Of a stretch of DNA of 64,000 nucleotides, positions 1-64,000 are shown piece after piece. Made by a program: the position numbers and the translations under genes. Positions within the stretch are counted from its first letter, which is position 1, and each line of letters begins with the position of its first letter. Source of the stretch: Kitasatospora xanthocidica (lineage in GTDB: Bacteria > Actinomycetota > Actinomycetes > Streptomycetales > Streptomycetaceae). Below the pieces are notes generated by a model that was not told the origin of the DNA, did no database searches, and was given only the letters and a program-made list of their open reading frames with translations. The stretch spans positions 304,396-368,395 of the forward strand of contig NZ_BNBY01000008.1 in NCBI RefSeq assembly GCF_014656195.1, read 5' to 3'.

Positions 1-620
1 CCGCGCTCTCCCGGCTGCGGCACGCCCTCGACCTGCCCGCGCTCAGCCCCGCACACCGGCTGGACCGCCTCACCGCGGGTCTCGCCATGTTCGTGGTCCG
101 CCCCGAGGACCGCGGCGCCTACCAGACGCTGTTCCGGGACCGCCTGGTCCGCAAGGAGTACCGGGCGATCGCCCCGTACGACCCCGGGCTGAGCCTGCCG
201 CGCACGGTGCGCAGCCACATCGTCAAGGAGCGCGGCGTGATCGCCGCACAGGAGGTCGACGCGCCGCCGAACAGCGAGAGCCGGATCGACCTGCTGGAGC
301 ACCGCGACGGCCTCGGCCGCTACCGGCTGCGCCCGCTCAGCGGCCGCACCCACCAGCTGCGACTGCACATGAGCGGTCTCGGACTGCCGATCCTCGGTGA
401 CCCGGTGTACCCGGTGGTGCTGCCCGAACCGGCCCCCGACGACTTCCGCCGCCCGCTGCAACTGCTCGCCTCGACGGTCGAGTTCACCGATCCGCTGACC
501 GGCCGCGAACGCCGCTTCGAGAGCCGCCGCACACTGACCGCCTGGACCGACCCGGAGGACTGGGCCGAGGGCCCATCAAGCAACTCCGGCGGCTCCGGCG
601 GTTCCAACGCGCAGTCCTAG
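1..620 (+). CDS. RluA-family pseudouridine synthase, C-terminal part
   Basis: The gene enters from the left edge; its reading frame begins at base 3, so the N terminus is missing. The first visible residues contain HRLDRLTAGL, the RluA-family catalytic motif in which the aspartate attacks the target uridine. Further on, RYRLRPLSGRTHQLRLH matches the conserved RluA substrate-binding block. The enzyme converts uridine to pseudouridine in rRNA or tRNA; which site is modified cannot be told from this part. The tail is a short Ser/Gly-rich stretch that is probably unstructured. Family assignment is firm, exact substrate unknown. Confidence 0.9.
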   Translation, partial: ALSRLRHALDLPALSPAHRLDRLTAGLAMFVVRPEDRGAYQTLFRDRLVRKEYRAIAPYDPGLSLPRTVRSHIVKERGVIAAQEVDAPPNSESRIDLLEHRDGLGRYRLRPLSGRTHQLRLHMSGLGLPILGDPVYPVVLPEPAPDDFRRPLQLLASTVEFTDPLTGRERRFESRRTLTAWTDPEDWAEGPSSNSGGSGGSNAQS

Positions 621-709
621 GACCGTCCGACGATCTAGTCCCAAGGTCCGACCGGGTCCCCGTCCCGGCGGCCGATCCGGTGCGCGGCGGGCGGCGGGAT
701 CGTTGCGGT

Positions 710-1501
710 ATGAACGCAGAACAGCGCACCGCCGTACCGCACTCCGCCCCCGTGGCCGTCGTCACCGGCGCCTCCCGAGGCCTCGGCCTGGCCCTCGCGC
801 GGGCCCTCGCCGCCGACGGCTGGCAGCTGGTGATCACGGCCCGGGGCGCGGCCGAACTCGCCGCAGCCGAGGCCGGACTGGCCGCCGTCACCAAGGTCGT
901 CGCGCTGCCCGGCAGCATCGTCGACGACGACCACCGCGCGCACCTGGCCGAGGCCGCCGAGCGGCTCGGCGGCGCGAGCCTGCTGGTCAACAACGCCGGT
1001 ACGCTCAACGGCGCCGCGGCCCCCGGGTCCGAGCCGCTGCCCCGGCTGGCGGACTACCCGCTGGCGGACCTGCTGGAGACCTTCGAGGTGAACGCGCTCG
1101 CGCCGATCGCGCTCACCCAGCTGGTGCTGCCCCAGCTGCGCGGCCACGCCGGCGCGGTCCTCAACATCAGCTCCGACGCCGCCGTGGTGGCCTACCCCGG
1201 CTGGGGCGGCTACGGCGCCAGCAAGGCGGCGCTCGACCTCGCCACCGCCGTACTCGCCCGGGAGGAACCGGAGTTGCGGGTCTGGGCGGTCGACCCGGGC
1301 GGCATGCGGACCCGGATGCTCCAGGAGGCCAGCCCGGGCGAGGACATCTCCGGCGAGGCGCTGCCCGAGGACGTCGCACCGGTCCTGCTCGGCCTGCTCC
1401 GCGATCGCACCCCGTCCGGCCGCTACCGGGCCGAGGACCTGGCCATCTCCGCTGTCACCGCCGTCCTCGCCGCCCCGGCCGCGGACCGGGCCGGGCGATG
1501 A
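710..1501 (+). CDS. SDR-family oxidoreductase
   Basis: A 263-residue classical short-chain dehydrogenase. It has the nucleotide-binding motif VVTGASRGLGLA near residue 16, the structural NNAG motif, and the catalytic serine (NISSDAA) followed by Y-G-A-S-K. The ATG at 710 is preferred over the GTG at 680 because the alignable Rossmann fold then begins at the usual distance from the start. The stop overlaps the ATG of the QueA-like gene by four bases (ATGA at 1498), so the two are translationally coupled and probably act together. Substrate not predictable. Confidence 0.85.
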   Translation: MNAEQRTAVPHSAPVAVVTGASRGLGLALARALAADGWQLVITARGAAELAAAEAGLAAVTKVVALPGSIVDDDHRAHLAEAAERLGGASLLVNNAGTLNGAAAPGSEPLPRLADYPLADLLETFEVNALAPIALTQLVLPQLRGHAGAVLNISSDAAVVAYPGWGGYGASKAALDLATAVLAREEPELRVWAVDPGGMRTRMLQEASPGEDISGEALPEDVAPVLLGLLRDRTPSGRYRAEDLAISAVTAVLAAPAADRAGR

Positions 1502-2565
1502 GCGCACCCGCCGATCCCGGCCTCGACCTCACCGTGCCGCCCGAACTCTCCGCCCGCGCCCCGGCGGAGGCCCGCGGCACGGCCCGGGACGCCGTCCGGA
1601 TGCTGGTCGGCCGGCGGGCCACCGGCGCCGTCGAGCACCGCCGGTTCACCGACCTGCCCGAGGTGCTGCGCCCGGGGGACCTGCTGGTGGTGAACAACTC
1701 GGCCACCCTCCCGGCCGCCCTGCCCGGGCGGCTGCCCGACGGCACGCCCGTCGCGCTGCACGTCTCCTCCGCTCAGCCGGACCGGAACGGCACCCACCTG
1801 GTGGAGTTGCGCCGGGTGGTGCCGGGCGAGGCGGCGGCGTACTACCCGCCGGAGGAGTCCCCGGCCCGCACGGGGCTGCGGGTCGCGCTTCCCGAGGGTG
1901 GTGCGGCGGTGCTGGCCGGGGCCTTCACCGCCCGCCTCTGGTACGCCGAACTCTCCCTTCCCGAGGGGATGTTGCCGTACCTGGCACGGCACGGCCGGGC
2001 GATCCGGTACGGCTACGTGGACCGCGAGTGGCCGATCGAGGCCTACCAGACGGTCTTCGCGACCGTCCCCGGCAGCAGTGAGATGCCCAGCGCGGCCCGC
2101 CCGTTCAGCGCCGAGGTGGTGGCCCGGCTGGCGGGGCGGGGCGTGCTGGTCGCGCCGGTCACCCTGCACACCGGGGTGGCCTCGCCGGAGGCGCACGAGG
2201 CCCCGTACGCGGAGCGCTTCCACGTCCCGGCTGCCACCGCCCGGCTGGCGGGCCACGTCCGGGCCGGCGGCGGCCGGGTCATCGCCGTCGGCACCACGGT
2301 GGTCCGGGCCCTGGAGTCCGCTGCCGAGCCGGACGGCACGCTCGGGGAGGCCGACGGCTGGACGGAGTTGGTGATCACGCCGGAACGCGGTGTCCGCGCC
2401 GTCGACGGCCTCCTCACCGGCTGGCACGAGCCCCGCGCCTCGCACCTGCTGATGCTCGCCGCCGTCGCCGGCCTGCCCCTGCTCACCTCCTGCTACCGCG
2501 CCGCTGTCGACCACCGGTACCTGTGGCACGAGTTCGGCGACGTCAACCTCCTGCTGCCGGACTGA
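1498..2565 (+). CDS. QueA-like S-adenosylmethionine:tRNA ribosyltransferase-isomerase family protein
   Basis: A 355-residue protein related to QueA, which transfers and isomerises the ribose of SAM onto 7-aminomethyl-deazaguanine in tRNA to make epoxyqueuosine. Recognisable blocks are the N-terminal PPEL, RPGDLLVVNN, YQTVFATVPGSSEMPSAARP, TLHTGV and GWHEPRASHLLML. Several depart from classical QueA: VVNNSATLPAALPG replaces the usual LNDTRVIPAR, and the glycine-rich TLHxGxGTF block is altered. No other queuosine gene is nearby. It is coupled to the upstream SDR. I infer a divergent actinobacterial paralogue whose tRNA role is unproven. Confidence 0.75.
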   Translation: MSAPADPGLDLTVPPELSARAPAEARGTARDAVRMLVGRRATGAVEHRRFTDLPEVLRPGDLLVVNNSATLPAALPGRLPDGTPVALHVSSAQPDRNGTHLVELRRVVPGEAAAYYPPEESPARTGLRVALPEGGAAVLAGAFTARLWYAELSLPEGMLPYLARHGRAIRYGYVDREWPIEAYQTVFATVPGSSEMPSAARPFSAEVVARLAGRGVLVAPVTLHTGVASPEAHEAPYAERFHVPAATARLAGHVRAGGGRVIAVGTTVVRALESAAEPDGTLGEADGWTELVITPERGVRAVDGLLTGWHEPRASHLLMLAAVAGLPLLTSCYRAAVDHRYLWHEFGDVNLLLPD

Positions 2566-2615
2566 GACCGGGCGCGGCACCGGCCGGTCGGGCCGGCGGG
2601 GTCGGGCCGGCGGGG

Positions 2616-3020
2616 TCAGGCCAGCAGGGTCCGGGCGACGTGGTCGGTGTCGAGGTACTCGCGGACGGCGGTGATCCGGCCGTCCTCGACGGTGAACACG
2701 CCCAGGCAGTGGTTCTCGTACGGTGCGCCGTTGGCGGCGGTGCCGACGGTGGTCCACTCGGCGACGGCCAGCGGGCCGTCGGCGAGGACCCGGGTGAGGG
2801 TGATGACGGGCAGGCCGTCGGCGGCGAAGTAGGTGCCGATCCGGCCGAGGAAGTCGCCGAAGATCTCCTCCTTGCCGCGCCAGGTACGGGAGATGGCGAG
2901 GTGGCCGGGGTAGTCCCAGGTGGCGTCCTCGGCGAACAGGGCGATCGCGGCGTCGAGTTCGCCCGCCGCGATGAGGGTGACGTAGTCGGTGACGACGGTG
3001 CGGGCGTCGGGGTGCTGCAC
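2616..3020 (-). CDS. SnoaL-like / nuclear transport factor 2 family protein
   Basis: A 134-residue protein with the NTF2-like cone fold: a helix TVVTDYVTLIAAGELDAAIALFAEDATWDYPG, then strands ending in GVFTVEDGRITAVREYLDTDHVART. SnoaL-like proteins are cyclases, isomerases or small ligand-binding proteins; the active role here is unknown. The GTG at 3020 is chosen because GAGGGAG lies six bases upstream; an upstream ATG at 3137 would add a proline/arginine-rich stretch with no family similarity. It is convergent with the QueA-like gene. Confidence 0.8.
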   Translation of the reverse strand: MQHPDARTVVTDYVTLIAAGELDAAIALFAEDATWDYPGHLAISRTWRGKEEIFGDFLGRIGTYFAADGLPVITLTRVLADGPLAVAEWTTVGTAANGAPYENHCLGVFTVEDGRITAVREYLDTDHVARTLLA

Positions 3021-3165
3021 GGTGGCTCCCTCTGGTCGGTCCGGTCGGGGCTGTCCCGCCGTGGCACCAGGTAACCGCCGGGGCGGGCCGGCGGGCCAAC
3101 AACCGTGGCGGCGGCCCGACAACCGTCCGTTGTCCATGCTGTCGGGGGGCTGGTGCGGGTGGTGT

Positions 3166-6100
3166 TCAGGTGCCCGGGGAGGTGCCCGGGGGCAGCTCCA
3201 GCTCGAACCAGACCACCTTGCCGTCCTCGGTCTGCCGGCTGCCCCAGCGGTGGGCGAGCTCGTTGACCAGGTGGATGCCCCGGCCGCCCTCGTCCTCGCT
3301 GCGGGCGCGGCGGATCCGGGGCGCCTCGCTCTCCCGATCGGCGACCTCGACGGTGAGCACCCGGTTGCAGAACAGCCGTAGCTGGGTGGGGGATCCGGCG
3401 TGCACCAGGGCGTTGGTGATCAGCTCACTGGTGAGCAGCTCGGCCCAGTCGGCGAGCGCGCCGAGCCCCCAGGCGTCCAGCGTCTCGCGGGTGAAGCGGC
3501 GGGAGTGCGCGACCATCGCGCGGTCGCCGGTGAGCGGCAGGGTGGCGATCCGGTCCGTGCCCCGCGGGCGGACCTGCGCCATGATGACGGCGATGTCGTC
3601 CTCGCTGGTGCGGCCGGTGAGCCGGGCCAGGACGGCGTCGCAGGTCTGCTCCAGCGTGGGGCGCCGGTCGGCGACGGTGCGGCAGAGCAGCTGGATCCCC
3701 TCGTCCAGGTCGCGGCCCCGGCGTTCGACCAGTCCGTCGGTGTAGAGGGTCAGGATGCCCTCCTCGGGGAGGGTGAACTCCGCGCTCTCGAACGGGACTC
3801 CGCCGACGCCGAGCGGTGCGCCGGTCGGCAGCTCGATCAGGTGCGCCCGCCCCTGGGTGTCGGCGACCACGGGCGGCAGGTGCCCGGCGCAGGCCGCGGT
3901 GCAGCGGCTGTCCACCGGGTCGTACACCACGCAGACGCAGGTGGCGAACTGGCCCTCGCCGACGGCCGTGGTGGCCTCGTCCAGCCGGTGCAGCACCCGC
4001 GCCGGGTCCAGGTCCAGGGTGATCAACGTGCGGGCTGCCGTACGGAGTTGGCCCATGGTCGCGGCGGCCCGGATGCCGTGCCCCATGACGTCCCCGACGA
4101 TCAGGGCGACCCGCCCGGAGGAGAGCGGCACGACGTCGAACCAGTCGCCGCCGACCTCGCTGACCACACTGCTGGGCAGGTAGCGGTAGGCGATCTCCAA
4201 ACCGAGGGTGCGGTGCACCTCCTGGGGCAGCAGGCTGCGCTGGAGCATCAGCGCGGTGTCCCGTTCGCGGCGGTAGAGCCGGGCGTTGTCGATGGCGAGC
4301 GCGGTACGGGCGACCAGCTCCTCGGCGAGTGAGCGGTCGGCCGGGCCGAACGGCAGCGGGTTGCGGGTGCGGACGAACTCCGCGCCGCCCAGCACGTGTC
4401 CGCGCGCCATCAGCGGCACCATCAGGTAGGAGTGCACCCCGGCGTCCAGCCCCGGCTGCACCCGGTCGGGGGAGGCGACGATCCGGCGCAGCTCCTCCTC
4501 GGTCACCTCGGACACCAGGATCGAGCGCCCGGTGCGCAGGCTCTGCGCGTACAGCTGGGCGGACTGCGAGGTCTCGCCCACCTGGTCGGCGGCGTCCGTC
4601 ATGCTGCCGTCCGGGGCGACCTCGCCGACCGCCACGGCCCGCATCAGCACCCGCCCCTCGGCGGGGACGGGGCCGGGCTCCTCGCCGCTGAGCACCGCTT
4701 CGCGCAGGTCGACGGTGATGAAGTCAGCGAAGCGCGGGATCACCACCTCCACCAACTCCTGGGCGGTGCGGTGCAGATCGAGCGTGGTGCCGATCCGGTT
4801 GCTGGCCTCGTTCAGCAGCGACAGCCGCTGCTGGGCGGCCCAGGCCTCGTCCAGGGCCCGCTGCCGGGCGGCGGCCGCGTCCCGCTCCCGGGTGAACAGC
4901 AGCGCGTTGTCGATCGAGACGGCGGCCCGCACCGCCAACTCCCCGGCGAGCGCCACGTCGTCGTCCTCGTACGGGCGCTCCACGAGCGTGCGGTAGAAGC
5001 CCGCGACGCCGACCGGAGTGCCGCGCGCGATCAGCGGGACGACCATGAAGGAGCGCACGTTCTGCTCCTTGACGGCGGCGGTGCGCACCGGGTCGTCGGC
5101 GAACCAGGCCAGGCCCTGCTCGTCCATCCGCGGCACCAGCAGCGGCTTGCGGTTCGCCAGGCACCACGCGTACGGCGAACCGGGCCGGAAGCGGTGCACG
5201 TTGCCGAGGCGGGCGATCGGCTGCAGGGTCGAGCCGTGCACCGAGTGGAAGGCCATCCGGCGCAGCAGGGCCGAGCCGTCGGCCGGCGCGCGGGCCTCGC
5301 GCTCGCCGCGGACCAGGTCCTCCAGCACCTCGACCACCACCGTGTCGGCCAGCCTGGGCGTCGCGACCTCGGCCAGCTCCTGGGCGGTCTGGGCGAGATC
5401 GAGCGTGGTCCCGATCCGGGTGGAGGCCACGTTGACCAGCGCCAGGCGTTCCTGCGCGGCCTTCGCCTCGCGCAGCGCCTGCTGGCGGGCCAGGACGGTC
5501 TGGTGCTGGCGCAGGTACAGCCGGGCGTTGTCGATCGCGACGGCGGCCCGCGAGGCCAGTTCGTCGCCGAGCGTGATGTCGGCCTCCGCGAAGGACTCGC
5601 GCTCGCCGCGCCGCGAGTACACCACCATGCCGAGCGTGGTGCCGCGCGCCACCAGCGGGGTGATCCGCACCGAGCGCGGCCGGTCGCCGAGGTAGGCCTG
5701 CCGGCGGCTCTCGTTGATGCCCTCGCTGAGCATCGGCAGTTCCCAGGACGGCGTGACCACCGTGCGGCCGGTGCTCAGCGCGCGGGCGTACGGGGAGTCG
5801 GCGGGCAGCTCGTACACGGCGTCCACGGGCAGCGCGTCGGACGGGTAGAGCGGGTCGGCGGTGACCAGCGCCAGCCGGCGCACCAGCTGCGGGGCGTCCG
5901 GGGCGGGCGGTTCGACGGTGCGGCCGGCCACCAGGGCCTCCAGCGCGAACACCCCGCTGATGTCGGCGACCCTGGGCACCATCGCGTCGGCGAGCTCGCG
6001 GGCGGTCTGCCGCAGGTCGAGCGTGGTGCCGATCGAGGCGGTCGCGTCGACCAGCAGGGACAGCCGCTCCTGGGCGCGGGCCGCCCGGGCGTCGGCCCGG

Positions 6101-6933
6101 AACCGCTCGGTGATGTCGATGACGGTCGAACTCACTCCGAGGACCCGGCCGCCCCGGTCCTCCAGCCGGAAGTACGAGGCCGACCAGGCGTGGTCGTGCT
6201 GCGGATCGCCCGGGGTGCGGCCGTGCGAGCGGGTGTCCACCACCGGCTCGCCGGTCTCCAGCACCCGGCGCATCACCGCCTCGGCCTCGGCGCCGTTGAT
6301 CCCGGGCAGCACCTCGGTGAGCCGGTGTCCCAGGTGCCGCCCGGGGGACAGGCCGTTCGCCCGGGCCAGCGCGTCGTTCAGCCGGACGAACCGCAGCTCG
6401 GTGTCGAAGACCCCCATGCCGACCGGGGACTGCGTGAAGAACCCGTCCAGGACGGCGAGGTCCGCCTGGATCCGGCGCAGCGTGGTCACCTCGGAGGCCA
6501 CGGCCAGGACGAGCGGTTCACCGTCCGGCCCGACGATCGGATGGGTGCGGAACTCCAGGTTCACCAGGTGCCCGTCGCGGTGGCGCACCGGGAACACACC
6601 GGTCCAGGCCCGGCCGCCGAGGATCTGCCGGAACAGCTGCAGCACCTCGGGACGCTCGTCGTCGGTGGTCAGCAGCTTGGCCGCCTTCGCCCCGACCGCG
6701 TCCTCCACACGGTGACCGAGCAGTGCCTCCGCGTCGCCGCTCCAGTGCAGGATCCGCCCGTCGGCCGCGATCAGCGCCGTCGCGATCGGCACCATCAGCA
6801 GGGCGTCCTGCTGCGGTTCCCCTGCGCGCCGCGCGTTGTGGTTCACCATGGCCAGAGAACCGTCCCAGAACCGTCCGGTGATCGTTCCCACCAGCCCTGC
6901 CATCTTCGCACGCGGCCCCGGGAGACCGCTCAC
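3166..6933 (-). CDS. SpoIIE/RsbU-type PP2C phosphatase with two PAS, three GAF and an ATPase domain
   Basis: A very long (1255-residue) signalling protein. In order I see two PAS domains (about 45-155 and 156-285), three GAF-type repeats that each begin with a similar S-x-IGTTLDL...A-EL motif (about 295-480, 500-690, 705-890), a SpoIIE/RsbU PP2C domain (about 905-1105; VGGDWFDVVPL and the DGLVE metal-binding motif), and a C-terminal HATPase_c domain of the anti-sigma kinase type (ELITNALVHA, GRGIHLV). Such proteins tune anti-anti-sigma phosphorylation; streptomycetes have dozens. No transmembrane segment is evident, so it is probably cytosolic. The start is uncertain: GTG 6933, ATG 6903 or ATG 6849 are possible and none has a strong ribosome site. 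Confidence 0.88.
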   Translation of the reverse strand: MSGLPGPRAKMAGLVGTITGRFWDGSLAMVNHNARRAGEPQQDALLMVPIATALIAADGRILHWSGDAEALLGHRVEDAVGAKAAKLLTTDDERPEVLQLFRQILGGRAWTGVFPVRHRDGHLVNLEFRTHPIVGPDGEPLVLAVASEVTTLRRIQADLAVLDGFFTQSPVGMGVFDTELRFVRLNDALARANGLSPGRHLGHRLTEVLPGINGAEAEAVMRRVLETGEPVVDTRSHGRTPGDPQHDHAWSASYFRLEDRGGRVLGVSSTVIDITERFRADARAARAQERLSLLVDATASIGTTLDLRQTARELADAMVPRVADISGVFALEALVAGRTVEPPAPDAPQLVRRLALVTADPLYPSDALPVDAVYELPADSPYARALSTGRTVVTPSWELPMLSEGINESRRQAYLGDRPRSVRITPLVARGTTLGMVVYSRRGERESFAEADITLGDELASRAAVAIDNARLYLRQHQTVLARQQALREAKAAQERLALVNVASTRIGTTLDLAQTAQELAEVATPRLADTVVVEVLEDLVRGEREARAPADGSALLRRMAFHSVHGSTLQPIARLGNVHRFRPGSPYAWCLANRKPLLVPRMDEQGLAWFADDPVRTAAVKEQNVRSFMVVPLIARGTPVGVAGFYRTLVERPYEDDDVALAGELAVRAAVSIDNALLFTRERDAAAARQRALDEAWAAQQRLSLLNEASNRIGTTLDLHRTAQELVEVVIPRFADFITVDLREAVLSGEEPGPVPAEGRVLMRAVAVGEVAPDGSMTDAADQVGETSQSAQLYAQSLRTGRSILVSEVTEEELRRIVASPDRVQPGLDAGVHSYLMVPLMARGHVLGGAEFVRTRNPLPFGPADRSLAEELVARTALAIDNARLYRRERDTALMLQRSLLPQEVHRTLGLEIAYRYLPSSVVSEVGGDWFDVVPLSSGRVALIVGDVMGHGIRAAATMGQLRTAARTLITLDLDPARVLHRLDEATTAVGEGQFATCVCVVYDPVDSRCTAACAGHLPPVVADTQGRAHLIELPTGAPLGVGGVPFESAEFTLPEEGILTLYTDGLVERRGRDLDEGIQLLCRTVADRRPTLEQTCDAVLARLTGRTSEDDIAVIMAQVRPRGTDRIATLPLTGDRAMVAHSRRFTRETLDAWGLGALADWAELLTSELITNALVHAGSPTQLRLFCNRVLTVEVADRESEAPRIRRARSEDEGGRGIHLVNELAHRWGSRQTEDGKVVWFELELPPGTSPGT

Positions 6934-6955
6934 CGTGGCAGCGGGCGAGGTCCGC

Positions 6956-7054
6956 TCAGCGCGGTAGCGGGCGCTCCAGGCAGAACTCCGTCCACCGGCC
7001 CGGCTCGGCCTTCAACGACTGGACCTCGTACCGCCCGGCGGCCGGCTCCAGCAC
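6956..7054 (-). other. Small open frame, possible 3' remnant of a lost gene
   Basis: Between the sensor phosphatase and the secreted hydrolase a minus-strand frame reads LEPAAGRYEVQSLKAEPGRW and continues to ...PLPR before a TGA at 6956-6958. Its codons end almost always in G or C, as in real genes here. A GTG lies at 7054 but has no ribosome site, and the frame runs back into the terminator hairpin at 7069-7097. I think it is the decayed end of a former gene, or chance. Confidence 0.25.
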
Positions 7055-7068
7055 CGGTCCGCGCCGAG

Positions 7069-7097
7069 GAGGCCGTCGGCGGGCAGCCGACGGCCTC
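7069..7097 (-). terminator. Terminator hairpin of the secreted hydrolase gene
   Basis: An 11-bp perfect stem, GAGGCCGTCGG / CCGACGGCCTC, with a seven-base loop, lies 16 bases after the stop of the hydrolase gene. There is no T-tract, as is common in streptomycetes. Confidence 0.7.
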
Positions 7098-7112
7098 GCC
7101 GGTGGAGCGGGG

Positions 7113-8327
7113 TCAGGAGTGGAAGCGCACCTCCGGGTCGGCGGCGGTCGGGCCGTCGAACAGCGGCTGCTCGACGCCCTTCAGCTGCAGGTCGAAGAAG
7201 GCGCCGACGTACCGGCGGGTGAGCTCGACGGCGCGCCCGCTCGCGATGGTGACGCCGGGCCCCCGGGGCAGGCCCAGTCCGTCGATCAGCACCGGGAAGT
7301 CGGTGAAGCTGTGGTGGTCGGTGCCGTCGACGGTCAGCCAGCGCTTCCAGCCGTCGAGGTTGGGCCAGCTCTTGACCCAGCTGCTGTCCTCGTCGTCGCC
7401 GCCGAGCGGGTGGCCCATCATCAGGAAGGGCTTGCCGCCGATCCCGGAGGCGGGCACCAGGACGTCCATGGTGCCGTCCAGGTCCACGCCGGCCCGGATC
7501 CGGTCGTCGGAGAGCAGGGCGGGCACGGCGGCCGCGCCCCCGGCGGAGTGCCCGGCCATGCCGATCCGGTTGCGGTCGATCATGCGGGCGGCGTAGCGCC
7601 AGGCGGGGTGCGGGCGGCTGGTCAGCCGGTCGATGACGAAGGACACGTCCTTCGCGCGGCTCTCGTCCACCTTCGACCAGTCCTTCGGCTGGCCGCACAT
7701 CACGCAGGGCACCGTCCGGCCGTCCGGGAAGGTCGTGCCGGTGTTCTCGTAGGTGTGGTCGACCAGCGCGACGACGTAGCCGCGGCTGGTCAGGTCCTCG
7801 GCGAGACCGGTGATCGCGGTCCGCGGGTCGACGAAGCCGGGGGACAGCACCACCAGCGGGTAGTGGCCGCCCTGCGGGCGCGCGCCGGTCTCCGACCAGG
7901 TCCGGACGCCGGTGAGCGTCTCGGTCGGGACGGTGTTGCCCGGCAGCCTGAAGTCCAGCAGCCCGCGGGCCGCCCCGGCGGTCATGTACGGGGCCGGGGT
8001 GCCCGTCCCGGCGCGGGCGGGGTAGTACATCGAGACCATCAGCTGGCGCGGACCGGCGGAGGGCACCCACGGGTCCGGACGGTCCTCGTCCACCAGGTGC
8101 AGGACCTCCTGGCCGACCGCGTACGGCCCGGTCGGGCGCGGGAGTTCGATGCGGACGGCGGCCGGGTCGCTCGTCGGGGCGCTGCCGGGTGCGGCGGGAC
8201 CCGCGGTGCTGGCGACGGGGGAGGGGGCGGTGCCGGGGGCGGCCAGGGCCGGAACCGCGGCGGCGACGGACAGGGGCAGCGCGAGCAGCAGGGCCGCCGC
8301 GCCGGCAGTGACGCGAAGTCGTCTCAT
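7113..8327 (-). CDS. Secreted alpha/beta hydrolase, PAF-acetylhydrolase/lipase-like
   Basis: A 404-residue exported hydrolase. The N terminus is a typical Sec signal (RR followed by a hydrophobic Ala/Leu stretch, likely cleavage after ...PALA near residue 30). The nucleophile elbow is GHSAGG, preceded by LVVLSPGF and RGYVVALVDHTYEN; a late HH in DGTDHHSF could supply the catalytic histidine. The arrangement resembles platelet-activating-factor acetylhydrolase and cutinase-like polyesterases. A TACCGT -10 box ends seven bases before the ATG, so the message is probably leaderless. It is monocistronic, followed by its own hairpin. Substrate unknown. Confidence 0.82.
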   Translation of the reverse strand: MRRLRVTAGAAALLLALPLSVAAAVPALAAPGTAPSPVASTAGPAAPGSAPTSDPAAVRIELPRPTGPYAVGQEVLHLVDEDRPDPWVPSAGPRQLMVSMYYPARAGTGTPAPYMTAGAARGLLDFRLPGNTVPTETLTGVRTWSETGARPQGGHYPLVVLSPGFVDPRTAITGLAEDLTSRGYVVALVDHTYENTGTTFPDGRTVPCVMCGQPKDWSKVDESRAKDVSFVIDRLTSRPHPAWRYAARMIDRNRIGMAGHSAGGAAAVPALLSDDRIRAGVDLDGTMDVLVPASGIGGKPFLMMGHPLGGDDEDSSWVKSWPNLDGWKRWLTVDGTDHHSFTDFPVLIDGLGLPRGPGVTIASGRAVELTRRYVGAFFDLQLKGVEQPLFDGPTAADPEVRFHS

Positions 8328-8334
8328 GTCGGCG

Positions 8335-8340
8335 ACGGTA
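8335..8340 (-). promoter_or_regulatory. -10 box (TACCGT) of the secreted hydrolase gene
   Basis: On the minus strand TACCGT is followed by seven bases and the ATG at 8327, the spacing expected for a leaderless streptomycete transcript. No clear -35 was seen. Confidence 0.5.
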
Positions 8341-8411
8341 GGCCGCGCGCCAGGGAGTTGACGTCCACTCAGCGACGGACCGGACCCCTCCGGGAAGAGC
8401 CGTTCGCGCCC

Positions 8412-9260
8412 CTAGGGGCCGGTCCTCCGGCGGCCGGCCCGCGGGCTCCCGCCGGTCGCCCGGAGCTCCTCCAGGAAGTCCGCCGCCGCGCGGGCGTTGG
8501 GCACCGGGAAGGTGAGCGGCAGGCCGGCCGAGTGCGTCCGGATCTCCAGCTCCCCGAGGCCCGACGTCCGGGTCGACTCCACTTCGGCCCACCGGTAGGA
8601 CTCCGTCGCGGCGAGCGGGTGCGGCGGGCGGTGCACCAGCCCGCCGGGCGTCACCGTCAGCCGGCCCCGGGCGAACCGGACGCTGCCCTCGGTGCGCAGC
8701 GTCTCGTGCAGGGCTGCCCGGAGCCCGGGGGAGAGGCGCTCCTCCAGCTCCCGGAACAGCCCGCCCAGCCCGCGCAGCCGCGCCAGCACCACCGGCTCGT
8801 CCACGCCGGCCAGCCATATTCGCCCCTGCTCGTGCTCCCCGCAGCGGCCGCCGGGGGAGTACTCCGTGGCCTCCACCGAGCCCCAGGGGAGCGGGCGCTC
8901 GGAGCCGTCCGCACCCACCAGCACCAGCCCGGCCTCGTGGACGCGTACGGACCGCGGCCCGGAGGCCGGTCGCAGCCGGCCGAACCCGCTCGCCGCGACC
9001 ACTGCGAGGGCCCCCACCACGGGCGCGGGCCACCACCCGCCGAGCGCCAGACAGGCCGCCAGGGCGACGACGACCGCGCAGGCGCCCACCCAGACCCGGA
9101 CGAGCCGGGGCACCGGCCGGAACCGCCGGTACACGTGCACCACCGGCCCGAGTCGATCGGCCGGATCGACCGGATCGACCGGACCAGCCGGGCCGGTGAG
9201 GCCGGCCGGACCGCTCGGACGGACCGCGCGCACCGGTGTCGGCGACCACACCACCGCCAC
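8412..9260 (-). CDS. Membrane-anchored protein of unknown function
   Basis: I do not recognise this 282-residue protein. After about 45 polar residues with repeated GPAGP/VDPVDP motifs come two hydrophobic segments (VWVGACAVVVALAACLALGG and PAPVVGALAVVAASGFG), then a soluble, strand-rich C-terminal part that could be a PH-like fold (VRVHEAGLVLVG...LPWGSVEATE). The GTG at 9260 is chosen because a purine run AAGGGGGG stands five bases upstream; the open frame extends much further but only over serine-hydrolase sequence on the same strand. A downstream GTG is an alternative. Confidence 0.6.
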   Translation of the reverse strand: MAVVWSPTPVRAVRPSGPAGLTGPAGPVDPVDPADRLGPVVHVYRRFRPVPRLVRVWVGACAVVVALAACLALGGWWPAPVVGALAVVAASGFGRLRPASGPRSVRVHEAGLVLVGADGSERPLPWGSVEATEYSPGGRCGEHEQGRIWLAGVDEPVVLARLRGLGGLFRELEERLSPGLRAALHETLRTEGSVRFARGRLTVTPGGLVHRPPHPLAATESYRWAEVESTRTSGLGELEIRTHSAGLPLTFPVPNARAAADFLEELRATGGSPRAGRRRTGP

Positions 9261-9345
9261 GTCGGCCCCCCTTTCACTCGGCGGACCCCCATCGGGACCG
9301 CAGCTGCCGGATCCCAGCATCGACCGTCCGTCGCACCCGGCAACA

Positions 9346-9359
9346 GTGCCAATCGGCAC
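9346..9359. promoter_or_regulatory. Inverted repeat GTGCC-AATC-GGCAC upstream of the membrane protein gene
   Basis: A 5-bp perfect dyad with a four-base centre lies about 90 bases before the GTG at 9260, in a gene-free stretch (9261-9546). It could be an operator; no regulator gene is adjacent. Confidence 0.35.
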
Positions 9360-9450
9360 CTTTTGGCCTGAAACGACCCGACCATCATCGCTCCCCGCCC
9401 GCTGCTCCCCGCGACCGGGGGTGCCGATGAGCAGGGGAAACGGCCTCCGG

Positions 9451-9531
9451 CCCGCCCAGGCCCGCGCCCGGGCCCGGGCCCGCCCAGGCCCGCCCAGGCC
9501 AGCCGCAGCCCGCCCAGGCCCGCCCCGGCTG
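9451..9531. repeat. Imperfect short tandem repeat, CCCGCCCAGG type
   Basis: Roughly ten-base units rich in CCCGCCCAGG recur just downstream of the serine hydrolase stop. It is simple-sequence expansion of high-GC DNA and encodes nothing I can support. Confidence 0.6.
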
Positions 9532-9546
9532 CCCCTCGCCCCCGCC

Positions 9547-10701
9547 TCACCCAGCCGTCGCGAAGTCCCTCTGCAGCCTGCGCAGCAGCGCCGTGCCCGC
9601 CGGATCGGCCGACCGCCGGGTGTTGGCCAGCACCAGCGCCCCCACCTGCTTCTCCGGGTCGAAGGCCGCGAAGGACCGGAACCCGCCCGTGCCGCCGTTG
9701 TGCCAGATCTGCAGGTGGCCGCCCTGCTGGGTGTGCAGCCGGTGCCCGAGCCAGCCCAGGTGCATCCAGGCGAACGGGTTGACCCGGTGCCTGGTCTCCC
9801 GGGTGAGCGTGATCGCGGGCGACAGCGGCGCGTCCGGCTCCCGCTCGGCGGCCAGCTGGGCCCGCAGGAGTATCGCCAGGTCGGCGGCGGTCGACCGGAG
9901 CCCGCCCATGCCCGGCAACGCCGCCAAGTCCCAGTACGGCACCGGCCGCCCGCCCGCCGTGTGTCCGTGTGCCAGTCGCCCGGTCCGGTCGGAGCCGCTT
10001 CGGTCCGCGTCGGTCCGGCCCGCACCTGACCGCTCCGCGCCGGACCCCTCCGCACCGGTCCGCACGTGGGTGTCCGCCAGCCCCAGCGGCTCGCAGACCT
10101 CGCGCGCCACCAGTTCCTCGTACCCGGTGCCGGCCCGGTGCGCGAGGGCCAGGCCGAGCAGCCCGGCGCCGAGGTTGGAGTAGCGGAAGCTCCGCCCGGG
10201 GGTGGCCCGCAGCCTCGTCCGGGCGAGCCCGCCCAGCACGTACTCGGCGCTGCAACGGGCGTACGGATCGGGGTCGTTGGGCTTGACCAGTGCCTTCAGC
10301 AGCATGCCCCGGGGCAGCCGGGGGAGTCCCGAGGTGTGGGTGGCCAGGTGCCGCAGGGTGATCGGTTGCCTGCCCCGGCCCGGGACGACGGCCGGGCCGT
10401 CGGGGCCGTCGGCGAGCACCTCGGCGAGCGGCTCGTCCAGCCGGACCGTGTCGTCGAGCACCAGCCGTGCGAGCACGAGCGCGGTGAACACCTTGGTGAC
10501 GGAACCGATTTCGAACACCGTGTCCGGCCCGGGCACGCCGCCGCCCGGGCCCGTCCGCCCGACGCCCCGGATCTCCGTCTCACCGCCGGCCAGCCCGGCG
10601 ACCACCGCGCCGACGTGCTGGCCCTCCAGCCGGTCGGCCGTCTGCTGCACGACGCGCGCGAGTTCGTTCATGGCAGTGAGCCTAGGCGGGCCGACCTGCA
10701 T
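9547..10701 (-). CDS. Serine hydrolase, class C beta-lactamase/DD-peptidase family
   Basis: A 384-residue beta-lactamase-related enzyme. The catalytic SxxK is SVTK (in FEIGSVTKVFTALVLA), the second motif is YSN (SFRYSNLGAGLLGLA), and a C-terminal HNGGTGGF stands where KTG/HxG is expected. There is no clear signal peptide, so it may be an intracellular esterase or peptidase. Between the YSN and third motif is a low-complexity insertion rich in SGAERSGAGRTDADRSGSDR. The ATG at 10701 follows GGAGG by five bases and is preferred; ATG 10671 begins the conserved part but has no ribosome site. Confidence 0.83.
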   Translation of the reverse strand: MQVGPPRLTAMNELARVVQQTADRLEGQHVGAVVAGLAGGETEIRGVGRTGPGGGVPGPDTVFEIGSVTKVFTALVLARLVLDDTVRLDEPLAEVLADGPDGPAVVPGRGRQPITLRHLATHTSGLPRLPRGMLLKALVKPNDPDPYARCSAEYVLGGLARTRLRATPGRSFRYSNLGAGLLGLALAHRAGTGYEELVAREVCEPLGLADTHVRTGAEGSGAERSGAGRTDADRSGSDRTGRLAHGHTAGGRPVPYWDLAALPGMGGLRSTAADLAILLRAQLAAEREPDAPLSPAITLTRETRHRVNPFAWMHLGWLGHRLHTQQGGHLQIWHNGGTGGFRSFAAFDPEKQVGALVLANTRRSADPAGTALLRRLQRDFATAG

Positions 10702-10767
10702 GATCCCTCCGCCCCGAAAACGATTTCGGCCGCTCCTGATGCTCCTCCAGATGTACGCCCGGCTGCG

Positions 10768-10797
10768 CCCGGCACGGTACAACCCGGCACGGTACAA
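10768..10797. repeat. Two tandem copies of CCCGGCACGGTACAA
   Basis: A 15-bp unit is repeated exactly at 10768 and 10783, with a decayed third unit after it, between the serine hydrolase start and the HIT gene end. The 172-base gap otherwise shows nothing I can name. Confidence 0.8.
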
Positions 10798-10872
10798 CCC
10801 GGCGCGCCGCCACCCGGTCAGCAGCAGCCGGTCCGACGGTCCCCCGCCCGGCCACGCGGCAGGACGCCGAGC

Positions 10873-11286
10873 TCACTCCCCCAGCGCCGCCCGCAGCCTG
10901 GCCGCGACCTCCGCGGCCCCCGCCTCGTCCGGGTACTTCCCCCGCGGCCAGAAGAACCCGCGCAGCCCGTCCTTCGGATTGCGCGGCACCACGTGGACGT
11001 GCAGGTGCGGCACCGACTGGCTGATCCGGTTGTTCGCCGCCACGAAGCTGCCCGCCGCGCCCAGGCCCCGCTCGACGGCGGCGGCCACCCGCTGCACCCG
11101 CAGGAAGAACGGCCCGACCTCCTCGGCGGGCAGGTCCGCCAGCGTCCGGTGATGGGCGCGGGGCACGACCAGGACGTGTCCGGGGAACAGCGGGCGGCGG
11201 TCCAGGAAGGCCACCGCCGTCCCGTCGTCCAGCACCAGGTGCGCGGGCTCCTCGCCCGCCACCACCGCACAGAAGACGCAGTCCAT
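10873..11286 (-). CDS. HIT family protein
   Basis: A 137-residue histidine-triad protein. The signature H-x-H-x-H-x-x is HLHVHVV near residue 95; the N terminus MDCVFCAVVAGEEPA carries the two cysteines seen in many HIT hydrolases, where they help bind zinc. The family hydrolyses nucleoside phosphoramidates or dinucleotides such as AppppA. Start ATG 11286 places CxxC at the usual position. No strong ribosome site is seen. Confidence 0.92.
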   Translation of the reverse strand: MDCVFCAVVAGEEPAHLVLDDGTAVAFLDRRPLFPGHVLVVPRAHHRTLADLPAEEVGPFFLRVQRVAAAVERGLGAAGSFVAANNRISQSVPHLHVHVVPRNPKDGLRGFFWPRGKYPDEAGAAEVAARLRAALGE

Positions 11287-11455
11287 CCGTCCATTCAAGC
11301 CATCGGCGGCCGCCCCGGCACCCCGGCAAACCCCCGCCGCCCCGGCGTCACCCGACCGGCCGCCGACCGGGTGCGGCCGCCCGGCCGCCGGGCGCACGGT
11401 GCTGCAGGGGGCCGATCAGCGGGCGCGCCGAGCGCCGCACGAGGAGGTGGCCCGG

Positions 11456-11644
11456 ATGTCGGGCAAGTTCGAGGTCTATCAGGACGCCGGCGGCAAGTAC
11501 CGGTTCCGGCTCAAGGCGGGCAACGGCGAGATCGTCGCCACCGGCCAGGGCTACGTCAGCAAGGAAGCCGCCCACAAGGGCGTCGACGCCGTCCAGCGGG
11601 CCGCCGACGGCGCGGCCGTGGTGGACGTCCCCAAGGCCGCCTGA
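11456..11644 (+). CDS. DUF1508 (YegP-like) family protein
   Basis: A 62-residue single-repeat YegP-like protein: FEVYQDAGGKYRFRLKAGNGEIVATGQGY followed by SKEAAHKGVDAVQRAA. Members often carry one or two copies; this has one. The function is not established. ATG 11456 follows GAGGAGG by eight bases. Confidence 0.85.
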   Translation: MSGKFEVYQDAGGKYRFRLKAGNGEIVATGQGYVSKEAAHKGVDAVQRAADGAAVVDVPKAA

Positions 11645-11765
11645 GCGTACGGGCCCCGGCGGGCGGACACGCCGGTCCGGCCCGCCGGGACCCCGTATGC
11701 CCGGCCCGGCCCGGCCCGACCGTCCCCGCCCGCCGGGGCCCGTACGCCCGGCCCGGCCCGCCGCC

Positions 11766-12461
11766 TCACTCGTACCGGTACAGCAGCGACTCCCGCTCGG
11801 TCTGCTCGATCATCTCGATGGTCAGCGACTCGTCCCGCAGGTGCGAGAGCGTGACCTCCGCCGACGTCGGCTGCGCGTCCTTGGCGAGCCAGTTCTCCGG
11901 CTTCCAGGCCGAGGCTCGCAGCAGGGACTTCGGGCAGTGCGCGTACACCTCCTCCACCGCGACCACGATCGCACTGCGCGGCGGCTTGCCGACGGCGGTC
12001 AGCTGCCGCAGCAGCTCGGGGTCGGTGGAGACGCAGGCCCGTCCGTTGACCCGCAGCGTGGTCTCCCGGCCCGGGACGACGAAGAGCAGCCCGACCCGGC
12101 CGTTCTCCAGGATGTTGTGCAGGGTGTCCAGGCGCTTGTTGCCGGTGGCGTCCGGGATGGCCAGGGTGTGCTCGTCGAGCACCGAGACCAGCCCGGCCGG
12201 CCCGCCGCGCGGGGAGACGTCGCAGCGCCCGGCGGCGTCGGAGCTGGCCACGAAGACCAGCGGCGAGCAGGCGATCAGGCGCTGGGCGACCTCGTGCAGG
12301 TGGTCGACCTGCTTGCGGCGCGCGTGATCGCCGGGCTGCTCGTAGATCTCGCGCAGCTGGGCCGGGTCGCGGAGGGCGTCCGCGCGGAGGGCCTCGAACA
12401 GACTGGTCGGCCGGTCCGGTCCGGCGCTTGACGGAGCGGCAGTTTCCGGTGTGGTGGTCAT
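11766..12461 (-). CDS. PPOX-class FMN-dependent flavoprotein (pyridoxamine 5'-phosphate oxidase-like)
   Basis: A 231-residue split-barrel flavoprotein. The core runs from about residue 60: PLVFVASSDAAGRCDVSPRGG, LAIPDATGNKRLDTLHNILENGRVGLLFVVPG, LRVNGRACV; these are typical of the MSMEG_1061-like FMN-dependent PPOX family. The reaction is unknown (F420 or FMN-linked reductions are found in relatives). A TAGATT -10 box ends six bases before the ATG, so it is probably leaderless, and an inverted repeat covers this control region (see next entry), suggesting repression. Confidence 0.85.
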   Translation of the reverse strand: MTTTPETAAPSSAGPDRPTSLFEALRADALRDPAQLREIYEQPGDHARRKQVDHLHEVAQRLIACSPLVFVASSDAAGRCDVSPRGGPAGLVSVLDEHTLAIPDATGNKRLDTLHNILENGRVGLLFVVPGRETTLRVNGRACVSTDPELLRQLTAVGKPPRSAIVVAVEEVYAHCPKSLLRASAWKPENWLAKDAQPTSAEVTLSHLRDESLTIEMIEQTERESLLYRYE

Positions 12462-12473
12462 ACCGGAAATCTA
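12443..12473 (-). promoter_or_regulatory. -10 box and candidate operator over the PPOX start codon
   Basis: TTTCCGGT (12443-12450) and ACCGGAAA (12462-12469) form an eight-base perfect inverted repeat separated by 11 bases. The right arm abuts the ATG and overlaps the -10 box TAGATT (minus strand, 12468-12473). A protein bound here would block both polymerase and ribosome access. Confidence 0.55.
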
Positions 12474-12621
12474 GCCGAGGCCCTCCGGCACCCCGCCGGC
12501 CCGGCCGCCCGCGACCCCCGGGAGAAGCCCGGCCGTACCCCTCGCCACCAGCGGTTTTCCGCTGATAATGGGGCCAGGGACTAATGGGGCCGGGGACCCC
12601 AGCCAGCCGGAGGTGGTGGTC

Positions 12622-12939
12622 GTGATCGTCAGAATCTGGGCCGGGCAGGTGCCGGCCGGTCGCATCGAGGAGTTCTGCGCCCACCTGGCCGCCCAGGTGC
12701 TCCCGCAGCTGGGGCGGACGGACGGCTGCCTCGGCGGCGAGCTGCTGCGTCCGGTGTCGGAGGAGAACGGGAACCGGGTGCTGGTGGTGAGCCGCTGGCG
12801 CGACGAGGACGCGCTGCGCGGGTACGCCGGGCCGATGTGGCGGATCCGGCCGGTCTGGTCGGAGGGCGAGCTCCGCTACCTCGCCCACCCCCCGGAGGTC
12901 ACCCACTTCCTCCAGGTCACCGCACCCGCCGCACTCTGA
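12622..12939 (+). CDS. Antibiotic biosynthesis monooxygenase (ABM)-like protein
   Basis: A 105-residue dimeric alpha/beta-barrel type protein: VIVRIWAGQVPAGRIEEFCAHL, then GCLGGELLRPVSEENGNRVLVVSRWRDEDALRGYAG. Such small proteins include quinone-forming monooxygenases and many of unknown role. The GTG at 12622 is eight bases after CGGAGG; earlier GTG codons overlap the ribosome site itself. Confidence 0.7.
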   Translation: MIVRIWAGQVPAGRIEEFCAHLAAQVLPQLGRTDGCLGGELLRPVSEENGNRVLVVSRWRDEDALRGYAGPMWRIRPVWSEGELRYLAHPPEVTHFLQVTAPAAL

Positions 12940-12948
12940 ACACTCCGC

Positions 12949-12973
12949 GGGAGCGCTCGCCGAGAGCGCTCCC
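12949..12973. terminator. Bidirectional terminator hairpin
   Basis: GGGAGCGCTC / GAGCGCTCCC, a 10-bp perfect stem with a five-base loop, stands between the convergent ABM-like and DUF4242 genes. Confidence 0.7.
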
Positions 12974-13026
12974 CGCTCGCACTCCGTAACGCGCCCGTCC
13001 CTCTCCTCGCACCGGCGACGGCGCCC

Positions 13027-13275
13027 TCACACCGACAGCGGCACCGGGTGGATCTCGTCCGCCGGGTGCCCGGTACGGGTGTGGACCCGCTGCACGGCCT
13101 CCTTGGTCGGAGCCTCGGAGAGGCAGTACACGGTGCCCGAGTCCGGGTCCGCCCACGCCTGCTCGAAGTGGACGCCCTCCTCGCCCTCGACCTTCAGGTC
13201 GGCCGCGTGGGCCGCCTTGAGCTGCTCGGCCGTGATCCCGGCCATCCCGTGGTGGACGTCCATGAACTTCGCCAT
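13027..13275 (-). CDS. DUF4242 protein, SCO4226-like nickel-binding family
   Basis: An 82-residue protein starting MAKFMDVHHGMAGITAEQL, with the H-H pair and later FEQAWADPDSGTVYCLSEAPTKEAVQRVH. This matches DUF4242, whose Streptomyces coelicolor member SCO4226 was described as a nickel-binding protein. GGAGG lies seven bases before the ATG. The biological role is unclear. Confidence 0.82.
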   Translation of the reverse strand: MAKFMDVHHGMAGITAEQLKAAHAADLKVEGEEGVHFEQAWADPDSGTVYCLSEAPTKEAVQRVHTRTGHPADEIHPVPLSV

Positions 13276-13555
13276 CGCCCTCGCCTCCGTAGCTTCGGTG
13301 CGTCACCGGCAGGGCCCCACCTACCAGCGTCGCCCCCACCACGCCTGTCCGCCACCAGACCGCCCCGGCTGTCGGGCAGCCCCCCGCCGGACCCCCGCCG
13401 GACCCCCCGCCACCGACCACCACACCGGATCCCGACAGCAGCACGTAGCACCCCGCCGCACATTCCCCGCAAGGCCGTGAAACAGGCCACAGCGAAACCC
13501 ACTCCCTGCCCTTGCGTCGACCGTGGCAGAATGACCGCAACAGCAGTGACGTTCA

Positions 13556-13681
13556 GCGCACTCCGGGGTCGGTGAAAATCCGAACCGGCGGTTACAGTCC
13601 GCGACCCGTCCGCAGCCAGCGGCCGGTTGACCAGGTGAAATTCCTGGACCGACGGTTAAAGTCCGGATGGGAGGCGTGCGC
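13556..13681 (+). ncRNA. FMN riboswitch (RFN element)
   Basis: The element begins and ends with a perfect P1 helix, GCGCAC (13556-13561) / GTGCGC (13676-13681). Between them are the conserved RFN blocks: CGGGGTCGGTGAAAATCCGA, ACCGGCGGTTACAGTCCGCG, CCAGGTGAAATTCCTGGACC and GACGGTTAAAGTCCGGATGG. It binds flavin mononucleotide and switches off the riboflavin operon that follows. The 280 bases before it (13276-13555) are C-rich, hold the promoter region but no gene I can support. Confidence 0.97.
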
Positions 13682-13712
13682 GGGCGGACGAAGAGCAGTT
13701 CCCGTGGTCCAT

Positions 13713-13774
13713 CGGATGTCCCGAACATCCGGGTCGGCCGCGGTCAGGTGAACGACGGGAGACGGGTGTCTCCC
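13713..13774 (+). promoter_or_regulatory. Candidate expression platform of the FMN riboswitch
   Basis: Two perfect 7-bp hairpins follow the aptamer: CGGATGT-CCCGA-ACATCCG (13713-13731) and GGGAGAC-GGGT-GTCTCCC (13757-13774). No T-tract follows either. They could be a non-canonical terminator or pause sites; the remaining leader to the GTG at 13912 is about 140 bases. Confidence 0.45.
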
Positions 13775-13911
13775 GGGCCGGGTGAGCGATCTCCCGGCGG
13801 CTTGGGCGCTCCCGGCGACGGGTGCCGCCGTGAGCCCGTGCACCGGTGCCCGTCCGCGTCATCTCCCCCTGCCGCCCCGGAGTCCGCGCCCCAAGCGCGA
13901 GGAGAACCCGG

Positions 13912-14649
13912 GTGTTCACCGGCATCATCGAAGAGCTCGGCGAGGTCGTGTCGATCGAGGAGATCGGCGACTCCTCGCGGATCCGCCTGCGTGGCCCGGT
14001 GGTCTGTTCGGACGCGGGGCACGGCGACTCCATCGCGGTCAACGGCGTCTGCCTGACCGTCGTCGACAGCCCGGAGGAACTGGCCGCGGGCACCGGCGAG
14101 TTCAGCGCCGACGTGATGGCCGAGACGCTGCACCGCTCCAGCCTCGGCGAGTTGAAGCCCGGCTCCCGGGTCAATCTGGAGCGCGCCATGGCGCTCGGCG
14201 CCCGGCTCGGCGGTCACCTCGTCCAGGGCCACGTCGACGCCACCGGGCGGCTGGTGAGCCGCGAGCCCGGCGAGCGCGACGCGAACGGCGAACTGCGCTG
14301 GGAGGTCCTGCGGTTCTCGCTGCCGGACACCATCTCCCGCTACCTGGTGGAGAAGGGCTCGATCACGGTCGACGGCGTCAGCCTCACCGTGGTGGAGGCC
14401 GCCCGTGACAGCTTCACCGTCAGCCTCATCCCGGCCACCCTCGCGCTGACCACGCTGGGCGCCAAGACCGTCGGCGAGAGCGTCAACCTGGAGGTGGACG
14501 TGCTCGCCAAGTACGTGGAGCGGCTGCTCGAGTCGCGCACCCTGCCGAGCCTGCCCGGCCTCTCCACCCTTTCCATCCCGTCCGACCCGTCCACCTCGTC
14601 CGACCTGTCCGACCTGCCGACCGACGGAACCCCGGGGGAGTCCGAATGA
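13912..14649 (+). CDS. ribE: Riboflavin synthase, alpha chain
   Basis: A 245-residue enzyme that dismutates two 6,7-dimethyl-8-ribityllumazine molecules into riboflavin. It has the expected internal duplication: MFTGIIEELGEVV opens the first lumazine-binding half, GHLVQGHVDATG opens the second. A C-terminal tail of about 40 residues, rich in Ser/Pro/Asp (SDPSTSSDLSD), exceeds the usual length. The GTG at 13912 follows GAGGAGAA and gives the canonical MFTGII start. It is the first gene of the operon and overlaps ribM by four bases. Confidence 0.95.
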   Translation: MFTGIIEELGEVVSIEEIGDSSRIRLRGPVVCSDAGHGDSIAVNGVCLTVVDSPEELAAGTGEFSADVMAETLHRSSLGELKPGSRVNLERAMALGARLGGHLVQGHVDATGRLVSREPGERDANGELRWEVLRFSLPDTISRYLVEKGSITVDGVSLTVVEAARDSFTVSLIPATLALTTLGAKTVGESVNLEVDVLAKYVERLLESRTLPSLPGLSTLSIPSDPSTSSDLSDLPTDGTPGESE

Positions 14650-15293
14650 GCTGGCTCAGTGGAGAAGCGTTCACCGTCTTCGGTGAACACGTGAAGTGGG
14701 CCGACATGTTCGGCAACCTGCTCGGTTTCGGCGGCCTCGCGCTCGGCTGGCGCCGCTCGGTCTGGAGCTGGCCGGTCCAGCTGCTGTCCGGCGTGGTGCT
14801 GATCACCGCCTACCTCGGCGGCCACGTCCCCGGCCTGATCGGCAAGCAGCTGATCGTGATCGCCACCGCCGCCTGGGGCTGGGCCCAGTGGCGGCGCGGC
14901 CGCCGCGACACCGGCACGATCGCCGTCCGGTTCGCCACCTGGCCCGAGCGGGCCGCCCTGGCGGCGGGTACGGCGGTCGGCACCGTCGCGCTGGCGATGC
15001 TCTTCCAGTCCTACCCCAGCCTGTCCTGGAGTCCCTGGTCGGACGCCTACATCTTCGTCGGCACGCTGGCGGCGATGGTCGCCCAGGCCCGTGGCTGGCT
15101 GGAGTTCTGGTTCGCCTGGATCGCGGTCGACGTCGTCGGCGTCCCGCTCGCCTTCAACAGCGGCTACTCCTTCTCCGGCCTCACCTACTCCATCTACTTC
15201 GTCCTGGTGCTGCTCGGCCTGCGCTCCTGGTGGCTGAGCACCCGTGAACCGCGCACCGAGTCCGCCACCGTCCCGCAGGGAGCCACGGCATGA
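14646..15293 (+). CDS. ribM: Riboflavin transporter RibM (PnuX), PnuC family
   Basis: A 215-residue membrane protein of the PnuC fold with several hydrophobic segments and the family-typical W-rich positions ([26 protein letters not shown]). Its place between ribE and ribBA, with four-base overlaps on both sides, and FMN riboswitch control identify it as the riboflavin uptake facilitator RibM/PnuX known from corynebacteria and Streptomyces davawensis, rather than a nicotinamide mononucleotide carrier. Confidence 0.9.
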
Positions 15294-16576
15294 CCGAGAA
15301 CCAGTCCGACAAGGGCACCACCGAGGTCGAGCTCGTCCTCGACCCGGTCGAGCGGGCGATCGCCGACATCGCCCTCGGCCGCGCGGTGATCGTGGTCGAC
15401 GACGAGGACCGGGAGAACGAGGGCGACATCGTCTTCGCCGCCTCCGCCGCCACCCCCGAGCTGATGGCCTTCACCATCCGCTACAGCTCCGGCGTGATCT
15501 GCGCCCCGATGACCGGCGAGGAGCTGGACCGCCTCAAGCTCCCGCCGATGACCCAGGTCAACGAGGACCGCAAGGGCACCGCTTACACCGTCTCGGTGGA
15601 CGCCCGCGAGGGGGTCGACACCGGGATCTCCGCCGCCGACCGCGCCCGCACCGTCCGGCTGCTCTCCTCGGCCGGCACCGAGCCCGGCGACCTCACCCGC
15701 CCGGGGCACGTCTTCCCGCTGCGCGCGGTCGAGGGCGGGGTGCTGGTCCGCCCCGGCCACACCGAGGCCGCCGTCGACCTGGCCCGGCTGGCCGGGCTGC
15801 CGCCGGCCGGCGCGATCGCCGAGGTGGTCAACGACGACGGCTCCATGGCCCGGCTGCCCGAGCTGGTCGTCTTCGCCCGCGAGCACGGCCTCGCGATCAT
15901 CTCCATCGAGGACCTGATCGCCTACCGTCGCCGCACCGAGCTACACGTCGACCGGGCCGCCGTCACCTCCCTGCCCACGGCGTACGGGGAGTTCACCGCC
16001 GTCGGCTACCGGGGCACCATCGACGGCACCGAGCACATCGCCCTGGTGGCCTCCGGCGGCCCGGACGGCGGCCTGGACGGTTCCGGACGGCTGCCGGACG
16101 GCGAGGACGTCCTGGTGCGGGTCCACTCCGAGTGCCTGACCGGCGACGTCTTCGGTTCGCTGCGCTGCGACTGCGGCCCGCAGCTGGAGGCCTCGTTGCA
16201 GCGGATCGCCGAGGCGGGCCGGGGCGTGGTGCTCTACCTGCGCGGGCACGAGGGGCGGGGGATCGGCCTGGCCCACAAGCTGCGCGCGTACGAGCTGCAG
16301 GAGCAGGGGCGCGACACCGTCGACGCCAACCTGGACCTCGGCCTGCCCGCCGACGCCCGCGACTACAGCATCGCCGCGCAGATGCTGGTGGACCTCGGCG
16401 TCCGCTCGCTCACCCTGCTCACCAACAACCCGCAGAAGCTGACCGCGCTCACCGAGCACGGCCTCAAGGTCAAGGGGCGCGAGGCGGTCGAGATCGCGCC
16501 CGGCGAGCACAACCTGAGCTACCTGCGGACCAAGCGCGACCGGATGGGCCACGACCTGCCCGGCCTCGGCTCCTGA
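15290..16576 (+). CDS. ribBA: Bifunctional 3,4-dihydroxy-2-butanone-4-phosphate synthase / GTP cyclohydrolase II
   Basis: A 428-residue fusion of the two entry enzymes of riboflavin synthesis. Residues about 1-215 are the butanone-phosphate synthase, with [10 protein letters not shown] and the [15 protein letters not shown] block. Residues about 220-428 are GTP cyclohydrolase II, with zinc ligands in [20 protein letters not shown] and the [12 protein letters not shown] motif. It makes the four-carbon unit from ribulose 5-phosphate and the pyrimidine from GTP. Start and stop are tightly packed with ribM and ribH. Confidence 0.97.
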
Positions 16577-16615
16577 ACACGCCCACCACTCGTACGACGA
16601 ACAGGAAGTAAGAAC

Positions 16616-17089
16616 ATGAGCGGCCACGGAGCCCCCGAGCTGACCATCGACGGCGCCGCCGACCTCAAGGTCGCCGTCATCGCCGCCCAGTGGCACGACC
16701 AGGTGATGAACGGCCTCCTGGACGGCGCCCACCGCGCGCTCAAGGAGCTGGGCATCGCCGAGCCGACCGTGCTGCGCGTCCCGGGCACCTTCGAACTGCC
16801 GGTCGCCGCCAAGCGGCTGGCCGAGCGCGGCTACGACGCCGTGGTCGCCCTCGGCGTGGTGATCCGCGGCGGCACCCCGCACTTCGACTACGTCTGCCAG
16901 GCGGCCACCGTCGGCCTGACCCAGGTCAGCGTCGACACCGGCGTCCCGGTCGGCTTCGGCGTGCTGACCTGCGACAACGAGGAGCAGGCGCTCGACCGCG
17001 CCGGGCTGCCCGGCTCCGCCGAGGACAAGGGCCACGAGGCCGTCACCGCCGCCGTCGCCACCGCCGCGGTGCTGCGCGCCGCGCACTGA
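16616..17089 (+). CDS. ribH: 6,7-dimethyl-8-ribityllumazine synthase
   Basis: A 157-residue lumazine synthase that condenses the pyrimidine and butanone precursors. Typical blocks are [53 protein letters not shown] and [20 protein letters not shown] (the conserved histidine is in GTPHFDYV). A GGAAG ribosome site lies eight bases before the ATG. It closes the operon, 39 bases after ribBA. The pathway deaminase/reductase ribD is not in this window and must be elsewhere. Confidence 0.97.
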
Positions 17090-17100
17090 CGAGGGCCCGT

Positions 17101-17152
17101 ACGGTCCCGGACCGCGGACGTCCACCGGACTGTCCACGGTCCGGGACCGTTT
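17101..17152 (+). terminator. Terminator of the riboflavin operon
   Basis: A 14-bp perfect stem ACGGTCCCGGACCG / CGGTCCGGGACCGT encloses a second small GGAC/GTCC hairpin and is followed by TTT, 12 bases after the ribH stop. Confidence 0.8.
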
Positions 17153-17175
17153 ACCGTCCGTCCGTCCGCACGCCG

Positions 17176-17181
17176 TAAGGT
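17176..17181 (+). promoter_or_regulatory. -10 box (TAAGGT) of hisE
   Basis: TAAGGT ends nine bases before the hisE ATG; no ribosome site is present, so the transcript is probably leaderless or nearly so. Confidence 0.5.
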
Positions 17182-17190
17182 GGCCCCATC

Positions 17191-17463
17191 ATGGCTTCGA
17201 AGACATTCGAGGAGCTCTTCGCCGAGCTCCAGCAGAAGGCCGCCACCGGCGACCCCTCGTCCTCCCGTACCGCGCAGCTCGTCCAGCAGGGCGTCCATGC
17301 GATCGGCAAGAAGGTCGTCGAGGAGGCCGCCGAGGTCTGGATGGCCGCCGAGTTCCAGTCGGACGAGCAGACAGCGGAGGAGATCTCGCAGCTCCTTTAC
17401 CACCTTCAGGTGATGATGATCGCCCGTGGGCTGACGCTCGACGACGTCTACAAGTACCTCTGA
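17191..17463 (+). CDS. hisE: Phosphoribosyl-ATP pyrophosphatase
   Basis: A 90-residue all-alpha pyrophosphatase that carries out the second step of histidine synthesis. Visible are [27 protein letters not shown] and the metal-binding [12 protein letters not shown] block, then [18 protein letters not shown]. It stands directly before hisG, 53 bases apart, as in other actinobacteria. Expression seems to start from its own leaderless promoter, separate from the rib operon. Confidence 0.95.
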
Positions 17464-17516
17464 ACCCTCAAGCTCCGCCGAGCAGTCCCCTTCAACAGGT
17501 AAGGAAGCAACCTCCC

Positions 17517-18365
17517 ATGCTGCGCATCGCCGTCCCCAACAAGGGTTCGCTCTCGGGTCCCGCGGCGGAGATGCTCCATGAGGCCGGCTACCGCCAGCGG
17601 AAGGATCCCAAGGAGCTCGTCCTCGTCGATCCGAACAACGAGGTCGAGTTCTTCTTCCTCCGCCCGCGCGACATCGCCGTCTACGTCGGCTCCGGCCGCC
17701 TGGACGTCGGCATCACCGGCCGCGACCTGCTGCTGGACTCGCACTCCAACGCCGAGGAGGTGCTCGCCCTCGGCTTCGCCGGGTCGACCTTCCGCTTCGC
17801 GCGCCCCGAGGGCGTGGCGGTCGAGGACGTCAAGGGCCTGGAGGGCCTGCGGATCGCGACCTCGTACACCGGCCTGGTGGAGCAGCACCTGGCCGACCAC
17901 GGGGTGAAGGCGACGGTCACCAAGCTGGACGGCGCGGTCGAGACCGCGGTGCAGCTGGGCGTCGCCGACGTGATCGCCGACGTGGTGGAGACCGGCACCA
18001 GCCTGCGCAACGCGGGCCTGGAGGTGTTCGGCGAGCCGATCCTGATCTCGGACGCCGTGGTGATCCGCCCCAAGGGCGCCGGCGACGACCCGCAGGTGGA
18101 GCAGTTCCTGCGCCGCCTCCAGGGCGTGCTGGTGGCCCGCCGCTACGTGCTGATGGACTACGACATCCGCGCGGAGAACGTCGGCGCGGCCGTGGGCCTG
18201 ACCCCGGGCCTGGAGTCGCCGACCGTCTCGCCGCTGCACACCGAGGGCTGGGTCGCGGTCCGCGCGATGGTGCTCCGCAAGGAGGCGCAGCGGATCATGG
18301 ACGACCTGTGGGGCATCGGCGCCCGGGCCATCCTGGTCACCAACATCCACGCCTGCCGCCTCTGA
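17517..18365 (+). CDS. hisG: ATP phosphoribosyltransferase, long form
   Basis: A 282-residue HisG of the long, histidine-inhibited type: catalytic periplasmic-binding-like domains up to about residue 205, then a regulatory ACT-like domain (TPGLESPTVSPLHTEGWVAV...AILVTNIHACRL). MLRIAVPNKGSLS and the pyrophosphate-binding DVIADVVETGTSLRNAGLEV are diagnostic. It joins ATP and PRPP in the first committed step of histidine synthesis. Ribosome site AAGGAAG lies eight bases before the ATG. Confidence 0.97.
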   Translation: MLRIAVPNKGSLSGPAAEMLHEAGYRQRKDPKELVLVDPNNEVEFFFLRPRDIAVYVGSGRLDVGITGRDLLLDSHSNAEEVLALGFAGSTFRFARPEGVAVEDVKGLEGLRIATSYTGLVEQHLADHGVKATVTKLDGAVETAVQLGVADVIADVVETGTSLRNAGLEVFGEPILISDAVVIRPKGAGDDPQVEQFLRRLQGVLVARRYVLMDYDIRAENVGAAVGLTPGLESPTVSPLHTEGWVAVRAMVLRKEAQRIMDDLWGIGARAILVTNIHACRL

Positions 18366-18371
18366 ATCCCA

Positions 18372-18439
18372 CTCGCCCGTGCGCGAGCGACCCGCGCGCC
18401 TGTGGGCGCGTGACCCGCTCGTCCGTGGGCGAGTGACCT
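18372..18439. repeat. Three 23-bp tandem repeats downstream of hisG
   Basis: Units begin at 18372, 18395 and 18418. Each has a small dyad around CCGTG/CTGTG (CTCG..CGAG or CGCG..CGCG) and ends GTGACC or CGACC. The paired arms change together between units, which hints at selection for the hairpin. Confidence 0.7.
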
Positions 18440-18472
18440 GCCCGCCCGCCCGCGGGTAAAGAACGGTTCAAT

Positions 18473-18504
18473 GGGGCGGGGACGCCGGCCGGCGTCCCCG
18501 CCCC
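18473..18504 (+). terminator. Terminator hairpin after hisE-hisG
   Basis: A 32-base perfect palindrome: stem GGGGCGGGGACGCC with loop GGCC. It is about 110 bases after the hisG stop and just before the PH-domain gene. Confidence 0.75.
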
Positions 18505-18541
18505 GTCGTGCTGCCGCCACCAGATCCACCCGGAGACCCCC

Positions 18542-18982
18542 GTGTCCACGCCGTCCGTCGAGTTCCCCGTCACCTGGGCGCCGCGCCGCACCCGCGTCGT
18601 GCTGCTGCCGGTCTGCGCCCTGCTGGTGGTGCTGTTCGCGGTGCTGGCCGTGCTGCTCCCGGAGAACTGGCAGCTCAACGACCGGATCATGATGACGGCC
18701 AGCGGCGTGCTGTTCGCCGCCGTCGGCCTGATGCTGGCCCGTCCCCGGGTGAGCGCGGACGCGGACGGCGTGACGGTGGTCAACTTCGTCCGCAGCCGCC
18801 GGCTGGCCTGGGCCGAGATCGTCCGGGTCAACTTCCGGCAGGGCGACCCGTGGGCCACCCTCGACCTCGCCGACGGCACCTCGCTCGCCGCGGTCGGCAT
18901 CCAGTCGGGCGTCGGCAAGGCGCAGGCGATCGCGGCCGCCCGGACGCTGCGCGACCTCGTGGAGCACCACGCCGGGGCCTGA
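18542..18982 (+). CDS. PH domain-containing membrane protein
   Basis: A 146-residue protein with two hydrophobic segments near residues 20-65 (VLLPVCALLVVLFAVLAVLL and MMTASGVLFAAVGLMLA), followed by a bacterial PH-like domain: VSADADGVTVVNFVRSRRLAWAEIVRVNFRQGD. This is a common actinobacterial family of unknown role. The GTG at 18542 is used; no strong ribosome site is visible. Confidence 0.78.
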   Translation: MSTPSVEFPVTWAPRRTRVVLLPVCALLVVLFAVLAVLLPENWQLNDRIMMTASGVLFAAVGLMLARPRVSADADGVTVVNFVRSRRLAWAEIVRVNFRQGDPWATLDLADGTSLAAVGIQSGVGKAQAIAAARTLRDLVEHHAGA

Positions 18983-19075
18983 CGCCGACGTCCACGGACG
19001 TGGCGCCCCCGGCGCCGCCCCCGGCCTGCGGTTCGTGGGCCCGGCGGGTCCGAACACCCTTCCTACGCCTGTCCG

Positions 19076-19150
19076 GGTATGGTCTACGCTGGTAAAAGCA
19101 GGGCAAAGTCCGCCCTGCCCCGAAGCGCCTCGAGAGCGCCAGACCGTACC
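19076..19150 (+). ncRNA. Candidate structured RNA leader of the CNNM gene pair (three-way junction)
   Basis: GGTATGGTCT (19076-19085) can pair with AGACCGTACC (19141-19150), ten base pairs including one G-U. Inside are hairpins GCAGGGC-AAAGTCC-GCCCTGC (19098-19118) and GCGC-CTCGAGA-GCGC (19125-19139), so the fold would be a three-way junction with single-stranded ACGCTGGTAAAA and CCCGAA. More hairpins follow before the GTG at 19242 (GGAGT/ACTCC; CTTCCGG-CCT-CCGGAAG). It could sense Mg2+ or another ligand. Caution: TATGGT and TACGCT within it also resemble -10 boxes. Confidence 0.4.
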
Positions 19151-19241
19151 GACCTGAGGAGTGACACTCCCCCTCGATGGACGATCCGTCCGGTAGTACC
19201 TGCGCCGCCCCACTTCCGGCCTCCGGAAGGCAGGCGGCACT

Positions 19242-20585
19242 GTGATCACCGCCTGGCTGCTGTTGTTCGCGGCCGTTCTCCTGATCCTCGCCAACGGCCT
19301 GTTCGTGGCCGCCGAGTTCGCCTTCGTGACCGTCGAGCGCGGGGCGGTGGAACGTTCCGCCGCGACCGGCGACGCCCAGTCCGCCCGCGTCTCCCGGGCC
19401 CTGCGGCACCTCTCCTTCGAGCTCTCCGGGGCCCAGCTCGGCATCACCGTCACCTCGCTGGTGGTCGGCATGCTCGCCGAGCCGGCCCTGTCGACCCTGC
19501 TCTCACCCGTCATGTCCGGCCTGGGCGTGCCCGACTCGGCCGCCCGCGGCGTCGCCGTGGTCGTCGGCATGGTGCTGGCCACCGTCGTCCAGATGGTGAT
19601 CGGCGAGCTGGTCCCGAAGAACTGGGCGATCTCCCGCCCGCTCCAGGTGGCCCGCGCGGTCGCCGCCCCGCACATGGCCTTCTCCTTCGTCTGCCGCCCG
19701 CTGATCAGCTTCCTCAACGGCGCCGCCGACCGTACGGTCCGGGCCTTCGGGGTCGAGCCGCAGGAGGAGCTGGGCCACGCCCGCACCCCGGCCGAGCTGG
19801 TCTCGCTGGCCCGGCACTCGGCCAAGGCCGGCGCGATAGACGAGGAGTCGGCGCGGCTGTTCGTCCGCACCCTGGGCCTGGGCGAGCTGACCGCCGAGTC
19901 GGTGATGACCCCGCGCGTCGACGTGGCCGCGCTCCAGCGCGACGCCACCGCCTCCGACGTCGTCAACCTGACGCGGGCCACCGGCCTGTCCCGCTTCCCG
20001 GTCTACTCCGACAGCCTGGACGAGGTCACCGGCATCGTGACGCTCAAGGACGCGCTCGCCGTCCCGGCCGCCCGCCGCGGCCTGGTGCGGGTCGCGGGCC
20101 TGTCCTCGCCGCCGCTGCTGGTGCCCGAGACGCTGCCCGCCGAGGTGCTGCTCGACCGGCTGCGCCGGCTCCAGCCGATGGCCATCGTGGTCGACGAGTA
20201 CGGCGGCACCGCCGGCGTGGTCACCGTCGAGGACATCGTCGAGGAGATCGTCGGCGAGGTGCAGGACGAGCACGACCCCGACGACCACCCCGACCTGTCC
20301 CCGCTGCCGGCCGTCGACGGCCTGCCGGTCTGGGAGGCCGACGGCCGCGCCCGGATCGACCAGCTGGAGAGCATCGGCCTGAACGCCCCGGACGGCCCGT
20401 ACGAGACGCTGGCCGGCCTGGTCGCCGACCTGCTCGGCAAGCTGCCCGAGGTGGGTGAGCAGGCCGGGCTGCCCGGCTGGCGGTTCACCGTGACCGCGGT
20501 CGACCGCCACCGCACCAGCCGGGTCCGGGTGGAGCGCACCAGCGCGCCCGGATCCTTCGGCGAGGACGGGGAGGGCGTCCGATGA
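19242..20585 (+). CDS. CNNM/CorC (hemolysin-family) transporter
   Basis: A 447-residue integral membrane protein: DUF21/CNNM domain to about residue 200 (ILANGLFVAAEFAFVTVERG, then several hydrophobic helices and ELVPKNWAISRP), a CBS pair at about 215-340 (SVMTPRVDVAALQ; VDEYGGTAGVVTVEDIVEEI), and a C-terminal CorC_HlyC domain. Family members are linked to Mg2+ and Co2+ efflux; the old hemolysin label is misleading. The start is a GTG preceded by the structured leader. It overlaps the next gene by four bases, and the two products may form a heteromer. Confidence 0.9.
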   Translation: MITAWLLLFAAVLLILANGLFVAAEFAFVTVERGAVERSAATGDAQSARVSRALRHLSFELSGAQLGITVTSLVVGMLAEPALSTLLSPVMSGLGVPDSAARGVAVVVGMVLATVVQMVIGELVPKNWAISRPLQVARAVAAPHMAFSFVCRPLISFLNGAADRTVRAFGVEPQEELGHARTPAELVSLARHSAKAGAIDEESARLFVRTLGLGELTAESVMTPRVDVAALQRDATASDVVNLTRATGLSRFPVYSDSLDEVTGIVTLKDALAVPAARRGLVRVAGLSSPPLLVPETLPAEVLLDRLRRLQPMAIVVDEYGGTAGVVTVEDIVEEIVGEVQDEHDPDDHPDLSPLPAVDGLPVWEADGRARIDQLESIGLNAPDGPYETLAGLVADLLGKLPEVGEQAGLPGWRFTVTAVDRHRTSRVRVERTSAPGSFGEDGEGVR

Positions 20586-21628
20586 CCGCGCTCCAACTCG
20601 CCGTCGCGCTCTTGCTGCTGCTCGGCAACGCCTTCTTCGTCGGCGCCGAGTTCGCCGTCGTCTCGGTGCGCCGCAGCCAGATCGAGCCGCTCGCGGAGGC
20701 CGGGCACAAGCGTGCCCGCACCGTGCTGCACGCGCTGTCCAACGTCTCCGCGATGCTGGCCGCCGCCCAGCTCGGCATCACCGTCTGCTCGCTGGGCCTC
20801 GGTGCGCTCGCCGAGCCGACCATCGCCTCGCTGCTGGAGGACCCGTTCCACGCGATCGGTGTCCCGTCCGGCCTGATGCACCCGCTCTCGTACGGGATCT
20901 CGCTCGCCGTCGTGGTGTTCCTGCACATGGTGATGGGCGAGATGGTGCCGAAGAACATGGCCATGGCCGGCCCGGAGAAGGCCGCGCTCTGGCTCGGCCC
21001 GCCGCTGGACCGGCTGGCCCGCTGGCTCGCCCCGGTGATCCGGGTGCTGAACGCCCTCGCCAACGGCATCCTGCGGCTGTTCCGGGTGGACGCCAAGGAC
21101 GAGGTCGAGTCGGTCTTCACCACCGAGCAGCTGATGTACCTGCTGGTGGACTCCCGGGACGCCGGTCTGCTCGACGAGGACCGCCAGGAGCGCCTGGAGG
21201 ACGCCCTGGAGCTGGGCCGCCGCCCGGTCACCGAGGTGCTGCTCCAGCCGGAGCAGCTGGTCACCGTGGACACCAAGGCGACCGCCGCCGAGGTGGAGGC
21301 GCTCGCGCTGCGCACCGGCTTCTCGCGCTTCCCGGTCACCGACGGGGACCCGGCCGGCCACGGCTACCTCGGCTACGTGCACCTCAAGGACGTCCTCGAC
21401 GTGGACGACCCCGCGGCGCCGATCCCGGCCCGGCTGTGGCGGCCGATCACGGCGCTGCGCGGCGGCCTCCCGCTGGACGACGCCCTCGGCGCGATGCGCC
21501 GCGCGGCCTGCCACCTGGCCGCGGTGCTGGACCAGGACGGGCGCACGCTCGGCGTGGTGATGCTGGAGGACGTCCTGGAGGAGCTGGTCGGCGAGATGCA
21601 CGACCCGGACCACCGCGCCACCGCCTGA
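20582..21628 (+). CDS. Second CNNM-family transporter, no CorC domain
   Basis: A 348-residue paralogue of the gene before it, with the DUF21/CNNM membrane domain (LLGNAFFVGAEFAVVSVRRSQ; MGEMVPKNMAMAGP) and a CBS pair (PVTEVLLQPEQLVTVD; AAVLDQDGRTLGVVMLEDVLEEL) but lacking the C-terminal CorC_HlyC domain. The ATGA overlap with the upstream stop implies coupled translation and fixed stoichiometry. Confidence 0.9.
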   Translation: MTALQLAVALLLLLGNAFFVGAEFAVVSVRRSQIEPLAEAGHKRARTVLHALSNVSAMLAAAQLGITVCSLGLGALAEPTIASLLEDPFHAIGVPSGLMHPLSYGISLAVVVFLHMVMGEMVPKNMAMAGPEKAALWLGPPLDRLARWLAPVIRVLNALANGILRLFRVDAKDEVESVFTTEQLMYLLVDSRDAGLLDEDRQERLEDALELGRRPVTEVLLQPEQLVTVDTKATAAEVEALALRTGFSRFPVTDGDPAGHGYLGYVHLKDVLDVDDPAAPIPARLWRPITALRGGLPLDDALGAMRRAACHLAAVLDQDGRTLGVVMLEDVLEELVGEMHDPDHRATA

Positions 21629-21645
21629 CGCGCCCGCCTGGTCGG

Positions 21646-21720
21646 CCGGAGACCCGCACACCGGAGACCCGCACACCGGAGACCCGCACACCGGAGACCC
21701 GCGCACCGGAGCCCCGCCGA
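21646..21720. repeat. Five 15-bp tandem repeats, CCGGAGACCCGCACA
   Basis: Three near-exact and two diverged copies of a 15-base unit start 18 bases after the second CNNM stop; part of a sixth unit follows. No protein is encoded. Confidence 0.85.
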
Positions 21721-21821
21721 CCGGAGTTCCCGCGTTCGCCCGGGGCGTGTCCGCTCACCGCGATTCTGCCCACAGCATGCAGCCGTTCCGTGCCGGCCAC
21801 TCTCGGAGGAGGGTGGTCGGC

Positions 21822-22808
21822 ATGAGACTTCTGCTGCTGGGTGGAACCAAGTTCGTCGGACGGGTCGTCGCCGAGGAGGCGCTGGCCCGGGGCTGGGAGG
21901 TGACGGCCCTCAACCGGGGCACACAGCCCGCCCCCGAGGGCGTCCGGGTGCTGACCGGCGACCGCACGGCCGAGGGCGGGCTCGCCGCGCTCGGTTCGGG
22001 GGAGTGGGACGCGGTGGTGGACACCTGGTCCTGGGCGCCGGCGGCGGTGCGCGACAGCGCCCGGGCGCTGAAGGGCCGGGTCGGCCACTACGCGTACGTC
22101 TCCAGCCGGTCGGTGTACGACTACCCGCTGGCGGCCGGCGGGGGCGAGGCGGCGCCGGTGGTGGCCTCCTCGCCGGACCTCACCGGTGAGGTGCCCTACG
22201 CCGAGGCCAAGCGCGGTGCCGAACTGGCCCTGGAGGCGGAGTACGGCGGGCAGGCCCTGCTGGCCCGCGCCGGGCTGATCCTCGGCCCGTACGAGGACAT
22301 CGGCCGGCTGCCCTGGTGGCTGAACCGGATCGCCCGGGGCGGCCCGGTGCTCGCCCCCGGCCCGCGCGACCTGGCGCTGCAGTACATCGACGTCCGCGAC
22401 CTCGCGGTCTGGACCCTGGACGCGGTGGTGGCCCGCCTCGGCGGCCCGTACAACGTGGTCAGCCCGTCCGGGCACGCCACCATGGGGGAGCTGCTGGAGG
22501 CCTGCGTGCGGGCCACCGGCTCGGACGCCGAACTGTGCTGGACCGACCCCGAGCGGATCCTGGCGGCCGGCGTCGAGCCGTGGACGGAGCTGCCGATCTG
22601 GCTGGCTCCCGGTGAGCTGTACGACTACCTGCACACCGGCACGGTCGAGCGGGCGGTCGGCGCCGGGCTGCGCTGCCGGCCGGTCGCGGAGACGGTCGAG
22701 TCCACCTGGGCCTGGCTGCGGGGGATCGGCGGCACCGCGCCGCAGCGCGCGGACCGGGTCACGGTCGGGCTCGACCCCGAGCGGGAGGCCGCGCTGCTCA
22801 GGGGGTGA
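21822..22808 (+). CDS. NAD-dependent epimerase/dehydratase (extended SDR)
   Basis: A 328-residue extended SDR. The N terminus MRLLLLGGTKFVGRVVAEEA is the Rossmann GxxxxxG motif. Further on, YAYVSSRSVYDYPL carries the serine and VPYAEAKRGAEL the YxxxK, so the catalytic triad appears intact. The C-terminal half resembles isoflavone-reductase-like and nucleoside-sugar epimerases (LQYIDVRDLAVWTLDAV). ATG 21822 follows GGAGGAGGG. Substrate unknown. Confidence 0.85.
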   Translation: MRLLLLGGTKFVGRVVAEEALARGWEVTALNRGTQPAPEGVRVLTGDRTAEGGLAALGSGEWDAVVDTWSWAPAAVRDSARALKGRVGHYAYVSSRSVYDYPLAAGGGEAAPVVASSPDLTGEVPYAEAKRGAELALEAEYGGQALLARAGLILGPYEDIGRLPWWLNRIARGGPVLAPGPRDLALQYIDVRDLAVWTLDAVVARLGGPYNVVSPSGHATMGELLEACVRATGSDAELCWTDPERILAAGVEPWTELPIWLAPGELYDYLHTGTVERAVGAGLRCRPVAETVESTWAWLRGIGGTAPQRADRVTVGLDPEREAALLRG

Positions 22809-22874
22809 GCCCGGCGCCCGCCGGGACCGGCGGGCGCGGATCAGCCGCGGCCGTCCATGCCGTGCGGCCGTCCC

Positions 22875-25058
22875 TCAGCCGCGGCCGTCGATCAGCTCCC
22901 CGTACGCCTGGACGAGGTCCGGCAGGCGCAGTGTGGCCAGGTCCTCCCGGCCGGGCGGTTCGCGCAGCAGCGACAGCCGCAGGTCCCGGTAGGCGCAGGA
23001 CTTCTCGTACAGGGTGCGGATGAACCGGCCGTTGCCCAGCTCGTCGATCCAGCCCTCGCGGACGACGTGGGCGCAGATGCTGGCCAGCTCCTCGGCGGCG
23101 TCCTCGTCCCAGCCGTCGCCGTCCCGGCCGGCCAGCGCGGCGCCGATCGCGGTCAGCTCGCCGGGGCGGTAGCTGGGGAAGTCGACCCGGGTGGTGAAGC
23201 GGGAGTTGAGGCCGGGGTTGGTGGCGAGCAGCCGGTTCATGCCCTCGGGGTAGCCGGCCAGGATCACCACCAGCCGGTCCCGGTTGTCCTCGGCGCGCTT
23301 GAGCAGCACCTGGAGCGCCTCGTCGCCGTAGGCGTCGCCCTTGGTGTAGCCGGAGTTGGAGAGGCTGTACGCCTCGTCGATGAACAGCACGCCGTCCAGG
23401 GCGGAGTCGATCAGCTCGTTCGCCTTGACGGCGGTCTGGCCGAGGAACTCGCCGACCAGGTCGGCGCGCTGGGCCTCCACCAGGTGGTCGCCGGAGAGCA
23501 GGCCGAGCGCGTGGAAGACCCGGCCGAGGATGCGGGCCACGGTGGTCTTGCCGGTGCCGGAGGGGCCGGAGAAGACGAAGTGGCGCTTGGGCGGCTGGAC
23601 CGGCAGGCCCTGCTCGGCCCGCAGCCGCGACATTCTCAACTGGGCTGACAGTGCCCGCACTTGTCGCTTGACGGGCTCCATGCCGACCATCAGCGAGAGC
23701 TCGGCCAGGGCGGCGTCCAGCTCGCGCTCGTGACCGCCCGCCCGGGGTGCGGGCGCCGCGGCGGTCCGGGGCTGCGCCTGGCCGCGGACGGGCAGCGGCG
23801 GCGCGGTGGGGGCCATCGGGGTGCCGCTGCCGGAGCGCTCCCCGGCGGCCTGTGGTGCGCCGTCCGGTGACGTCCCGTCGGGCAGGACCTCCTCCGCGCT
23901 GGAGCCCGCCGCCGGAACGCCGCCCGGCAGCCCGTCGGGCAGGGAGCCGTCCGGCACGGGCCCGTCCACCAGGCTGGCGTCCACCGAGGGCCCGCCGCCC
24001 ACTCCGCCGCCCGGCAGCCCACCGCCCACACCGCCGCCCGGCAGCCCGGCGCCCGACAGCCCGGCGCCCTGCAGCCCGAGGTCCTGGGTGCCGTCGGTCA
24101 GCGGTCCGTCGCCGGAGACGGTCGCACCGCTCTGACCGGCGCCGTCCCCGAACTCCTCGCCGTACCCCGGACCGCCGGGGTAGCCGACCTCGTCCACGAA
24201 ACCGGCCGCGCCGCCGTCGGCCCCGCCCGGGCGCCCGTCCGCCGGCAGGCCGTCGGCCAGCAGGCCGTCCGCGAGCCCGTCCTCGGCCGAGATGGCCGTC
24301 AGCCGGGTCGCGGTGTCCATGAACGCCGGGTCCGCCCGGTGCACCGCCCGGTAGAGCGGCAGCGCCGCCGCGCTGCGCCCGGCGCCCTCGTACGCCCGCG
24401 CCAGCCAGTACCGCAGCTCCTTGCGCTGCGGCTGCTCGGAGCGGCAGCGGGCCAGCGAGGAGGCCAGTGGCGCCTGCGCCTGCGCGCACATGTCGAGCCG
24501 CACCCGCGCCATGCCGGCGAACAGCCCGGCCTCGATGCCGAGCAGCGGGTCGTCCAGCAGCCGGTCGGTGTCCCGGATCAGCTGCTCCCAGTCCTTGAGC
24601 AGGTAGGAGCGGCAGGCGTACAGGAAGCGGGCGGACGGGTCCTCGCTGGGCGCCGGGCACTGCTCCAGCGCCCGGTCCAGCTCGGCCAGGTGGCGGCCGT
24701 CCAGCCAGTGCGAGGCGTGCGCCAGCGCGAGGTCGCGGGCGTCCTCCAGGACGGGCTGCACCCACCAGCCCAGCCAGTACCAGGAACTGAGCGGCCGTCG
24801 GTGCAGCCGGCGCTGTTCGCCGAACCGCTTCTGGTGGCGGTACATCGCCAGCAGCGCGGCCGAGGTGTCGCTGCGCAGCGCGTGCAGGCCGAGCCAGGCG
24901 TCGGCCATGCCAGGGTCCAGCCGGACGGCGGCCCGGAACTCCTCCTCGGCCCGGGCGTACGCGCCGGCCGTGTAGGCGTCCATGGCGCGCAGCCAGGCCC
25001 GGTCGGCGAGTCGGTCCGGGCCGCCCGCCGTGCTGTCGGAACTGTCCACCGTCGTCAC
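22875..25058 (-). CDS. AAA+ ATPase, CbxX/CfqX (EccA-like) with N-terminal TPR region
   Basis: A 727-residue protein in three parts: a helical TPR-like region (about 1-260; AWLRAMDAYTAGAYARAEEEF), a Gly/Pro/Asp-rich low-complexity linker (about 265-420, with GLPGGGVGGG repeats), and a CbxX/CfqX AAA domain with Walker A FSGPSGTGKTT, Walker B VLFIDEAYSL and the arginine-rich SRFTTRVDFP. The plan matches EccA of type VII secretion and its many streptomycete relatives. No other secretion gene is near. The GTG start at 25058 follows a GGGGGGC run. Client proteins unknown. Confidence 0.85.
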   Translation of the reverse strand: MTTVDSSDSTAGGPDRLADRAWLRAMDAYTAGAYARAEEEFRAAVRLDPGMADAWLGLHALRSDTSAALLAMYRHQKRFGEQRRLHRRPLSSWYWLGWWVQPVLEDARDLALAHASHWLDGRHLAELDRALEQCPAPSEDPSARFLYACRSYLLKDWEQLIRDTDRLLDDPLLGIEAGLFAGMARVRLDMCAQAQAPLASSLARCRSEQPQRKELRYWLARAYEGAGRSAAALPLYRAVHRADPAFMDTATRLTAISAEDGLADGLLADGLPADGRPGGADGGAAGFVDEVGYPGGPGYGEEFGDGAGQSGATVSGDGPLTDGTQDLGLQGAGLSGAGLPGGGVGGGLPGGGVGGGPSVDASLVDGPVPDGSLPDGLPGGVPAAGSSAEEVLPDGTSPDGAPQAAGERSGSGTPMAPTAPPLPVRGQAQPRTAAAPAPRAGGHERELDAALAELSLMVGMEPVKRQVRALSAQLRMSRLRAEQGLPVQPPKRHFVFSGPSGTGKTTVARILGRVFHALGLLSGDHLVEAQRADLVGEFLGQTAVKANELIDSALDGVLFIDEAYSLSNSGYTKGDAYGDEALQVLLKRAEDNRDRLVVILAGYPEGMNRLLATNPGLNSRFTTRVDFPSYRPGELTAIGAALAGRDGDGWDEDAAEELASICAHVVREGWIDELGNGRFIRTLYEKSCAYRDLRLSLLREPPGREDLATLRLPDLVQAYGELIDGRG

Positions 25059-25291
25059 TCACGCCCCCCGCGGTGTGGCCCGGGGCTCGGCCGGTGAGTC
25101 GCTCCGCGCAGCTTGGCCGGTGGTCGTCGAGCCCCCTGCGGCGCATATGCGCCTGCCTGGAATCGTACCGGCGCCGGGCTGATCCGGAAGGGTGCCGCAC
25201 AGGGTCAAATGCGATCGCGGGAGCGGCTGTTGAGCGGCCGGGCGACGAAGCGGGCGGCGGGGGAGCGAGATTCGGAAGGGGACCGGACGAC

Positions 25292-25323
25292 GCCCCCGGC
25301 TCACGGGGGAACAAGCCGGGGGC
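25292..25323 (-). terminator. Terminator hairpin downstream of the kinase gene
   Basis: A 10-bp perfect stem GCCCCCGGCT / AGCCGGGGGC with a 12-base loop, 50 bases after the kinase stop. The rest of the 314-base gap 25059-25372 holds no gene I can support. Confidence 0.65.
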
Positions 25324-25372
25324 GCCGGGTCCGAGGCGGCCGGAAGCTTTCGTTCCGGCGGCTGGGGAGAAC

Positions 25373-26017
25373 CTAATTCCTGGTGATGTCGCAGGTCAAG
25401 GAGCTTGTTGAAGATTCACCGACAGTGCCCGGCAGGATCCGTCCGGTCACCCCGTCGACCCGCGTCGCGGCGTGCGGGCGGCTCGGGTCGACGGCGAAAT
25501 GCGCCGATTCGGCCCGGGCCCAGCCCGCCCAGAACTCGGCCAGATCCGGACCGTCCCGCTCCTCCCCGCGCCGCCGGGCCGCCGCCGCGTCCAGCTCCAT
25601 CCAGATCACCCGGGCCAGCCACGGCCGCACCTCCCGCCGCCCCGCGCCGACCCCCTCGACCAGCACCACCGGGGCGGCCGGCACCGCGGCCGTGCCCGCG
25701 AAGCGGCGCAGCGTCCAGTCGTACACCCGGTACCCGGCGTCCCGGCCGGCCGCCAGCGGCTCCAGCACCTGCGCGCGCAGCCGCCCGGTCCAGCCGAAGA
25801 GCTCCTGGTGGGTGGCCAGGTCGTCGAGGTGGACCACCGGCGCCCCGTCGAGCGCCGCCGCCAGCCGCCCCGCGAAGGTCGTCTTGCCGGAGCCCGCGTG
25901 CCCGTCCACCGCGACCAGCCGCACCGGCCCGCAGGACGGCGGCAGCGCGCGCAGCTCCGCCGCGAGGGCGCCCAGGGCGTCGTCGACGGGTGTGGGGAAA
26001 AGTCCTGATGCAGCCAC
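25373..26017 (-). CDS. P-loop kinase, uridine kinase-like
   Basis: A 214-residue nucleoside/metabolite kinase-like protein. Walker A is VDGHAGSGKTTFAG near residue 40; VVHLDDLATHQELFGW supplies the DD motif; VVLVEGVGAGRREVRPW and IWMELDAAAARRR fit the uridine kinase family. Substrate is not certain. A GTG start at 26017 is used; no ribosome site is seen. Confidence 0.75.
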   Translation of the reverse strand: MAASGLFPTPVDDALGALAAELRALPPSCGPVRLVAVDGHAGSGKTTFAGRLAAALDGAPVVHLDDLATHQELFGWTGRLRAQVLEPLAAGRDAGYRVYDWTLRRFAGTAAVPAAPVVLVEGVGAGRREVRPWLARVIWMELDAAAARRRGEERDGPDLAEFWAGWARAESAHFAVDPSRPHAATRVDGVTGRILPGTVGESSTSSLTCDITRN

Positions 26018-26118
26018 ATTGTCAACCCTACGGTGCCGTAGCCCACCACTGCGGCCAGTTCATCTCCGCAGGTCGTGACGGCGGCACCGGATTCGGGCAT
26101 ACTCGCTTCGCCACACAT

Positions 26119-26134
26119 GTGAACGGCCGTTCAC
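26119..26134. promoter_or_regulatory. 16-bp perfect palindrome GTGAACGGCCGTTCAC
   Basis: It lies 97 bases before the acyl-CoA dehydrogenase ATG, between divergent genes, and looks like a TetR-family operator (GAAC...GTTC type, as in fatty-acid regulators). The regulator is not in this window. Confidence 0.5.
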
Positions 26135-26230
26135 CGCGACCCGGTGCCGGTCGGGCCGATCTGCCACACCCCGCTCCGGACCGAGCCACACCCTCGGTCC
26201 GGCGCCCTGATCGAGGAGGCGACCGCCGCC

Positions 26231-27394
26231 ATGACCCCCTCCCCTGTGAAAGCCGTGGAGCGACAGCTGCCCAGCGAGGAGGCCCGCGAGCTGCTGAGCC
26301 TCACCCGGGACCTGGTCCAGCGCGAGCTGCAGCCGCGCGCGGCGGAGGACGAGGCCGCCGGCCGCTTCCCGCGGGAGGTCTTCCGCACCCTCGGCGAGGC
26401 CGGCCTGCTCTCCCTCCCGTACGGCGAGGAGCACGGCGGCGGCGAGCAGCCCTACGAGGTCTACCTGCAGGTGCTGGAGGAGCTCGCGGCCGGCTGGCTG
26501 GCCATCGGCCTCGGCGTCAGCGTGCACACCCTCTCCTGCCACGCGCTGGCCACCTTCGGCACCGACGAGCAGCGCGCCAAGTGGCTGCCCGGCATGCTCT
26601 CCGGCGACCAGCTCGGCGCCTACTGCCTCTCCGAGCCGCAGTCCGGCTCGGACGCGGCCGCGCTGCGCACCCGCGCCGACCTCGACGGCGAGGCGTACGT
26701 GGTGAACGGCACCAAGGCGTGGATCACCCACGGCGGACAGGCCGACTTCTACAGCGCCCTGGTGCGCACCGGCGGCGAGGGCGCCAAGGGCATCAGCTGC
26801 CTGCTGGTCCCCGGCACCCAGCAGGGCCTCTCGGCGGCCCCGCCGGAGCACAAGATGGGCATGCGCTCCTCGCCGACCGCCCAGCTGCACTTCGACGGCG
26901 CCCGGGTCCCCCGCGAGCGGCTGGTCGGCGAGGAGGGCCAGGGCTTCCAGATCGCGCTCGCCGCGCTGGACTCCGGCCGGCTCGGCATCGCCGCCTGCGC
27001 GATCGGTGTCGCCCAGGCCGCGCTCGACCTCGCGGTCGACTACGCGCGCACCCGGCGCCAGTTCGGCCGCCCGATCGCCGACTTCCAGGGCCTGTCCTTC
27101 ATGCTCGCCGACATGGCCACCCAGATCGAGGCCGGCCGCGCGCTGTACCTGTCCGCCGCGCGCCTGAAGGACGCGGGCCGCCCGTTCTCGAAGGAGGCGG
27201 CGATGGCCAAGCTGTTCTGCACCGACACGGCGATGCGGGTGACCACCGACGCCGTCCAGGTGCTCGGCGGCTACGGCTACACCCAGGACTTCCCGGCCGA
27301 GCGCTTCATGCGCGAGGCCAAGGTGTTGCAGATCGTCGAGGGGACCAACCAGATCCAGCGCCTGGTGATCGGCCGCCACCTCACCAAGGGCTGA
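26231..27394 (+). CDS. Acyl-CoA dehydrogenase
   Basis: A 387-residue FAD flavoprotein that introduces the alpha-beta double bond into acyl-CoA. Signatures include CLSEPQSGSDAAALRTRA (FAD and substrate binding), LGIAACAIGVAQAALDLAVD, RRQFGRPIADFQ and the C-terminal VLGGYGYTQDFPAERFMRE...IVEGTNQIQRLVIGR, where the glutamate of VEGT is the usual catalytic base. ATG 26231 lies after GAGGAGG. Acyl chain preference cannot be read off. Confidence 0.94.
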   Translation: MTPSPVKAVERQLPSEEARELLSLTRDLVQRELQPRAAEDEAAGRFPREVFRTLGEAGLLSLPYGEEHGGGEQPYEVYLQVLEELAAGWLAIGLGVSVHTLSCHALATFGTDEQRAKWLPGMLSGDQLGAYCLSEPQSGSDAAALRTRADLDGEAYVVNGTKAWITHGGQADFYSALVRTGGEGAKGISCLLVPGTQQGLSAAPPEHKMGMRSSPTAQLHFDGARVPRERLVGEEGQGFQIALAALDSGRLGIAACAIGVAQAALDLAVDYARTRRQFGRPIADFQGLSFMLADMATQIEAGRALYLSAARLKDAGRPFSKEAAMAKLFCTDTAMRVTTDAVQVLGGYGYTQDFPAERFMREAKVLQIVEGTNQIQRLVIGRHLTKG

Positions 27395-27417
27395 CCCCCC
27401 GGGGGGCTCGCGTACGG

Positions 27418-27458
27418 CCTCCGGCCGTCACTCCAGGGTGCGGAGTGACGGCCGGAGG
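27418..27458. terminator. Bidirectional terminator, 17-bp stem
   Basis: CCTCCGGCCGTCACTCC pairs perfectly with GGAGTGACGGCCGGAGG around a seven-base loop, between the convergent acyl-CoA dehydrogenase and the next gene. Confidence 0.85.
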
Positions 27459-27499
27459 CGTTCCTGGCGGAGCGTCGGCCCGGGGCCCCGGGCGGGAGG

Positions 27500-27991
27500 T
27501 CAGCGCCGGACGAGCCGGCGGCGCTGCTCCGGGATCGACCGCAGCGCGGCGACGGTCGGGACGGGCACGGCGGGCACCGTCGCGTCGACCACGGCCATCC
27601 GCACCGGGCGGTCCGCCACCGCGTGCGAGAACGGCTGGGTGCGCCAGTCCAGCCCGTTCGGGAGCTTGAACAGCGTGTCGAACGCGGTGGGCTCGGCGTC
27701 CTCCGGCGTCTCCACCTCCGCGAGGTCGTCCGTGGGCGTGCCCGAACCGGGGCAGATCGCGGGGGTGAAGGGGTTCCAGGCGGTCGGCAGCAGGGCGTGC
27801 TGGGGGAGCCGCTCCTCGTCCGCCACCAGCGCGATCGGGCGGCGGCAGTCGGGGCAGTTGACCCGGAAGACGTCCCAGTTCTCGGCCTCGCCGGGGTCGG
27901 TGCCCGGCGCGTGGTCGACCGCGAGGTCGTCGCGGCCGGACACATCGTCGATCTCGTCGGCGCCCAGCGCGCGCTGGTCAGTAGCAGGCAT
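27500..27991 (-). CDS. Hypothetical protein with a CPDC motif
   Basis: A 163-residue protein that I cannot assign. After an acidic N-terminal part it has VNCPDCRRPIALVADEERLPQHALLPT, which resembles half of a zinc ribbon; the C terminus is basic (PEQRRRLVRR). Only one CxxC is present, so metal binding would need a partner or dimer. ATG 27991 follows a GGGGGATC ribosome-like site. It is divergent from the Lrp gene. Confidence 0.6.
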   Translation of the reverse strand: MPATDQRALGADEIDDVSGRDDLAVDHAPGTDPGEAENWDVFRVNCPDCRRPIALVADEERLPQHALLPTAWNPFTPAICPGSGTPTDDLAEVETPEDAEPTAFDTLFKLPNGLDWRTQPFSHAVADRPVRMAVVDATVPAVPVPTVAALRSIPEQRRRLVRR

Positions 27992-28206
27992 GAGGATCCC
28001 CCTAGGATCGGGCCCGGCATGGTCGTCCAGGGCCACAACCAGCACTTCCCTGTGATCCGGGCTCATAACCCTGCGGTGTTGTGCACCGTGATGCACCGGG
28101 TGTGTCCTTGGCCACACCTCGCGCCACATTCACCCGGCACGTGCCCGCCTGGCACCTGCGAGCACCGCCCGTGCCACCGCGTGCGCCCCCCGTGCTCCCG
28201 ACCGGG

Positions 28207-28212
28207 TAGGTT
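28207..28212 (+). promoter_or_regulatory. -10 box (TAGGTT) of the Lrp-family gene
   Basis: TAGGTT ends eight bases before the GTG at 28221, the leaderless spacing. Upstream, GGTGTG-N8-CACACC (28099-28118) and GGCACGTGCC (28137-28146) are dyads where an autoregulator could bind. Confidence 0.5.
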
Positions 28213-28220
28213 TGCGGACT

Positions 28221-28661
28221 GTGGAGGATCTCGACCAACGCATCGTCCAGCTGCTCCTAGAGGACGGCCGGATGAGCTACACGGACCTGGGCAAGGCCAC
28301 CGGCCTGTCCACCTCGGCGGTGCACCAGCGCGTGCGCCGCCTCGAACAGCGCGGGGTGATCCGCGGCTACACCGCGATCATCGACCCCGACTCCGTCGAC
28401 CTGGCGCTGACCGCGTTCATCTCGGTCAAACCCTTCGACCCCAGCGCCCCGGACGACACCCCGGAGCGGCTGGCCGGCCTGCCCGAGATCGAGGCCTGCC
28501 ACAGCGTCGCCGGGGACGAGAACTACATCCTCAAGGTCCGGGTCGGCGCCCCGGGCGACCTGGAGGACCTGCTCGCCCGCATCCGCAGCGCCGCCGGAGT
28601 CTCCACCCGCACCACCGTCGTCCTCTCCACCCCGTACGAGGCACGACCCCCGAAGCTCTGA
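28221..28661 (+). CDS. Lrp/AsnC-family transcriptional regulator
   Basis: A 146-residue Lrp-type regulator. The HTH is near the start (LDQRIVQLLLEDGRMSYTDLGKATGLSTSAVHQRVRRLEQRGVI); the C-terminal RAM domain has FISVKPF, the gating ACHSVAGDENYILKVRV block and TRTTVVLSTPYE. Relatives sense amino acids. The GTG at 28221 is preferred over a TTG at 28212 because it fits the leaderless promoter and the normal Lrp length. The amidohydrolase 31 bases downstream may be co-transcribed. Confidence 0.93.
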   Translation: MEDLDQRIVQLLLEDGRMSYTDLGKATGLSTSAVHQRVRRLEQRGVIRGYTAIIDPDSVDLALTAFISVKPFDPSAPDDTPERLAGLPEIEACHSVAGDENYILKVRVGAPGDLEDLLARIRSAAGVSTRTTVVLSTPYEARPPKL

Positions 28662-28692
28662 GCGCGAAGGGCCGAGGTGCAGACTTAGCGGC

Positions 28693-30300
28693 ATGACCGA
28701 ACGCGACACCCGGACCGTCCTGCTGCGCGGCGGCGCCGTCTACAGCCCCGCCGACCCCTTCGCCACCGCGATGCTCGTGGAGGGCGAGCACATCGCCTGG
28801 GTCGGCAGCGACGGCGCCGCCGAGGCGTACGCCGCGACCGCCGACGAGATCGTCGAGCTGGACGGCGCCCTGGTCACCCCCGCCTTCGTGGACGCCCACG
28901 TGCACGCCACCGCCGCCGGTCTGGCGCTCACCGGCCTCGACCTCACCGGCAGCCCCTCGCTGGCCGCCACCCTGGCCGCCGTCACCGCCTTCGTCGACGC
29001 GCGGGCCGAGCCCGGCGGGGTGCTGATCGGCCACGGCTGGGACGAGACCGGCTGGCCCGAGGGCCGCCCGCCCACGCTCGCCGAACTCGACGCCGCCGCC
29101 AGGGGCGCCGCGCTCTACCTCTCCCGCACCGACGTGCACTCCGCGCTCGCCACCACCGCCCTGCGCGCCCTCACCGAGGGCCTCGCCGAGCGGCCCGGGT
29201 ACGACGACGAGGCCCCGCTCACCAAGGACGCCCACCACGCCGTCCGGCGGACCGCGCTGGCCCGCCTCACCCCCGAGCAGCGCCGCCGCGCCCAGCGCGC
29301 CACCCTGTCCCGCGCCGCCGAACTCGGCATCGGCGCCCTGCACGAGTGCGCCGGCCCGGAGATCTCCTCCGAGCAGGACCTGGCCGCCCTGCTGGACCTG
29401 GCCGCCGACCGCGAGGGGCCCGAAGTCTTCGGCTACTGGGGCGAGTTGGGCGGGGTCGAGACGGCCCGCCGGCTCGGCGCGGTGGGCGCCGGAGGCGACC
29501 TCTTCGTGGACGGCGCGATCGGCTCGCACACCGCCTGCCTGCACACCCCGTACGCCGACGCCGAGCACACCGGCACCGCCTACCTGACCGCCGAGCAGGT
29601 CGCCGACCACGTCGCCGCCTGCACCGAGGCCGGGCTGCAGGCCGGCTTCCACGCCATCGGCGACGCGGCCGTGGCGGCCGTCGTCGAGGGCGTCCGGGCG
29701 GCCGGCGAGCGGGTCGGCGCCGGCCGGGTCAGGGCCATGCGCCACCGCGTCGAGCACGCCGAGTCGCTGGACGACAAGACGATCGCCGCCTTCGCCGAGC
29801 TCGGCCTCACCGCCTCCGTCCAGCCCGCCTTCGACGCCGCCTGGGGCGGCTCGGAGGGCATGTACGTCCAGCGCCTGGGTGCCGACCGGGCGGCCGCCCT
29901 CAACCCCTTCGCCGCCCTGCTGCGGGCCGGCGTCCCGCTGGCCTTCGGCTCGGACACCCCGGTCACCCCGCTCGACCCCTGGGGCACCGTCCGCGCCGCG
30001 GCCTTCCACCGGACCCTGGACCACCGGATCTCGGTCCGCGCCGCCTTCACGGCCCACACCCGCGGCGGCTGGCGCGCCATCGGCCGGGACCAGGACGGCG
30101 TGCTGGTGCCCGGCGCGGTCGCCAGTTACGCGATCTGGGCCGCCGCCGAGTTGGTCGTCCAGGCCCCCGACTCCCGGGTGGCCGGCTGGTCCACCGACCC
30201 GCGCTCCGGCACCCCCGGCCTGCCCGACCTCACCCCGGGCCACCCGCTGCCGACCTGCCTGCGCACGGTGGTCCGCGGCCGCACCGTGCACCAGCGCTGA
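28693..30300 (+). CDS. Amidohydrolase 3 family protein (YtcJ-like)
   Basis: A 535-residue metal-dependent hydrolase of the amidohydrolase superfamily. DAHVHATAAG carries the first HxH; ALHECAGPE and GFHAIGDAAV supply later ligands; FGSDTPVTPLDPW carries the conserved aspartate. YtcJ-type enzymes have undefined substrates; N-formyl or imide compounds are suspected. It follows the Lrp gene by 31 bases on the same strand. Confidence 0.88.
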   Translation: MTERDTRTVLLRGGAVYSPADPFATAMLVEGEHIAWVGSDGAAEAYAATADEIVELDGALVTPAFVDAHVHATAAGLALTGLDLTGSPSLAATLAAVTAFVDARAEPGGVLIGHGWDETGWPEGRPPTLAELDAAARGAALYLSRTDVHSALATTALRALTEGLAERPGYDDEAPLTKDAHHAVRRTALARLTPEQRRRAQRATLSRAAELGIGALHECAGPEISSEQDLAALLDLAADREGPEVFGYWGELGGVETARRLGAVGAGGDLFVDGAIGSHTACLHTPYADAEHTGTAYLTAEQVADHVAACTEAGLQAGFHAIGDAAVAAVVEGVRAAGERVGAGRVRAMRHRVEHAESLDDKTIAAFAELGLTASVQPAFDAAWGGSEGMYVQRLGADRAAALNPFAALLRAGVPLAFGSDTPVTPLDPWGTVRAAAFHRTLDHRISVRAAFTAHTRGGWRAIGRDQDGVLVPGAVASYAIWAAAELVVQAPDSRVAGWSTDPRSGTPGLPDLTPGHPLPTCLRTVVRGRTVHQR

Positions 30301-30361
30301 AGCCCGTTCCGGCAGGCCGGACAGGGCGCTTAATCGGATGAGGGCGCCGGGTACCGGCCCG

Positions 30362-30367
30362 TAGGTT
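30362..30367 (+). promoter_or_regulatory. -10 box (TAGGTT) of the acetyltransferase gene
   Basis: Identical to the Lrp -10 box and seven bases from the ATG at 30375; leaderless arrangement with no ribosome site. Confidence 0.5.
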
Positions 30368-30374
30368 GATCACC

Positions 30375-30830
30375 ATGACGACCGACCCGCTGGTACCCGC
30401 CGACTTCACCGTCCCGCGCGAGCTGCTCGCCCCGGAGTTCCGCCTGGAGCCCCTGGGCGAGCGGCACAACGCCTCCGACCACGCCGCCTGGACCGGCAGC
30501 ATCGAGCACATCCGCGCCACCCCCGGCTTCGTCGGCCGGAACTGGCCGCCCGTCGAGGGCATGGCGCCGGAGCGGAACCTGGCCGACCTGCGCCGCCACG
30601 CCGCCGACTTCGCCGCCCGCACCGGCTTCACCTACACCGTCCTGGAGCCGGCCGGCGCGGAGGTGATCGGCTGCGTCTACATCTACCCGGACCGCGAGGA
30701 GCCCTCGGCGGTCTCGGTCAGCTCCTGGGTCCGCGCCGACCGCGCCCACCTGGACGCCCCGCTCCACCACGCCGTCTCGGACTGGCTCGCCGACTGGCCG
30801 CTGGGCCCGATCCGCTACGCCGAGCGCTGA
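30375..30830 (+). CDS. GNAT-like N-acetyltransferase
   Basis: A 151-residue protein with GNAT features: FRLEPLGERHNASDHAAW at the N terminus and FTYTVLEPAGAEVIGCVYIYPD for the central strands; the usual acetyl-CoA pyrophosphate loop (Q/RxxGxG/A) is not obvious. It may be a diverged or minimal acetyltransferase. ATG 30375 is chosen over TTG 30366, which lies inside the -10 box. Confidence 0.7.
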   Translation: MTTDPLVPADFTVPRELLAPEFRLEPLGERHNASDHAAWTGSIEHIRATPGFVGRNWPPVEGMAPERNLADLRRHAADFAARTGFTYTVLEPAGAEVIGCVYIYPDREEPSAVSVSSWVRADRAHLDAPLHHAVSDWLADWPLGPIRYAER

Positions 30831-30991
30831 CCGCCCGGGCGGGGGAGAACAGTTCCACTGAACGGGGCCGGTGAACGGGGCCGAACGGGTCGGCCCCGGC
30901 CCCGGCACCCTCACCTCACGTCCCACCGATGTTCCGGGGTACCTTCTTCGCACAGCGTCCGAACAGCAAGCCCCAGGAAGATGGTGCGCCG

Positions 30992-32638
30992 GTGGCCATT
31001 CCCGTCACCCAGGAGCGGTCGGGGACCGTGCCCGAGCCCCAGGAACCGGCACCCCGACCGGGCCGGGGCGCCCGCGCCCTCAACAAGGTCCGCGCCGGGC
31101 TGCCCCGGACCGGCCTGGCGGCCCTGGCCGGCCTGCTGCTCGCCCTCGCCTTCCCGCCGTACGACCTCTGGCCGCTGTCGCTGCTCGGTGTCGCCGCGCT
31201 CTCGCTGCTCACCCGGGGCCGCACCGTCCGCCAGGGCCTGTGGACGGGCTTCGCCTTCGGCCTGCCGTTCTTCCTGATGCTGCTCAGCTGGCTGCGGGTG
31301 GTCGGCTGGGACGCCACGATCGGCCTGTCCGTCGTCGAGGCGCTGTTCCTGGCCCTGCTCGGCGGCGCACTGGCCGTCACCTCCCGGCTGCCGGCCTGGC
31401 CGCTCTGGGCGGCCTGCCTGTGGATCACCCAGGAGTGGGCCCGTGACCGGCTGCCGCTCGGCGGCTTCCCCTGGGGCCGACTCGCCTTCGCCAACACCGC
31501 CACCCCGTACACCCCGCTGGCCGCGCTCGGCGGCGCGCCGCTGGTCACCTTCGCGGTGGCGCTGTCCGGCGCCCTGCTCGCCTGGGCCGTGCCGCGCCTG
31601 CGCGGGCCGCGCAAGGCTCCCGGGGCGGCCGCGCTGGCGGCGCTCGGCGCGGTGGGCCCGCTGGTGGCCGGCTACCTCGTCCCGGTGCCGACGGCCGCGG
31701 CCGACACCGTGAAGGTCGCGATCGTCCAGGGCAACGTGCCCAACCCGGGCATGGACTTCCTGGGCCGCCCGATGATGGTCCTCAACAACCACGCCTCGGC
31801 CACCGAGCGCCTCGCCGCCGACATCGCGGCCGGCAAGGTCGAGCGCCCGGACGTCGTGATCTGGCCGGAGAACTCCTCCGACCTCGACCCGTTCAGCGAC
31901 CCGCTGGCCCGTCAGCGGATCGACGAGGCCGTCCGGGCGATCGGCGTGCCGACCCTGGTCGGCACCCTGGTGGACGGCCCGGACGCCCAGCACGTCCAGA
32001 ACGAGGGCATCGTCTGGGACCCGCAGACCGGCCCCGGCGCCTCCTACACCAAGCAGCACCCCGTCCCGTTCGGCGAGTACGTGCCCTTCCGCGCCCAGCT
32101 GATGAAGGTGATCACCCGCCTCCAGCGGGTCGCCCGGGACTTCTACCCCGGCGACCACAACGGCGTGATGCAGCTCGGCCCGGCCCGGATCGGCGACGTC
32201 ATCTGCTTCGAGGTGGCCTACGACGAGATCGTCCGCGACACCGTGGACAGCGGCGCCCGGGTCCTGGTCGTCCAGACCAACAACGCGACCTACGCCAAGA
32301 CCGGCCAGCCCGAGCAGCAGCTCGCGATGAGCCGGCTGCGGGCGGTCGAGCACGGCCGGGCGGTGCTGATCGCCGCCACCAGCGGCATCAGCGCGGTGAT
32401 CTCCCCGGACGGCACCGTCCAGCAGCGCACCGAGGAGCTGACCCCGGCCGAGCTGTCGGCGACCGTCCCGCTGCGCGACGGCACCACGGTGGCCGACCGG
32501 GTCGGCGCCGCCCCGGAGTGGACGCTGGCGATCGGCGGCCTGCTGGCCTGCGCCGCCGCGGTGCTGGTCGGGCGCCGCCGCAAGGGTGCCTCCGGAACAC
32601 CGGCCGGGCGGGATTCGTTGGACCAGGTGGTGCCGTAG
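30992..32638 (+). CDS. lnt: Apolipoprotein N-acyltransferase
   Basis: A 548-residue Lnt that adds the third acyl chain to the N-terminal cysteine of lipoproteins. The N-terminal half has about seven membrane helices (GLAALAGLLLALAFPPYDLW onward); the C-terminal half is a nitrilase-like domain with the catalytic glutamate in VIWPENSSDLDP, lysine in YTKQHPVPFGEYVP and cysteine in GDVICFEVAYD. Two further membrane helices close it. GTG 30992 has AGGAAG 11 bases upstream; ATG 30929 is an alternative that adds 21 residues. Confidence 0.92.
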   Translation: MAIPVTQERSGTVPEPQEPAPRPGRGARALNKVRAGLPRTGLAALAGLLLALAFPPYDLWPLSLLGVAALSLLTRGRTVRQGLWTGFAFGLPFFLMLLSWLRVVGWDATIGLSVVEALFLALLGGALAVTSRLPAWPLWAACLWITQEWARDRLPLGGFPWGRLAFANTATPYTPLAALGGAPLVTFAVALSGALLAWAVPRLRGPRKAPGAAALAALGAVGPLVAGYLVPVPTAAADTVKVAIVQGNVPNPGMDFLGRPMMVLNNHASATERLAADIAAGKVERPDVVIWPENSSDLDPFSDPLARQRIDEAVRAIGVPTLVGTLVDGPDAQHVQNEGIVWDPQTGPGASYTKQHPVPFGEYVPFRAQLMKVITRLQRVARDFYPGDHNGVMQLGPARIGDVICFEVAYDEIVRDTVDSGARVLVVQTNNATYAKTGQPEQQLAMSRLRAVEHGRAVLIAATSGISAVISPDGTVQQRTEELTPAELSATVPLRDGTTVADRVGAAPEWTLAIGGLLACAAAVLVGRRRKGASGTPAGRDSLDQVVP

Positions 32639-32693
32639 CCGGCCCGGACCTCCCGTGCGGCGCGCAGAGCACCGCTGGGAGTGGATCCGTACC

Positions 32694-33272
32694 GTGACGC
32701 AGCAAGCTACCCCCACCCGTCCGGCCCCGCGCGGCAGGCTCCGCCGGGTGCTGCCGCTGCTGGTGACCGCCTGGCTGGTGCTGGAGATCTGGCTGCTGGT
32801 CCAGGTCGGCTCGTGGCTGGGCGGTCTCACCGTCCTGCTGCTGCTCGTCGCCGGCGCCCTGATCGGCGGCTCACTGATCAAGCGGGCCGGGCTGAAGGCG
32901 CTGTCGGCGGCGATCGAGCAGAGCAAGAACCCGCAGTCCGAGCAGCCGCAGACGGGCACCAGCATGACGGTGCTGGCGGGCGTGCTGCTGATCGTCCCCG
33001 GCTTCCTGTCGGACCTGGTGGCCCTGACCCTGCTCTTCCCGCCGACCCGGGCGCTCTGGCGGGCGGCCGGGCGCCGGCTCGCCGACAAGGCGCTCCGCAG
33101 CACCGGGGCGGTCGGCGCGGACGCGTTCGCGGACGCCGTGCGGCTGCAGGAGCAGATGCGCATCCACCGCCCGGACGGCAAGGTGATCCAGGGCGAGGTC
33201 GTCGAGCCCGGGGCCGGCCCGCGCGGCCCGCAGGGCCCGGACACCACCTACCGCCCGCCGATCACCGGCTGA
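32694..33272 (+). CDS. fxsA: FxsA family membrane protein
   Basis: A 192-residue FxsA-like protein with two hydrophobic segments before residue 60 and a third after 90 (SMTVLAGVLLIVPGFLSDLVALTLLFP), the family hallmark being the GxxLIVPGFLSD block. E. coli FxsA affects phage F exclusion; the actinobacterial role is not known. It follows lnt on the same strand. GTG 32694 is used; the ribosome site is weak. Confidence 0.87.
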   Translation: MTQQATPTRPAPRGRLRRVLPLLVTAWLVLEIWLLVQVGSWLGGLTVLLLLVAGALIGGSLIKRAGLKALSAAIEQSKNPQSEQPQTGTSMTVLAGVLLIVPGFLSDLVALTLLFPPTRALWRAAGRRLADKALRSTGAVGADAFADAVRLQEQMRIHRPDGKVIQGEVVEPGAGPRGPQGPDTTYRPPITG

Positions 33273-33397
33273 CACCACCGACCGACACCGGTCACCGAAC
33301 CGCCACCCGTCCACCGGGCGACGCCGACCCCCCCGGTCGGCCGTCGCCCGGTCGGCCGTGCGCCACCGGGGGCGACGGCCGCGCCGGGACCGGACAA

Positions 33398-33435
33398 CGC
33401 GAAAGGGACCCTGGAAACCAGGGTCCCTTTTCGCG
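33398..33435. terminator. Bidirectional intrinsic terminator
   Basis: GAAAGGGACCCTGG / CCAGGGTCCCTTTT, a stem of about 14 bp with an AAA loop, flanked by CGCG on both sides. The A and T runs make it a good terminator both for fxsA (plus) and rbpA (minus). Confidence 0.92.
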
Positions 33436-33461
33436 TCCTCCCGCACGGGGCGGGAGCGAGG

Positions 33462-33836
33462 TCAGGCGCTCTTACGGGTGTCCCGCGGGTGTACCGCGAG
33501 GTTCATCCCGCCGGAGCGGAGCACGGCCAGCCGTTCGGCCAGCACCTCCTCCAACTCCTCGCGCGTCCGGCGCTCCATCAGCATGTCCCAATGGGTGCGC
33601 GTCGGCTTGGTCTTCTTCTCTTCCGGCTCGTCGCCGTCGAGAAGCGCTGCCTCCTGGCCACAGAAGCGACATTCCCAGGTCGCGGGGATCTCCGCCTCGA
33701 CCGAGAAAGGAACCTCGAATCGGTGTCCGTTCTGACATGCGTACTCGACGGTCTGGCGGGGAGCCAGATCGATACCGCGGTCGGTCTCGTAGCTAGTGGC
33801 CCCGAGTCGCGTGCCGCGGAGAGCTCGCTCGCTCAT
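33462..33836 (-). CDS. rbpA: RNA polymerase-binding protein RbpA
   Basis: A 124-residue RbpA, which binds the housekeeping sigma factor and RNA polymerase and stabilises open complexes. The core zinc-type fold is seen in YACQNGHRFEVPFSVEAEIPATWECRFCG (C, H, CxxC), the basic linker in EEKKTKPTRTHWDMLMERRT, and the sigma-interaction helix in REELEEVLAERLAVLRSGG. In Streptomyces it is induced by disulfide stress through SigR, and a perfect SigR-type promoter stands upstream here. Confidence 0.97.
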   Translation of the reverse strand: MSERALRGTRLGATSYETDRGIDLAPRQTVEYACQNGHRFEVPFSVEAEIPATWECRFCGQEAALLDGDEPEEKKTKPTRTHWDMLMERRTREELEEVLAERLAVLRSGGMNLAVHPRDTRKSA

Positions 33837-33899
33837 GAATCGTGCCTCCCGGGCTTATGGCCCACAGGACTAGTGGTCGCTGTTCTTCGTCGTTCGGTC

Positions 33900-33925
33900 A
33901 ACGCTCGGCTTCCGACGAAGATTCC
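33900..33925 (-). promoter_or_regulatory. SigR-type promoter of rbpA
   Basis: On the minus strand GGGAAT (ATTCCC at 33921-33926) is followed by 18 bases and GTT (AAC at 33900-33902). This is the GGAAT-N18-GTT consensus recognised by the oxidative-stress sigma factor SigR, about 64 bases before the rbpA ATG. Confidence 0.8.
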
Positions 33926-33987
33926 CGTCCCGGGACATGCGTCGTCTGTTGTGCCGCCCCTGTTTGTACCCACCTGCGCCCGATTTG

Positions 33988-34041
33988 TCACATCTGGCCG
34001 GTGATATCACCCCGGGTGTCACCTATTTCACATCTGGTGAT
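33988..34041. repeat. Cluster of TCACC/GGTGA boxes upstream of rbpA
   Basis: TCACATCTGG occurs at 33988 and again 40 bases later at 34028; between them are the palindrome GGTGATATCACC (34000-34011) and GGTGTCACC (34015-34023). It may mark a second rbpA promoter with operators, or the end of sffA transcription. Confidence 0.5.
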
Positions 34042-34121
34042 CGTGCGGACTTTCTGTGACGAGCGTACCGGGACGGGTTCCGGAGGCTTCAGCCGACCCC
34101 GGCCCGGAGCCGGGAGGCCGG

Positions 34122-35738
34122 TCAGGAGATGGGACGTGAGCGGATCATCGGCTCGCCCTTGGCGAGGTCGACCGGGCGGGTCCGCGGGGCCGGCTCGGCC
34201 GGTGCGGCCACCGGCGGGCGCTCCGGGCGGGGCGGGACGCCGGCGGCCGCCTCGGTGCGGGTGTCGCGGTGCGGCAGCAGGGCGATCACCGCGTCCCGCA
34301 GCTGGGCCGGGGCCTCGTCGTCCAGCGGGTCGACGGTGGCGGGCACCTGCAGCCGGACCGGGGCGCCGTTGCCGATCCGGGCGTAGCCGCGGCCGGCCGG
34401 CGCGTGCGCGGCGGGCACGATGTCCAGCGGCGCGCCGAGCGCGGCGCGGCCCTCGTCCGGCCCGGCCGGGCCGAGCAGCACGCGGGCCCGGGTGGTGGCG
34501 CGGACGGTCGGGGTGATCCGGTCCCGGGCCTCGATGTCGTCGGCGATCACCACGGTGACCCGGGCGGCCCGGCCGTGCCGCAGCGGGAGCTCCAGCAGGT
34601 CCTGCGGGTCCGGGCGGCCCTCGGCCTGGGCGAGCTCGCTCAGCTCGGTCGGGTGGTCGAGCAGCAGCCAGAGCGGCCGGGTGACGTCCTCGGGCGGCGC
34701 GGAGCCGGCCCGCCGGGCGGCGTTGAGCGCGGTGAGCCGGCGCTCGGTCTCCTGGACGGACCACTCCAGCGCGGCCAGCGCGCCGCGCAGGCTGGTCTCC
34801 ACGGTGTGCACGCCGGGCCGGTTCACCAGGCAGGCGTGCTCCCCGGTGCCCGCGCCGTCGACGACCACCAGGTCGGCGTACGGGAGGGCCTGCAGCGCGA
34901 TCGAGCGGAGCAGGCTGGAGGTGCCGTAGCCGGTGACGCCGAGCGCCAGCAGGTGGGGCTCGGAGGAGCGCGGGCCGGTGCGCCAGACCACGGGCGGCTG
35001 CTGGACGGTGGTGCCGCCCCGGGTGACCGGGATGGTCCGGGCGGTGCCGTCCTCGTCGGTGAAGCCCAGCACGATCTCGCCGGGGGCGGCCACGAAGCGC
35101 TGGGCGACGAGGTCGGCGGGCAGCGGGGCGAGCGCGGCGATCAGCAGCCGGTTGGACTCCTCGTCCCAGTCGAAGCGGTACTCCCGGGCCCGCCCGGCCT
35201 TGCCCTGGACGACCTGCTCGATCCGGGCCCGGGCGGCGGGCTCGGTGTCGGTGAAGTACGCCGGGTAGCTCAGCTCCAGCCGGGAGAGCCGGCCCTCGCC
35301 GTCGAACTCCCAGGAGGTGAAGGCGTTCTTGTAGCTGCCCTCGAAGTGGTAGAGCGGGTTGGCGTCCTCGGGGCCGCACAGGTACGGGGTGAGCGCGGCG
35401 TAGAGGGCGCCGAGCTTGACGTCGGCGACGTCGGGCGCGGCCGGGGCGGGTGGCGCCTTGGGGGACCGGCCGGCCCAGGCGGCGCTGGCCATCAGGGCGA
35501 TCAGGGCGAACAGCAGGCCGTGCGGCAGCAGGTAGACGCCGACCAGCAGCGCGGCGGTCAGGAAGACCGTCGGGCCGCGGCGCTCCTTCGGGGTGGAGTG
35601 CCAGCGGCCCTTGGCCCAGGCGACGTGGTGGCGCAGGCCGCGGCCGATGACGGAGACCGGGGCGAACATGTCGGAGGCGTGGTCCCCGGCGGTCCGGGCG
35701 ATCTCGCGGCCCTTGCTGAGGTGGCGGTGGAGCGGCAT
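34122..35738 (-). CDS. sffA: SffA-like SpoIIIE/FtsK-family protein
   Basis: A 538-residue protein encoded after a small SmeA-like membrane protein. It has a hydrophobic stretch at about 55-90 and an FtsK/SpoIIIE-like domain after residue 260. In Streptomyces coelicolor SmeA targets SffA to sporulation septa, and this gene pair fits that operon. The nucleotide site is degenerate: Walker A reads GVTGYGTSS (267-275) with threonine at 273 instead of lysine, and the Walker B region is LWLLLDHPTE with histidine at 362 where glutamate is usual. ATG 35738 follows AAGGA. Name by context and similarity, not by alignment. Confidence 0.8.
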   Translation of the reverse strand: MPLHRHLSKGREIARTAGDHASDMFAPVSVIGRGLRHHVAWAKGRWHSTPKERRGPTVFLTAALLVGVYLLPHGLLFALIALMASAAWAGRSPKAPPAPAAPDVADVKLGALYAALTPYLCGPEDANPLYHFEGSYKNAFTSWEFDGEGRLSRLELSYPAYFTDTEPAARARIEQVVQGKAGRAREYRFDWDEESNRLLIAALAPLPADLVAQRFVAAPGEIVLGFTDEDGTARTIPVTRGGTTVQQPPVVWRTGPRSSEPHLLALGVTGYGTSSLLRSIALQALPYADLVVVDGAGTGEHACLVNRPGVHTVETSLRGALAALEWSVQETERRLTALNAARRAGSAPPEDVTRPLWLLLDHPTELSELAQAEGRPDPQDLLELPLRHGRAARVTVVIADDIEARDRITPTVRATTRARVLLGPAGPDEGRAALGAPLDIVPAAHAPAGRGYARIGNGAPVRLQVPATVDPLDDEAPAQLRDAVIALLPHRDTRTEAAAGVPPRPERPPVAAPAEPAPRTRPVDLAKGEPMIRSRPIS

Positions 35739-35759
35739 TCCTTGACTCCCCGGGCGAGT

Positions 35760-35789
35760 GGGACGGGTGGGACGGGTGGGACGGGTGGG
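35760..35789. repeat. 9-bp tandem repeat GGGACGGGT
   Basis: Three exact copies and flanking partial ones lie in the 142-base gap between smeA and sffA. Confidence 0.75.
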
Positions 35790-35880
35790 AGGAGCGGGAC
35801 GGGCGGGTGCGGCGGTGGGGTACGACGGGGCCCGGGGCGGTGGGATCCGCGCCCGGGCCGGTACGGGGGAGTGGGTGCGG

Positions 35881-36075
35881 CTAGAACCTGATGCCGCCGA
35901 GCAGGCTCGCGAGGCTGGCGCCGCCCGCGGTGATGCTGGGGGCGATGGACGAGCCGGCGATGTAGAAGCCGAGGAGAGCGCAGACGATGGCGTGGGAGAC
36001 CTTCAGTCCGTCTCTGCGGAAGAAGAGAAAGGCGATGGTGCCGAACAGGACGATGCCGGAAATCGAGAGGATCAC
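35881..36075 (-). CDS. smeA: SmeA-like small septal membrane protein
   Basis: A 64-residue protein with two hydrophobic helices (MILSISGIVLFGTIAFLFF and SHAIVCALLGFYIAGSSIA), joined by a short basic loop RRDGLK, and a Gly/Ala/Ser-rich tail. Size, topology and position before the SffA-like gene match SmeA, a sporulation protein that recruits SffA to division septa. The GTG start follows GAGGAG by six bases. Expression is expected to be developmental. Confidence 0.82.
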   Translation of the reverse strand: MILSISGIVLFGTIAFLFFRRDGLKVSHAIVCALLGFYIAGSSIAPSITAGGASLASLLGGIRF

Positions 36076-36476
36076 GATCCGCTCCTCGGGAGGGGGGACA
36101 AGCGGGGGTGGGGGTGTTACGTAAAGTGCACCAATCGTGACAAAAAGTAATAGATGATGGAACGGCGCAAATGGGTGGTTCTGCCGTTCGATGCCGTTCC
36201 GGACGCCGGACGGCGGTATGCGAACCGGCCGGTACGGGGCCGGTCACCGGGGGGATTCGGTGCGTCGAGGCATTCCCGGGGGGTGGGCGGGAAGTTTCCG
36301 GGGGGTCCGGGAAGTTCGCTCGAATGGCCGCGCAACCCGCGTGGCCGCGTGTCGTGGCCGTTCCGGGCCGTCATCCGGATCACGGACACCGGCTGGCCCG
36401 CTCCGGCGCCGGCCGCTACCGTGCCCTGGGCGCAGCCCGTGACCACCCGACGAACCGACCGGAAAGGCCGCCCGCC
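36076..36476. other. 401-base divergent intergenic region
   Basis: It separates smeA (minus) from the ankyrin gene (plus). Bases 36118-36160 are unusually AT-rich for this genome and are the likely smeA promoter zone; no clear sigma WhiG sequence was seen. The remainder is G-rich with no gene I can support. Confidence 0.5.
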
Positions 36477-36893
36477 ATGACCGACGCCGCCAGCCAGCAG
36501 CCCGCCGACGCCCCCGACGCCGAGGTGATCGCGCTGGCCGGGAAGCTCTTCGACGCCGCCCGCGCCGGGGAGACCGACACCCTGGCCGCCTACCTGGACG
36601 CCGGCGCCCCGGCCGACCTCACCAACGACCGTGGCGACACCCTCGTCATGCTGGCCGCGTACCACGGCCACGCCGCCACCGTGGAGGCCCTGCTCCAGCG
36701 CGGCGCCGACCCGAACCTCGCCAACGACCGCGGCCAGACCCCGCTGGCCGGCGCCGTCTTCAAGGGCGCCGACGACGTGCTGGCCGCCCTGCTGGCCGGC
36801 GGCGCCGACCCGCAGGCCGGCACCCCGAACGCCGTCGACACCGCCCGGATGTTCGGCAAGGACGAGCTGGTCGCCCGGTTCGAGGCCCGCTGA
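36477..36893 (+). CDS. Ankyrin repeat protein
   Basis: A 138-residue protein of about four ankyrin repeats: LFDAARAGETDTLAAYLDAG, DTLVMLAAYHGHAATVEALL, QTPLAGAVFKGADDVLAALL, then a short capping unit. Ankyrin proteins bind other proteins; the partner is unknown. ATG 36477 follows GGAAAGG. An acetyltransferase follows with its own promoter. Confidence 0.88.
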   Translation: MTDAASQQPADAPDAEVIALAGKLFDAARAGETDTLAAYLDAGAPADLTNDRGDTLVMLAAYHGHAATVEALLQRGADPNLANDRGQTPLAGAVFKGADDVLAALLAGGADPQAGTPNAVDTARMFGKDELVARFEAR

Positions 36894-36903
36894 GCGGAGA
36901 TCG

Positions 36904-36909
36904 TAGGCT
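36904..36909 (+). promoter_or_regulatory. -10 box (TAGGCT) of the second acetyltransferase gene
   Basis: TAGGCT ends eight bases before the ATG at 36918 and no ribosome site is present: leaderless arrangement. Confidence 0.5.
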
Positions 36910-36917
36910 TTTCGACC

Positions 36918-37418
36918 ATGGACACCACCGCCACCGTCGAGTTCCACATCACCGGCTACGCCCACCCCGACGCCCAGGCCCTGTCGGCGGAGGTGCAGCA
37001 GGAGTACGTCCGCCGCTACGGCGACCCGGACTTCACCGAGATGAGTGCCGAGGACTTCGAGGCACCCGCCGGGCTGTTCCTGATCGCCTACCTGGACGGC
37101 CGCCCGGTCGCCTGCGGCGGCTGGCGGGCCAAGGAGGCCGGCGGCGCGGACGAGCTGCGCGAGGGCGACGCCGAGCTCAAGCGGATGTTCGTGGTCCCGG
37201 ACGCCCGCGGCCGCGGCCTGGCCCGGGCGGTGCTGCGCCGCCTGGAGCAGACCGCCGTCGAGGCCGGGCGCACCCGGTTCATCCTGGAGACCGGCACCCA
37301 GCAGCCCGAGGCCATCGCGCTCTACAAGTCCGAGGGCTACACGGCGATCCGGAAGTTCGGCTACTACAAGGAGCACCCGCTGGCCGTCTGCCTCGGCAAG
37401 GAGCTCGTGACGGTCTGA
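36918..37418 (+). CDS. GNAT family N-acetyltransferase
   Basis: A 166-residue acetyltransferase with a clear acetyl-CoA binding motif: LKRMFVVPDARGRGLARAVLRRLE (the RGRGLA loop), preceded by LIAYLDGRPVACGGWR and followed by ILETGTQQPEAIALYKSEGY, all classic GNAT. Substrate unknown. Confidence 0.93.
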   Translation: MDTTATVEFHITGYAHPDAQALSAEVQQEYVRRYGDPDFTEMSAEDFEAPAGLFLIAYLDGRPVACGGWRAKEAGGADELREGDAELKRMFVVPDARGRGLARAVLRRLEQTAVEAGRTRFILETGTQQPEAIALYKSEGYTAIRKFGYYKEHPLAVCLGKELVTV

Positions 37419-37435
37419 TCGGCCGCCCCGCCGGG

Positions 37436-37441
37436 TAGGCT
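37436..37441 (+). promoter_or_regulatory. -10 box (TAGGCT) of the serine hydrolase gene
   Basis: TAGGCT lies 35 bases before the ATG at 37477; unlike its neighbour this gene has a GGGGGA ribosome site, so a short leader is expected. Confidence 0.4.
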
Positions 37442-37476
37442 CCCGTCGCCCTGACAGCCGCGTCCTGGGGGACGGG

Positions 37477-38550
37477 ATGAGCCACCGAGCACCCGGAGCC
37501 GACCGGCTCCCCGCCCTGGCCGCGCCGGGAGGGGAGCTGGACCGGCTGGTCCGCGCGGGCGTGCGCACCGTCGGCGCGGGCGCCGTCTGGGCCGTCGGCG
37601 ACGCCGGGGGCACCCTAGGCGGCGGCAGCCACGGCGTGCTCGGGCAGGGCCCGTACGCGCGGCTCACGCCCGGACCGGACACCCGGTACGACCTCGCCAG
37701 CCTGACCAAGATCGTCGCGCTCTGGCCCTGCGCCGGGGTGCTGTGGCGGTCCGGGCGGCTGCCGCTGGACGAGCCGCTCGGCCGCTGGTGGCCCCCGGCC
37801 GCCGGCCGCCCGACCGGTGCGGTCACCGCCCGGCAGCTGCTCGCCCACACCGCCGGGATGCCGCCGTACACCCGCTTCGAGCGGCTCTACGGGCGCGAGC
37901 CCGCGGCGATCCGGGCCGGGGTGCTCGCCGCGCCGCTGCACCGTCCGCCCGGCACGGCCGTCGAGTACACCGACCGCGCCGCCGTGCTGCTCACCTACCT
38001 CGTGGAGGACCTCGGCGGCGCCCCGCTGGACGTCCTCGCCGCGCGCTGGACCTGGCGGCCGCTCGGCATGGCCGACACCCGGTACGGGCCGCTCGACGCC
38101 GCGCTCCTCGACCGCACGGCGCCCACCGAGTACGACGAACGGGCCGGCGGGCACCTGCGCGGCGTCGTCCACGACCCCTCCGCCCGGCTGCTCGGCGGCG
38201 TCTCCGGCAACGCCGGGGCCTTCTCCACCGCCCGGGACCTCGCCCGCTTCCTCACCGCGGTGCTCGCCCCGCCGCCCGGGCCGCCGTGGGGCGGGGCGTG
38301 GACCGAGGAATCGCTGCGCGAGCAGACCGGCGGCCTGCGGCCCGCCCGCGGCCTGTCCTGGCTGTACGCCCCCGGCACCGAGCCGGCCGAGGGCACCTTC
38401 GTCCACTACGGCTTCACCGGCACCGGCTTCTGGGTCTCCCGGCGGCTCGGCCGCTGGGCGCTGCTGCTCACCAACAAGGTCCACCACGACCGGGTCACCC
38501 AGCCGCTGACCGATCTGCGCAACGCCTACCGGCGGCTGGTGTTCGGGTGA
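37477..38550 (+). CDS. Serine hydrolase, beta-lactamase family
   Basis: A 357-residue class C-type enzyme. SxxK is SLTK in YDLASLTKIVALWP; the second motif is YTD (TAVEYTDRAAVLL) rather than YSN; the third is HYGFTGTGFW. There is no signal peptide. These proteins are mostly esterases or D-amino peptidases. The last ten bases of the gene, GTTCGGGTGA, recur 26 bases downstream. Confidence 0.85.
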   Translation: MSHRAPGADRLPALAAPGGELDRLVRAGVRTVGAGAVWAVGDAGGTLGGGSHGVLGQGPYARLTPGPDTRYDLASLTKIVALWPCAGVLWRSGRLPLDEPLGRWWPPAAGRPTGAVTARQLLAHTAGMPPYTRFERLYGREPAAIRAGVLAAPLHRPPGTAVEYTDRAAVLLTYLVEDLGGAPLDVLAARWTWRPLGMADTRYGPLDAALLDRTAPTEYDERAGGHLRGVVHDPSARLLGGVSGNAGAFSTARDLARFLTAVLAPPPGPPWGGAWTEESLREQTGGLRPARGLSWLYAPGTEPAEGTFVHYGFTGTGFWVSRRLGRWALLLTNKVHHDRVTQPLTDLRNAYRRLVFG

Positions 38551-38655
38551 GGAGCGGGCGGCACTCGTTCGGGTGATCGGGTGCGAACCACCGTTTGCGG
38601 TGCGGAGATCGCGGCAGATTGTCCTCGACGGACGGCACCCGGCGGAGGAGGCGCG

Positions 38656-39156
38656 ATGACGGACACCTGGACACTCTCGGAGGAGGAGTGGCTCGCCCGG
38701 ATGGTGCGCGCCTACGTCGGCTGCAGCGTGCTGCTCACCGACGAGTCCGGCAAGGTCCTGCTGCTCAAGGCCAGTTACCGCGACCAGTGGCAGTTCCCCG
38801 GCGGCGGGATGGACCCGGGAGAGGCGCCCGCTCAGTGCGCGGCGCGGGAGCTGCGCGAGGAGACGGGGCTGGCCGCCGGGCGCCTGCGGCTGCTCGTGGT
38901 GGAGTGGCGCGACGCCATCCCCGACCAGGGCGAACACGCCCACCCGGCCGTGCAGTTCATGTTCGACGGCGGGACGGTCCCCGCCGGCGCGGCGGTCCGG
39001 CTGCAGGCCGAGGAGATCGCCGACCACGGCTGGTTCACCCCCGCGCGGGCGGCCGCCCTGCTGCACCCCGCCGCGGCGCGTCGGCTCACCGGGGCCCTGG
39101 AGGCCCGGCGGACGGGCGCCGCCGCGCTGCTGCACTCGGCGGGGTACGTGGGGTGA
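38656..39156 (+). CDS. NUDIX hydrolase
   Basis: A 166-residue pyrophosphohydrolase. The Nudix box is complete: GGGMDPGEAPAQCAARELRE followed by ETGL, with the EEtGL glutamates that bind Mg2+. GGAGGAGG lies before ATG 38656. The diphosphate substrate is unknown. It converges on the VKOR gene with 15 bases between stops. Confidence 0.92.
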   Translation: MTDTWTLSEEEWLARMVRAYVGCSVLLTDESGKVLLLKASYRDQWQFPGGGMDPGEAPAQCAARELREETGLAAGRLRLLVVEWRDAIPDQGEHAHPAVQFMFDGGTVPAGAAVRLQAEEIADHGWFTPARAAALLHPAAARRLTGALEARRTGAAALLHSAGYVG

Positions 39157-39171
39157 GGGGCGGCAGGACGA

Positions 39172-39822
39172 TCAGAGGAGCGTGCTCCAGTAGAACCAGA
39201 ACCGGTTGAGCACCAGCAGCGCGATCACCGCCGCCCACAGCACCGGCAGCGCCCAGTGGTAGCGCGCCGCCTCCCGGACCACCACCCGCAGCCGGGGCCC
39301 CACCGGGATCACCCCCGTACGGAGGTTGTGCAGCGTCGTGTACCAGAACAGCGCCACCACCGTCACCCACACCACCATGCAGTACGGGCACAGCGCACCG
39401 ATGTCGTACAGCGCCTGGCCGATCAGCCAGTGCACGAACACCACACCCAGCGCGGTGCCCGCGTGCAGGCCCAGCCAGAACCAGCGCCGGTACGCGGCGC
39501 CCGACAGCAGGCCCGCCCCGATCGCCGCCAGCGCGCCGAACGCGGCCAGGCCCAGCAGCGGGTTCGGGAAGCCGAAGACCTCCGCCTGCTCGGTCCGCAT
39601 CACCGAGCCGCAGCTGATGATCGGATTGATGTTGCAGCTGGGGACGTAGGAGGGGTTCTCCAGGATGCGGAGCTTGTCGAAGGTCAGGACGGCCGAGGCG
39701 GCCAGCCCGACCAGCCCGCCGAGGAACAGCAGGAACGCGTAGGCCCGGCCCGCCCCGATCGGGGCCCGGCCGGCGGCGTCGGGAGCGGGACGGGACAGGT
39801 GCACGGTGGTAGCGGCGGACAT
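39172..39822 (-). CDS. Vitamin K epoxide reductase (VKOR) family protein
   Basis: A 216-residue membrane protein with about five helices. The quinone-reducing CxxC is CPYCM (IGALCPYCMVVWVT); the loop cysteines are in PSCNINPIISCGSVM. Bacterial VKOR reoxidises DsbA-type proteins and passes electrons to menaquinone. The DsbA-like gene lies 94 bases upstream on the same strand, so the pair is a disulfide-forming system for exported proteins. Confidence 0.93.
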   Translation of the reverse strand: MSAATTVHLSRPAPDAAGRAPIGAGRAYAFLLFLGGLVGLAASAVLTFDKLRILENPSYVPSCNINPIISCGSVMRTEQAEVFGFPNPLLGLAAFGALAAIGAGLLSGAAYRRWFWLGLHAGTALGVVFVHWLIGQALYDIGALCPYCMVVWVTVVALFWYTTLHNLRTGVIPVGPRLRVVVREAARYHWALPVLWAAVIALLVLNRFWFYWSTLL

Positions 39823-39916
39823 GGCAGCACACTCCGGTGGCTGGCTGGGAGGAGCCGGCCCGGCCGGGAGTTCGGCCGGACCGGTGGTGCCGTGCGGTGC
39901 GGGGGAAAGGGCCTGG

Positions 39917-40732
39917 CTACTGGAGGCCGGCGGCCTGCTTGACCTGCGCGGTGAACTGCTCCGGCGAGACCACGGCCTTGCCGGCGAACAGCGTCACCGG
40001 CTTGCCGTCCACCTTCACCGTCGGGGTACCGGTCACCCCGCTGTCGTTGAACGCGTCGGCGACCTTCGCCGCCCACGGCGCGTAAGTCCGGTCCTTGACC
40101 GCCTTCACGAAGGCGTCCGTCTTCAGCCCGGGCACCTGGCCGGCCAGGTCCAGCAGGTGGTCGACGTCGCCGAAGCCGTCCTCGCGCTCGTCGGGCTGGT
40201 TGGCGTACAGCACGTCGTGGAACTGCTTGAACTTGTCCACGCCCTCGTTCAGCGCGGCGCCGACGGCGGCCAGCGCGGTGCGCGAGCCCTTGCCGCCGAG
40301 GTTCTTGTCCAGGAAGGCCGCCAGGTGGAACTCCACCTTGATCTGCCCGTCCTCGGTGAGCTTCTTGACCGTCTCGCCGTTCGCCGCCTCGAAGTGCTTG
40401 CAGATCGGGCAGCGGAAGTCCTCGTAGACCTCCATGGTGTGCGGGGCGTCGGCCTTGCCGTAGGTGATCACCGTGCCGTTCGGGCCGCCGGCGTTCGCCG
40501 GCACGACCAGCGGCGCCGAGGTGGCCGCCGCGGCGGCCTTGTCGCTCTTGCCCGAGGCCGAGTTGACGGCGACGGCGGCACCGCCCGCGAGGGCGAGCAC
40601 GGCGACGGCCGAGACCGTCACCACGATCCGCTGACGGCGCTTGGCGGACTGCTGCTCGCGGCGCTGCGCCTCCTGGATCCGCTCACGGGCACTGACGCGC
40701 TTGTCCTGCTGCTTGCTGGGGGCCTGAGCCAT
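39917..40732 (-). CDS. DsbA-family thioredoxin-fold protein, membrane-anchored
   Basis: A 271-residue protein: basic Gln/Arg-rich N terminus, one membrane helix (IVVTVSAVAVLALAGGAAVAV), then a DsbA-type thioredoxin domain with the active site CPICKHFE and the cis-proline loop in SGVTGTPTVKVDGK. It should sit outside the membrane and oxidise cysteines of exported proteins, being regenerated by the VKOR. ATG follows AGGAG. Confidence 0.92.
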   Translation of the reverse strand: MAQAPSKQQDKRVSARERIQEAQRREQQSAKRRQRIVVTVSAVAVLALAGGAAVAVNSASGKSDKAAAAATSAPLVVPANAGGPNGTVITYGKADAPHTMEVYEDFRCPICKHFEAANGETVKKLTEDGQIKVEFHLAAFLDKNLGGKGSRTALAAVGAALNEGVDKFKQFHDVLYANQPDEREDGFGDVDHLLDLAGQVPGLKTDAFVKAVKDRTYAPWAAKVADAFNDSGVTGTPTVKVDGKPVTLFAGKAVVSPEQFTAQVKQAAGLQ

Positions 40733-40903
40733 GGGAAGTCAACTCCTGTACGCGGCGCGCGGGAGCGCGCGGGAAACCGCACCGGGTGCGGCGGGGTCGG
40801 GGAACGCGGGAGTCGTGCGCACTGCCTGCGGGCGCACCGGGGCCGAGGACCGGCGGGGTACGGAAATGACCGGCGTACGGGGGAAAGCCCGGTACGGAAG
40901 GGG

Positions 40904-41578
40904 TCAGCAGGCAGGCGCGAAGGCCGGCGGGCCGCGGCGCGGCGCCGGGCTCAGCACCACGTCCTCGCGGCGCGGCCGCACCCGGTCCGACACCGGCAGC
41001 GGCACCCGCAGCACCGGGCGCTCCGGGGCCGGGACCAGCAGGACGAGCAGGGCGCGCAGCGGCCGCCCCAGCGACTCGCGCAGCGCGCGCAGCGCCCGGG
41101 CCAGGCCCGACAGCGCCGAGTCACCCAGCCGCAGCCAGGCGGCGGCGGCCAGCGCGATCACCAGGTGCACCAGCAGGAGCAGCAGTTGGGTCAGCGCCGG
41201 CGCCAACTGCCCGGCGTGACCCAGCGGGCCCGAGAGCAACGAGCCGTCCACCGAACCGCCGCCGCAGACCAGCAGGTTCACCCCGCGCGCGGGGACCTGC
41301 CCGGAGAACACCGGCCCACAGCCGGTCTGGCCCAGGTTGAACGTGGTGTTGAGCAGAAGCTCGACCGGCACCATCACGGCGGAGATGTGCAGCATCCGCC
41401 GCTCCCCGCCGGCCACCACGGAGGCGACCAGGAAGACGACGGCGCACGCCGAGGCCACCAGCGACAGCGGCAACGGGCGGCCCGTGATGACCACCTGCCC
41501 CAAGGCGGCCATCGGCACGGCGAGCGCGGTGAACACCGCGGCCCGCAGGGCCCTGGTCGCATGGGTGGAGGTCGTCAC
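40904..41578 (-). CDS. Multi-pass membrane protein of unknown function
   Basis: A 224-residue protein with about four hydrophobic helices (for example LSLVASACAVVFLVASVVAGG and LAPALTQLLLLLVHLVIALAAAAW), two cysteines in an outer loop (QTGCGPVF, LLVCGGGSVDG), and a basic Arg/Pro-rich tail ending in Cys. The loop cysteines could be substrates of the VKOR/DsbA pair next to it, but that is a guess. Start GTG 41578; CATACT upstream could be the -10 box of a leaderless message. Confidence 0.6.
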   Translation of the reverse strand: MTTSTHATRALRAAVFTALAVPMAALGQVVITGRPLPLSLVASACAVVFLVASVVAGGERRMLHISAVMVPVELLLNTTFNLGQTGCGPVFSGQVPARGVNLLVCGGGSVDGSLLSGPLGHAGQLAPALTQLLLLLVHLVIALAAAAWLRLGDSALSGLARALRALRESLGRPLRALLVLLVPAPERPVLRVPLPVSDRVRPRREDVVLSPAPRRGPPAFAPAC

Positions 41579-41808
41579 GCTCCGGAGTATGCCATGACGC
41601 TCACACCCGGCACGAGGGCGCATGGACCCTTGCGCTTCCGGCTGACGCGCCCTCAGGGGGAGGCGGGGACGGAGCCGGGGCTGGAGGCGGGACTGGAGGT
41701 GGGAGCAGAGGTGGGATCGGAACCGGGGCCGGAGGCGGGGTCGACAGTCGCCGGATAGGACCTAGCCTGGAAGCGTTCCCGGCGACCCCGACGAGGGGAT
41801 GGACGCGC

Positions 41809-42687
41809 ATGGCGAAACCCGAGACCACCGTCGGCCAGGTCCTGATGGCCCGGATCGAGGCCCAGGCGGAGGTGCTGGCCGGACTGGACGACGCCGTCCG
41901 GGCCGACGAACCGGACGCGGTGCACCGGATGCGGGTCGCCTGCCGGCGGCTGCGCAGCGCCCTGCGGACCTTCCGGCGGCTGTTCGCCCCCGGCACGACG
42001 GAGCACCTGGTCGCCGAGCTGCGCTGGCTGGCCGGCGCCCTCGGCGGCGCGCGCGACCTCGAGGTGCTGGCCGCCCGGCTCGCCGCCCAGGCCCGGGAGC
42101 TGCCCGCCGAGTGCGGGCCGGAGCGGGTCGCCGCCGCCCTGGAACGCTGGGGCGAGGCCGAGTACCACCGGGTCCGGCCCGAGGTGGTCGCCGCCCTCGA
42201 CAGCCCCCGCCGCCGCGCCCTCGGCGAGGCCCTCACCGCCCTCCTCGCCGACCCGCCGCTGCGCCACCGCGCCGCCCGTCCCGCCCTCCCCGAACTGTCC
42301 CGCGTCGCCGCCCGCGAGCAGCGCCGCACGGCCGACCGCGTCCGGGTGGCCCTCGCCGCCGGCCCCGAGGACCGCGACCACGCCCTGCACGAGGCCCGCA
42401 AGGCCGCCAAACGCGCCCGCTACACCGGCGAGACCGCCACCCCGGTGGCCGGCGGCCCGGCCGAGCGCTACGCGGCGCGGATGAAGGCCGTCCAGGAGGT
42501 CCTCGGCGAGCACCAGGACGCCGTGGTCGCCGCCGCCACCCTCGCCGCCCAGCCGGTGGCCGCCGCCGAGCCCTTCGGCTACGGCGCCCTGTACGGCCGC
42601 CAGCTCGCCGCGGAGCAGGCCGCCCGCGAGCGCCTGCCGAGCGTGTGGCAGCAGGCGGGCAAGCGGACGCTGGCGCGGTTCGGGTAG
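41809..42687 (+). CDS. CHAD domain protein
   Basis: A 292-residue protein made of one CHAD domain, a helical bundle with conserved histidines that binds polyphosphate. Seen are VHRMRVACRRLRSALRTF, GGARDLEVLAARL and HDALHEARKAAKRARYTGE-like motifs (DHALHEARKAAKRARY). No CYTH/triphosphatase domain is fused. TAGCCT at 41763 is a plausible -10 box and GAGGGGA a ribosome site. Confidence 0.92.
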   Translation: MAKPETTVGQVLMARIEAQAEVLAGLDDAVRADEPDAVHRMRVACRRLRSALRTFRRLFAPGTTEHLVAELRWLAGALGGARDLEVLAARLAAQARELPAECGPERVAAALERWGEAEYHRVRPEVVAALDSPRRRALGEALTALLADPPLRHRAARPALPELSRVAAREQRRTADRVRVALAAGPEDRDHALHEARKAAKRARYTGETATPVAGGPAERYAARMKAVQEVLGEHQDAVVAAATLAAQPVAAAEPFGYGALYGRQLAAEQAARERLPSVWQQAGKRTLARFG

Positions 42688-42747
42688 GGCGCCCGGCCCG
42701 GGGGCGGGGCCGTGCTCCGGTCGGGAGGAGCGGGCGCCCGGACGCGG

Positions 42748-43596
42748 CTACGGGTGCGGCGGTGGGGTGTCCGGGGGGCGGGCGGTGGCGAAGGCTCGGC
42801 GGGCGGGGCTGTCGGGTGGGGCGAGGAAAGCGAAGACGTGGCGGCCCTCCTCGGGGAGGGGGAGCACGGTGTAGTCCAGGACCCCGGTGGCCAGGTCGGG
42901 GTGGCGGATGTGGAGGCGGCCGGGGCGGGGTGGGGCGGCCCGGTGGCGGTCCCAGAGGGCGGCGAAGGCGGGGCTGTCGTCGGACAGCCGCCGGACCAGT
43001 GCGAGGAGGGCGCGGTCGCGGGGCCGGTCGGCGTGGTGGGCGCGCAGCGAGGCGACCAGGTCGGCCCCGATCGAGCCGTCGGCGGCGACGTTGCCCTCGG
43101 AGCGGTCCCGGTGCGGGCAGCAGAACACCTGCCAGAGCAGGTTGCGTTCGTGCGGCGGCCGCCGGTCCGGCCGGGCCATCAGCAGGGCCGCGGCGGGGTT
43201 CCAGGCCAGCAGGTCGAAGGTGGGGCCGGTGACGAAGGCCGGGGCGGCGTCCAGGGTGTCCAGCAGGGCGAGGGTGGTCGCCGGGAGGGCCGGGGGTTCG
43301 GCGGGCGGCGGAGCCGGTCGGCCCTGCCGGGCGGCCAGGCGGTGCAGGTAGGCGCGTTCGGGCCCGGCGAGCTGCAGGGCCTCGGCGAGGCCGTCGAGGA
43401 CGGGTCCGGTGGGTACCCGCTGGCGGCCCTGCTCCAGGCGCGCGTAGTAGTCGGCGGAGATCCCGGCGCGGGCGGCGACCTCCTCGCGGCGCAGCCCGGG
43501 TGTACGGCGGCGCCCGGCGGTCGGCAGGCCCGCGTCGGCGGGCACGAGTCGGGCGCGGCGGGCGCGCAGGAAGGCGCCCAGCGGTGTCTCGGGCAT
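42748..43596 (-). CDS. XRE-family regulator with MmyB-like ligand domain
   Basis: A 282-residue regulator. HTH near residues 10-70 (RRTPGLRREEVAARAGISADYYARLEQGR), then an MmyB-like PAS-type ligand-binding domain (ALLDTLDAAPAFVTGPTFDLLAWNPAAALLM; later NVAADGSIGADLVASLRA and DLATGVLDYTVLPLPEEGRHVFAF). Such regulators usually control a divergent oxidoreductase gene; here an SDR starts 119 bases away. Confidence 0.92.
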   Translation of the reverse strand: MPETPLGAFLRARRARLVPADAGLPTAGRRRTPGLRREEVAARAGISADYYARLEQGRQRVPTGPVLDGLAEALQLAGPERAYLHRLAARQGRPAPPPAEPPALPATTLALLDTLDAAPAFVTGPTFDLLAWNPAAALLMARPDRRPPHERNLLWQVFCCPHRDRSEGNVAADGSIGADLVASLRAHHADRPRDRALLALVRRLSDDSPAFAALWDRHRAAPPRPGRLHIRHPDLATGVLDYTVLPLPEEGRHVFAFLAPPDSPARRAFATARPPDTPPPHP

Positions 43597-43628
43597 GCGC
43601 GCCACGCTGCCACAGCCGGGCCGGATCA

Positions 43629-43670
43629 AGCCAGGACCTGGCTGTCCCCGGCAGGCCGTTCCCGGGGAAC
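43629..43670. promoter_or_regulatory. Two dyads between the XRE and SDR genes
   Basis: AGCCAGG-A-CCTGGCT (43629-43643) and GTTCCC-G-GGGAAC (43658-43670) are perfect inverted repeats in the shared promoter region; likely operators for the XRE regulator. Confidence 0.55.
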
Positions 43671-43715
43671 GCCCGGCCGCTGGTGGGCCGCCGGCCGCGG
43701 CGGCAGGCTCGCCGC

Positions 43716-44489
43716 ATGGGACTTCTCGACGACAAGGTCACGATCGTCACCGGGGCCGGCCGTGGCATCGGCGCGGCCGCCGCCCGGCTGTTCGCCCGGG
43801 AGGGCGCGCTGCTGGTGCTCGCCGCCCGCTCCGCGCCCGAGGTGGAGGCGCTGGCCACCGAGCTGACCGCCACCGGTGCCGAGGCGGTGGCGGTCGCCGC
43901 CGACCTGACCACCGCCGCCGGTGCCGAACGTACGGTGGCCGCCGCGCTGGAGGCCTTCGGCCGGCTGGACGCGGCCTTCGACAACGCGGGCAACGGTGCG
44001 GTGCCCGTCCCGCTCGCCGAGCGTTCGGAGGCGGAGTGGGACGACGCCCACGCGCTCAACCTGCGGGGCAGCTGGCTCTGCCTGCGAGCCCAGCTGCGGG
44101 TGATGGCGGCGGCCGGGCGCGGTGGCGCGGTGGTGCTCAACTCCGGGGTGGGCGCCCTGGTCGGGGGATTCGGCGACGGCGCCCAGCAGGCCGCCAAGCA
44201 CGGCCTGACCGGCCTGGTCAAGGCGGCCACCGCCGACTACGCCCGGTACGGTATCCGGGTCAACGCCGTCGCGCCCGGGGTGGTGCGCACCCCGGGGACG
44301 GAGCCGTTCTTCGCGGCGGGCCCGGAGTTCGGCGCGCTGGTGGAGCGGTCCACCCCGCTGGGCCGGGCGGGTGCGGACGTGGAGGTGGCCGAGGCGGCGG
44401 CCTGGCTGCTGAGCGACCGGGCGTCGTACGTCGCGGGGGTGACGCTGCCGGTGGACGGGGGGATCGCGGCCACCCGCCGCTTCGACTGA
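43716..44489 (+). CDS. SDR-family oxidoreductase lacking the catalytic tyrosine
   Basis: A 257-residue SDR: VTIVTGAGRGIGAAAARLFA, NNAG-equivalent DNAGNGAVP, NSGVGALVGG (catalytic Ser), and PVDGG near the end. At the YxxxK position the sequence is GAQQAAKHGL, so the catalytic tyrosine is glutamine while the lysine remains. It may be a non-catalytic sensor or use another base. Divergent from the XRE regulator; convergent with the glycosylase gene. Confidence 0.85.
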   Translation: MGLLDDKVTIVTGAGRGIGAAAARLFAREGALLVLAARSAPEVEALATELTATGAEAVAVAADLTTAAGAERTVAAALEAFGRLDAAFDNAGNGAVPVPLAERSEAEWDDAHALNLRGSWLCLRAQLRVMAAAGRGGAVVLNSGVGALVGGFGDGAQQAAKHGLTGLVKAATADYARYGIRVNAVAPGVVRTPGTEPFFAAGPEFGALVERSTPLGRAGADVEVAEAAAWLLSDRASYVAGVTLPVDGGIAATRRFD

Positions 44490-44506
44490 AGTCGGCCGAG
44501 GGCCGG

Positions 44507-45295
44507 CTACCGGGGGCTGAGCCCCGCCGAGCGGGCCGCGTCGCGAAGCAGGGCGTGGAGCATCGTGGTGGTCAGGCGGCCGGTGTTCGTGTTGCGCGGG
44601 CTGACGTGGTAGCAGCCGTAGAGCCGCAGCGGGGGGCCGCCGTCGTGGGCGGGGAGGACGGCCGAGGCGGCGTGGCCGAAGGCGGGGCGGGGGCGGGGTA
44701 CCTGCCAGCCGGCGTCCGCGATCACCGGGAGCAGGGCCTGCCAGGCGAAGCCGCCGAGGGCGACCACGGTCCGTACGGTGGGGCGCAGCAGCCGCAGTTC
44801 GCGGGTGATCCAGGGTCGGCAGGTGTCGCGTTCGGCGGTGCTGGGCTTGTTGTCGGGCGGGGCGCAGCGGACCGGGTCGGTGATCCGTACGCCGTACAGT
44901 TCCAGGCCGTCGCCGTGGCGGACGGATTCGGGGCGGTTGGCGAGCCCGAGGTCGTGGAGGGCCGCGTAGAGCAGGTCGCCGGAGGGGTCGCCGGTGAAGA
45001 TCCGGCCGGTGCGGTTGGCGCCGTGGGCGGCGGGGGCGAGACCGACCAGGACGAGCGGGGCGTCGGGCGGGCCGAAACCGGGGATCGGCCGGGCCCAGTA
45101 GTCCCAGTCCTGGTAGGCGCGGCGCTTGGTGCGGGCGGTCTCCTCGCGCCATTCGACGAGGCGGGGGCAGGCCCGGCAGCCGGTGACCACGCGGTCCAGT
45201 GCGGCGAGTCCGTCGGCGCGGGCGGCGGCCGCGGCGGGGTGGCGGGGGTCGCCGGGGTCGTCGGCGGGGGACTGCGGGGCGGCCACGGTCGGCAT
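44507..45295 (-). CDS. Uracil-DNA glycosylase, family 5 (UDGb)
   Basis: A 262-residue iron-sulfur glycosylase. CRACPRLVEWRE gives the first two cluster cysteines, RCAPPDNKP and DTCRPW supply the others. The active-site motif is GLAPAAHGANRTGRIFTGD (A-P-A-x-G, family 5, lacking the polar residue of other families) and the second is CYHVSPRNTNTGRLT. It removes uracil and hypoxanthine from DNA. Confidence 0.93.
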   Translation of the reverse strand: MPTVAAPQSPADDPGDPRHPAAAAARADGLAALDRVVTGCRACPRLVEWREETARTKRRAYQDWDYWARPIPGFGPPDAPLVLVGLAPAAHGANRTGRIFTGDPSGDLLYAALHDLGLANRPESVRHGDGLELYGVRITDPVRCAPPDNKPSTAERDTCRPWITRELRLLRPTVRTVVALGGFAWQALLPVIADAGWQVPRPRPAFGHAASAVLPAHDGGPPLRLYGCYHVSPRNTNTGRLTTTMLHALLRDAARSAGLSPR

Positions 45296-45476
45296 GGCCC
45301 GATCCTAGGGCCCTGGGGGTGTCCCGGGCGTCGGGGATTTCGTGCCGTTCTGTTCCGGTTCGACCCGGTCGTGGCCGGGCAGACGTAGCGTGGAGGCGGT
45401 TGCTCCGGCGGCCCCCGGCCCGGCGGGCCGGTGGTGGCCGGGCGCGCCGGTGCGTGCGGGCCGCGAGGAGGCCGCG

Positions 45477-46490
45477 ATGATCGTCGATGCGGTGCTGGGG
45501 GCGCTCGGGGGGCTGGCCGGGCTGGGGGCGCTGTGGGCGGCCATGAGCCTCAGGGTGGTCCAGCAGTTCCAGAAGGGCGTGGTGTTCCGCTTCGGGAAGG
45601 TGCGGGACGAGGTGCGCGAGCCCGGGCTGGTGGCGCTGATGCCGGTCGCGGACCGGCTGCGCAGGGTGAACGTGCAGATCGTGACGATGCCGATCCCGGC
45701 ACAGGAGGGCATCACCCGGGACAACGTCACGGTGCGGGTGGACGCGGTGGTCTACTTCCGGGTGGAGGACCCGGTGAAGGCGACGGTCAACGTGCAGGAC
45801 TACAACTTCGCGATCTCCCAGGTCGCGCAGACCTCGCTGCGGTCGATCATCGGCAAGAGCGAGCTGGACGACCTGCTGGCCAACCGCGAACCGATCAACC
45901 AGGGGCTGGAGTTGATGATCGACAGCCCGGCCCTCGGGTGGGGCATCGAGATCGACCGGGTGGAGATCAAGGACGTCGCGCTGCCGGAGTCGATGAAGCG
46001 CTCGATCGCCAGGCAGGCCGAGGCCGAGCGGGAGCGGCGCGCGCGGATCATCACCGCGGACGGTGAGTTCCAGGCTTCGTCGCGGCTGTCGGAGGCCGCG
46101 GCGGTGATGAGCGCGACCCCGGCCGCGCTGCAGCTGCGGCTGCTGCAGACCGTGGTGGAGGTGGCGGCGGAGAAGAACTCGACGCTGGTGCTGCCCTTCC
46201 CGGTGGAGCTGCTGCGCTTCCTGGACAGCGCGACCGAGGTCCAGCAGCGGAACCTGCTGGCGGCCGCGGCGGTCGCCGCCGGGGCGAAGGCCGTGGAGGA
46301 GGCGGTGGAGAGCGGGGAGATCCCCGGAGAGGAAATCGACCAGGAGCCGCCCCGGCACGAACTGCCGCCCTTGGAGGAATTGTTGGGGCAGACGCCGCTG
46401 GACGGGCCGGGCTCGCCGGGCTCGTCGGACTCGCCGGACGGACGGGCCGAGCGCGGGGCGGCGGGCGCTCCGGCCGACGCGGAGCGCTGA
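45477..46490 (+). CDS. SPFH/band 7 (slipin-type) membrane protein
   Basis: A 337-residue stomatin-like protein: one N-terminal membrane segment (IVDAVLGALGGLAGLGALWAA), the SPFH domain (VVQQFQKGVVFRFGKV...VRVDAVVYFRVEDPVKA...LRSIIGKSELDDLL), a charged coiled coil (RSIARQAEAERERRARII) and an Ala-rich, acidic tail. Such proteins scaffold membrane microdomains. ATG 45477 follows GAGGAG. A CBS gene follows. Confidence 0.92.
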   Translation: MIVDAVLGALGGLAGLGALWAAMSLRVVQQFQKGVVFRFGKVRDEVREPGLVALMPVADRLRRVNVQIVTMPIPAQEGITRDNVTVRVDAVVYFRVEDPVKATVNVQDYNFAISQVAQTSLRSIIGKSELDDLLANREPINQGLELMIDSPALGWGIEIDRVEIKDVALPESMKRSIARQAEAERERRARIITADGEFQASSRLSEAAAVMSATPAALQLRLLQTVVEVAAEKNSTLVLPFPVELLRFLDSATEVQQRNLLAAAAVAAGAKAVEEAVESGEIPGEEIDQEPPRHELPPLEELLGQTPLDGPGSPGSSDSPDGRAERGAAGAPADAER

Positions 46491-46562
46491 GCGGCCGCCC
46501 GGTGGCGTGGGGCACCGGCCCGGCTCAGGATGGACAGAGGAAGCCAGGTCAGGAGGCGGACC

Positions 46563-47012
46563 ATGACCAGAGCCAGCGACATCATGCACCCGGGCGCGGA
46601 GTGCATCCGCGAGCACGAGACGCTCGCCGCCGCCGCCCGGATCATGCGGGAACGCGACGTGGGCGCCCTGCCCATCTGCGGGCCGGGCGACAAGCTGCTG
46701 GGCATCGTGACCGACCGCGACATCGTGCTGCGCTGCGTCGCCGAGGGCCGTGACCCGGCGTCGGTGACGGCGGGCGAGCTGGCCCAGGGGCGGCCGATGA
46801 CGGTGGAGGCCGACGAGGACTGCGAGCAGGTGCTGCGGGTGATGGAGCAGTACCAGGTGCGCAGGCTGCCGGTGATCAACCACCCCGAGCACAAGCTGGT
46901 CGGCATGATCAGTGAGGCGGACATCGCGCGCGGCCTGCCGCAGACCAGGCTGGCCGAGTTCGTGTCGGCGGTCTGCGCGGAGGAGGCGCCGGCGAAGGCC
47001 GACGTGAGCTGA
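46563..47012 (+). CDS. CBS-domain protein
   Basis: A 149-residue stand-alone pair of CBS domains (ASDIMHPGAECIREHETLAAAARIM...GIVTDRDIVLRCVAEG; PMTVEADEDCEQVLRVMEQYQVRRLPVI...GMISEADIARGLP). It should bind an adenosine nucleotide. AGGAGG stands eight bases before the ATG. Possibly expressed with the SPFH gene. Confidence 0.92.
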   Translation: MTRASDIMHPGAECIREHETLAAAARIMRERDVGALPICGPGDKLLGIVTDRDIVLRCVAEGRDPASVTAGELAQGRPMTVEADEDCEQVLRVMEQYQVRRLPVINHPEHKLVGMISEADIARGLPQTRLAEFVSAVCAEEAPAKADVS

Positions 47013-47035
47013 GTCCGCACGCACGCACGTGGTCC

Positions 47036-47066
47036 GTGGCCCCCGCCCCCGCCGGGCGGGGGCCAC
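47036..47066. terminator. Terminator hairpin between convergent genes
   Basis: GTGGCCCCCGCC / GGCGGGGGCCAC, a 12-bp perfect stem with a seven-base loop, after the CBS gene and before the thioesterase stop. Confidence 0.75.
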
Positions 47067-47104
47067 GACCGCGCGGCGGGGGCGGGGGGCGCGGGCGGCC
47101 CCGG

Positions 47105-47515
47105 TCACCCCAGGGCGTAGACGGTGGTGGCGTGGGCGGCGGGCTCCTCGGCGCCCTCGGGGGTGAGGGTGATGTCGAGGAAGGCGATCCGGCGGCCGAG
47201 CTTGGTGATCCGGGCGTGCACCAGGACGTCCTGGGCGAGGACCGCGCGCTGGAAGGTGGTGGACTGCTGGACGGTGGTCATCGGGCCGAAGCCGCCGCGG
47301 GCCGCCGAGAGGGCGATCACGCAGGCCGTGTCGGCGGCGGCCATCAGGGCCTGGCCGGAGAGTCCGCCGCCCTCCCGGGCGAGCCGGTCGGACCAGGGCA
47401 GGCGCAGGACGGCGTGCTGTTCGCCGGTCTCGACGGCGGCCAGCCCGAGAGCCTGCACCCAGGGGGCGAAGTGGTCGGCCAGGAGCTTGTCCGCCTCGGC
47501 GGTGGTGAGGGTCAT
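47105..47515 (-). CDS. PaaI-family (hotdog) thioesterase
   Basis: A 136-residue hotdog-fold protein: VETGEQHAVLRLPWSDRLAREGGGLSGQALMAAADTACVIAL, with the GG-LSG..L..AADTA helix typical of PaaI, then VQQSTTFQRAVLAQDVLVHARI. It probably hydrolyses aromatic or short acyl-CoA. It lies 32 bases after the TetR gene and is likely co-transcribed. Confidence 0.88.
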   Translation of the reverse strand: MTLTTAEADKLLADHFAPWVQALGLAAVETGEQHAVLRLPWSDRLAREGGGLSGQALMAAADTACVIALSAARGGFGPMTTVQQSTTFQRAVLAQDVLVHARITKLGRRIAFLDITLTPEGAEEPAAHATTVYALG

Positions 47516-47547
47516 CGCGCCATTGTGGCCGGGGTGTTGGCGCGGTG

Positions 47548-48174
47548 TCAGGAGCTCGGCGCGGCCAGGGTGTCGAGGTGGCGGCGGAGCACCGCGCGCA
47601 GCTCGTCCGGGCCGACCAGGGCGGGGTGCTGGACGGCTTGCAGGGTGAGGCCGTCCAGCAGGGCGGAGAGCCGGCGGGTCTCGATGTCGAGGTCCAGCCC
47701 GGGGGCGAGGCCGCCGGCGCGGACGGCTTCGGCCAGGACGCGTCGGACCAGCGCGTCCAGGCCGGTCTGCATCTCGGCGGCGCGGGGCCGGAGTTCGGGG
47801 CGGGTGCGGGCGGCGGTGACGAAGGAGAGCCAGAGCGCGGACTCCTCCCGGCGCGCGGTGTCCAGCGGGAGGATCTCGGCGAGCAGGCGCGTGGTCTGTT
47901 CGCGGCGGTCGGTGCCGGGGGCCGGGGCCGGGTCGAGCAGGGTGTGGGCGTGGGCGCGGATGCGGGTGTCGATCCGGCGGGCCAGCTCCTGCATCGCGAA
48001 GATCATCAACTCGGAGCCGCCGGCGAAGTAGTGCCGCACCGAGCCGATCGCGAGCCCGGCCTCCTCGGCGACGTTGCGCAGCGAGGCGTGTTCCAGGCCC
48101 TCCCGGGCCGCGACGCGCAGCACGGCGTCGGCGACGGCCTGGCGGCGTTCCACGGGGTCGACGATCTTCGGCAT
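47548..48174 (-). CDS. TetR-family transcriptional regulator
   Basis: A 208-residue repressor: HTH in the first 50 residues (AVLRVAAREGLEHASLRNVAEEAGLAIGSVRHYFAG), then a helical C-terminal ligand domain of the TetR_C type (LDALVRRVLAEAVRAGGLAPGLDLDIETRRLSALLDGL). It is divergent from a DUF1453 gene over a region with two matching operator sites, so it probably represses both directions. Confidence 0.94.
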   Translation of the reverse strand: MPKIVDPVERRQAVADAVLRVAAREGLEHASLRNVAEEAGLAIGSVRHYFAGGSELMIFAMQELARRIDTRIRAHAHTLLDPAPAPGTDRREQTTRLLAEILPLDTARREESALWLSFVTAARTRPELRPRAAEMQTGLDALVRRVLAEAVRAGGLAPGLDLDIETRRLSALLDGLTLQAVQHPALVGPDELRAVLRRHLDTLAAPSS

Positions 48175-48184
48175 GTTGCCGTTA

Positions 48185-48227
48185 TAGCACGGGTGAGCTA
48201 AATTGCTGATTTAGCACAGTCGAGCTA
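48185..48227. promoter_or_regulatory. Two TetR operators, TAGCAC-N4-GAGCTA
   Basis: The 16-bp sites are TAGCACGGGTGAGCTA (48185-48200) and TAGCACAGTCGAGCTA (48212-48227), 27 bases apart. They are nested in a larger AT-rich dyad, TTATAGC..GCTATAA (48182-48230), with GCTAAAT-N5-ATTTAGC at its centre. All lie between the TetR ATG and the divergent gene. Confidence 0.75.
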
Positions 48228-48245
48228 TAAAAATCGGGGGCAGGA

Positions 48246-48758
48246 ATGAGCAGCTGGGTGTACGTGACGCTGGTCGTCGCCGTGATCGTCGTGGTGGTGG
48301 TCCGCAGGCTGCGCGGGGAACCGCTGAACGTCCGCGACCTCTGCGCTCCGCCGGTGGTGCTCACCGGCCTCGGCCTGTGGGCGCTGTGGCAGCGGCACGG
48401 TCTCGGCGCGGGCGACTACGCCTGGGTGGCCGCGGGTGCCGTGCTCGGCGTCGCACTGGGCGTGGCGCGCGGCACCACCATCCGGGTCTACGAGCGCGAG
48501 GGGGTGCTGTGGCAGCGCTACACCGGCCGGACCTTCCTGGTGGCGGCGGTCTCGCTGGCGGTGATGGCCGGATTCGCCGCGCTCGCCGGGCGCAACGGCC
48601 TGGCTCCGGACGCCCGCCCGGTCCAGCTGTCGATCGGGGTCGGCTTCCTGGGGGAGGCGCTGGTGGTCGGCCTGCGCGGGCTCGCCTCGGGCGTCCCGTT
48701 CGCCCCCGAGCGGCCGGTTGCCGGCTCGTCGTTCGGGTTGGACCGATTCCGGCGGTAA
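48246..48758 (+). CDS. DUF1453-like integral membrane protein
   Basis: A 170-residue protein with about four helices (WVYVTLVVAVIVVVVVRRLRGEPLN; YAWVAAGAVLGVALGVARG; FLVAAVSLAVMAGFAALAG). The RRLRGEPLNVRDL and G-x-x-R-G-x-T-x-x-RVYER-G segments fit the DUF1453/CcdC-like family. Function unknown. The TetR operators sit directly before its ATG, so it is the probable target. Confidence 0.75.
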   Translation: MSSWVYVTLVVAVIVVVVVRRLRGEPLNVRDLCAPPVVLTGLGLWALWQRHGLGAGDYAWVAAGAVLGVALGVARGTTIRVYEREGVLWQRYTGRTFLVAAVSLAVMAGFAALAGRNGLAPDARPVQLSIGVGFLGEALVVGLRGLASGVPFAPERPVAGSSFGLDRFRR

Positions 48759-48798
48759 CTTTGGTTGTCAAAGGCGGATGCGGTAACTATGGTTGTCA
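48752..48798 (+). repeat. 28-bp spaced direct repeat GCGGTAACTwTGGTTGTCA
   Basis: Two 19-base copies (48752-48770 and 48780-48798) differ at one base. The first contains the TAA stop of the DUF1453 gene; the second ends two bases before the next ATG. Each holds AAC-N4-GTT, a possible half-operator pair. Confidence 0.75.
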
Positions 48799-48800
48799 CC

Positions 48801-49307
48801 ATGACGACCGTGGAGATCACCCATGAGGAGCGGGCGGAGCTGGCCAAGGCCCTCCTCGGCGCGCTCGACCCCCTCGCCGTCGCCGTCCGCACCCGGGCGA
48901 CGGGCCTGCCCGAGGAGCGGATCTGGCACGCGGAGCCGGCCGAGGTCGCTCTCTCCGTCCTGTCCGCCTGGAAGCTGGTGGACACCGAGGTCAAGCGGCT
49001 CACCGCGATCGCGGCCGCCACCGCCGGCTCCTACGGCGCCAGCTACGAACAGCTGGGCGCCGCCTGGGGCATCACCCGGCAGGGCGCGCGGAAGAAGTGG
49101 CCGGAGGCGGTCAGCCGCCCGGCGGGGCGCCCCGGCTCACTCGAACTGTTCGGTGGAACCGCCGAGTTGACCTCGGACGGGGCCGAAGGCGGCTGGCGCT
49201 GGACGGCCACGGGTGCGGACGGGGAACGCGGCGGGTCCACCACCGGCCATCCGACCCGGGAGGAGGCGGCGGCGCACGCCGGGGCCTTCCTCGCCGGGCA
49301 CGCGTAA
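48801..49307 (+). CDS. HTH-containing protein of unknown function
   Basis: A 168-residue protein. A likely helix-turn-helix is seen at SYGASYEQLGAAWGITRQGARKKWPEAV (about 78-105). The N-terminal 70 residues are helical; the C-terminal 60 are strand-like (GGWRWTATGADGERGGST). It may be a regulator controlling itself through the repeats before its start. ATG 48801 is chosen; ATG 48789 is inside the repeat. No ribosome site, so possibly leaderless. Confidence 0.62.
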   Translation: MTTVEITHEERAELAKALLGALDPLAVAVRTRATGLPEERIWHAEPAEVALSVLSAWKLVDTEVKRLTAIAAATAGSYGASYEQLGAAWGITRQGARKKWPEAVSRPAGRPGSLELFGGTAELTSDGAEGGWRWTATGADGERGGSTTGHPTREEAAAHAGAFLAGHA

Positions 49308-49380
49308 CCCGGGCCGCGTAACTTGGGCCCGCGTAACTCGGGCCCGCGCAGCCCGGGCACGCGTAACGTCGGAGCGCGTG
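49301..49380. repeat. 15-bp tandem repeat CGCGTAACNCGGGCC
   Basis: About five and a half units start at 49301 (which contains the HTH gene's stop TAA), 49315, 49330, 49345, 49360 and 49375. They fill the gap before the convergent oxidoreductase gene. Confidence 0.8.
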
Positions 49381-49395
49381 ACCGGGCCCGCCCGC

Positions 49396-52287
49396 TCACT
49401 CCGCCGCGCGCAGCCCCCTGGCGATCAGCTCCGCCAGGTGCAACGCCTGCCGCCCGTCCGCGAGTTGGGCGATCTGGGTGCGGCAGCTGAAGCCGTCCGC
49501 CAGTACCACGGTGTCCGGCCCGGCCGCCCGCACCTCGGGCAGCAGGACCCGCTCGGCGATCGCCTCGGACACCTCGAAGTGGCCCTTCTCGAACCCGAAG
49601 TTGCCCGCCAGGCCGCAGCAGCCGGAGTCCAGCACCCGGTTGTCCAGGCCGAGTCGGGCCTCCACCCGGCGGTCGGCGGCGCTGCCGAGCACCGCGTGCT
49701 GGTGGCAGTGGGTCTGGGTGACGGCGTCCAGCCCGAGGCGGGGGAGCGGGGCGTCCGGGGCGTACTCGTCGAGGAACTCGGCGAAGGTGCGGGTGCGTTC
49801 GGCGAGCGGCCGGCCGTCCGGACCGAGCAGCCGGGGCAGGTCCTCGCGGAGGGTGGCGGTGCAGCTCGGGTCCAGGCCGACCACGGGGGTGTCGGCCGGG
49901 AGCCCGGCCGCCGCCAGCGCCCGCAGGCTGCGCCGCAACACCCGGCGGGCGGTGCCTAGTTGGCCGGTGGAGTACCAGGTGAGGCCGCAGCAGACCGGGC
50001 CCGCGGGCAGCCGGACGTCGAAGCCCAGGTGCTCCAGCACCTCGACGGCCGAGCGCGGCACGTTCGGCTGCAGGTGGTCGGAGAAGGTGTCCGGCCACAG
50101 CAGCACCGGCCGCGCGCCGGGCGGAGCCGGGTGGGTGGCGCGGTGCCGCCGGTACCAGGCGGTGAAGGTCTCCGGTGGGAAGACCGGCAGCACCCGGCGC
50201 GGGTCGATCCCGCCGATCCGTTTGAGCAGCCCGCCGAGCGGCGAGCGGGCCAGCGTGTTGGCCGTCCCCGGCGCGAGCGCGACCGCTCGCAGCCAGAGCG
50301 GCAGCCAGCCCATCGAGTAGTGCGGCAGCGGGCGCGGGCGGTGCCGGTAGTGCTGGTGCAGGAACTCCGTCCGGTAGGTCGCCATGTCGACGTGGACGGG
50401 GCAGTCGCTCGCGCAGCCCTTGCAGCCCAGGCAGAGGTCCAGGGCCTCCCGCACCTCGGCCGAGCGCCAGCCGTCCGGGATCGCGTCGCCGCGCAGCATC
50501 TCGGCGAGCAGCCGCGCCCGCCCCCGGGTGGAGTGCCGCTCCTCGCCGGTGGCCATGTAGCTCGGGCACATCACCCCGGTGGTCGGGTCCACGCACTTGG
50601 CCACGCCCACGCAGCGGTGCACCGCCGTGGTCAGGCTGCCGCCGTCCTGCTCGTACGGGAGGGCCAGTGGCAGTGGGCGGCGGGGGGCGGTGACGAAGCG
50701 CAGGTCGGCGTCGAGCGGGCGGGGGTCGACCAGGGCGCCCGGGTTGAGCAGGTTCTCCGGGTCCCAGATCCGCTTGAACTCGCCGAACAGGCCGATGATG
50801 CCGGGCGGGTACATGCGCGGCAGCAGCTCGGCCCGGGCCTGCCCGTCGCCGTGCTCGCCGGAGAGCGAACCGCCGTACGAGACGACCAGGTCGGCCGCCT
50901 GCTCCAGGAACTCCCGGAAGAGCGGCACCCCTCGGGGTTCGTCCAGCGGGAAGTCGATCCGCAGGTGCACGCAGCCGTCGCCGAAGTGCCCGTACGGGAC
51001 GCCGCGCAGGCCGTGCCGGCGCAGCAGGGCGCGCAGGTCCCGCAGGTAGTCGCCGAGCCGCTCGGGCGGGACGGCGGAGTCCTCCCAGCCGGGCCAGGCC
51101 TGCCCGCCGCCGGGCAGCCGGGTGACGATCCCCGCGCCGGCCTCCCGGACGGCCCACAGCTGGCGCTGCTCGACCGGGTCGGTGACCAGGGAGACGGCGG
51201 CCGAGCGCTCGCGGCGCACCGCGTCGGCGAGCCGGCGGGCGGCCTGGTAGGCGGCCAGCGGGGTGGCGCCGCCGGTTTCGAGGAAGAGCCAGCACTCGCC
51301 CGCCGGCAGCCGGTCCAGCGCAGGCGGACGGGGGCCGGCCGCGAGCAGTGCGGCGATCAGGTCGGCCGCCATGCCCTCGGCGGTCAGCGGCCCGTACGGC
51401 AGCAGTGCGGGGACGGCGTCGGCGGCGGCGCCCTCGTCGGGGTAGCCGGCCACCACCAGGGCGCGGGCGGGCGGGTCCTCGACGAGCCGGACGGTGGCGC
51501 CGAGCAGCAGCGCGCAGGTGCCCTCGGTGCCGGTGAGCGCCCGGGCGAGGTCGTGGCCGTGTTCGGGGAGCAGGGCGTCCAGCGGGTAGCCGGAGGTGCG
51601 GCGCGGCAGCCGGGGCATGTCCTGGCGGATGGCGGCGAGGTTGCGGTCGGTGAACTCCTGTAGCTGCCGGTGGAGTTCGCCGGCCCGCCCGGGCAGTCCG
51701 GCGAGCGCGGCGCGCTCGGCGGGGCCGAGCCGGCCGCCGACGGTCAGCTCGGTGCCGTCGGCGAGCAGCAGCTCCAGCCGCTCGACGTTGTCGGCGGTGC
51801 GTCCCCAGGCGAGCGAGTGCGAGCCGCAGGAGTCGTTGCCGATCATGCCGCCGAGGGTGCAGCGGCTGTGCGTGGACGGGTCGGGGCCGAACCGCAGCCC
51901 GTACGGCCCGGCGGCGCGCTGGAGGTCGTCCAGGACGGTGCCGGGCCGCACCCGCGCGGTGCGGGCGTCCGGGTCGACCTCCAGGACGTCGCCGAGGTGG
52001 CGGCGGAAGTCCAGCACGACCGCGCCCGGGCCGATCGCCTGACCGCCGATGCTGGTGCCGGCCCCGCGCGCCACCACCGGCACCCCGTACGCCCGGCAGA
52101 GCGCCAGCGCGGTGCGCACGTCGTCCGGGTCGGCGGGCTTGACCACGCCGAGCGGCAGCTGCCGGTAGTTGGAGGCGTCGTGGCTGTAGACGGTCCGCTC
52201 GGCGGCGCCGAAGCGGACCTCCCCGCGCAGTACGGCGGCCAGCTCACGGCCCAGTTCGGCCCCGGGTTCGGCGGACGGACGGCTCAC
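49396..52287 (-). CDS. FAD-linked oxidase fused to an iron-sulfur (GlcD-GlcF type) domain
   Basis: A 963-residue fusion. The first half is a PCMH-type FAD domain (PVVARGAGTSIGGQAIGPGAV; GGMIGNDSCGSHSLAWGRT) with a glycolate/lactate oxidase C-terminal part (YGHFGDGCVHLRID; SGEHGDGQARAELL). Then come cysteine motifs for two 4Fe-4S clusters (CVGVAKCVDPTTGVMCP; CLGCKGCASDCPVHVDM) and two CCG domains (PVCCGLTWYS; DSGCCGLAGNFGFEKGH). It oxidises a D-2-hydroxy acid and passes electrons to quinone. GTG 52287 follows GGGAGGT; the exact substrate is unknown. Confidence 0.93.
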   Translation of the reverse strand: MSRPSAEPGAELGRELAAVLRGEVRFGAAERTVYSHDASNYRQLPLGVVKPADPDDVRTALALCRAYGVPVVARGAGTSIGGQAIGPGAVVLDFRRHLGDVLEVDPDARTARVRPGTVLDDLQRAAGPYGLRFGPDPSTHSRCTLGGMIGNDSCGSHSLAWGRTADNVERLELLLADGTELTVGGRLGPAERAALAGLPGRAGELHRQLQEFTDRNLAAIRQDMPRLPRRTSGYPLDALLPEHGHDLARALTGTEGTCALLLGATVRLVEDPPARALVVAGYPDEGAAADAVPALLPYGPLTAEGMAADLIAALLAAGPRPPALDRLPAGECWLFLETGGATPLAAYQAARRLADAVRRERSAAVSLVTDPVEQRQLWAVREAGAGIVTRLPGGGQAWPGWEDSAVPPERLGDYLRDLRALLRRHGLRGVPYGHFGDGCVHLRIDFPLDEPRGVPLFREFLEQAADLVVSYGGSLSGEHGDGQARAELLPRMYPPGIIGLFGEFKRIWDPENLLNPGALVDPRPLDADLRFVTAPRRPLPLALPYEQDGGSLTTAVHRCVGVAKCVDPTTGVMCPSYMATGEERHSTRGRARLLAEMLRGDAIPDGWRSAEVREALDLCLGCKGCASDCPVHVDMATYRTEFLHQHYRHRPRPLPHYSMGWLPLWLRAVALAPGTANTLARSPLGGLLKRIGGIDPRRVLPVFPPETFTAWYRRHRATHPAPPGARPVLLWPDTFSDHLQPNVPRSAVEVLEHLGFDVRLPAGPVCCGLTWYSTGQLGTARRVLRRSLRALAAAGLPADTPVVGLDPSCTATLREDLPRLLGPDGRPLAERTRTFAEFLDEYAPDAPLPRLGLDAVTQTHCHQHAVLGSAADRRVEARLGLDNRVLDSGCCGLAGNFGFEKGHFEVSEAIAERVLLPEVRAAGPDTVVLADGFSCRTQIAQLADGRQALHLAELIARGLRAAE

Positions 52288-52446
52288 GGGGACCTCCCGG
52301 GCGGTGCGACGGCATGGGCTCCGCCGATGATCGCAGCCGGGGCGCCGTCCGGGCACCGGGCATGACGGGGGTTCCGCCGTCGGGGTGGCGTCCGGCTTCC
52401 CGCACGTCGGCCGTGGACGGTCCGTGCCGCGCCCGGGCCCGGCGGG

Positions 52447-53451
52447 TCACTTGCGGCCGGTGAGTGTGCCCTTCGCGATGTGGGACAGCTTGGCGACCTC
52501 GAACGCCGGGTAGGCGCCGCCGGCCAGCAGCGAGAACTTGATCCCCTCGCGGCCGCCGGGCCGGCGGTGGCCGGGCGGCTGGAAGCGGCGGTGGTGCTCG
52601 GCGGCCCGGTGGAAGAACTGCGGCCGCTCGGCGCGGGTGACGCAGCCGGCGAGGTCGAAGACGAACAGGTAGTGCCGGATCATCCGGACGAACAGCGCGT
52701 CGCGCACCGCGTACAGGTGGGGCTGGTCCTCCAGCAGGGCGAAGCTGCGCTCGTACTGGTCGAAGAGGTCGAAGACGCTGCTGCCCGGGCCGCCCGCCGG
52801 GTGGACGGTCTCCCGGCGGCGCAGCTGGACGCACTCGCGGGCCAGTACGGCGGCCTTCCGGGCGCCGAGCAGGGCCTGGTGCACCACCGGGACCTCCTCG
52901 TAGCGGCCGGCCGGGAAGGCGAGCCCCAGCTCCTCCCAGTGGCCGCGGCGGATCAGCCGGTCCCAGATCAGCGGCGGCGCGCCGAACAGCGCGGGCCGGT
53001 CGAAGGGCTCGAACGTCTCGGGGCCGGCCTCGGCGAGCAGCGCCTCGGCCCCGCCCGGCCAGTCCCGGTCCTTGTGCCGGCGGGAGTGGCCGAACAGCAG
53101 GACGTCCACCGGGCCGGTCTGTTCGAGCCGGTCGGCGAGCGCCCGGAGCGCGTCCCGGGGCAGCAGGTGGTCGGCGTCGAGGAACAGCAGGTAGTCGCCG
53201 GTCGCCCGCGCGGCCCCCGCGTTGCGGCTCACCCCGACCCCGACCGCCGCGTTCAGGTGCAGGGCGGTCACCCGGGGGTGCCGCGCCGCGTACGCGTCGG
53301 CGATCCCGCCCGCGGTCTCGGGGGAGCGGTCGGCGACCACGATCACCTCGACGTCGGCCAGGGACTGCGCGAGCAGCGAGTCGAGGCAGTCGGCGAGTTG
53401 TTCGTGCTGGTCGTAGGCGGGGAGCACGACGCTGATCAGGGGTGAGGGCAT
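52447..53451 (-). CDS. Glycosyltransferase family 2
   Basis: A 334-residue GT-A fold enzyme: ISVVLPAYDQHEQLADCLDSLLAQS, VEVIVVADRS, VGVSRNAGAARATGDYLLFLDADHLL (the DAD metal motif). The C-terminal half has no membrane helix and a later conserved YEEVPVVHQALL (possible general base ED region is changed). Sugar and acceptor unknown; cell-wall or teichuronic polymer synthesis is plausible. ATG 53451 is used; its ribosome site is weak. Confidence 0.9.
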   Translation of the reverse strand: MPSPLISVVLPAYDQHEQLADCLDSLLAQSLADVEVIVVADRSPETAGGIADAYAARHPRVTALHLNAAVGVGVSRNAGAARATGDYLLFLDADHLLPRDALRALADRLEQTGPVDVLLFGHSRRHKDRDWPGGAEALLAEAGPETFEPFDRPALFGAPPLIWDRLIRRGHWEELGLAFPAGRYEEVPVVHQALLGARKAAVLARECVQLRRRETVHPAGGPGSSVFDLFDQYERSFALLEDQPHLYAVRDALFVRMIRHYLFVFDLAGCVTRAERPQFFHRAAEHHRRFQPPGHRRPGGREGIKFSLLAGGAYPAFEVAKLSHIAKGTLTGRK

Positions 53452-53625
53452 GACGCCGGAGCGTAAGAGGGACCGCGAACGGTCGCAAAGCCTTGACGGC
53501 CCGTAATTCCGAGCAATTGGCGGCAAATCGTACGACCGTGCGCCATATCTTCACGCCGTCTTCCGGACGCGTCCACGACAGGTGTGAACCGGCCGCTCCG
53601 CGCCCCGCGTTCGCCGGAACGCGCG

Positions 53626-53659
53626 GGGGCCCGCGACGCGGGAGTGCGTCGCGGGCCCC
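53626..53659 (-). terminator. Terminator hairpin of the transglycosylase gene
   Basis: GGGGCCCGCGACGC / GCGTCGCGGGCCCC, a 14-bp perfect stem, loop GGGAGT. It sits in the 301-base gap 53452-53752, which also holds the 14-bp repeats. Confidence 0.8.
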
Positions 53660-53693
53660 GGGGCCGGTCTTCCGTCCGCAGCTGCGGGGGGCC

Positions 53694-53763
53694 GGCTCAG
53701 TACCAGTGGCTCGGTGCCGGTGGCTCAGTGTCGGTGGTCAGGCACCAGCGGCTCAGTACCAGT
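53694..53763. repeat. Five 14-bp tandem repeats at the 3' end of the transglycosylase gene
   Basis: Plus-strand units GGCTCAGTACCAGT and variants start at 53694, 53708, 53722, 53736 and 53750. The last holds the gene's final Trp-Tyr codons and stop; the outermost copy is identical to it. Confidence 0.88.
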
Positions 53764-54418
53764 GGTGGCTCTGCCAGAACGACCAGGCGCCGCAGGGGCT
53801 GCCGTAGCGGGTGTTCATGTAGTCGAGACCCCACTTGATCTGGGTGGCCGGGTTGGTGCGCCAGTCGGCGCCCGCGGAGGCCATCTTGGAGCCCGGCAGG
53901 GCCTGGACCAGGCCGTAGGCGCCGGAGGAGGCGTTGACGGCGAGCGGGTTCCAGCTGCTCTCGCGGAACACGATGTTGCTGAAGCACTGCAGCTGGCCGG
54001 CCGGGACGATCTGCGCGGCGATCTGCTGCGGCGTGCCGGAGTAGGTGGTCACGAGGCTCTGGCGCTGCTCGGAGCGGGAGGCGGCGGCATCGGCGTCGGC
54101 CTTGGCCTTGGCGTCCGCCTGGGCCTTCGCCTCGGCCTCGGCCTGCGCCTGGGCGGCGGCCTGCGCGGCGGCGTCCGCCTGCGCCTTCGCATCGGCCTCG
54201 GCCTGCGCCTGGGCGGCCTGCTGGGCGGCGGCAGCGGTGTCAGCCGGGGCCTGGTCCGCGACCTGCTTGCCGTCCACCGAGACGGCGGCCACCGGGGCGG
54301 TGGCCCCGGTGGCGGTCCCGGCCTGCGGGATGGCGAGGGCGGCGGTGGCGGCGCTCGCGACCACGAGGGTGGCGACGCCGGTGATCAGGGAGTTGCGGCG
54401 GGCATGGCTGAGCTGCAT
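53753..54418 (-). CDS. Secreted transglycosylase-like (lysozyme-fold) protein
   Basis: A 221-residue exported protein: signal-like helix (SLITGVATLVVASAATAALA), a long Ala/Gln/Glu/Lys-rich segment (AQAQAEADAKAQADA and similar heptad-like repeats, about 55-120), then an SLT-type catalytic domain with IVFRESSWNPLAVNASSGAYGLVQALPG and the ending GSPCGAWSFWQSHHWY. The glutamate of RESSW is the expected acid. It should cleave peptidoglycan during growth or spore germination. ATG 54418. Confidence 0.88.
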   Translation of the reverse strand: MQLSHARRNSLITGVATLVVASAATAALAIPQAGTATGATAPVAAVSVDGKQVADQAPADTAAAAQQAAQAQAEADAKAQADAAAQAAAQAQAEAEAKAQADAKAKADADAAASRSEQRQSLVTTYSGTPQQIAAQIVPAGQLQCFSNIVFRESSWNPLAVNASSGAYGLVQALPGSKMASAGADWRTNPATQIKWGLDYMNTRYGSPCGAWSFWQSHHWY

Positions 54419-54960
54419 GGAGCGGGCGTTCCTATTCCGTCGGGGACCGTGCCGGGGGTGCCGGGCACGGGGCATCGCGCGGGGCTCCGGGGTGAGCGGG
54501 GCCCGCGCGGCCGTCCGGGACGGCCGTGGCGCCCCGGCGCAAGTGGCGGGGCGGGCGGGCTGCACGGCGGATCGGACCGGCCGTGCTGCCTTGGCGACGG
54601 ACCATTCTTGGCAGCGCCCGAGGCGGGTCGCAAAGGCGGTGGCTACTACGCCGGGTAGTGGTCGCCGGGCGGGCCGGGCCAGGGTCCCGTGGTCGATTTG
54701 ATGGGATTTGTCCGCTCTGTGCATCTGCGGGTCGGGCCCGCCCCGCACCGACGGAAGGTACGGGCGACAGTCGTGGTGGCCTGCGTTCTTCAGGCCGGGC
54801 GGTGCCGGGCCGGGCCCGGCCCGGGCGTGACCCCGGTGCCCGGCCGGAGCCCGTGCGGCGCCCGTCCACTAGCGGGAGTCGTAGATGCCGAACCCCCTGT
54901 GGGCGGGCTCACACGCGGAGCGGCCCGATGTCGACGCGGCGTGACCGCCCGCTCACGGCT
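54419..54960. other. 542-base intergenic region before the transglycosylase gene
   Basis: No gene is supported. On the minus strand it contains hairpins ACTAC-CCGGC-GTAGT (around 54645) and GCTGCC..GGCAGC (around 54585-54615), so a structured leader is possible. I looked for the c-di-AMP (ydaO) riboswitch core known before streptomycete wall-hydrolase genes and did not recognise it. Confidence 0.4.
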
Positions 54961-55890
54961 TCAGGGGGTCGCGTACGGATTTCCCGGGACGGGCCGCGCG
55001 GCGGAAGGGGTGGCGGGGGAAGCCGCCGGCTCCTCCTCTGCGAGGTCCGCCGCGTCCGCCGCGTCCGCCGCGTCCGCCGGGTCCGCCGGGTCCGCCGCGT
55101 CCGCCGCGTCCGCCGGGTCCGCCGCGTCCGCCGGGTCCGCCGCGTCCTCCCGCCCGGCCGGGACGAGGTCGCGGGCCAGCAGGGTGGCGCCGGCGACGGC
55201 CCCCGGCATGGCGAGCACCGTCACCAGCGGCACCAGGAAGGCCAGCACCAGCGGCGTGCCGAAACCCAGCGCCAGTCCGAGCCGGGCGCGCAGCAGCCGG
55301 ATCCGCTCGCGCTGCGGCACCCGGCGGCGCTGCAGCGCCACGGCGGTCAGCTCGACGGTCAGGAAGAAGCCGGACACCAGGAAGCCGAGCGCCGGGACGA
55401 CGGTCTGCCCGACCACCGGGATGAAGCCGCAGCCGAACAGCAGCACGCCGAACGCGGCCACCCGCAGCAGCACGGACCCGGTGTCGCCCAGCGCGGTCAG
55501 CAGCTCGCGCCAGAGCGGGGTGTCCGGGGGCTCGGGCGCGTCCCCCTCGGTCTCGTCGACCCGGGTGCTCAGCGCCTCGTAGAAGGGCTGGCCGACCAGC
55601 AGGGTGACGGCGGTGAAGGTGAGCAGGGAGATCAGCAGGCCGCCGCCGAAGACGATCGCCGCGAGCGCGTCGCGCAGCAGGCCCCGCCAGGGCGAACCCC
55701 AGTGGTCGGCGAAGGGGGTGGCCCAGGCCGCGAGGTCCTCGGACCAGGCGCCGAGGAAGGCGAGCGCGACGACGTAGCCGACCAGGGCGAGCAGCGCCGG
55801 CAGCATCCCGAAGCCCCACCAGCGGCCGTGCCGCCCCACCCACTTCTGGCCCTCGACCAGGTACTTCATCCCCGCCGCAAGATCCCGCAT
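54961..55890 (-). CDS. EI24-domain (CysZ-like) membrane protein
   Basis: A 309-residue protein with four to six helices (MLPALLALVGYVVALAFLGAW; GLLISLLTFTAVTLLVGQPFYEALS; FIPVVGQTVVPALGFLVSGFF). The GQPFYEALS..V segment and GF-IPVVG are family marks. EI24/CysZ members include sulfate transporters. The C-terminal tail is an Asp-Pro-Ala-Asp-Ala repeat of variable type that is probably unstructured. Confidence 0.88.
   Translation of the reverse strand: MRDLAAGMKYLVEGQKWVGRHGRWWGFGMLPALLALVGYVVALAFLGAWSEDLAAWATPFADHWGSPWRGLLRDALAAIVFGGGLLISLLTFTAVTLLVGQPFYEALSTRVDETEGDAPEPPDTPLWRELLTALGDTGSVLLRVAAFGVLLFGCGFIPVVGQTVVPALGFLVSGFFLTVELTAVALQRRRVPQRERIRLLRARLGLALGFGTPLVLAFLVPLVTVLAMPGAVAGATLLARDLVPAGREDAADPADAADPADAADAADPADPADAADAADAADLAEEEPAASPATPSAARPVPGNPYATP
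55045..55152 (-). repeat. Twelve 9-bp repeats encoding the Ala/Asp tail of the EI24 protein
   Basis: Plus-strand unit GTCCGCCGC/GTCCGCCGG; on the coding strand it gives AlaAspAla or ProAspAla triplets. It stays in frame, so length variation would only change the tail. Confidence 0.9.
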
Positions 55891-55905
55891 GGGCGATCAC
55901 CCTAG

Positions 55906-56820
<915 letters not shown>

Positions 56821-56836
56821 GCGGTTGACCCGTCGC

Positions 56837-56880
56837 GGCAGGGCCGGTCACCACACCCGCAGGTGGTGGCCGGTCCTGCC
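56837..56880 (+). terminator. Terminator of the trypsin gene
   Basis: GGCAGGGCCGGTCACCAC pairs with GTGGTGGCCGGTCCTGCC (two G-U pairs) around ACCCGCAG, an 18-bp stem. Confidence 0.88.
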
Positions 56881-56976
56881 GCGCGCGTGGGGCCGGGCGC
56901 CGATCGGACCACTCCGTGTGGCCTGCGGCGCGGCGCGGCGGTTGGCTGGGGACCGCGCCGTCAGGAGGTGCGCGCC

Positions 56977-57075
56977 GTGAGCGAACGGTCGCCCGGTGCG
57001 AAGGGCGGGGACGTCACCGGCCTGCGGAACGCGATCAACGCGGCCAACGCGGCCGGCAGCGGCGACATCGGGCCC
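56977..57075 (+). pseudogene. Truncated 5' remnant of a gene with intact ribosome site
   Basis: GGAGGTG, six bases, then GTG at 56977, starts a frame MSERSPGAKGGDVTGL... with the motif LRNAINAANAAGSGDIG, like the start of right-handed beta-helix proteins (xLRxAIxAAN). After about 32 codons the frame runs into the antisense of the XRE gene's 3' end, where its composition changes. I read it as a gene cut off by rearrangement. Confidence 0.4.
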
Positions 57076-58257
57076 TCACCCGTGCAGCCATTCCTCGGCC
57101 CGCCGCCGCTCGCGGGCGATCCGGCCGGCGGTGTGCGGCGGCAGCCGGGCGAGCAGGGCGGTGGCCGCGTCGGGCCGGCCGGCGAGGACCTGGGCGCCGG
57201 CCAGGCGGGCGGTGACCAGGGCGTGGTCGCGCGGGTGGGCGGCCGGGTCGAGCAGTCGAAGGGCGCTCTCCAGCCGGGCCGTCGCGGTGCGGGCGTGGGT
57301 GGTGCGGCCGGTGCGCAGGGCGAGGTCCCGCTGGCAGGTGCCGTGGGCGACGGCCAGGACCAGCTCGGCGCGCGCCGTCCAGGGCGTCGGCTCCCCGATG
57401 CGGCGCGCGGTGTCGGTCAGCCGCCGGGCGTCCGCGAGCGTCCGGCGCACCTGCGGCGCCTCGCCGGCCAGCGCGTGGGCGTGGGCCCGGGCGACGGCGG
57501 CCCAGGCCTGCAGACCGGGCTGGGGCGGTGCGGTGGTGCGGGCGGCCTCGGCGAGGGCGAGTGCGGCGGCCGGGTCCCCGCGCCACCAGTGCAGGGCGCT
57601 CTGCCGGGCGAGCAGGGTGGTGGCGGTGGCCCGGTCGTCGGTCGCGCGGGCCCATTCCAGTCCGGTGGCGTACCAGCTGAGCGCGCGGGCGCGGCGGTCG
57701 CCCTCGAAGTGGGCCCAGCCGGCGAGTTCGGCGTACTGGGCGGCGAGCGAGCGGACGGCGGCGAGGGTGTCGCGCGAGGCGGTGTGCTGCCAGCCGGCCA
57801 GGGTGCGGGCGTGGTGTTCCAGGACGGCGGCGAGCTCCTCGCCGCCGATCCGGCCGGCGGCGGCGCGGTAGTCGGCGAGCAGGTGGGCGAGCACCTCGAT
57901 GGTGGCGGCGTCCGGTGGGGTGGTGTCGGTGGTGAGCGCCGGCCGGGTGGCGACGGCGAGTTCGCCGAGGCGTTCGCGTTCCTGCCGGACGGTCTGCCAC
58001 AGGTGTGCCAACTCGCCGCCGGCGAGCAGGAGTTCGTCGGCCCGGGCGGGCAGCCCCGGCGGTGGCCAGCGGCGGGCGTTCTCCACCCGGCTGATCAGTG
58101 AGTTGTGGTAGCCCAGCAGCCGGCCGAGCTCGGCCTGGCTGAGGCCGCGGGTCTCGCGCCAGTGGCGCAGCCGTCGGCCGAAGCGCAGGCGTGCGGACTC
58201 GGGTTCCGGGCGGGGCCGGGCAGGCGGGGGTGACGTGCGGGAGGGCAGGGGCGGCAC
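57076..58257 (-). CDS. XRE-family regulator with TPR-like C-terminal domain
   Basis: A 393-residue protein. HTH near 28-65: HWRETRGLSQAELGRLLGYHNSLISRVENAR. The rest is helical and Ala-rich, with repeats such as LARQSALHWWRGDPAAALALAEAARTTA, like the TPR regions of streptomycete pleiotropic XRE regulators. Ligand and targets are unknown. The GTG at 58257 follows GGGAGA. Its 3' end overlaps the antisense of the remnant described above. Confidence 0.86.
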   Translation of the reverse strand: MPPLPSRTSPPPARPRPEPESARLRFGRRLRHWRETRGLSQAELGRLLGYHNSLISRVENARRWPPPGLPARADELLLAGGELAHLWQTVRQERERLGELAVATRPALTTDTTPPDAATIEVLAHLLADYRAAAGRIGGEELAAVLEHHARTLAGWQHTASRDTLAAVRSLAAQYAELAGWAHFEGDRRARALSWYATGLEWARATDDRATATTLLARQSALHWWRGDPAAALALAEAARTTAPPQPGLQAWAAVARAHAHALAGEAPQVRRTLADARRLTDTARRIGEPTPWTARAELVLAVAHGTCQRDLALRTGRTTHARTATARLESALRLLDPAAHPRDHALVTARLAGAQVLAGRPDAATALLARLPPHTAGRIARERRRAEEWLHG

Positions 58258-58362
58258 GGGGTCTCCCGGTGGGCGTGGGGGAGCGCTCGTGGGGGAGCGC
58301 CATGCCCAGGTATCCCCCTTGACGTGCCTTGGTCAAACTGGCGTGGGGTGCTGGAAACGGCA

Positions 58363-58400
58363 CCGGGCCCGGGAGCCTCCGCAACGGCTCCCGGGCCCGG
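58363..58400 (-). terminator. Terminator of the amino acid permease gene
   Basis: CCGGGCCCGGGAGCC / GGCTCCCGGGCCCGG, a 15-bp perfect stem with an eight-base loop, 24 bases after the permease stop. Confidence 0.88.
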
Positions 58401-58423
58401 CGTTCTCGCGCGGGGCGGACGGG

Positions 58424-59863
58424 TCAGGACTCCGCCGCCACCGCGGCCCGCCGGCGGCGGCCCACCACGGCCGAGGCCGCGAGCACGATCGCCGCGGCGA
58501 CCAGCGACAGGTACATCTGCTTGCGCCCGTCCTCGGTGGTGAACATGTAGATCATGACGAACCCGATCATGCCCATCGCGGTCCAGGTCAGGTACGGGTA
58601 CAGCCACATCCGGACGGTGTGCCGCTCGGGCATCTCGCGCTCGATGATCTTGCGCATCCGCAGCTGGGTGGCGCAGATGGCCAGCCAGACGAAGAGCGCG
58701 ATCGCACCGGAGGAGTTGAGCAGGAAGGCGAACACGGTGTCCGGCGAGGTGTAGTTGAAGAACACCGCGACGAAGCCGAAGACCACCGAGGAGAGGATGG
58801 CCACCCGCGGCACGCCGCGCTCGGTCACCTTGGCGAAGGCCTTCGGGGCGTCGCCGCGCTGGCCGAGCGAGAAGGCCATCCGGGAGGCCGTGTACATCCC
58901 GGAGTTGAGGCAGGACAGCACCGCGGTCAGCACGATCACGTCCATCACCTGGCCGGCGCCGGGGATGCCGATGTGGGACAGCACCGCCACGTACGGGCTG
59001 GCCTTGACCTCGGCCGAGTCCCAGGGCAGCAGGGTGACCACGAGCAGGATCGAGCCCAGGTAGAAGATGCCGATGCGCCAGATCACGCTGTTGGTGGCCT
59101 TGGTGACCGCCTTCTGCGGGTCCTCCGACTCGCCGGCGGCCAGGGTGACGATCTCGCTGCCCATGAAGGCGAAGACCACCGTGAGCATGCCGGTGAACAC
59201 CGCGCCCACCCCGTGCGGCAGGAAGCCGCCGTGACCGGTCAGGTTGCTGGCGCCCACCGAGTGGGTGCCGGGCAGCAGGCCGAAGGCGGCCAGGGTGCCG
59301 ATCACCAGGAAGGCGGCGATCGCGACGACCTTGATCCCGGCGAACCAGAACTCGAACTCGCCGTAGGAGGAGACCGAGAAGAGGTTGGTGGCGGTCAGCA
59401 CCGCCATCACGATCAGCGCCCAGCCCCACTGGGGCACGCCGGGCACCCACTGGTTGAGGATCTTCGCGCCGGCCGTCGCCTCGACCGCGAGCACCACGAC
59501 CCAGAAGAACCAGTACAGCCAGCCGATGGAGAAGCCGGCCCAGCGGCCCAGCGCGCGGTCCGCGTACGCCGAGAAGGAGCCGCTCTGCGGGTCGGCCGCG
59601 GCCATCTCGCCGAGCATCCGCATCACCAGCACGACGAGCGCGCCGGCCAGTGCGTAGGAGAGCAGGATGCCGGGACCGGTGGACGCGATGCCCGCGCCGG
59701 AGCCGACGAAGAGGCCGGCGCCGATCACGCCGCCGATGGCGATCATCGACAGGTGGCGGTTCTTGAGCCCGGCCTTCAGGTGGCCGTCGCCGTCGTGCCC
59801 GTGCGGTCCCGCCTGGTGGGGGACCTGCGCGGCTGCCGCCGACTTGGTGGTGTTCGCACTCAT
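58424..59863 (-). CDS. Amino acid permease, APC superfamily (AAT family)
   Basis: A 479-residue protein with about 12 helices. Typical AAT blocks: NRHLSMIAIGGVIGAGLFVGSG near the start, GEMAAADPQSGSFSAYADRALG, AFMGSEIVTLAAGESEDPQKAV and NSGMYTASRMAFSLGQRG. Relatives import GABA, asparagine, or aromatic amino acids with protons. A His/Gly-rich N-terminal tail (HQAGPHGHDGDGH) could bind metal. ATG 59863; the ribosome site is weak. Confidence 0.93.
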   Translation of the reverse strand: MSANTTKSAAAAQVPHQAGPHGHDGDGHLKAGLKNRHLSMIAIGGVIGAGLFVGSGAGIASTGPGILLSYALAGALVVLVMRMLGEMAAADPQSGSFSAYADRALGRWAGFSIGWLYWFFWVVVLAVEATAGAKILNQWVPGVPQWGWALIVMAVLTATNLFSVSSYGEFEFWFAGIKVVAIAAFLVIGTLAAFGLLPGTHSVGASNLTGHGGFLPHGVGAVFTGMLTVVFAFMGSEIVTLAAGESEDPQKAVTKATNSVIWRIGIFYLGSILLVVTLLPWDSAEVKASPYVAVLSHIGIPGAGQVMDVIVLTAVLSCLNSGMYTASRMAFSLGQRGDAPKAFAKVTERGVPRVAILSSVVFGFVAVFFNYTSPDTVFAFLLNSSGAIALFVWLAICATQLRMRKIIEREMPERHTVRMWLYPYLTWTAMGMIGFVMIYMFTTEDGRKQMYLSLVAAAIVLAASAVVGRRRRAAVAAES

Positions 59864-60095
59864 CTGTGGGGTGCCCTGTTGCCTTTCCAGCGCGGCGACC
59901 CCGGGCTCGTCGCCACAGGGTGGGGGGACAGACCCGCGCATTGCGGTGCAACCTAACTTCTACGCCCGAGTATCGGAACAATGCTTTGATAACTGTTCGC
60001 TTACCGGACATAAAAGCCCAGGTCAGGGTGGGTTTGACCGGGCTCCGGAAAGCTCAGATCTGACGCATCGTCAGGGTGGCGGGGGTCGGCCGAGG

Positions 60096-60314
60096 TCAGA
60101 TCTCCCTCAAATCGAGCACCACGACCTCCGGCCGGAACCCCGATGGAAGGGCCGTGAGCCGGGCCGCGAGGATCCGCGGGATGTCGTCCTCCCGCGAGTA
60201 CCCGGGCACCACGGTGACCTCGTCCTGGCGCACCTCGCCCGAGACGGCGTAGGTCACCCGGTACGCCGTGCGGTCCGGTGGCGGGGCGGGGCCGGTCGGG
60301 CTCGTCGCGGTCAT
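60096..60314 (-). CDS. Small hypothetical protein
   Basis: A 72-residue protein, MTATSPTG..., whose core (AYRVTYAVSGEVRQDEVTVVPGYSREDDIPRILAARL) predicts two or three strands and a helix. I do not recognise the family. GAGGAGG lies nine bases before the ATG. It is divergent from ku. Confidence 0.65.
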   Translation of the reverse strand: MTATSPTGPAPPPDRTAYRVTYAVSGEVRQDEVTVVPGYSREDDIPRILAARLTALPSGFRPEVVVLDLREI

Positions 60315-60459
60315 CGGCGTCGACCTCCTCGGCCCATTGTCGGCGCGGTGTGGCCGATCGGGGCAAATCCGGGCAGAGTGGGACTCTCGGGGCGATCGTC
60401 GGAGCATCCCCCGAGCGTGCGGCGCCCGTCGGTTCCCGGCGCCGGGCAGGAGCGACCCC

Positions 60460-61524
60460 ATGCAGACCACCTGGAAGGGGACGATCAGCTTCGGGCTGGT
60501 CAGCATCCCCGTCCACCTCTACTCCGCGACCCAGGAGCACGACGTCCCGCTGCACCAGGTGCACGCCAAGGACGGCGGCCGGGTGCGGATGAAGCGGTAC
60601 TGCGAGCAGGAGGAGAAGGAGGTCCCGTACGCGGAGATCGCCAAGGGCTACGAGTCCCCCGACGGGCGGACCGTCACGCTCAGCGACGAGGACCTGGCCG
60701 ACCTGCCGCTGCCCAGCAAGAAGATCATCGACGTGCTGGCCTTCGTCGACGAGGGCGAGATCGACCCGCTGATGTTCTCCAAGGCCTACTACGTGGGCGT
60801 CGCCGACAAGGCCGCCGCCAAGCCGTACGCGCTGCTGCGCGACGCGCTCACCGAGTCCGGCCAGATCGCCGTCACCAAGATCGCGCTGCGTACCCGGGAG
60901 TCGCCCGCGGTGCTGCGGGTGCACGACAACACGCTGGTGCTGCAGACCTGCATCTGGCCCGACGAGGTCCGCCCGGCGGCCGGGATCGCTCCCGAGGAGG
61001 ACGTCACCGTCCGGCCGCAGGAGCTCAAGATGGCCCGCTCGCTGATGGACACCCTCTCCGAGGACTTCGACCTGTCCCAGCTGCACGACGACTACCAGCA
61101 GGCGCTGCAACAGGTGATCACCGCGCGGCTGGAGGGCGTCGAGCTCCCGCACGAGGAGGAGCCCGGCGAGGCGCCGGACAACGTGATCGACCTGATGGAG
61201 GCGCTGCGCAGCAGCCTCAAGCAGGCCAGGGGCGGGCACGGGCCGGTCGGCGGACCGGCGGCCGGGGCGGACGGGGAGCCGGCGGAGGAGCCCGGGCCGC
61301 GCAGGCGGGCCGCCCCGGCGAAGACGAGCACGGCGGCGGCCCGGAAGGCCGCGGCGAAGAGCACCACCGCCAAGCCCACCGGGACGAAGAAGAGCACCAC
61401 GGCCAAGGGCACCTCCACGGCGAAGAGCACCTCCGCGGTGAAGTCCACCTCCGCGGTGAAGACCACCTCCGCGGCGAAGAAGACCGCGAGCCGGAAGTCC
61501 GCGGCTCCGCGCAAGGCTTCCTGA
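60460..61524 (+). CDS. ku: Ku protein of non-homologous end joining
   Basis: A 354-residue bacterial Ku: TTWKGTISFGLVSIPVHLYS, HQVHAKDGGRVRMKRYC, then LMFSKAYYVGVADKAAAKPYALLRDAL and the beta-barrel ring segment. It threads onto DNA ends and recruits the ligase LigD. The C terminus beyond residue 270 is a Lys/Thr/Ser/Ala repeat (KSTTAKPTGTKKSTTAKG), histone H1-like, that likely binds DNA without sequence preference. AGGAG before ATG. ligD is not in the window. Confidence 0.95.
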   Translation: MQTTWKGTISFGLVSIPVHLYSATQEHDVPLHQVHAKDGGRVRMKRYCEQEEKEVPYAEIAKGYESPDGRTVTLSDEDLADLPLPSKKIIDVLAFVDEGEIDPLMFSKAYYVGVADKAAAKPYALLRDALTESGQIAVTKIALRTRESPAVLRVHDNTLVLQTCIWPDEVRPAAGIAPEEDVTVRPQELKMARSLMDTLSEDFDLSQLHDDYQQALQQVITARLEGVELPHEEEPGEAPDNVIDLMEALRSSLKQARGGHGPVGGPAAGADGEPAEEPGPRRRAAPAKTSTAAARKAAAKSTTAKPTGTKKSTTAKGTSTAKSTSAVKSTSAVKTTSAAKKTASRKSAAPRKAS

Positions 61525-61572
61525 CCCACCGGGCCAGGCTTTCCCTCCCGTCCGGCATTGGAGGAGACCCCG

Positions 61573-61854
61573 ATGGACCTGCTCACCTACAAGGAACTCG
61601 AAACCGGCCCAGGCGCCCAGCGGGACCAGGGCTTCGGGCACCAGGCCTGGACCTGGCTGCTCACCCTCAGCCCCACCGTGGTGACGTTCATGATCGCGCT
61701 GTCCGTCGGCCTCGGCATGGTCGCCACCCAGGTGAGCCTGCTGCCGATGCTGGTGCTGATGGCGATCTTCTGGGGCCTGACGGTCGTCGCCATGGTCGGC
61801 GTGATCGCCCGCTGGATGACGCCCGGCCGGGGCAGGCACCGGATGGCGGCCTGA
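61573..61854 (+). CDS. Small membrane protein of unknown function
   Basis: A 93-residue protein with two hydrophobic helices (LTLSPTVVTFMIALSVGLGM and LLPMLVLMAIFWGLTVVAMVGVIARW) and a basic end. GGAGGAGA stands before ATG 61573. It follows ku by 48 bases and may be in its transcript. No known family. Confidence 0.65.
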   Translation: MDLLTYKELETGPGAQRDQGFGHQAWTWLLTLSPTVVTFMIALSVGLGMVATQVSLLPMLVLMAIFWGLTVVAMVGVIARWMTPGRGRHRMAA

Positions 61855-61899
61855 CCCGGTCGGGAGCGCGGCGCCGGGTGAGCGCGGGTCCGGGAGGGC

Positions 61900-63288
61900 T
61901 CAGCCGATCCACACCGTGGTGACGTTGCAGAACTCCCGGATCCCGTGCCCGGACAGCTCCCGCCCGAAGCCGGAACGCTTGACGCCGCCGAACGGCAGCG
62001 CCGGGTGGGAGGCCGTCATCCCGTTGAAGAACACCCCGCCGGCCTGGATGTCGCGGACGAAGCGCTCCTGCTCGCCCTCGTCCGTGGTCCAGACGTTGGC
62101 GCTCAGCCCGAACGGGGTGTCGTTGGCGGCCGAGACCGCCTCGTCCAGGCCGGCCACCCGGTAGACGGTGGCGACCGGGCCGAAGGTCTCCTCCTGGTGG
62201 ATCCGCATCGCCGGGGTGATGCCGGTCAGCACCGTCGGCTCGTAGAACCAGCCGGTGTCCCAGCCCTCCGGGCGCCCGCCGCCGCACTCCACCCGGGCGC
62301 CGTGGGTGCGGGCGTCCTCGACCAGTTCCTCCAGGTCGTCCCGGCCCTGGCGGCTGGCCAGCGGGCCGACGTCGGTGGCCTCGTCCATCGGGTCGCCCAC
62401 CCGCAGGGCGCGCATCGCCGCCGTGAACCCCGCGGTGAAGCGGTCGTAGACGTCGGTGTGCACGATGAACCGCTTGGCGGCGATGCAGGACTGGCCGTTG
62501 TTCTGCACCCGGGCCCGGACGGCGGTCGCCACCGCGGCGTCCACGTCGGCGCTCGGCAGGACGACGAACGGGTCGCTGCCGCCCAGCTCCAGCACGGACT
62601 TCTTCACCTCGTCCGCCGCGGCGGAGGCGACGGCCCGGCCGGCCGGCTCGCTGCCGGTGAGGGTGACGGCGGCGACCCGGGGGTCACGGACCACGCCCTC
62701 GACCGCGCCGGAGCCGATCAGCAGGGTCTGGAAGCAGCCCTCCGGGAAGCCGGCCCGCCGGAACAGCTCCTCGATCGCCACCGCGGTGCGCGGCACGTTG
62801 GACGCGTGCTTCAGCAGCCCGACGTTGCCCGCCATCAGGGCCGGCGCGGCGAACCGGATCACCTGCCAGAACGGGAAGTTCCACGGCATCACGGCCAGCA
62901 CCGGCCCGATCGGGCGGTAGCGGACGTAGGCGCGCGCGGCGCCCGAGTCGGCGACGTCGGCCGGGGCCGGGTGCTCGTCGGCGAGCAGCGCCTCGGCGTT
63001 GTCGGCGTACCAGCGCATCGCCTTCGCGCACTTGGCGGCCTCGGCCCGGGCGGCGGCGAGCGGCTTGCCCATCTCCAGGGTCATGGTGCGGGCGACCGCC
63101 TCCAGGTCCTGGTCCAGCAGGTCGGCGGCGCGGTGCAGCAACTCGGCGCGGGCGGCGAACGGGGTGTCGCGGTAGGCGCGGTAGGTGGACTCGGCGAGGG
63201 CCAGCCGTTGTTCGATGCCGGCCGCGTCGAGCGGTTCGAAGGTCTCCAGGGTCTCGCCGGTCGCGGGGTTGACGCTGGCGATGGGCAT
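61900..63288 (-). CDS. Aldehyde dehydrogenase, succinate-semialdehyde dehydrogenase-like
   Basis: A 462-residue NAD(P)-dependent aldehyde dehydrogenase. The catalytic glutamate is in LELGGSDPFVV, the cysteine in NNGQSCIAAKR, and cofactor binding in PWNFPFWQVIRF and GSEPAGRAV. The FxLSANVWTTD and GGVFFNGMT blocks resemble GabD-like NADP-dependent succinate-semialdehyde dehydrogenases. ATG 63288 follows GGGAG. Confidence 0.9.
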   Translation of the reverse strand: MPIASVNPATGETLETFEPLDAAGIEQRLALAESTYRAYRDTPFAARAELLHRAADLLDQDLEAVARTMTLEMGKPLAAARAEAAKCAKAMRWYADNAEALLADEHPAPADVADSGAARAYVRYRPIGPVLAVMPWNFPFWQVIRFAAPALMAGNVGLLKHASNVPRTAVAIEELFRRAGFPEGCFQTLLIGSGAVEGVVRDPRVAAVTLTGSEPAGRAVASAAADEVKKSVLELGGSDPFVVLPSADVDAAVATAVRARVQNNGQSCIAAKRFIVHTDVYDRFTAGFTAAMRALRVGDPMDEATDVGPLASRQGRDDLEELVEDARTHGARVECGGGRPEGWDTGWFYEPTVLTGITPAMRIHQEETFGPVATVYRVAGLDEAVSAANDTPFGLSANVWTTDEGEQERFVRDIQAGGVFFNGMTASHPALPFGGVKRSGFGRELSGHGIREFCNVTTVWIG

Positions 63289-63425
63289 GCGGGGCTCCCG
63301 AGGGGGTGTGGACCGGTGCCGGTCCGGGCCTGGTGCGTCTGGGCCCTCACACCCTCCCCGACAGCCGGGCGCCGGGCACGCCACGGCGCGCCCGGCGTGT
63401 CCCGCCGGGCGCGCGGCCGGGCCCG

Positions 63426-63707
63426 TCACTCCGGCAGCGACTCCACCCGGGCCGCCGCCTCCCGGGCCCGGGCGCCGGCCCTGGTCCGTCCGGCGGTCAC
63501 CAGCCGGCCGGGGAAGCGGTGCAGGTACTCGGCCTCCAGCTGGCCGGTGCGCAGGGTGTGCCGCTTCAGCGCCTCCTCCGACCCGTACAGGAAGGTCTCG
63601 TGGCGCGTGCGGTGCAGCTGCTCCAGCTCGTGCAGGAGCACGTCGTTGCCCAGGGCGTGCGGGGAGACGCCCTCGGGCCGGATGTGGGTGGCGTCGGCGT
63701 GCCGCAT
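63426..63707 (-). CDS. DUF6158-like small protein
   Basis: A 93-residue protein: GVSPHALGNDVLLHELEQLHRTRHETFLYGSEEALKRHTLRTGQLEAEYLHRFP. This fits the small streptomycete DUF6158 family, helical and of unknown role. GAGGAGG before the ATG. Confidence 0.75.
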   Translation of the reverse strand: MRHADATHIRPEGVSPHALGNDVLLHELEQLHRTRHETFLYGSEEALKRHTLRTGQLEAEYLHRFPGRLVTAGRTRAGARAREAAARVESLPE

Positions 63708-63852
63708 CTCGGTACCTCCTCGACGGAAGCCCCCTCCTACGGAGTGCCCGGTGGCCGCCGCCGGTACACCCGTGCGACGAGGGGCGGGTGGCGCGGGTGA
63801 TTCAGGTGGTGCGGGTGATTCGGGTCATCGGACAAGGAGTGTTGTAAAAGAA

Positions 63853-63882
63853 GTGTCATACAAGAGTTCTTGTCAGTAGTCT
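63853..63882 (+). promoter_or_regulatory. Promoter and operator of the ArsR-family gene
   Basis: -10 TAGTCT (63877-63882) and possible -35 GTGTCA (63853-63858), 18 bases apart. Between them lies ACAAGA-GT-TCTTGT (63860-63873). The ATG is seven bases after the -10, so leaderless. Autorepression is likely. Confidence 0.6.
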
Positions 63883-63889
63883 CCCCGGC

Positions 63890-64000
63890 ATGACCGACAC
63901 GACGGACGAACCGCGCGGCACCCGGGAGATCCAGGACTCCCGGGTGCTCGCCGCCCTCACCCACCCGCTGCGCCGCCGGCTGCTGGACCTGCTCAAGGTG
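63890..64000 (+). CDS. ArsR-family HTH regulator, N-terminal part
   Basis: The gene runs off the right edge after 37 codons: MTDTTDEPRG..., then DSRVLAALTHPLRRRLLDLL, the first helices of an ArsR/SmtB winged helix (ALtHPLRrrLL). The sensing part is not visible. Confidence 0.82.
   Translation, partial: MTDTTDEPRGTREIQDSRVLAALTHPLRRRLLDLLKV

Follow-up and report, generated by a model that had tools for sequence, protein, structure and literature searches.

Paired candidate operators at the divergent promoter of a TetR-type regulator in Kitasatospora are conserved among actinobacterial relatives

Introduction

TetR-family genes of Streptomyces that lie less than 200 bp from a divergently transcribed neighbour most likely regulate that neighbour, according to the accessible part of PMC3511530. 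A described system of this layout is that of EilR from Enterobacter lignolyticus, for which the accessible part of PMC6127294 reports two operators, eilO1 and eilO2, between eilR and a pump gene, one of the two being embedded in both promoters, and base contacts made by Arg32 and His47 (structure 5vl9). A solved relative of the regulator studied here, EbrR (3hta, 'EbrA repressor'), has entry titles that refer to multidrug binding and to imidazole and proflavin complexes. BetI, the choline-responsive repressor, provides a third point of comparison.

Here we analysed a divergent tetR locus of Kitasatospora xanthocidica within a stretch of 64,000 nucleotides (the window), for which an earlier note had proposed paired TAGCAC-N4-GAGCTA operators. 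Judged against what is accessible of the two papers, the 71-bp intergenic gap falls within the <200 bp range of the Streptomyces pairs (PMC3511530), and the locus resembles the EilR system in combining a TetR-type repressor, a divergent membrane-protein gene and two intergenic palindromic operators (PMC6127294). It differs from that system, whose operator is 24 bp long and of other sequence and whose partner is an efflux pump.

Results

The regulator (Table 1) carries the same C-terminal domain as BetI, with a PF13977 score of 90.4 bits against a cut-off of 27, while its N-terminal helix-turn-helix scores just below threshold (PF00440, 22.8 versus 24 bits). Unlike BetI, it falls far short of the TIGR03384 equivalog cut-off (62.2 versus 201.3 bits), and the five neighbours scanned here are not bet genes. 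An AlphaFold model built from 28 sequences (mean pLDDT 93.2) has nine helices and matched 331 PDB entries at E≤0.001, the matches listed all being regulators of TetR type. By profile, the nearest solved relatives are two Rhodococcus proteins, 2gfn and 2np5, with EbrR (3hta) and EilR (5vl9) ranking below them. EbrR, fourth by sequence and sixth by profile among solved relatives, shares 33% identity with the window TetR in the fold alignment; the EilR–operator structure is sixth among the fold matches of the model, at 22% identity. The recognition helix spans residues 43–49 of the model, with Ala42 just before it. By analogy with EilR Arg32 and His47, which correspond to Arg33 and His48 here if the chain is numbered as in the accessible part of PMC6127294 (the sequence match is one residue off, query 8–66 to chain 7–65), these two residues are likely base contacts; each is kept in 90% or more of the 28 rows. 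In the open-licence literature we found no paper naming this actinobacterial TetR group or describing its membrane partners, and the accessible part of PMC3511530 does not describe it.

Table 1 Features of the divergent tetR locus, in window coordinates
Feature	Position	Strand	Description
Hotdog thioesterase (4HBT)	47105..47515	-	32 bp downstream of tetR
TetR-family repressor (predicted), 208 aa	47548..48174	-	BetI-type C-terminal domain TetR_C_6 (PF13977)
Extended -10 of tetR promoter (predicted)	48189 down to 48181	-	TGC-TATAAC; site 1 outer half and next four bases
Candidate operator site 1 (tetR-proximal)	48185..48200	-	TAGCACGGGTGAGCTA
-35 of divergent gene (predicted)	48203-48208	+	TTGCTG; weak, 3/6; 17-bp spacer to TATAAA
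Candidate operator site 2 (partner-proximal)	48212..48227	+	TAGCACAGTCGAGCTA
-10 of divergent gene (predicted)	48226-48231	+	TATAAA; overlapped by site 2
Divergent membrane protein, 170 aa	48246..48758	+	No family assignment (Pfam, NCBIfam)

The two 16-bp sites with 12 fixed bases lie where the earlier note had placed them, 27 bp apart from start to start with a gap of 11 bp. A scan of the whole 9,266,420-base genome, which that note had suggested, found the exact TAGCAC-N4-GAGCTA pattern confined to this promoter, in two copies at 48185–48227; two further variants with one mismatch occur elsewhere in the genome. The half-sites TAGCAC and GAGCTA are near complements (a perfect dyad needs GTGCTA), and each site is therefore an imperfect palindrome. 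The copies extend to a 25-nt direct repeat of 76% identity, and inverted arms of 22 nt with 82% complementarity span the pair because each site is itself a degenerate dyad. Counted outward from the 2-bp centre, the second base is G in the operator here and in that of EilR alike. Two operator look-alikes with two mismatches each, 51 bp apart, were also seen in the same genome (C1:328015–328081).

The sites had been described as lying in the only AT-rich patch nearby. This does not hold: the GC content is 0.48 at 48160–48219, but 0.50 at 48760–48819 as well. Within the second patch (48754–48798), GGTAACTWTGGTTGTCA occurs twice exactly, as a 17-bp direct repeat 28 bp from start to start, just before a gene at 48801 (chance expectation 0.01). 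This gene encodes 168 aa with no Pfam or NCBIfam match at E≤0.01 and has homologs at the same position in several relatives; the 16-base core of the repeat is absent from all other genomes among the 70 of the genus.

Orthologs of the regulator at 80–89% identity were found in 12 of the 69 other genomes of the genus, with matches at E≤1e-30 in 46 of 394 genomes of a family sample and matches by profile in 30 of 396 genomes of a phylum sample. We scored 57 of the listed loci (58 rows less the duplicate L063), using a matrix built from the two window sites alone and 300 dinucleotide shuffles per locus. In 49 of the 56 other loci, two sites, each reached by at most 1 in 300 shuffles, lie upstream of tetR (50 of 57 with the window included), and such two-site loci reach down to approximately 42% TetR identity. 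Site 1 alone was found at two of the 57 loci: L049, where no membrane-gene homolog was found in the examined stretch, a point in favour of the switch, and L022, which keeps a membrane gene without site 2 and so counts against it. Neither site was found at five (L027, L028, L029, L043 and L085), which likewise counts against the switch; L027–L029 are distant paralogs at 31–36% identity, and L085 and L043 are at 38% and 63%. At L043, from one family genome, both operators are gone and tetR is immediately preceded by the membrane gene's 3' end; the intergenic region is thus rearranged, a natural rearrangement of the switch.

Adding 29 loci from the phylum sample gave 86 in total, with two strong sites (score ≥15) in 59, one in 9 and none in 18. 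The last group includes distant paralogs as well as L111 and L114–L119, and 13 of the 29 phylum loci have no strong site, which also speaks against a switch. The conserved set yields the consensus TAGCACG-N2-CGTGCTA, a 16-bp dyad. The motif of the earlier note is thus exact at both window sites, but it is one clade's degenerate form of this consensus: GAGCTA is the degenerate right half of the Kitasatospora/Streptomyces clade, in which position 12 of site 1 holds A, G or C, with T in none of 28 rows (L009–L022, L039–L042 and L044–L053). Across 70 genomes of the genus, TAGCACNNNNGDGCTA gave 18 matches, in 12 genomes, and comparison with the coordinates of the ortholog search put all 18 genus-wide matches of TAGCACN4GDGCTA at this promoter; a reversed control pattern gave 37 scattered matches (summed over columns) in the 70 genomes.

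A lack of conservation upstream of orthologous tetR genes had been named as evidence against the paired operators. The sites are conserved there, which supports the pair, and a candidate operator is conserved among orthologs at both promoters, as expected of an autorepressed divergent switch. Both sites are real and deeply conserved, and they are most likely bound by the repressor, one at each promoter.

The position of the sites relative to the predicted promoters is also conserved. At 64 of the 68 loci, site 1 begins 9–11 bp away from the start codon of tetR (at 10 bp in 56), and its outer half also serves as an extended -10 (TGNTANAA) that is nearly invariant in 57 aligned site 1 rows. Read in the direction of tetR, the outer half and the bases that follow are G-T-G-N-T-A-N-A-A in nearly all of these rows (counts in order, N omitted: G 56, T 56, G 57, T 54, A 57, A 53, A 56), with T(+11), G(+12), T(+14), A(+15), A(+17) and A(+18) in site 1 numbering and the start codon at +26. 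In rows with the 10-bp distance, the start codon begins 12 bases after the first T of the -10, from which we infer a leaderless tetR mRNA whose predicted +1 in the window is the A of the ATG at 48174. Site 2 has a similar outer edge, with T in 46 of 59 rows, then A in 59, any base, and A in 49, 49 and 50. The -35 boxes are weak, which counts against the reading as a switch, and a sigma-70 consensus scan listed neither promoter at site 1 or site 2. Spacing from site to site ranges from 22 to 43 bp (26–27 in 33 of 59 loci), so that no fixed helical phase between the sites is needed.

The divergent gene had been assigned to the DUF1453 membrane proteins. We rejected DUF1453/CcdC (PF07301, cut-off 24.6 bits) as a name: the window protein has no match at E≤0.01, matches at E≤1 (best 0.0083) come from four of the 21 aligned homologs, which do not include the window protein, and a scan of the whole own genome returned nothing at E≤10. 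The control scan gave a signal in three of 14 control genomes, one of them over the cut-off. A model of the protein (21 sequences, pLDDT 82) shows five long helices with a beta-hairpin between the third and fourth, and has no PDB match at E≤0.001. The proposed control of this gene by the regulator is itself well supported by position, site 2 being placed on its -10-like box.

We compared the residue before the recognition helix with the operator sequence. At the loci that have one strong site or more, position 42 is occupied by Ala 34 times, by Ser and by Asn 16 times each, and by Val and by Thr once each. With Ala, 128 of 130 half-sites have G at base 3; with Ser, 49 of 56 have G; and with Asn, 61 of 64 have T. 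Under a looser score, which admits chance sites, G stands at base 3 in 135 of 142 half-sites with Ala, the 122 half-sites with Ser divide into 74 with G, 27 with T and the rest with other bases, and those with Asn again have T in 61 of 64. The scoring weights G and T equally at base 3 and disfavours C; the G/T split is therefore not forced by the scoring. The loci with Asn rather than Ala or Ser belong to a sister clade with TATCAC half-sites. When the helix columns were left out of the tree, Asn42 still formed one clade (SH-aLRT 97) that arose by one change, and no independent repeat of the link between Asn42 and T at base 3 was seen on this tree, so the link rests on one event; other residues changed along with Asn42.

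The gene opposite tetR varies more than the operators do. A homolog of the window membrane protein is the divergent gene in most of the window's clade and at L064, whereas the Asn clade carries a short protein of approximately 75–110 residues with one hydrophobic stretch (by eye). The divergent gene is, or resembles, a membrane protein of approximately 180 residues at L025 and L081–L084 (by eye) and at L105–L107, L110, L113 and L124 (tblastn); the L081, L105 and L113 partners have no Pfam match at E≤0.01, only a weak 2TM hit at L113. Single loci carry membrane proteins of Sap type (PF11139, L109), DUF418 (L112) and VC0807 type (L080). All of these swapped-partner loci keep two operators except L107, which has one. 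This suggests that the divergent partner was replaced by unrelated membrane proteins with the operator layout mostly kept.

On the other side of tetR, the thioesterase (PF03061, 42.7 bits versus a cut-off of 20.6) had been proposed as a further target. It adjoins tetR in six of 13 Kitasatospora orthologs (L009, L011, L013, L015, L016 and L017) and therefore lies outside the conserved unit. In longer flanks of L054, L055, L059, L060 and L061, a CBS-domain gene follows tetR within approximately 200 bp instead. The thioesterase has no operator of its own, and in this strain its control could at most come from transcription reading through from tetR. Nor did we find targets beyond the locus: in three whole-genome scans, loose patterns showed no excess over reversed controls (51 versus 163, 1156 versus 1814 and 10 versus 10 matches). 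One candidate second target, TATCACAGGCATGATA at C14:46884, was rejected; it precedes a TetR paralog with relatives that have a GTATCATG-type motif in common.

Upstream DNA of paralogs was inspected by eye at 12 loci (L027–L038), for four paralogs of the same genome, taken from 14 further matches to the regulator, and for 16 from other genomes. The TAGCAC pair was absent upstream of all paralogs inspected. Several groups with other recognition helices have a repeated upstream motif of their own, and in some paralogs, L030, L032 and L140 among them, no repeated motif was visible. The group with helix AGVSLRLVQYYF (L134, at C14:46884, with L033, L034, L037, L038, L139, L147, L148, L152 and L153) has a recurring upstream motif resembling GTATCATG...GTGATACACATGTA.

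Discussion

The sites, their conservation and spacing, their overlap with -10-like boxes and the absence of exact copies elsewhere in the genome are computed observations. What we infer is binding, repression, the transcription start sites, a ligand and a role for the membrane protein. The locus is very probably a TetR-type repressor switch that acts locally and on its own gene, each of the two promoters having one operator. A TetR dimer would bind each 16-bp dyad (consensus TAGCACG-N2-CGTGCTA), site 1 covering the extended -10 of tetR, whose mRNA would start at or next to the ATG, and site 2 covering the -10 of the membrane-protein gene. Bound repressor would then block RNA polymerase from both promoters until a small-molecule ligand, perhaps hydrophobic or cationic by analogy with multidrug-binding EbrR and EilR, released it and both genes were upregulated. 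Repression rather than activation is assumed from the TetR family. The mechanism is textbook TetR, a well-documented and ordinary kind of local gene switch, and the analysis provides a well-defined candidate operator, its predicted regulator and a promoter predicted to be inducible for this actinobacterial TetR group and its unassigned membrane partners.

Two dimers binding together, as in QacR, could instead occupy both sites jointly, making the pair a single cooperative operator for both promoters. The two sites do form a larger inverted repeat, and both are present in 59 of the 68 loci that have any; EilR likewise has two (PMC6127294, accessible part). We nevertheless consider this arrangement unlikely, as the distance between the sites, 22 to 43 bp, follows no fixed helical repeat and L049, L107 and L022 have one site each. 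It is quite improbable that the regulator acts more widely, on the thioesterase and on genes elsewhere: the thioesterase gene does follow tetR after 32 bp and two one-mismatch sites lie elsewhere in the genome, but across 70 genomes the clade motif has no match off this promoter, at seven of the 13 close orthologs no thioesterase gene was found beside tetR, and another TetR paralog is what follows the TATCAC-type site at C14:46884.

That a different regulator uses the sites, or that they are promoter elements alone, with TetR binding elsewhere, seems very improbable indeed. Part of the conservation (TGNTANAA) is promoter-like, yet it extends over the two half-sites of each dyad and to bases beyond the -10 boxes, base 3 of the half-site varies with TetR clade, and the motif tracks tetR even opposite unrelated divergent genes.

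Residue 37 of TetR can alter operator preference, and we take it to be the equivalent of residue 42 here. We regard as possible, if somewhat doubtful, a history in which the single residue 42 (Ala or Ser versus Asn) changed operator specificity (G to T at base 3, in all four half-sites of the promoter at once) and partners were swapped for unrelated membrane proteins, with the layout and the leaderless repressor promoter kept. The Asn and Ala/Ser clades offer a natural system in which to study how a TetR repressor changes its DNA code.

At L111 and L114–L119, tetR homologs stand opposite a short gene, and their intergenic regions have a different sequence in common, TATAACGANCGTCCGAAATAAA-like in several (by eye). 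The short gene of L116, the sole one tested, is a small multidrug-resistance (SMR) gene, a hint that the wider family may have a role with multiple drugs.
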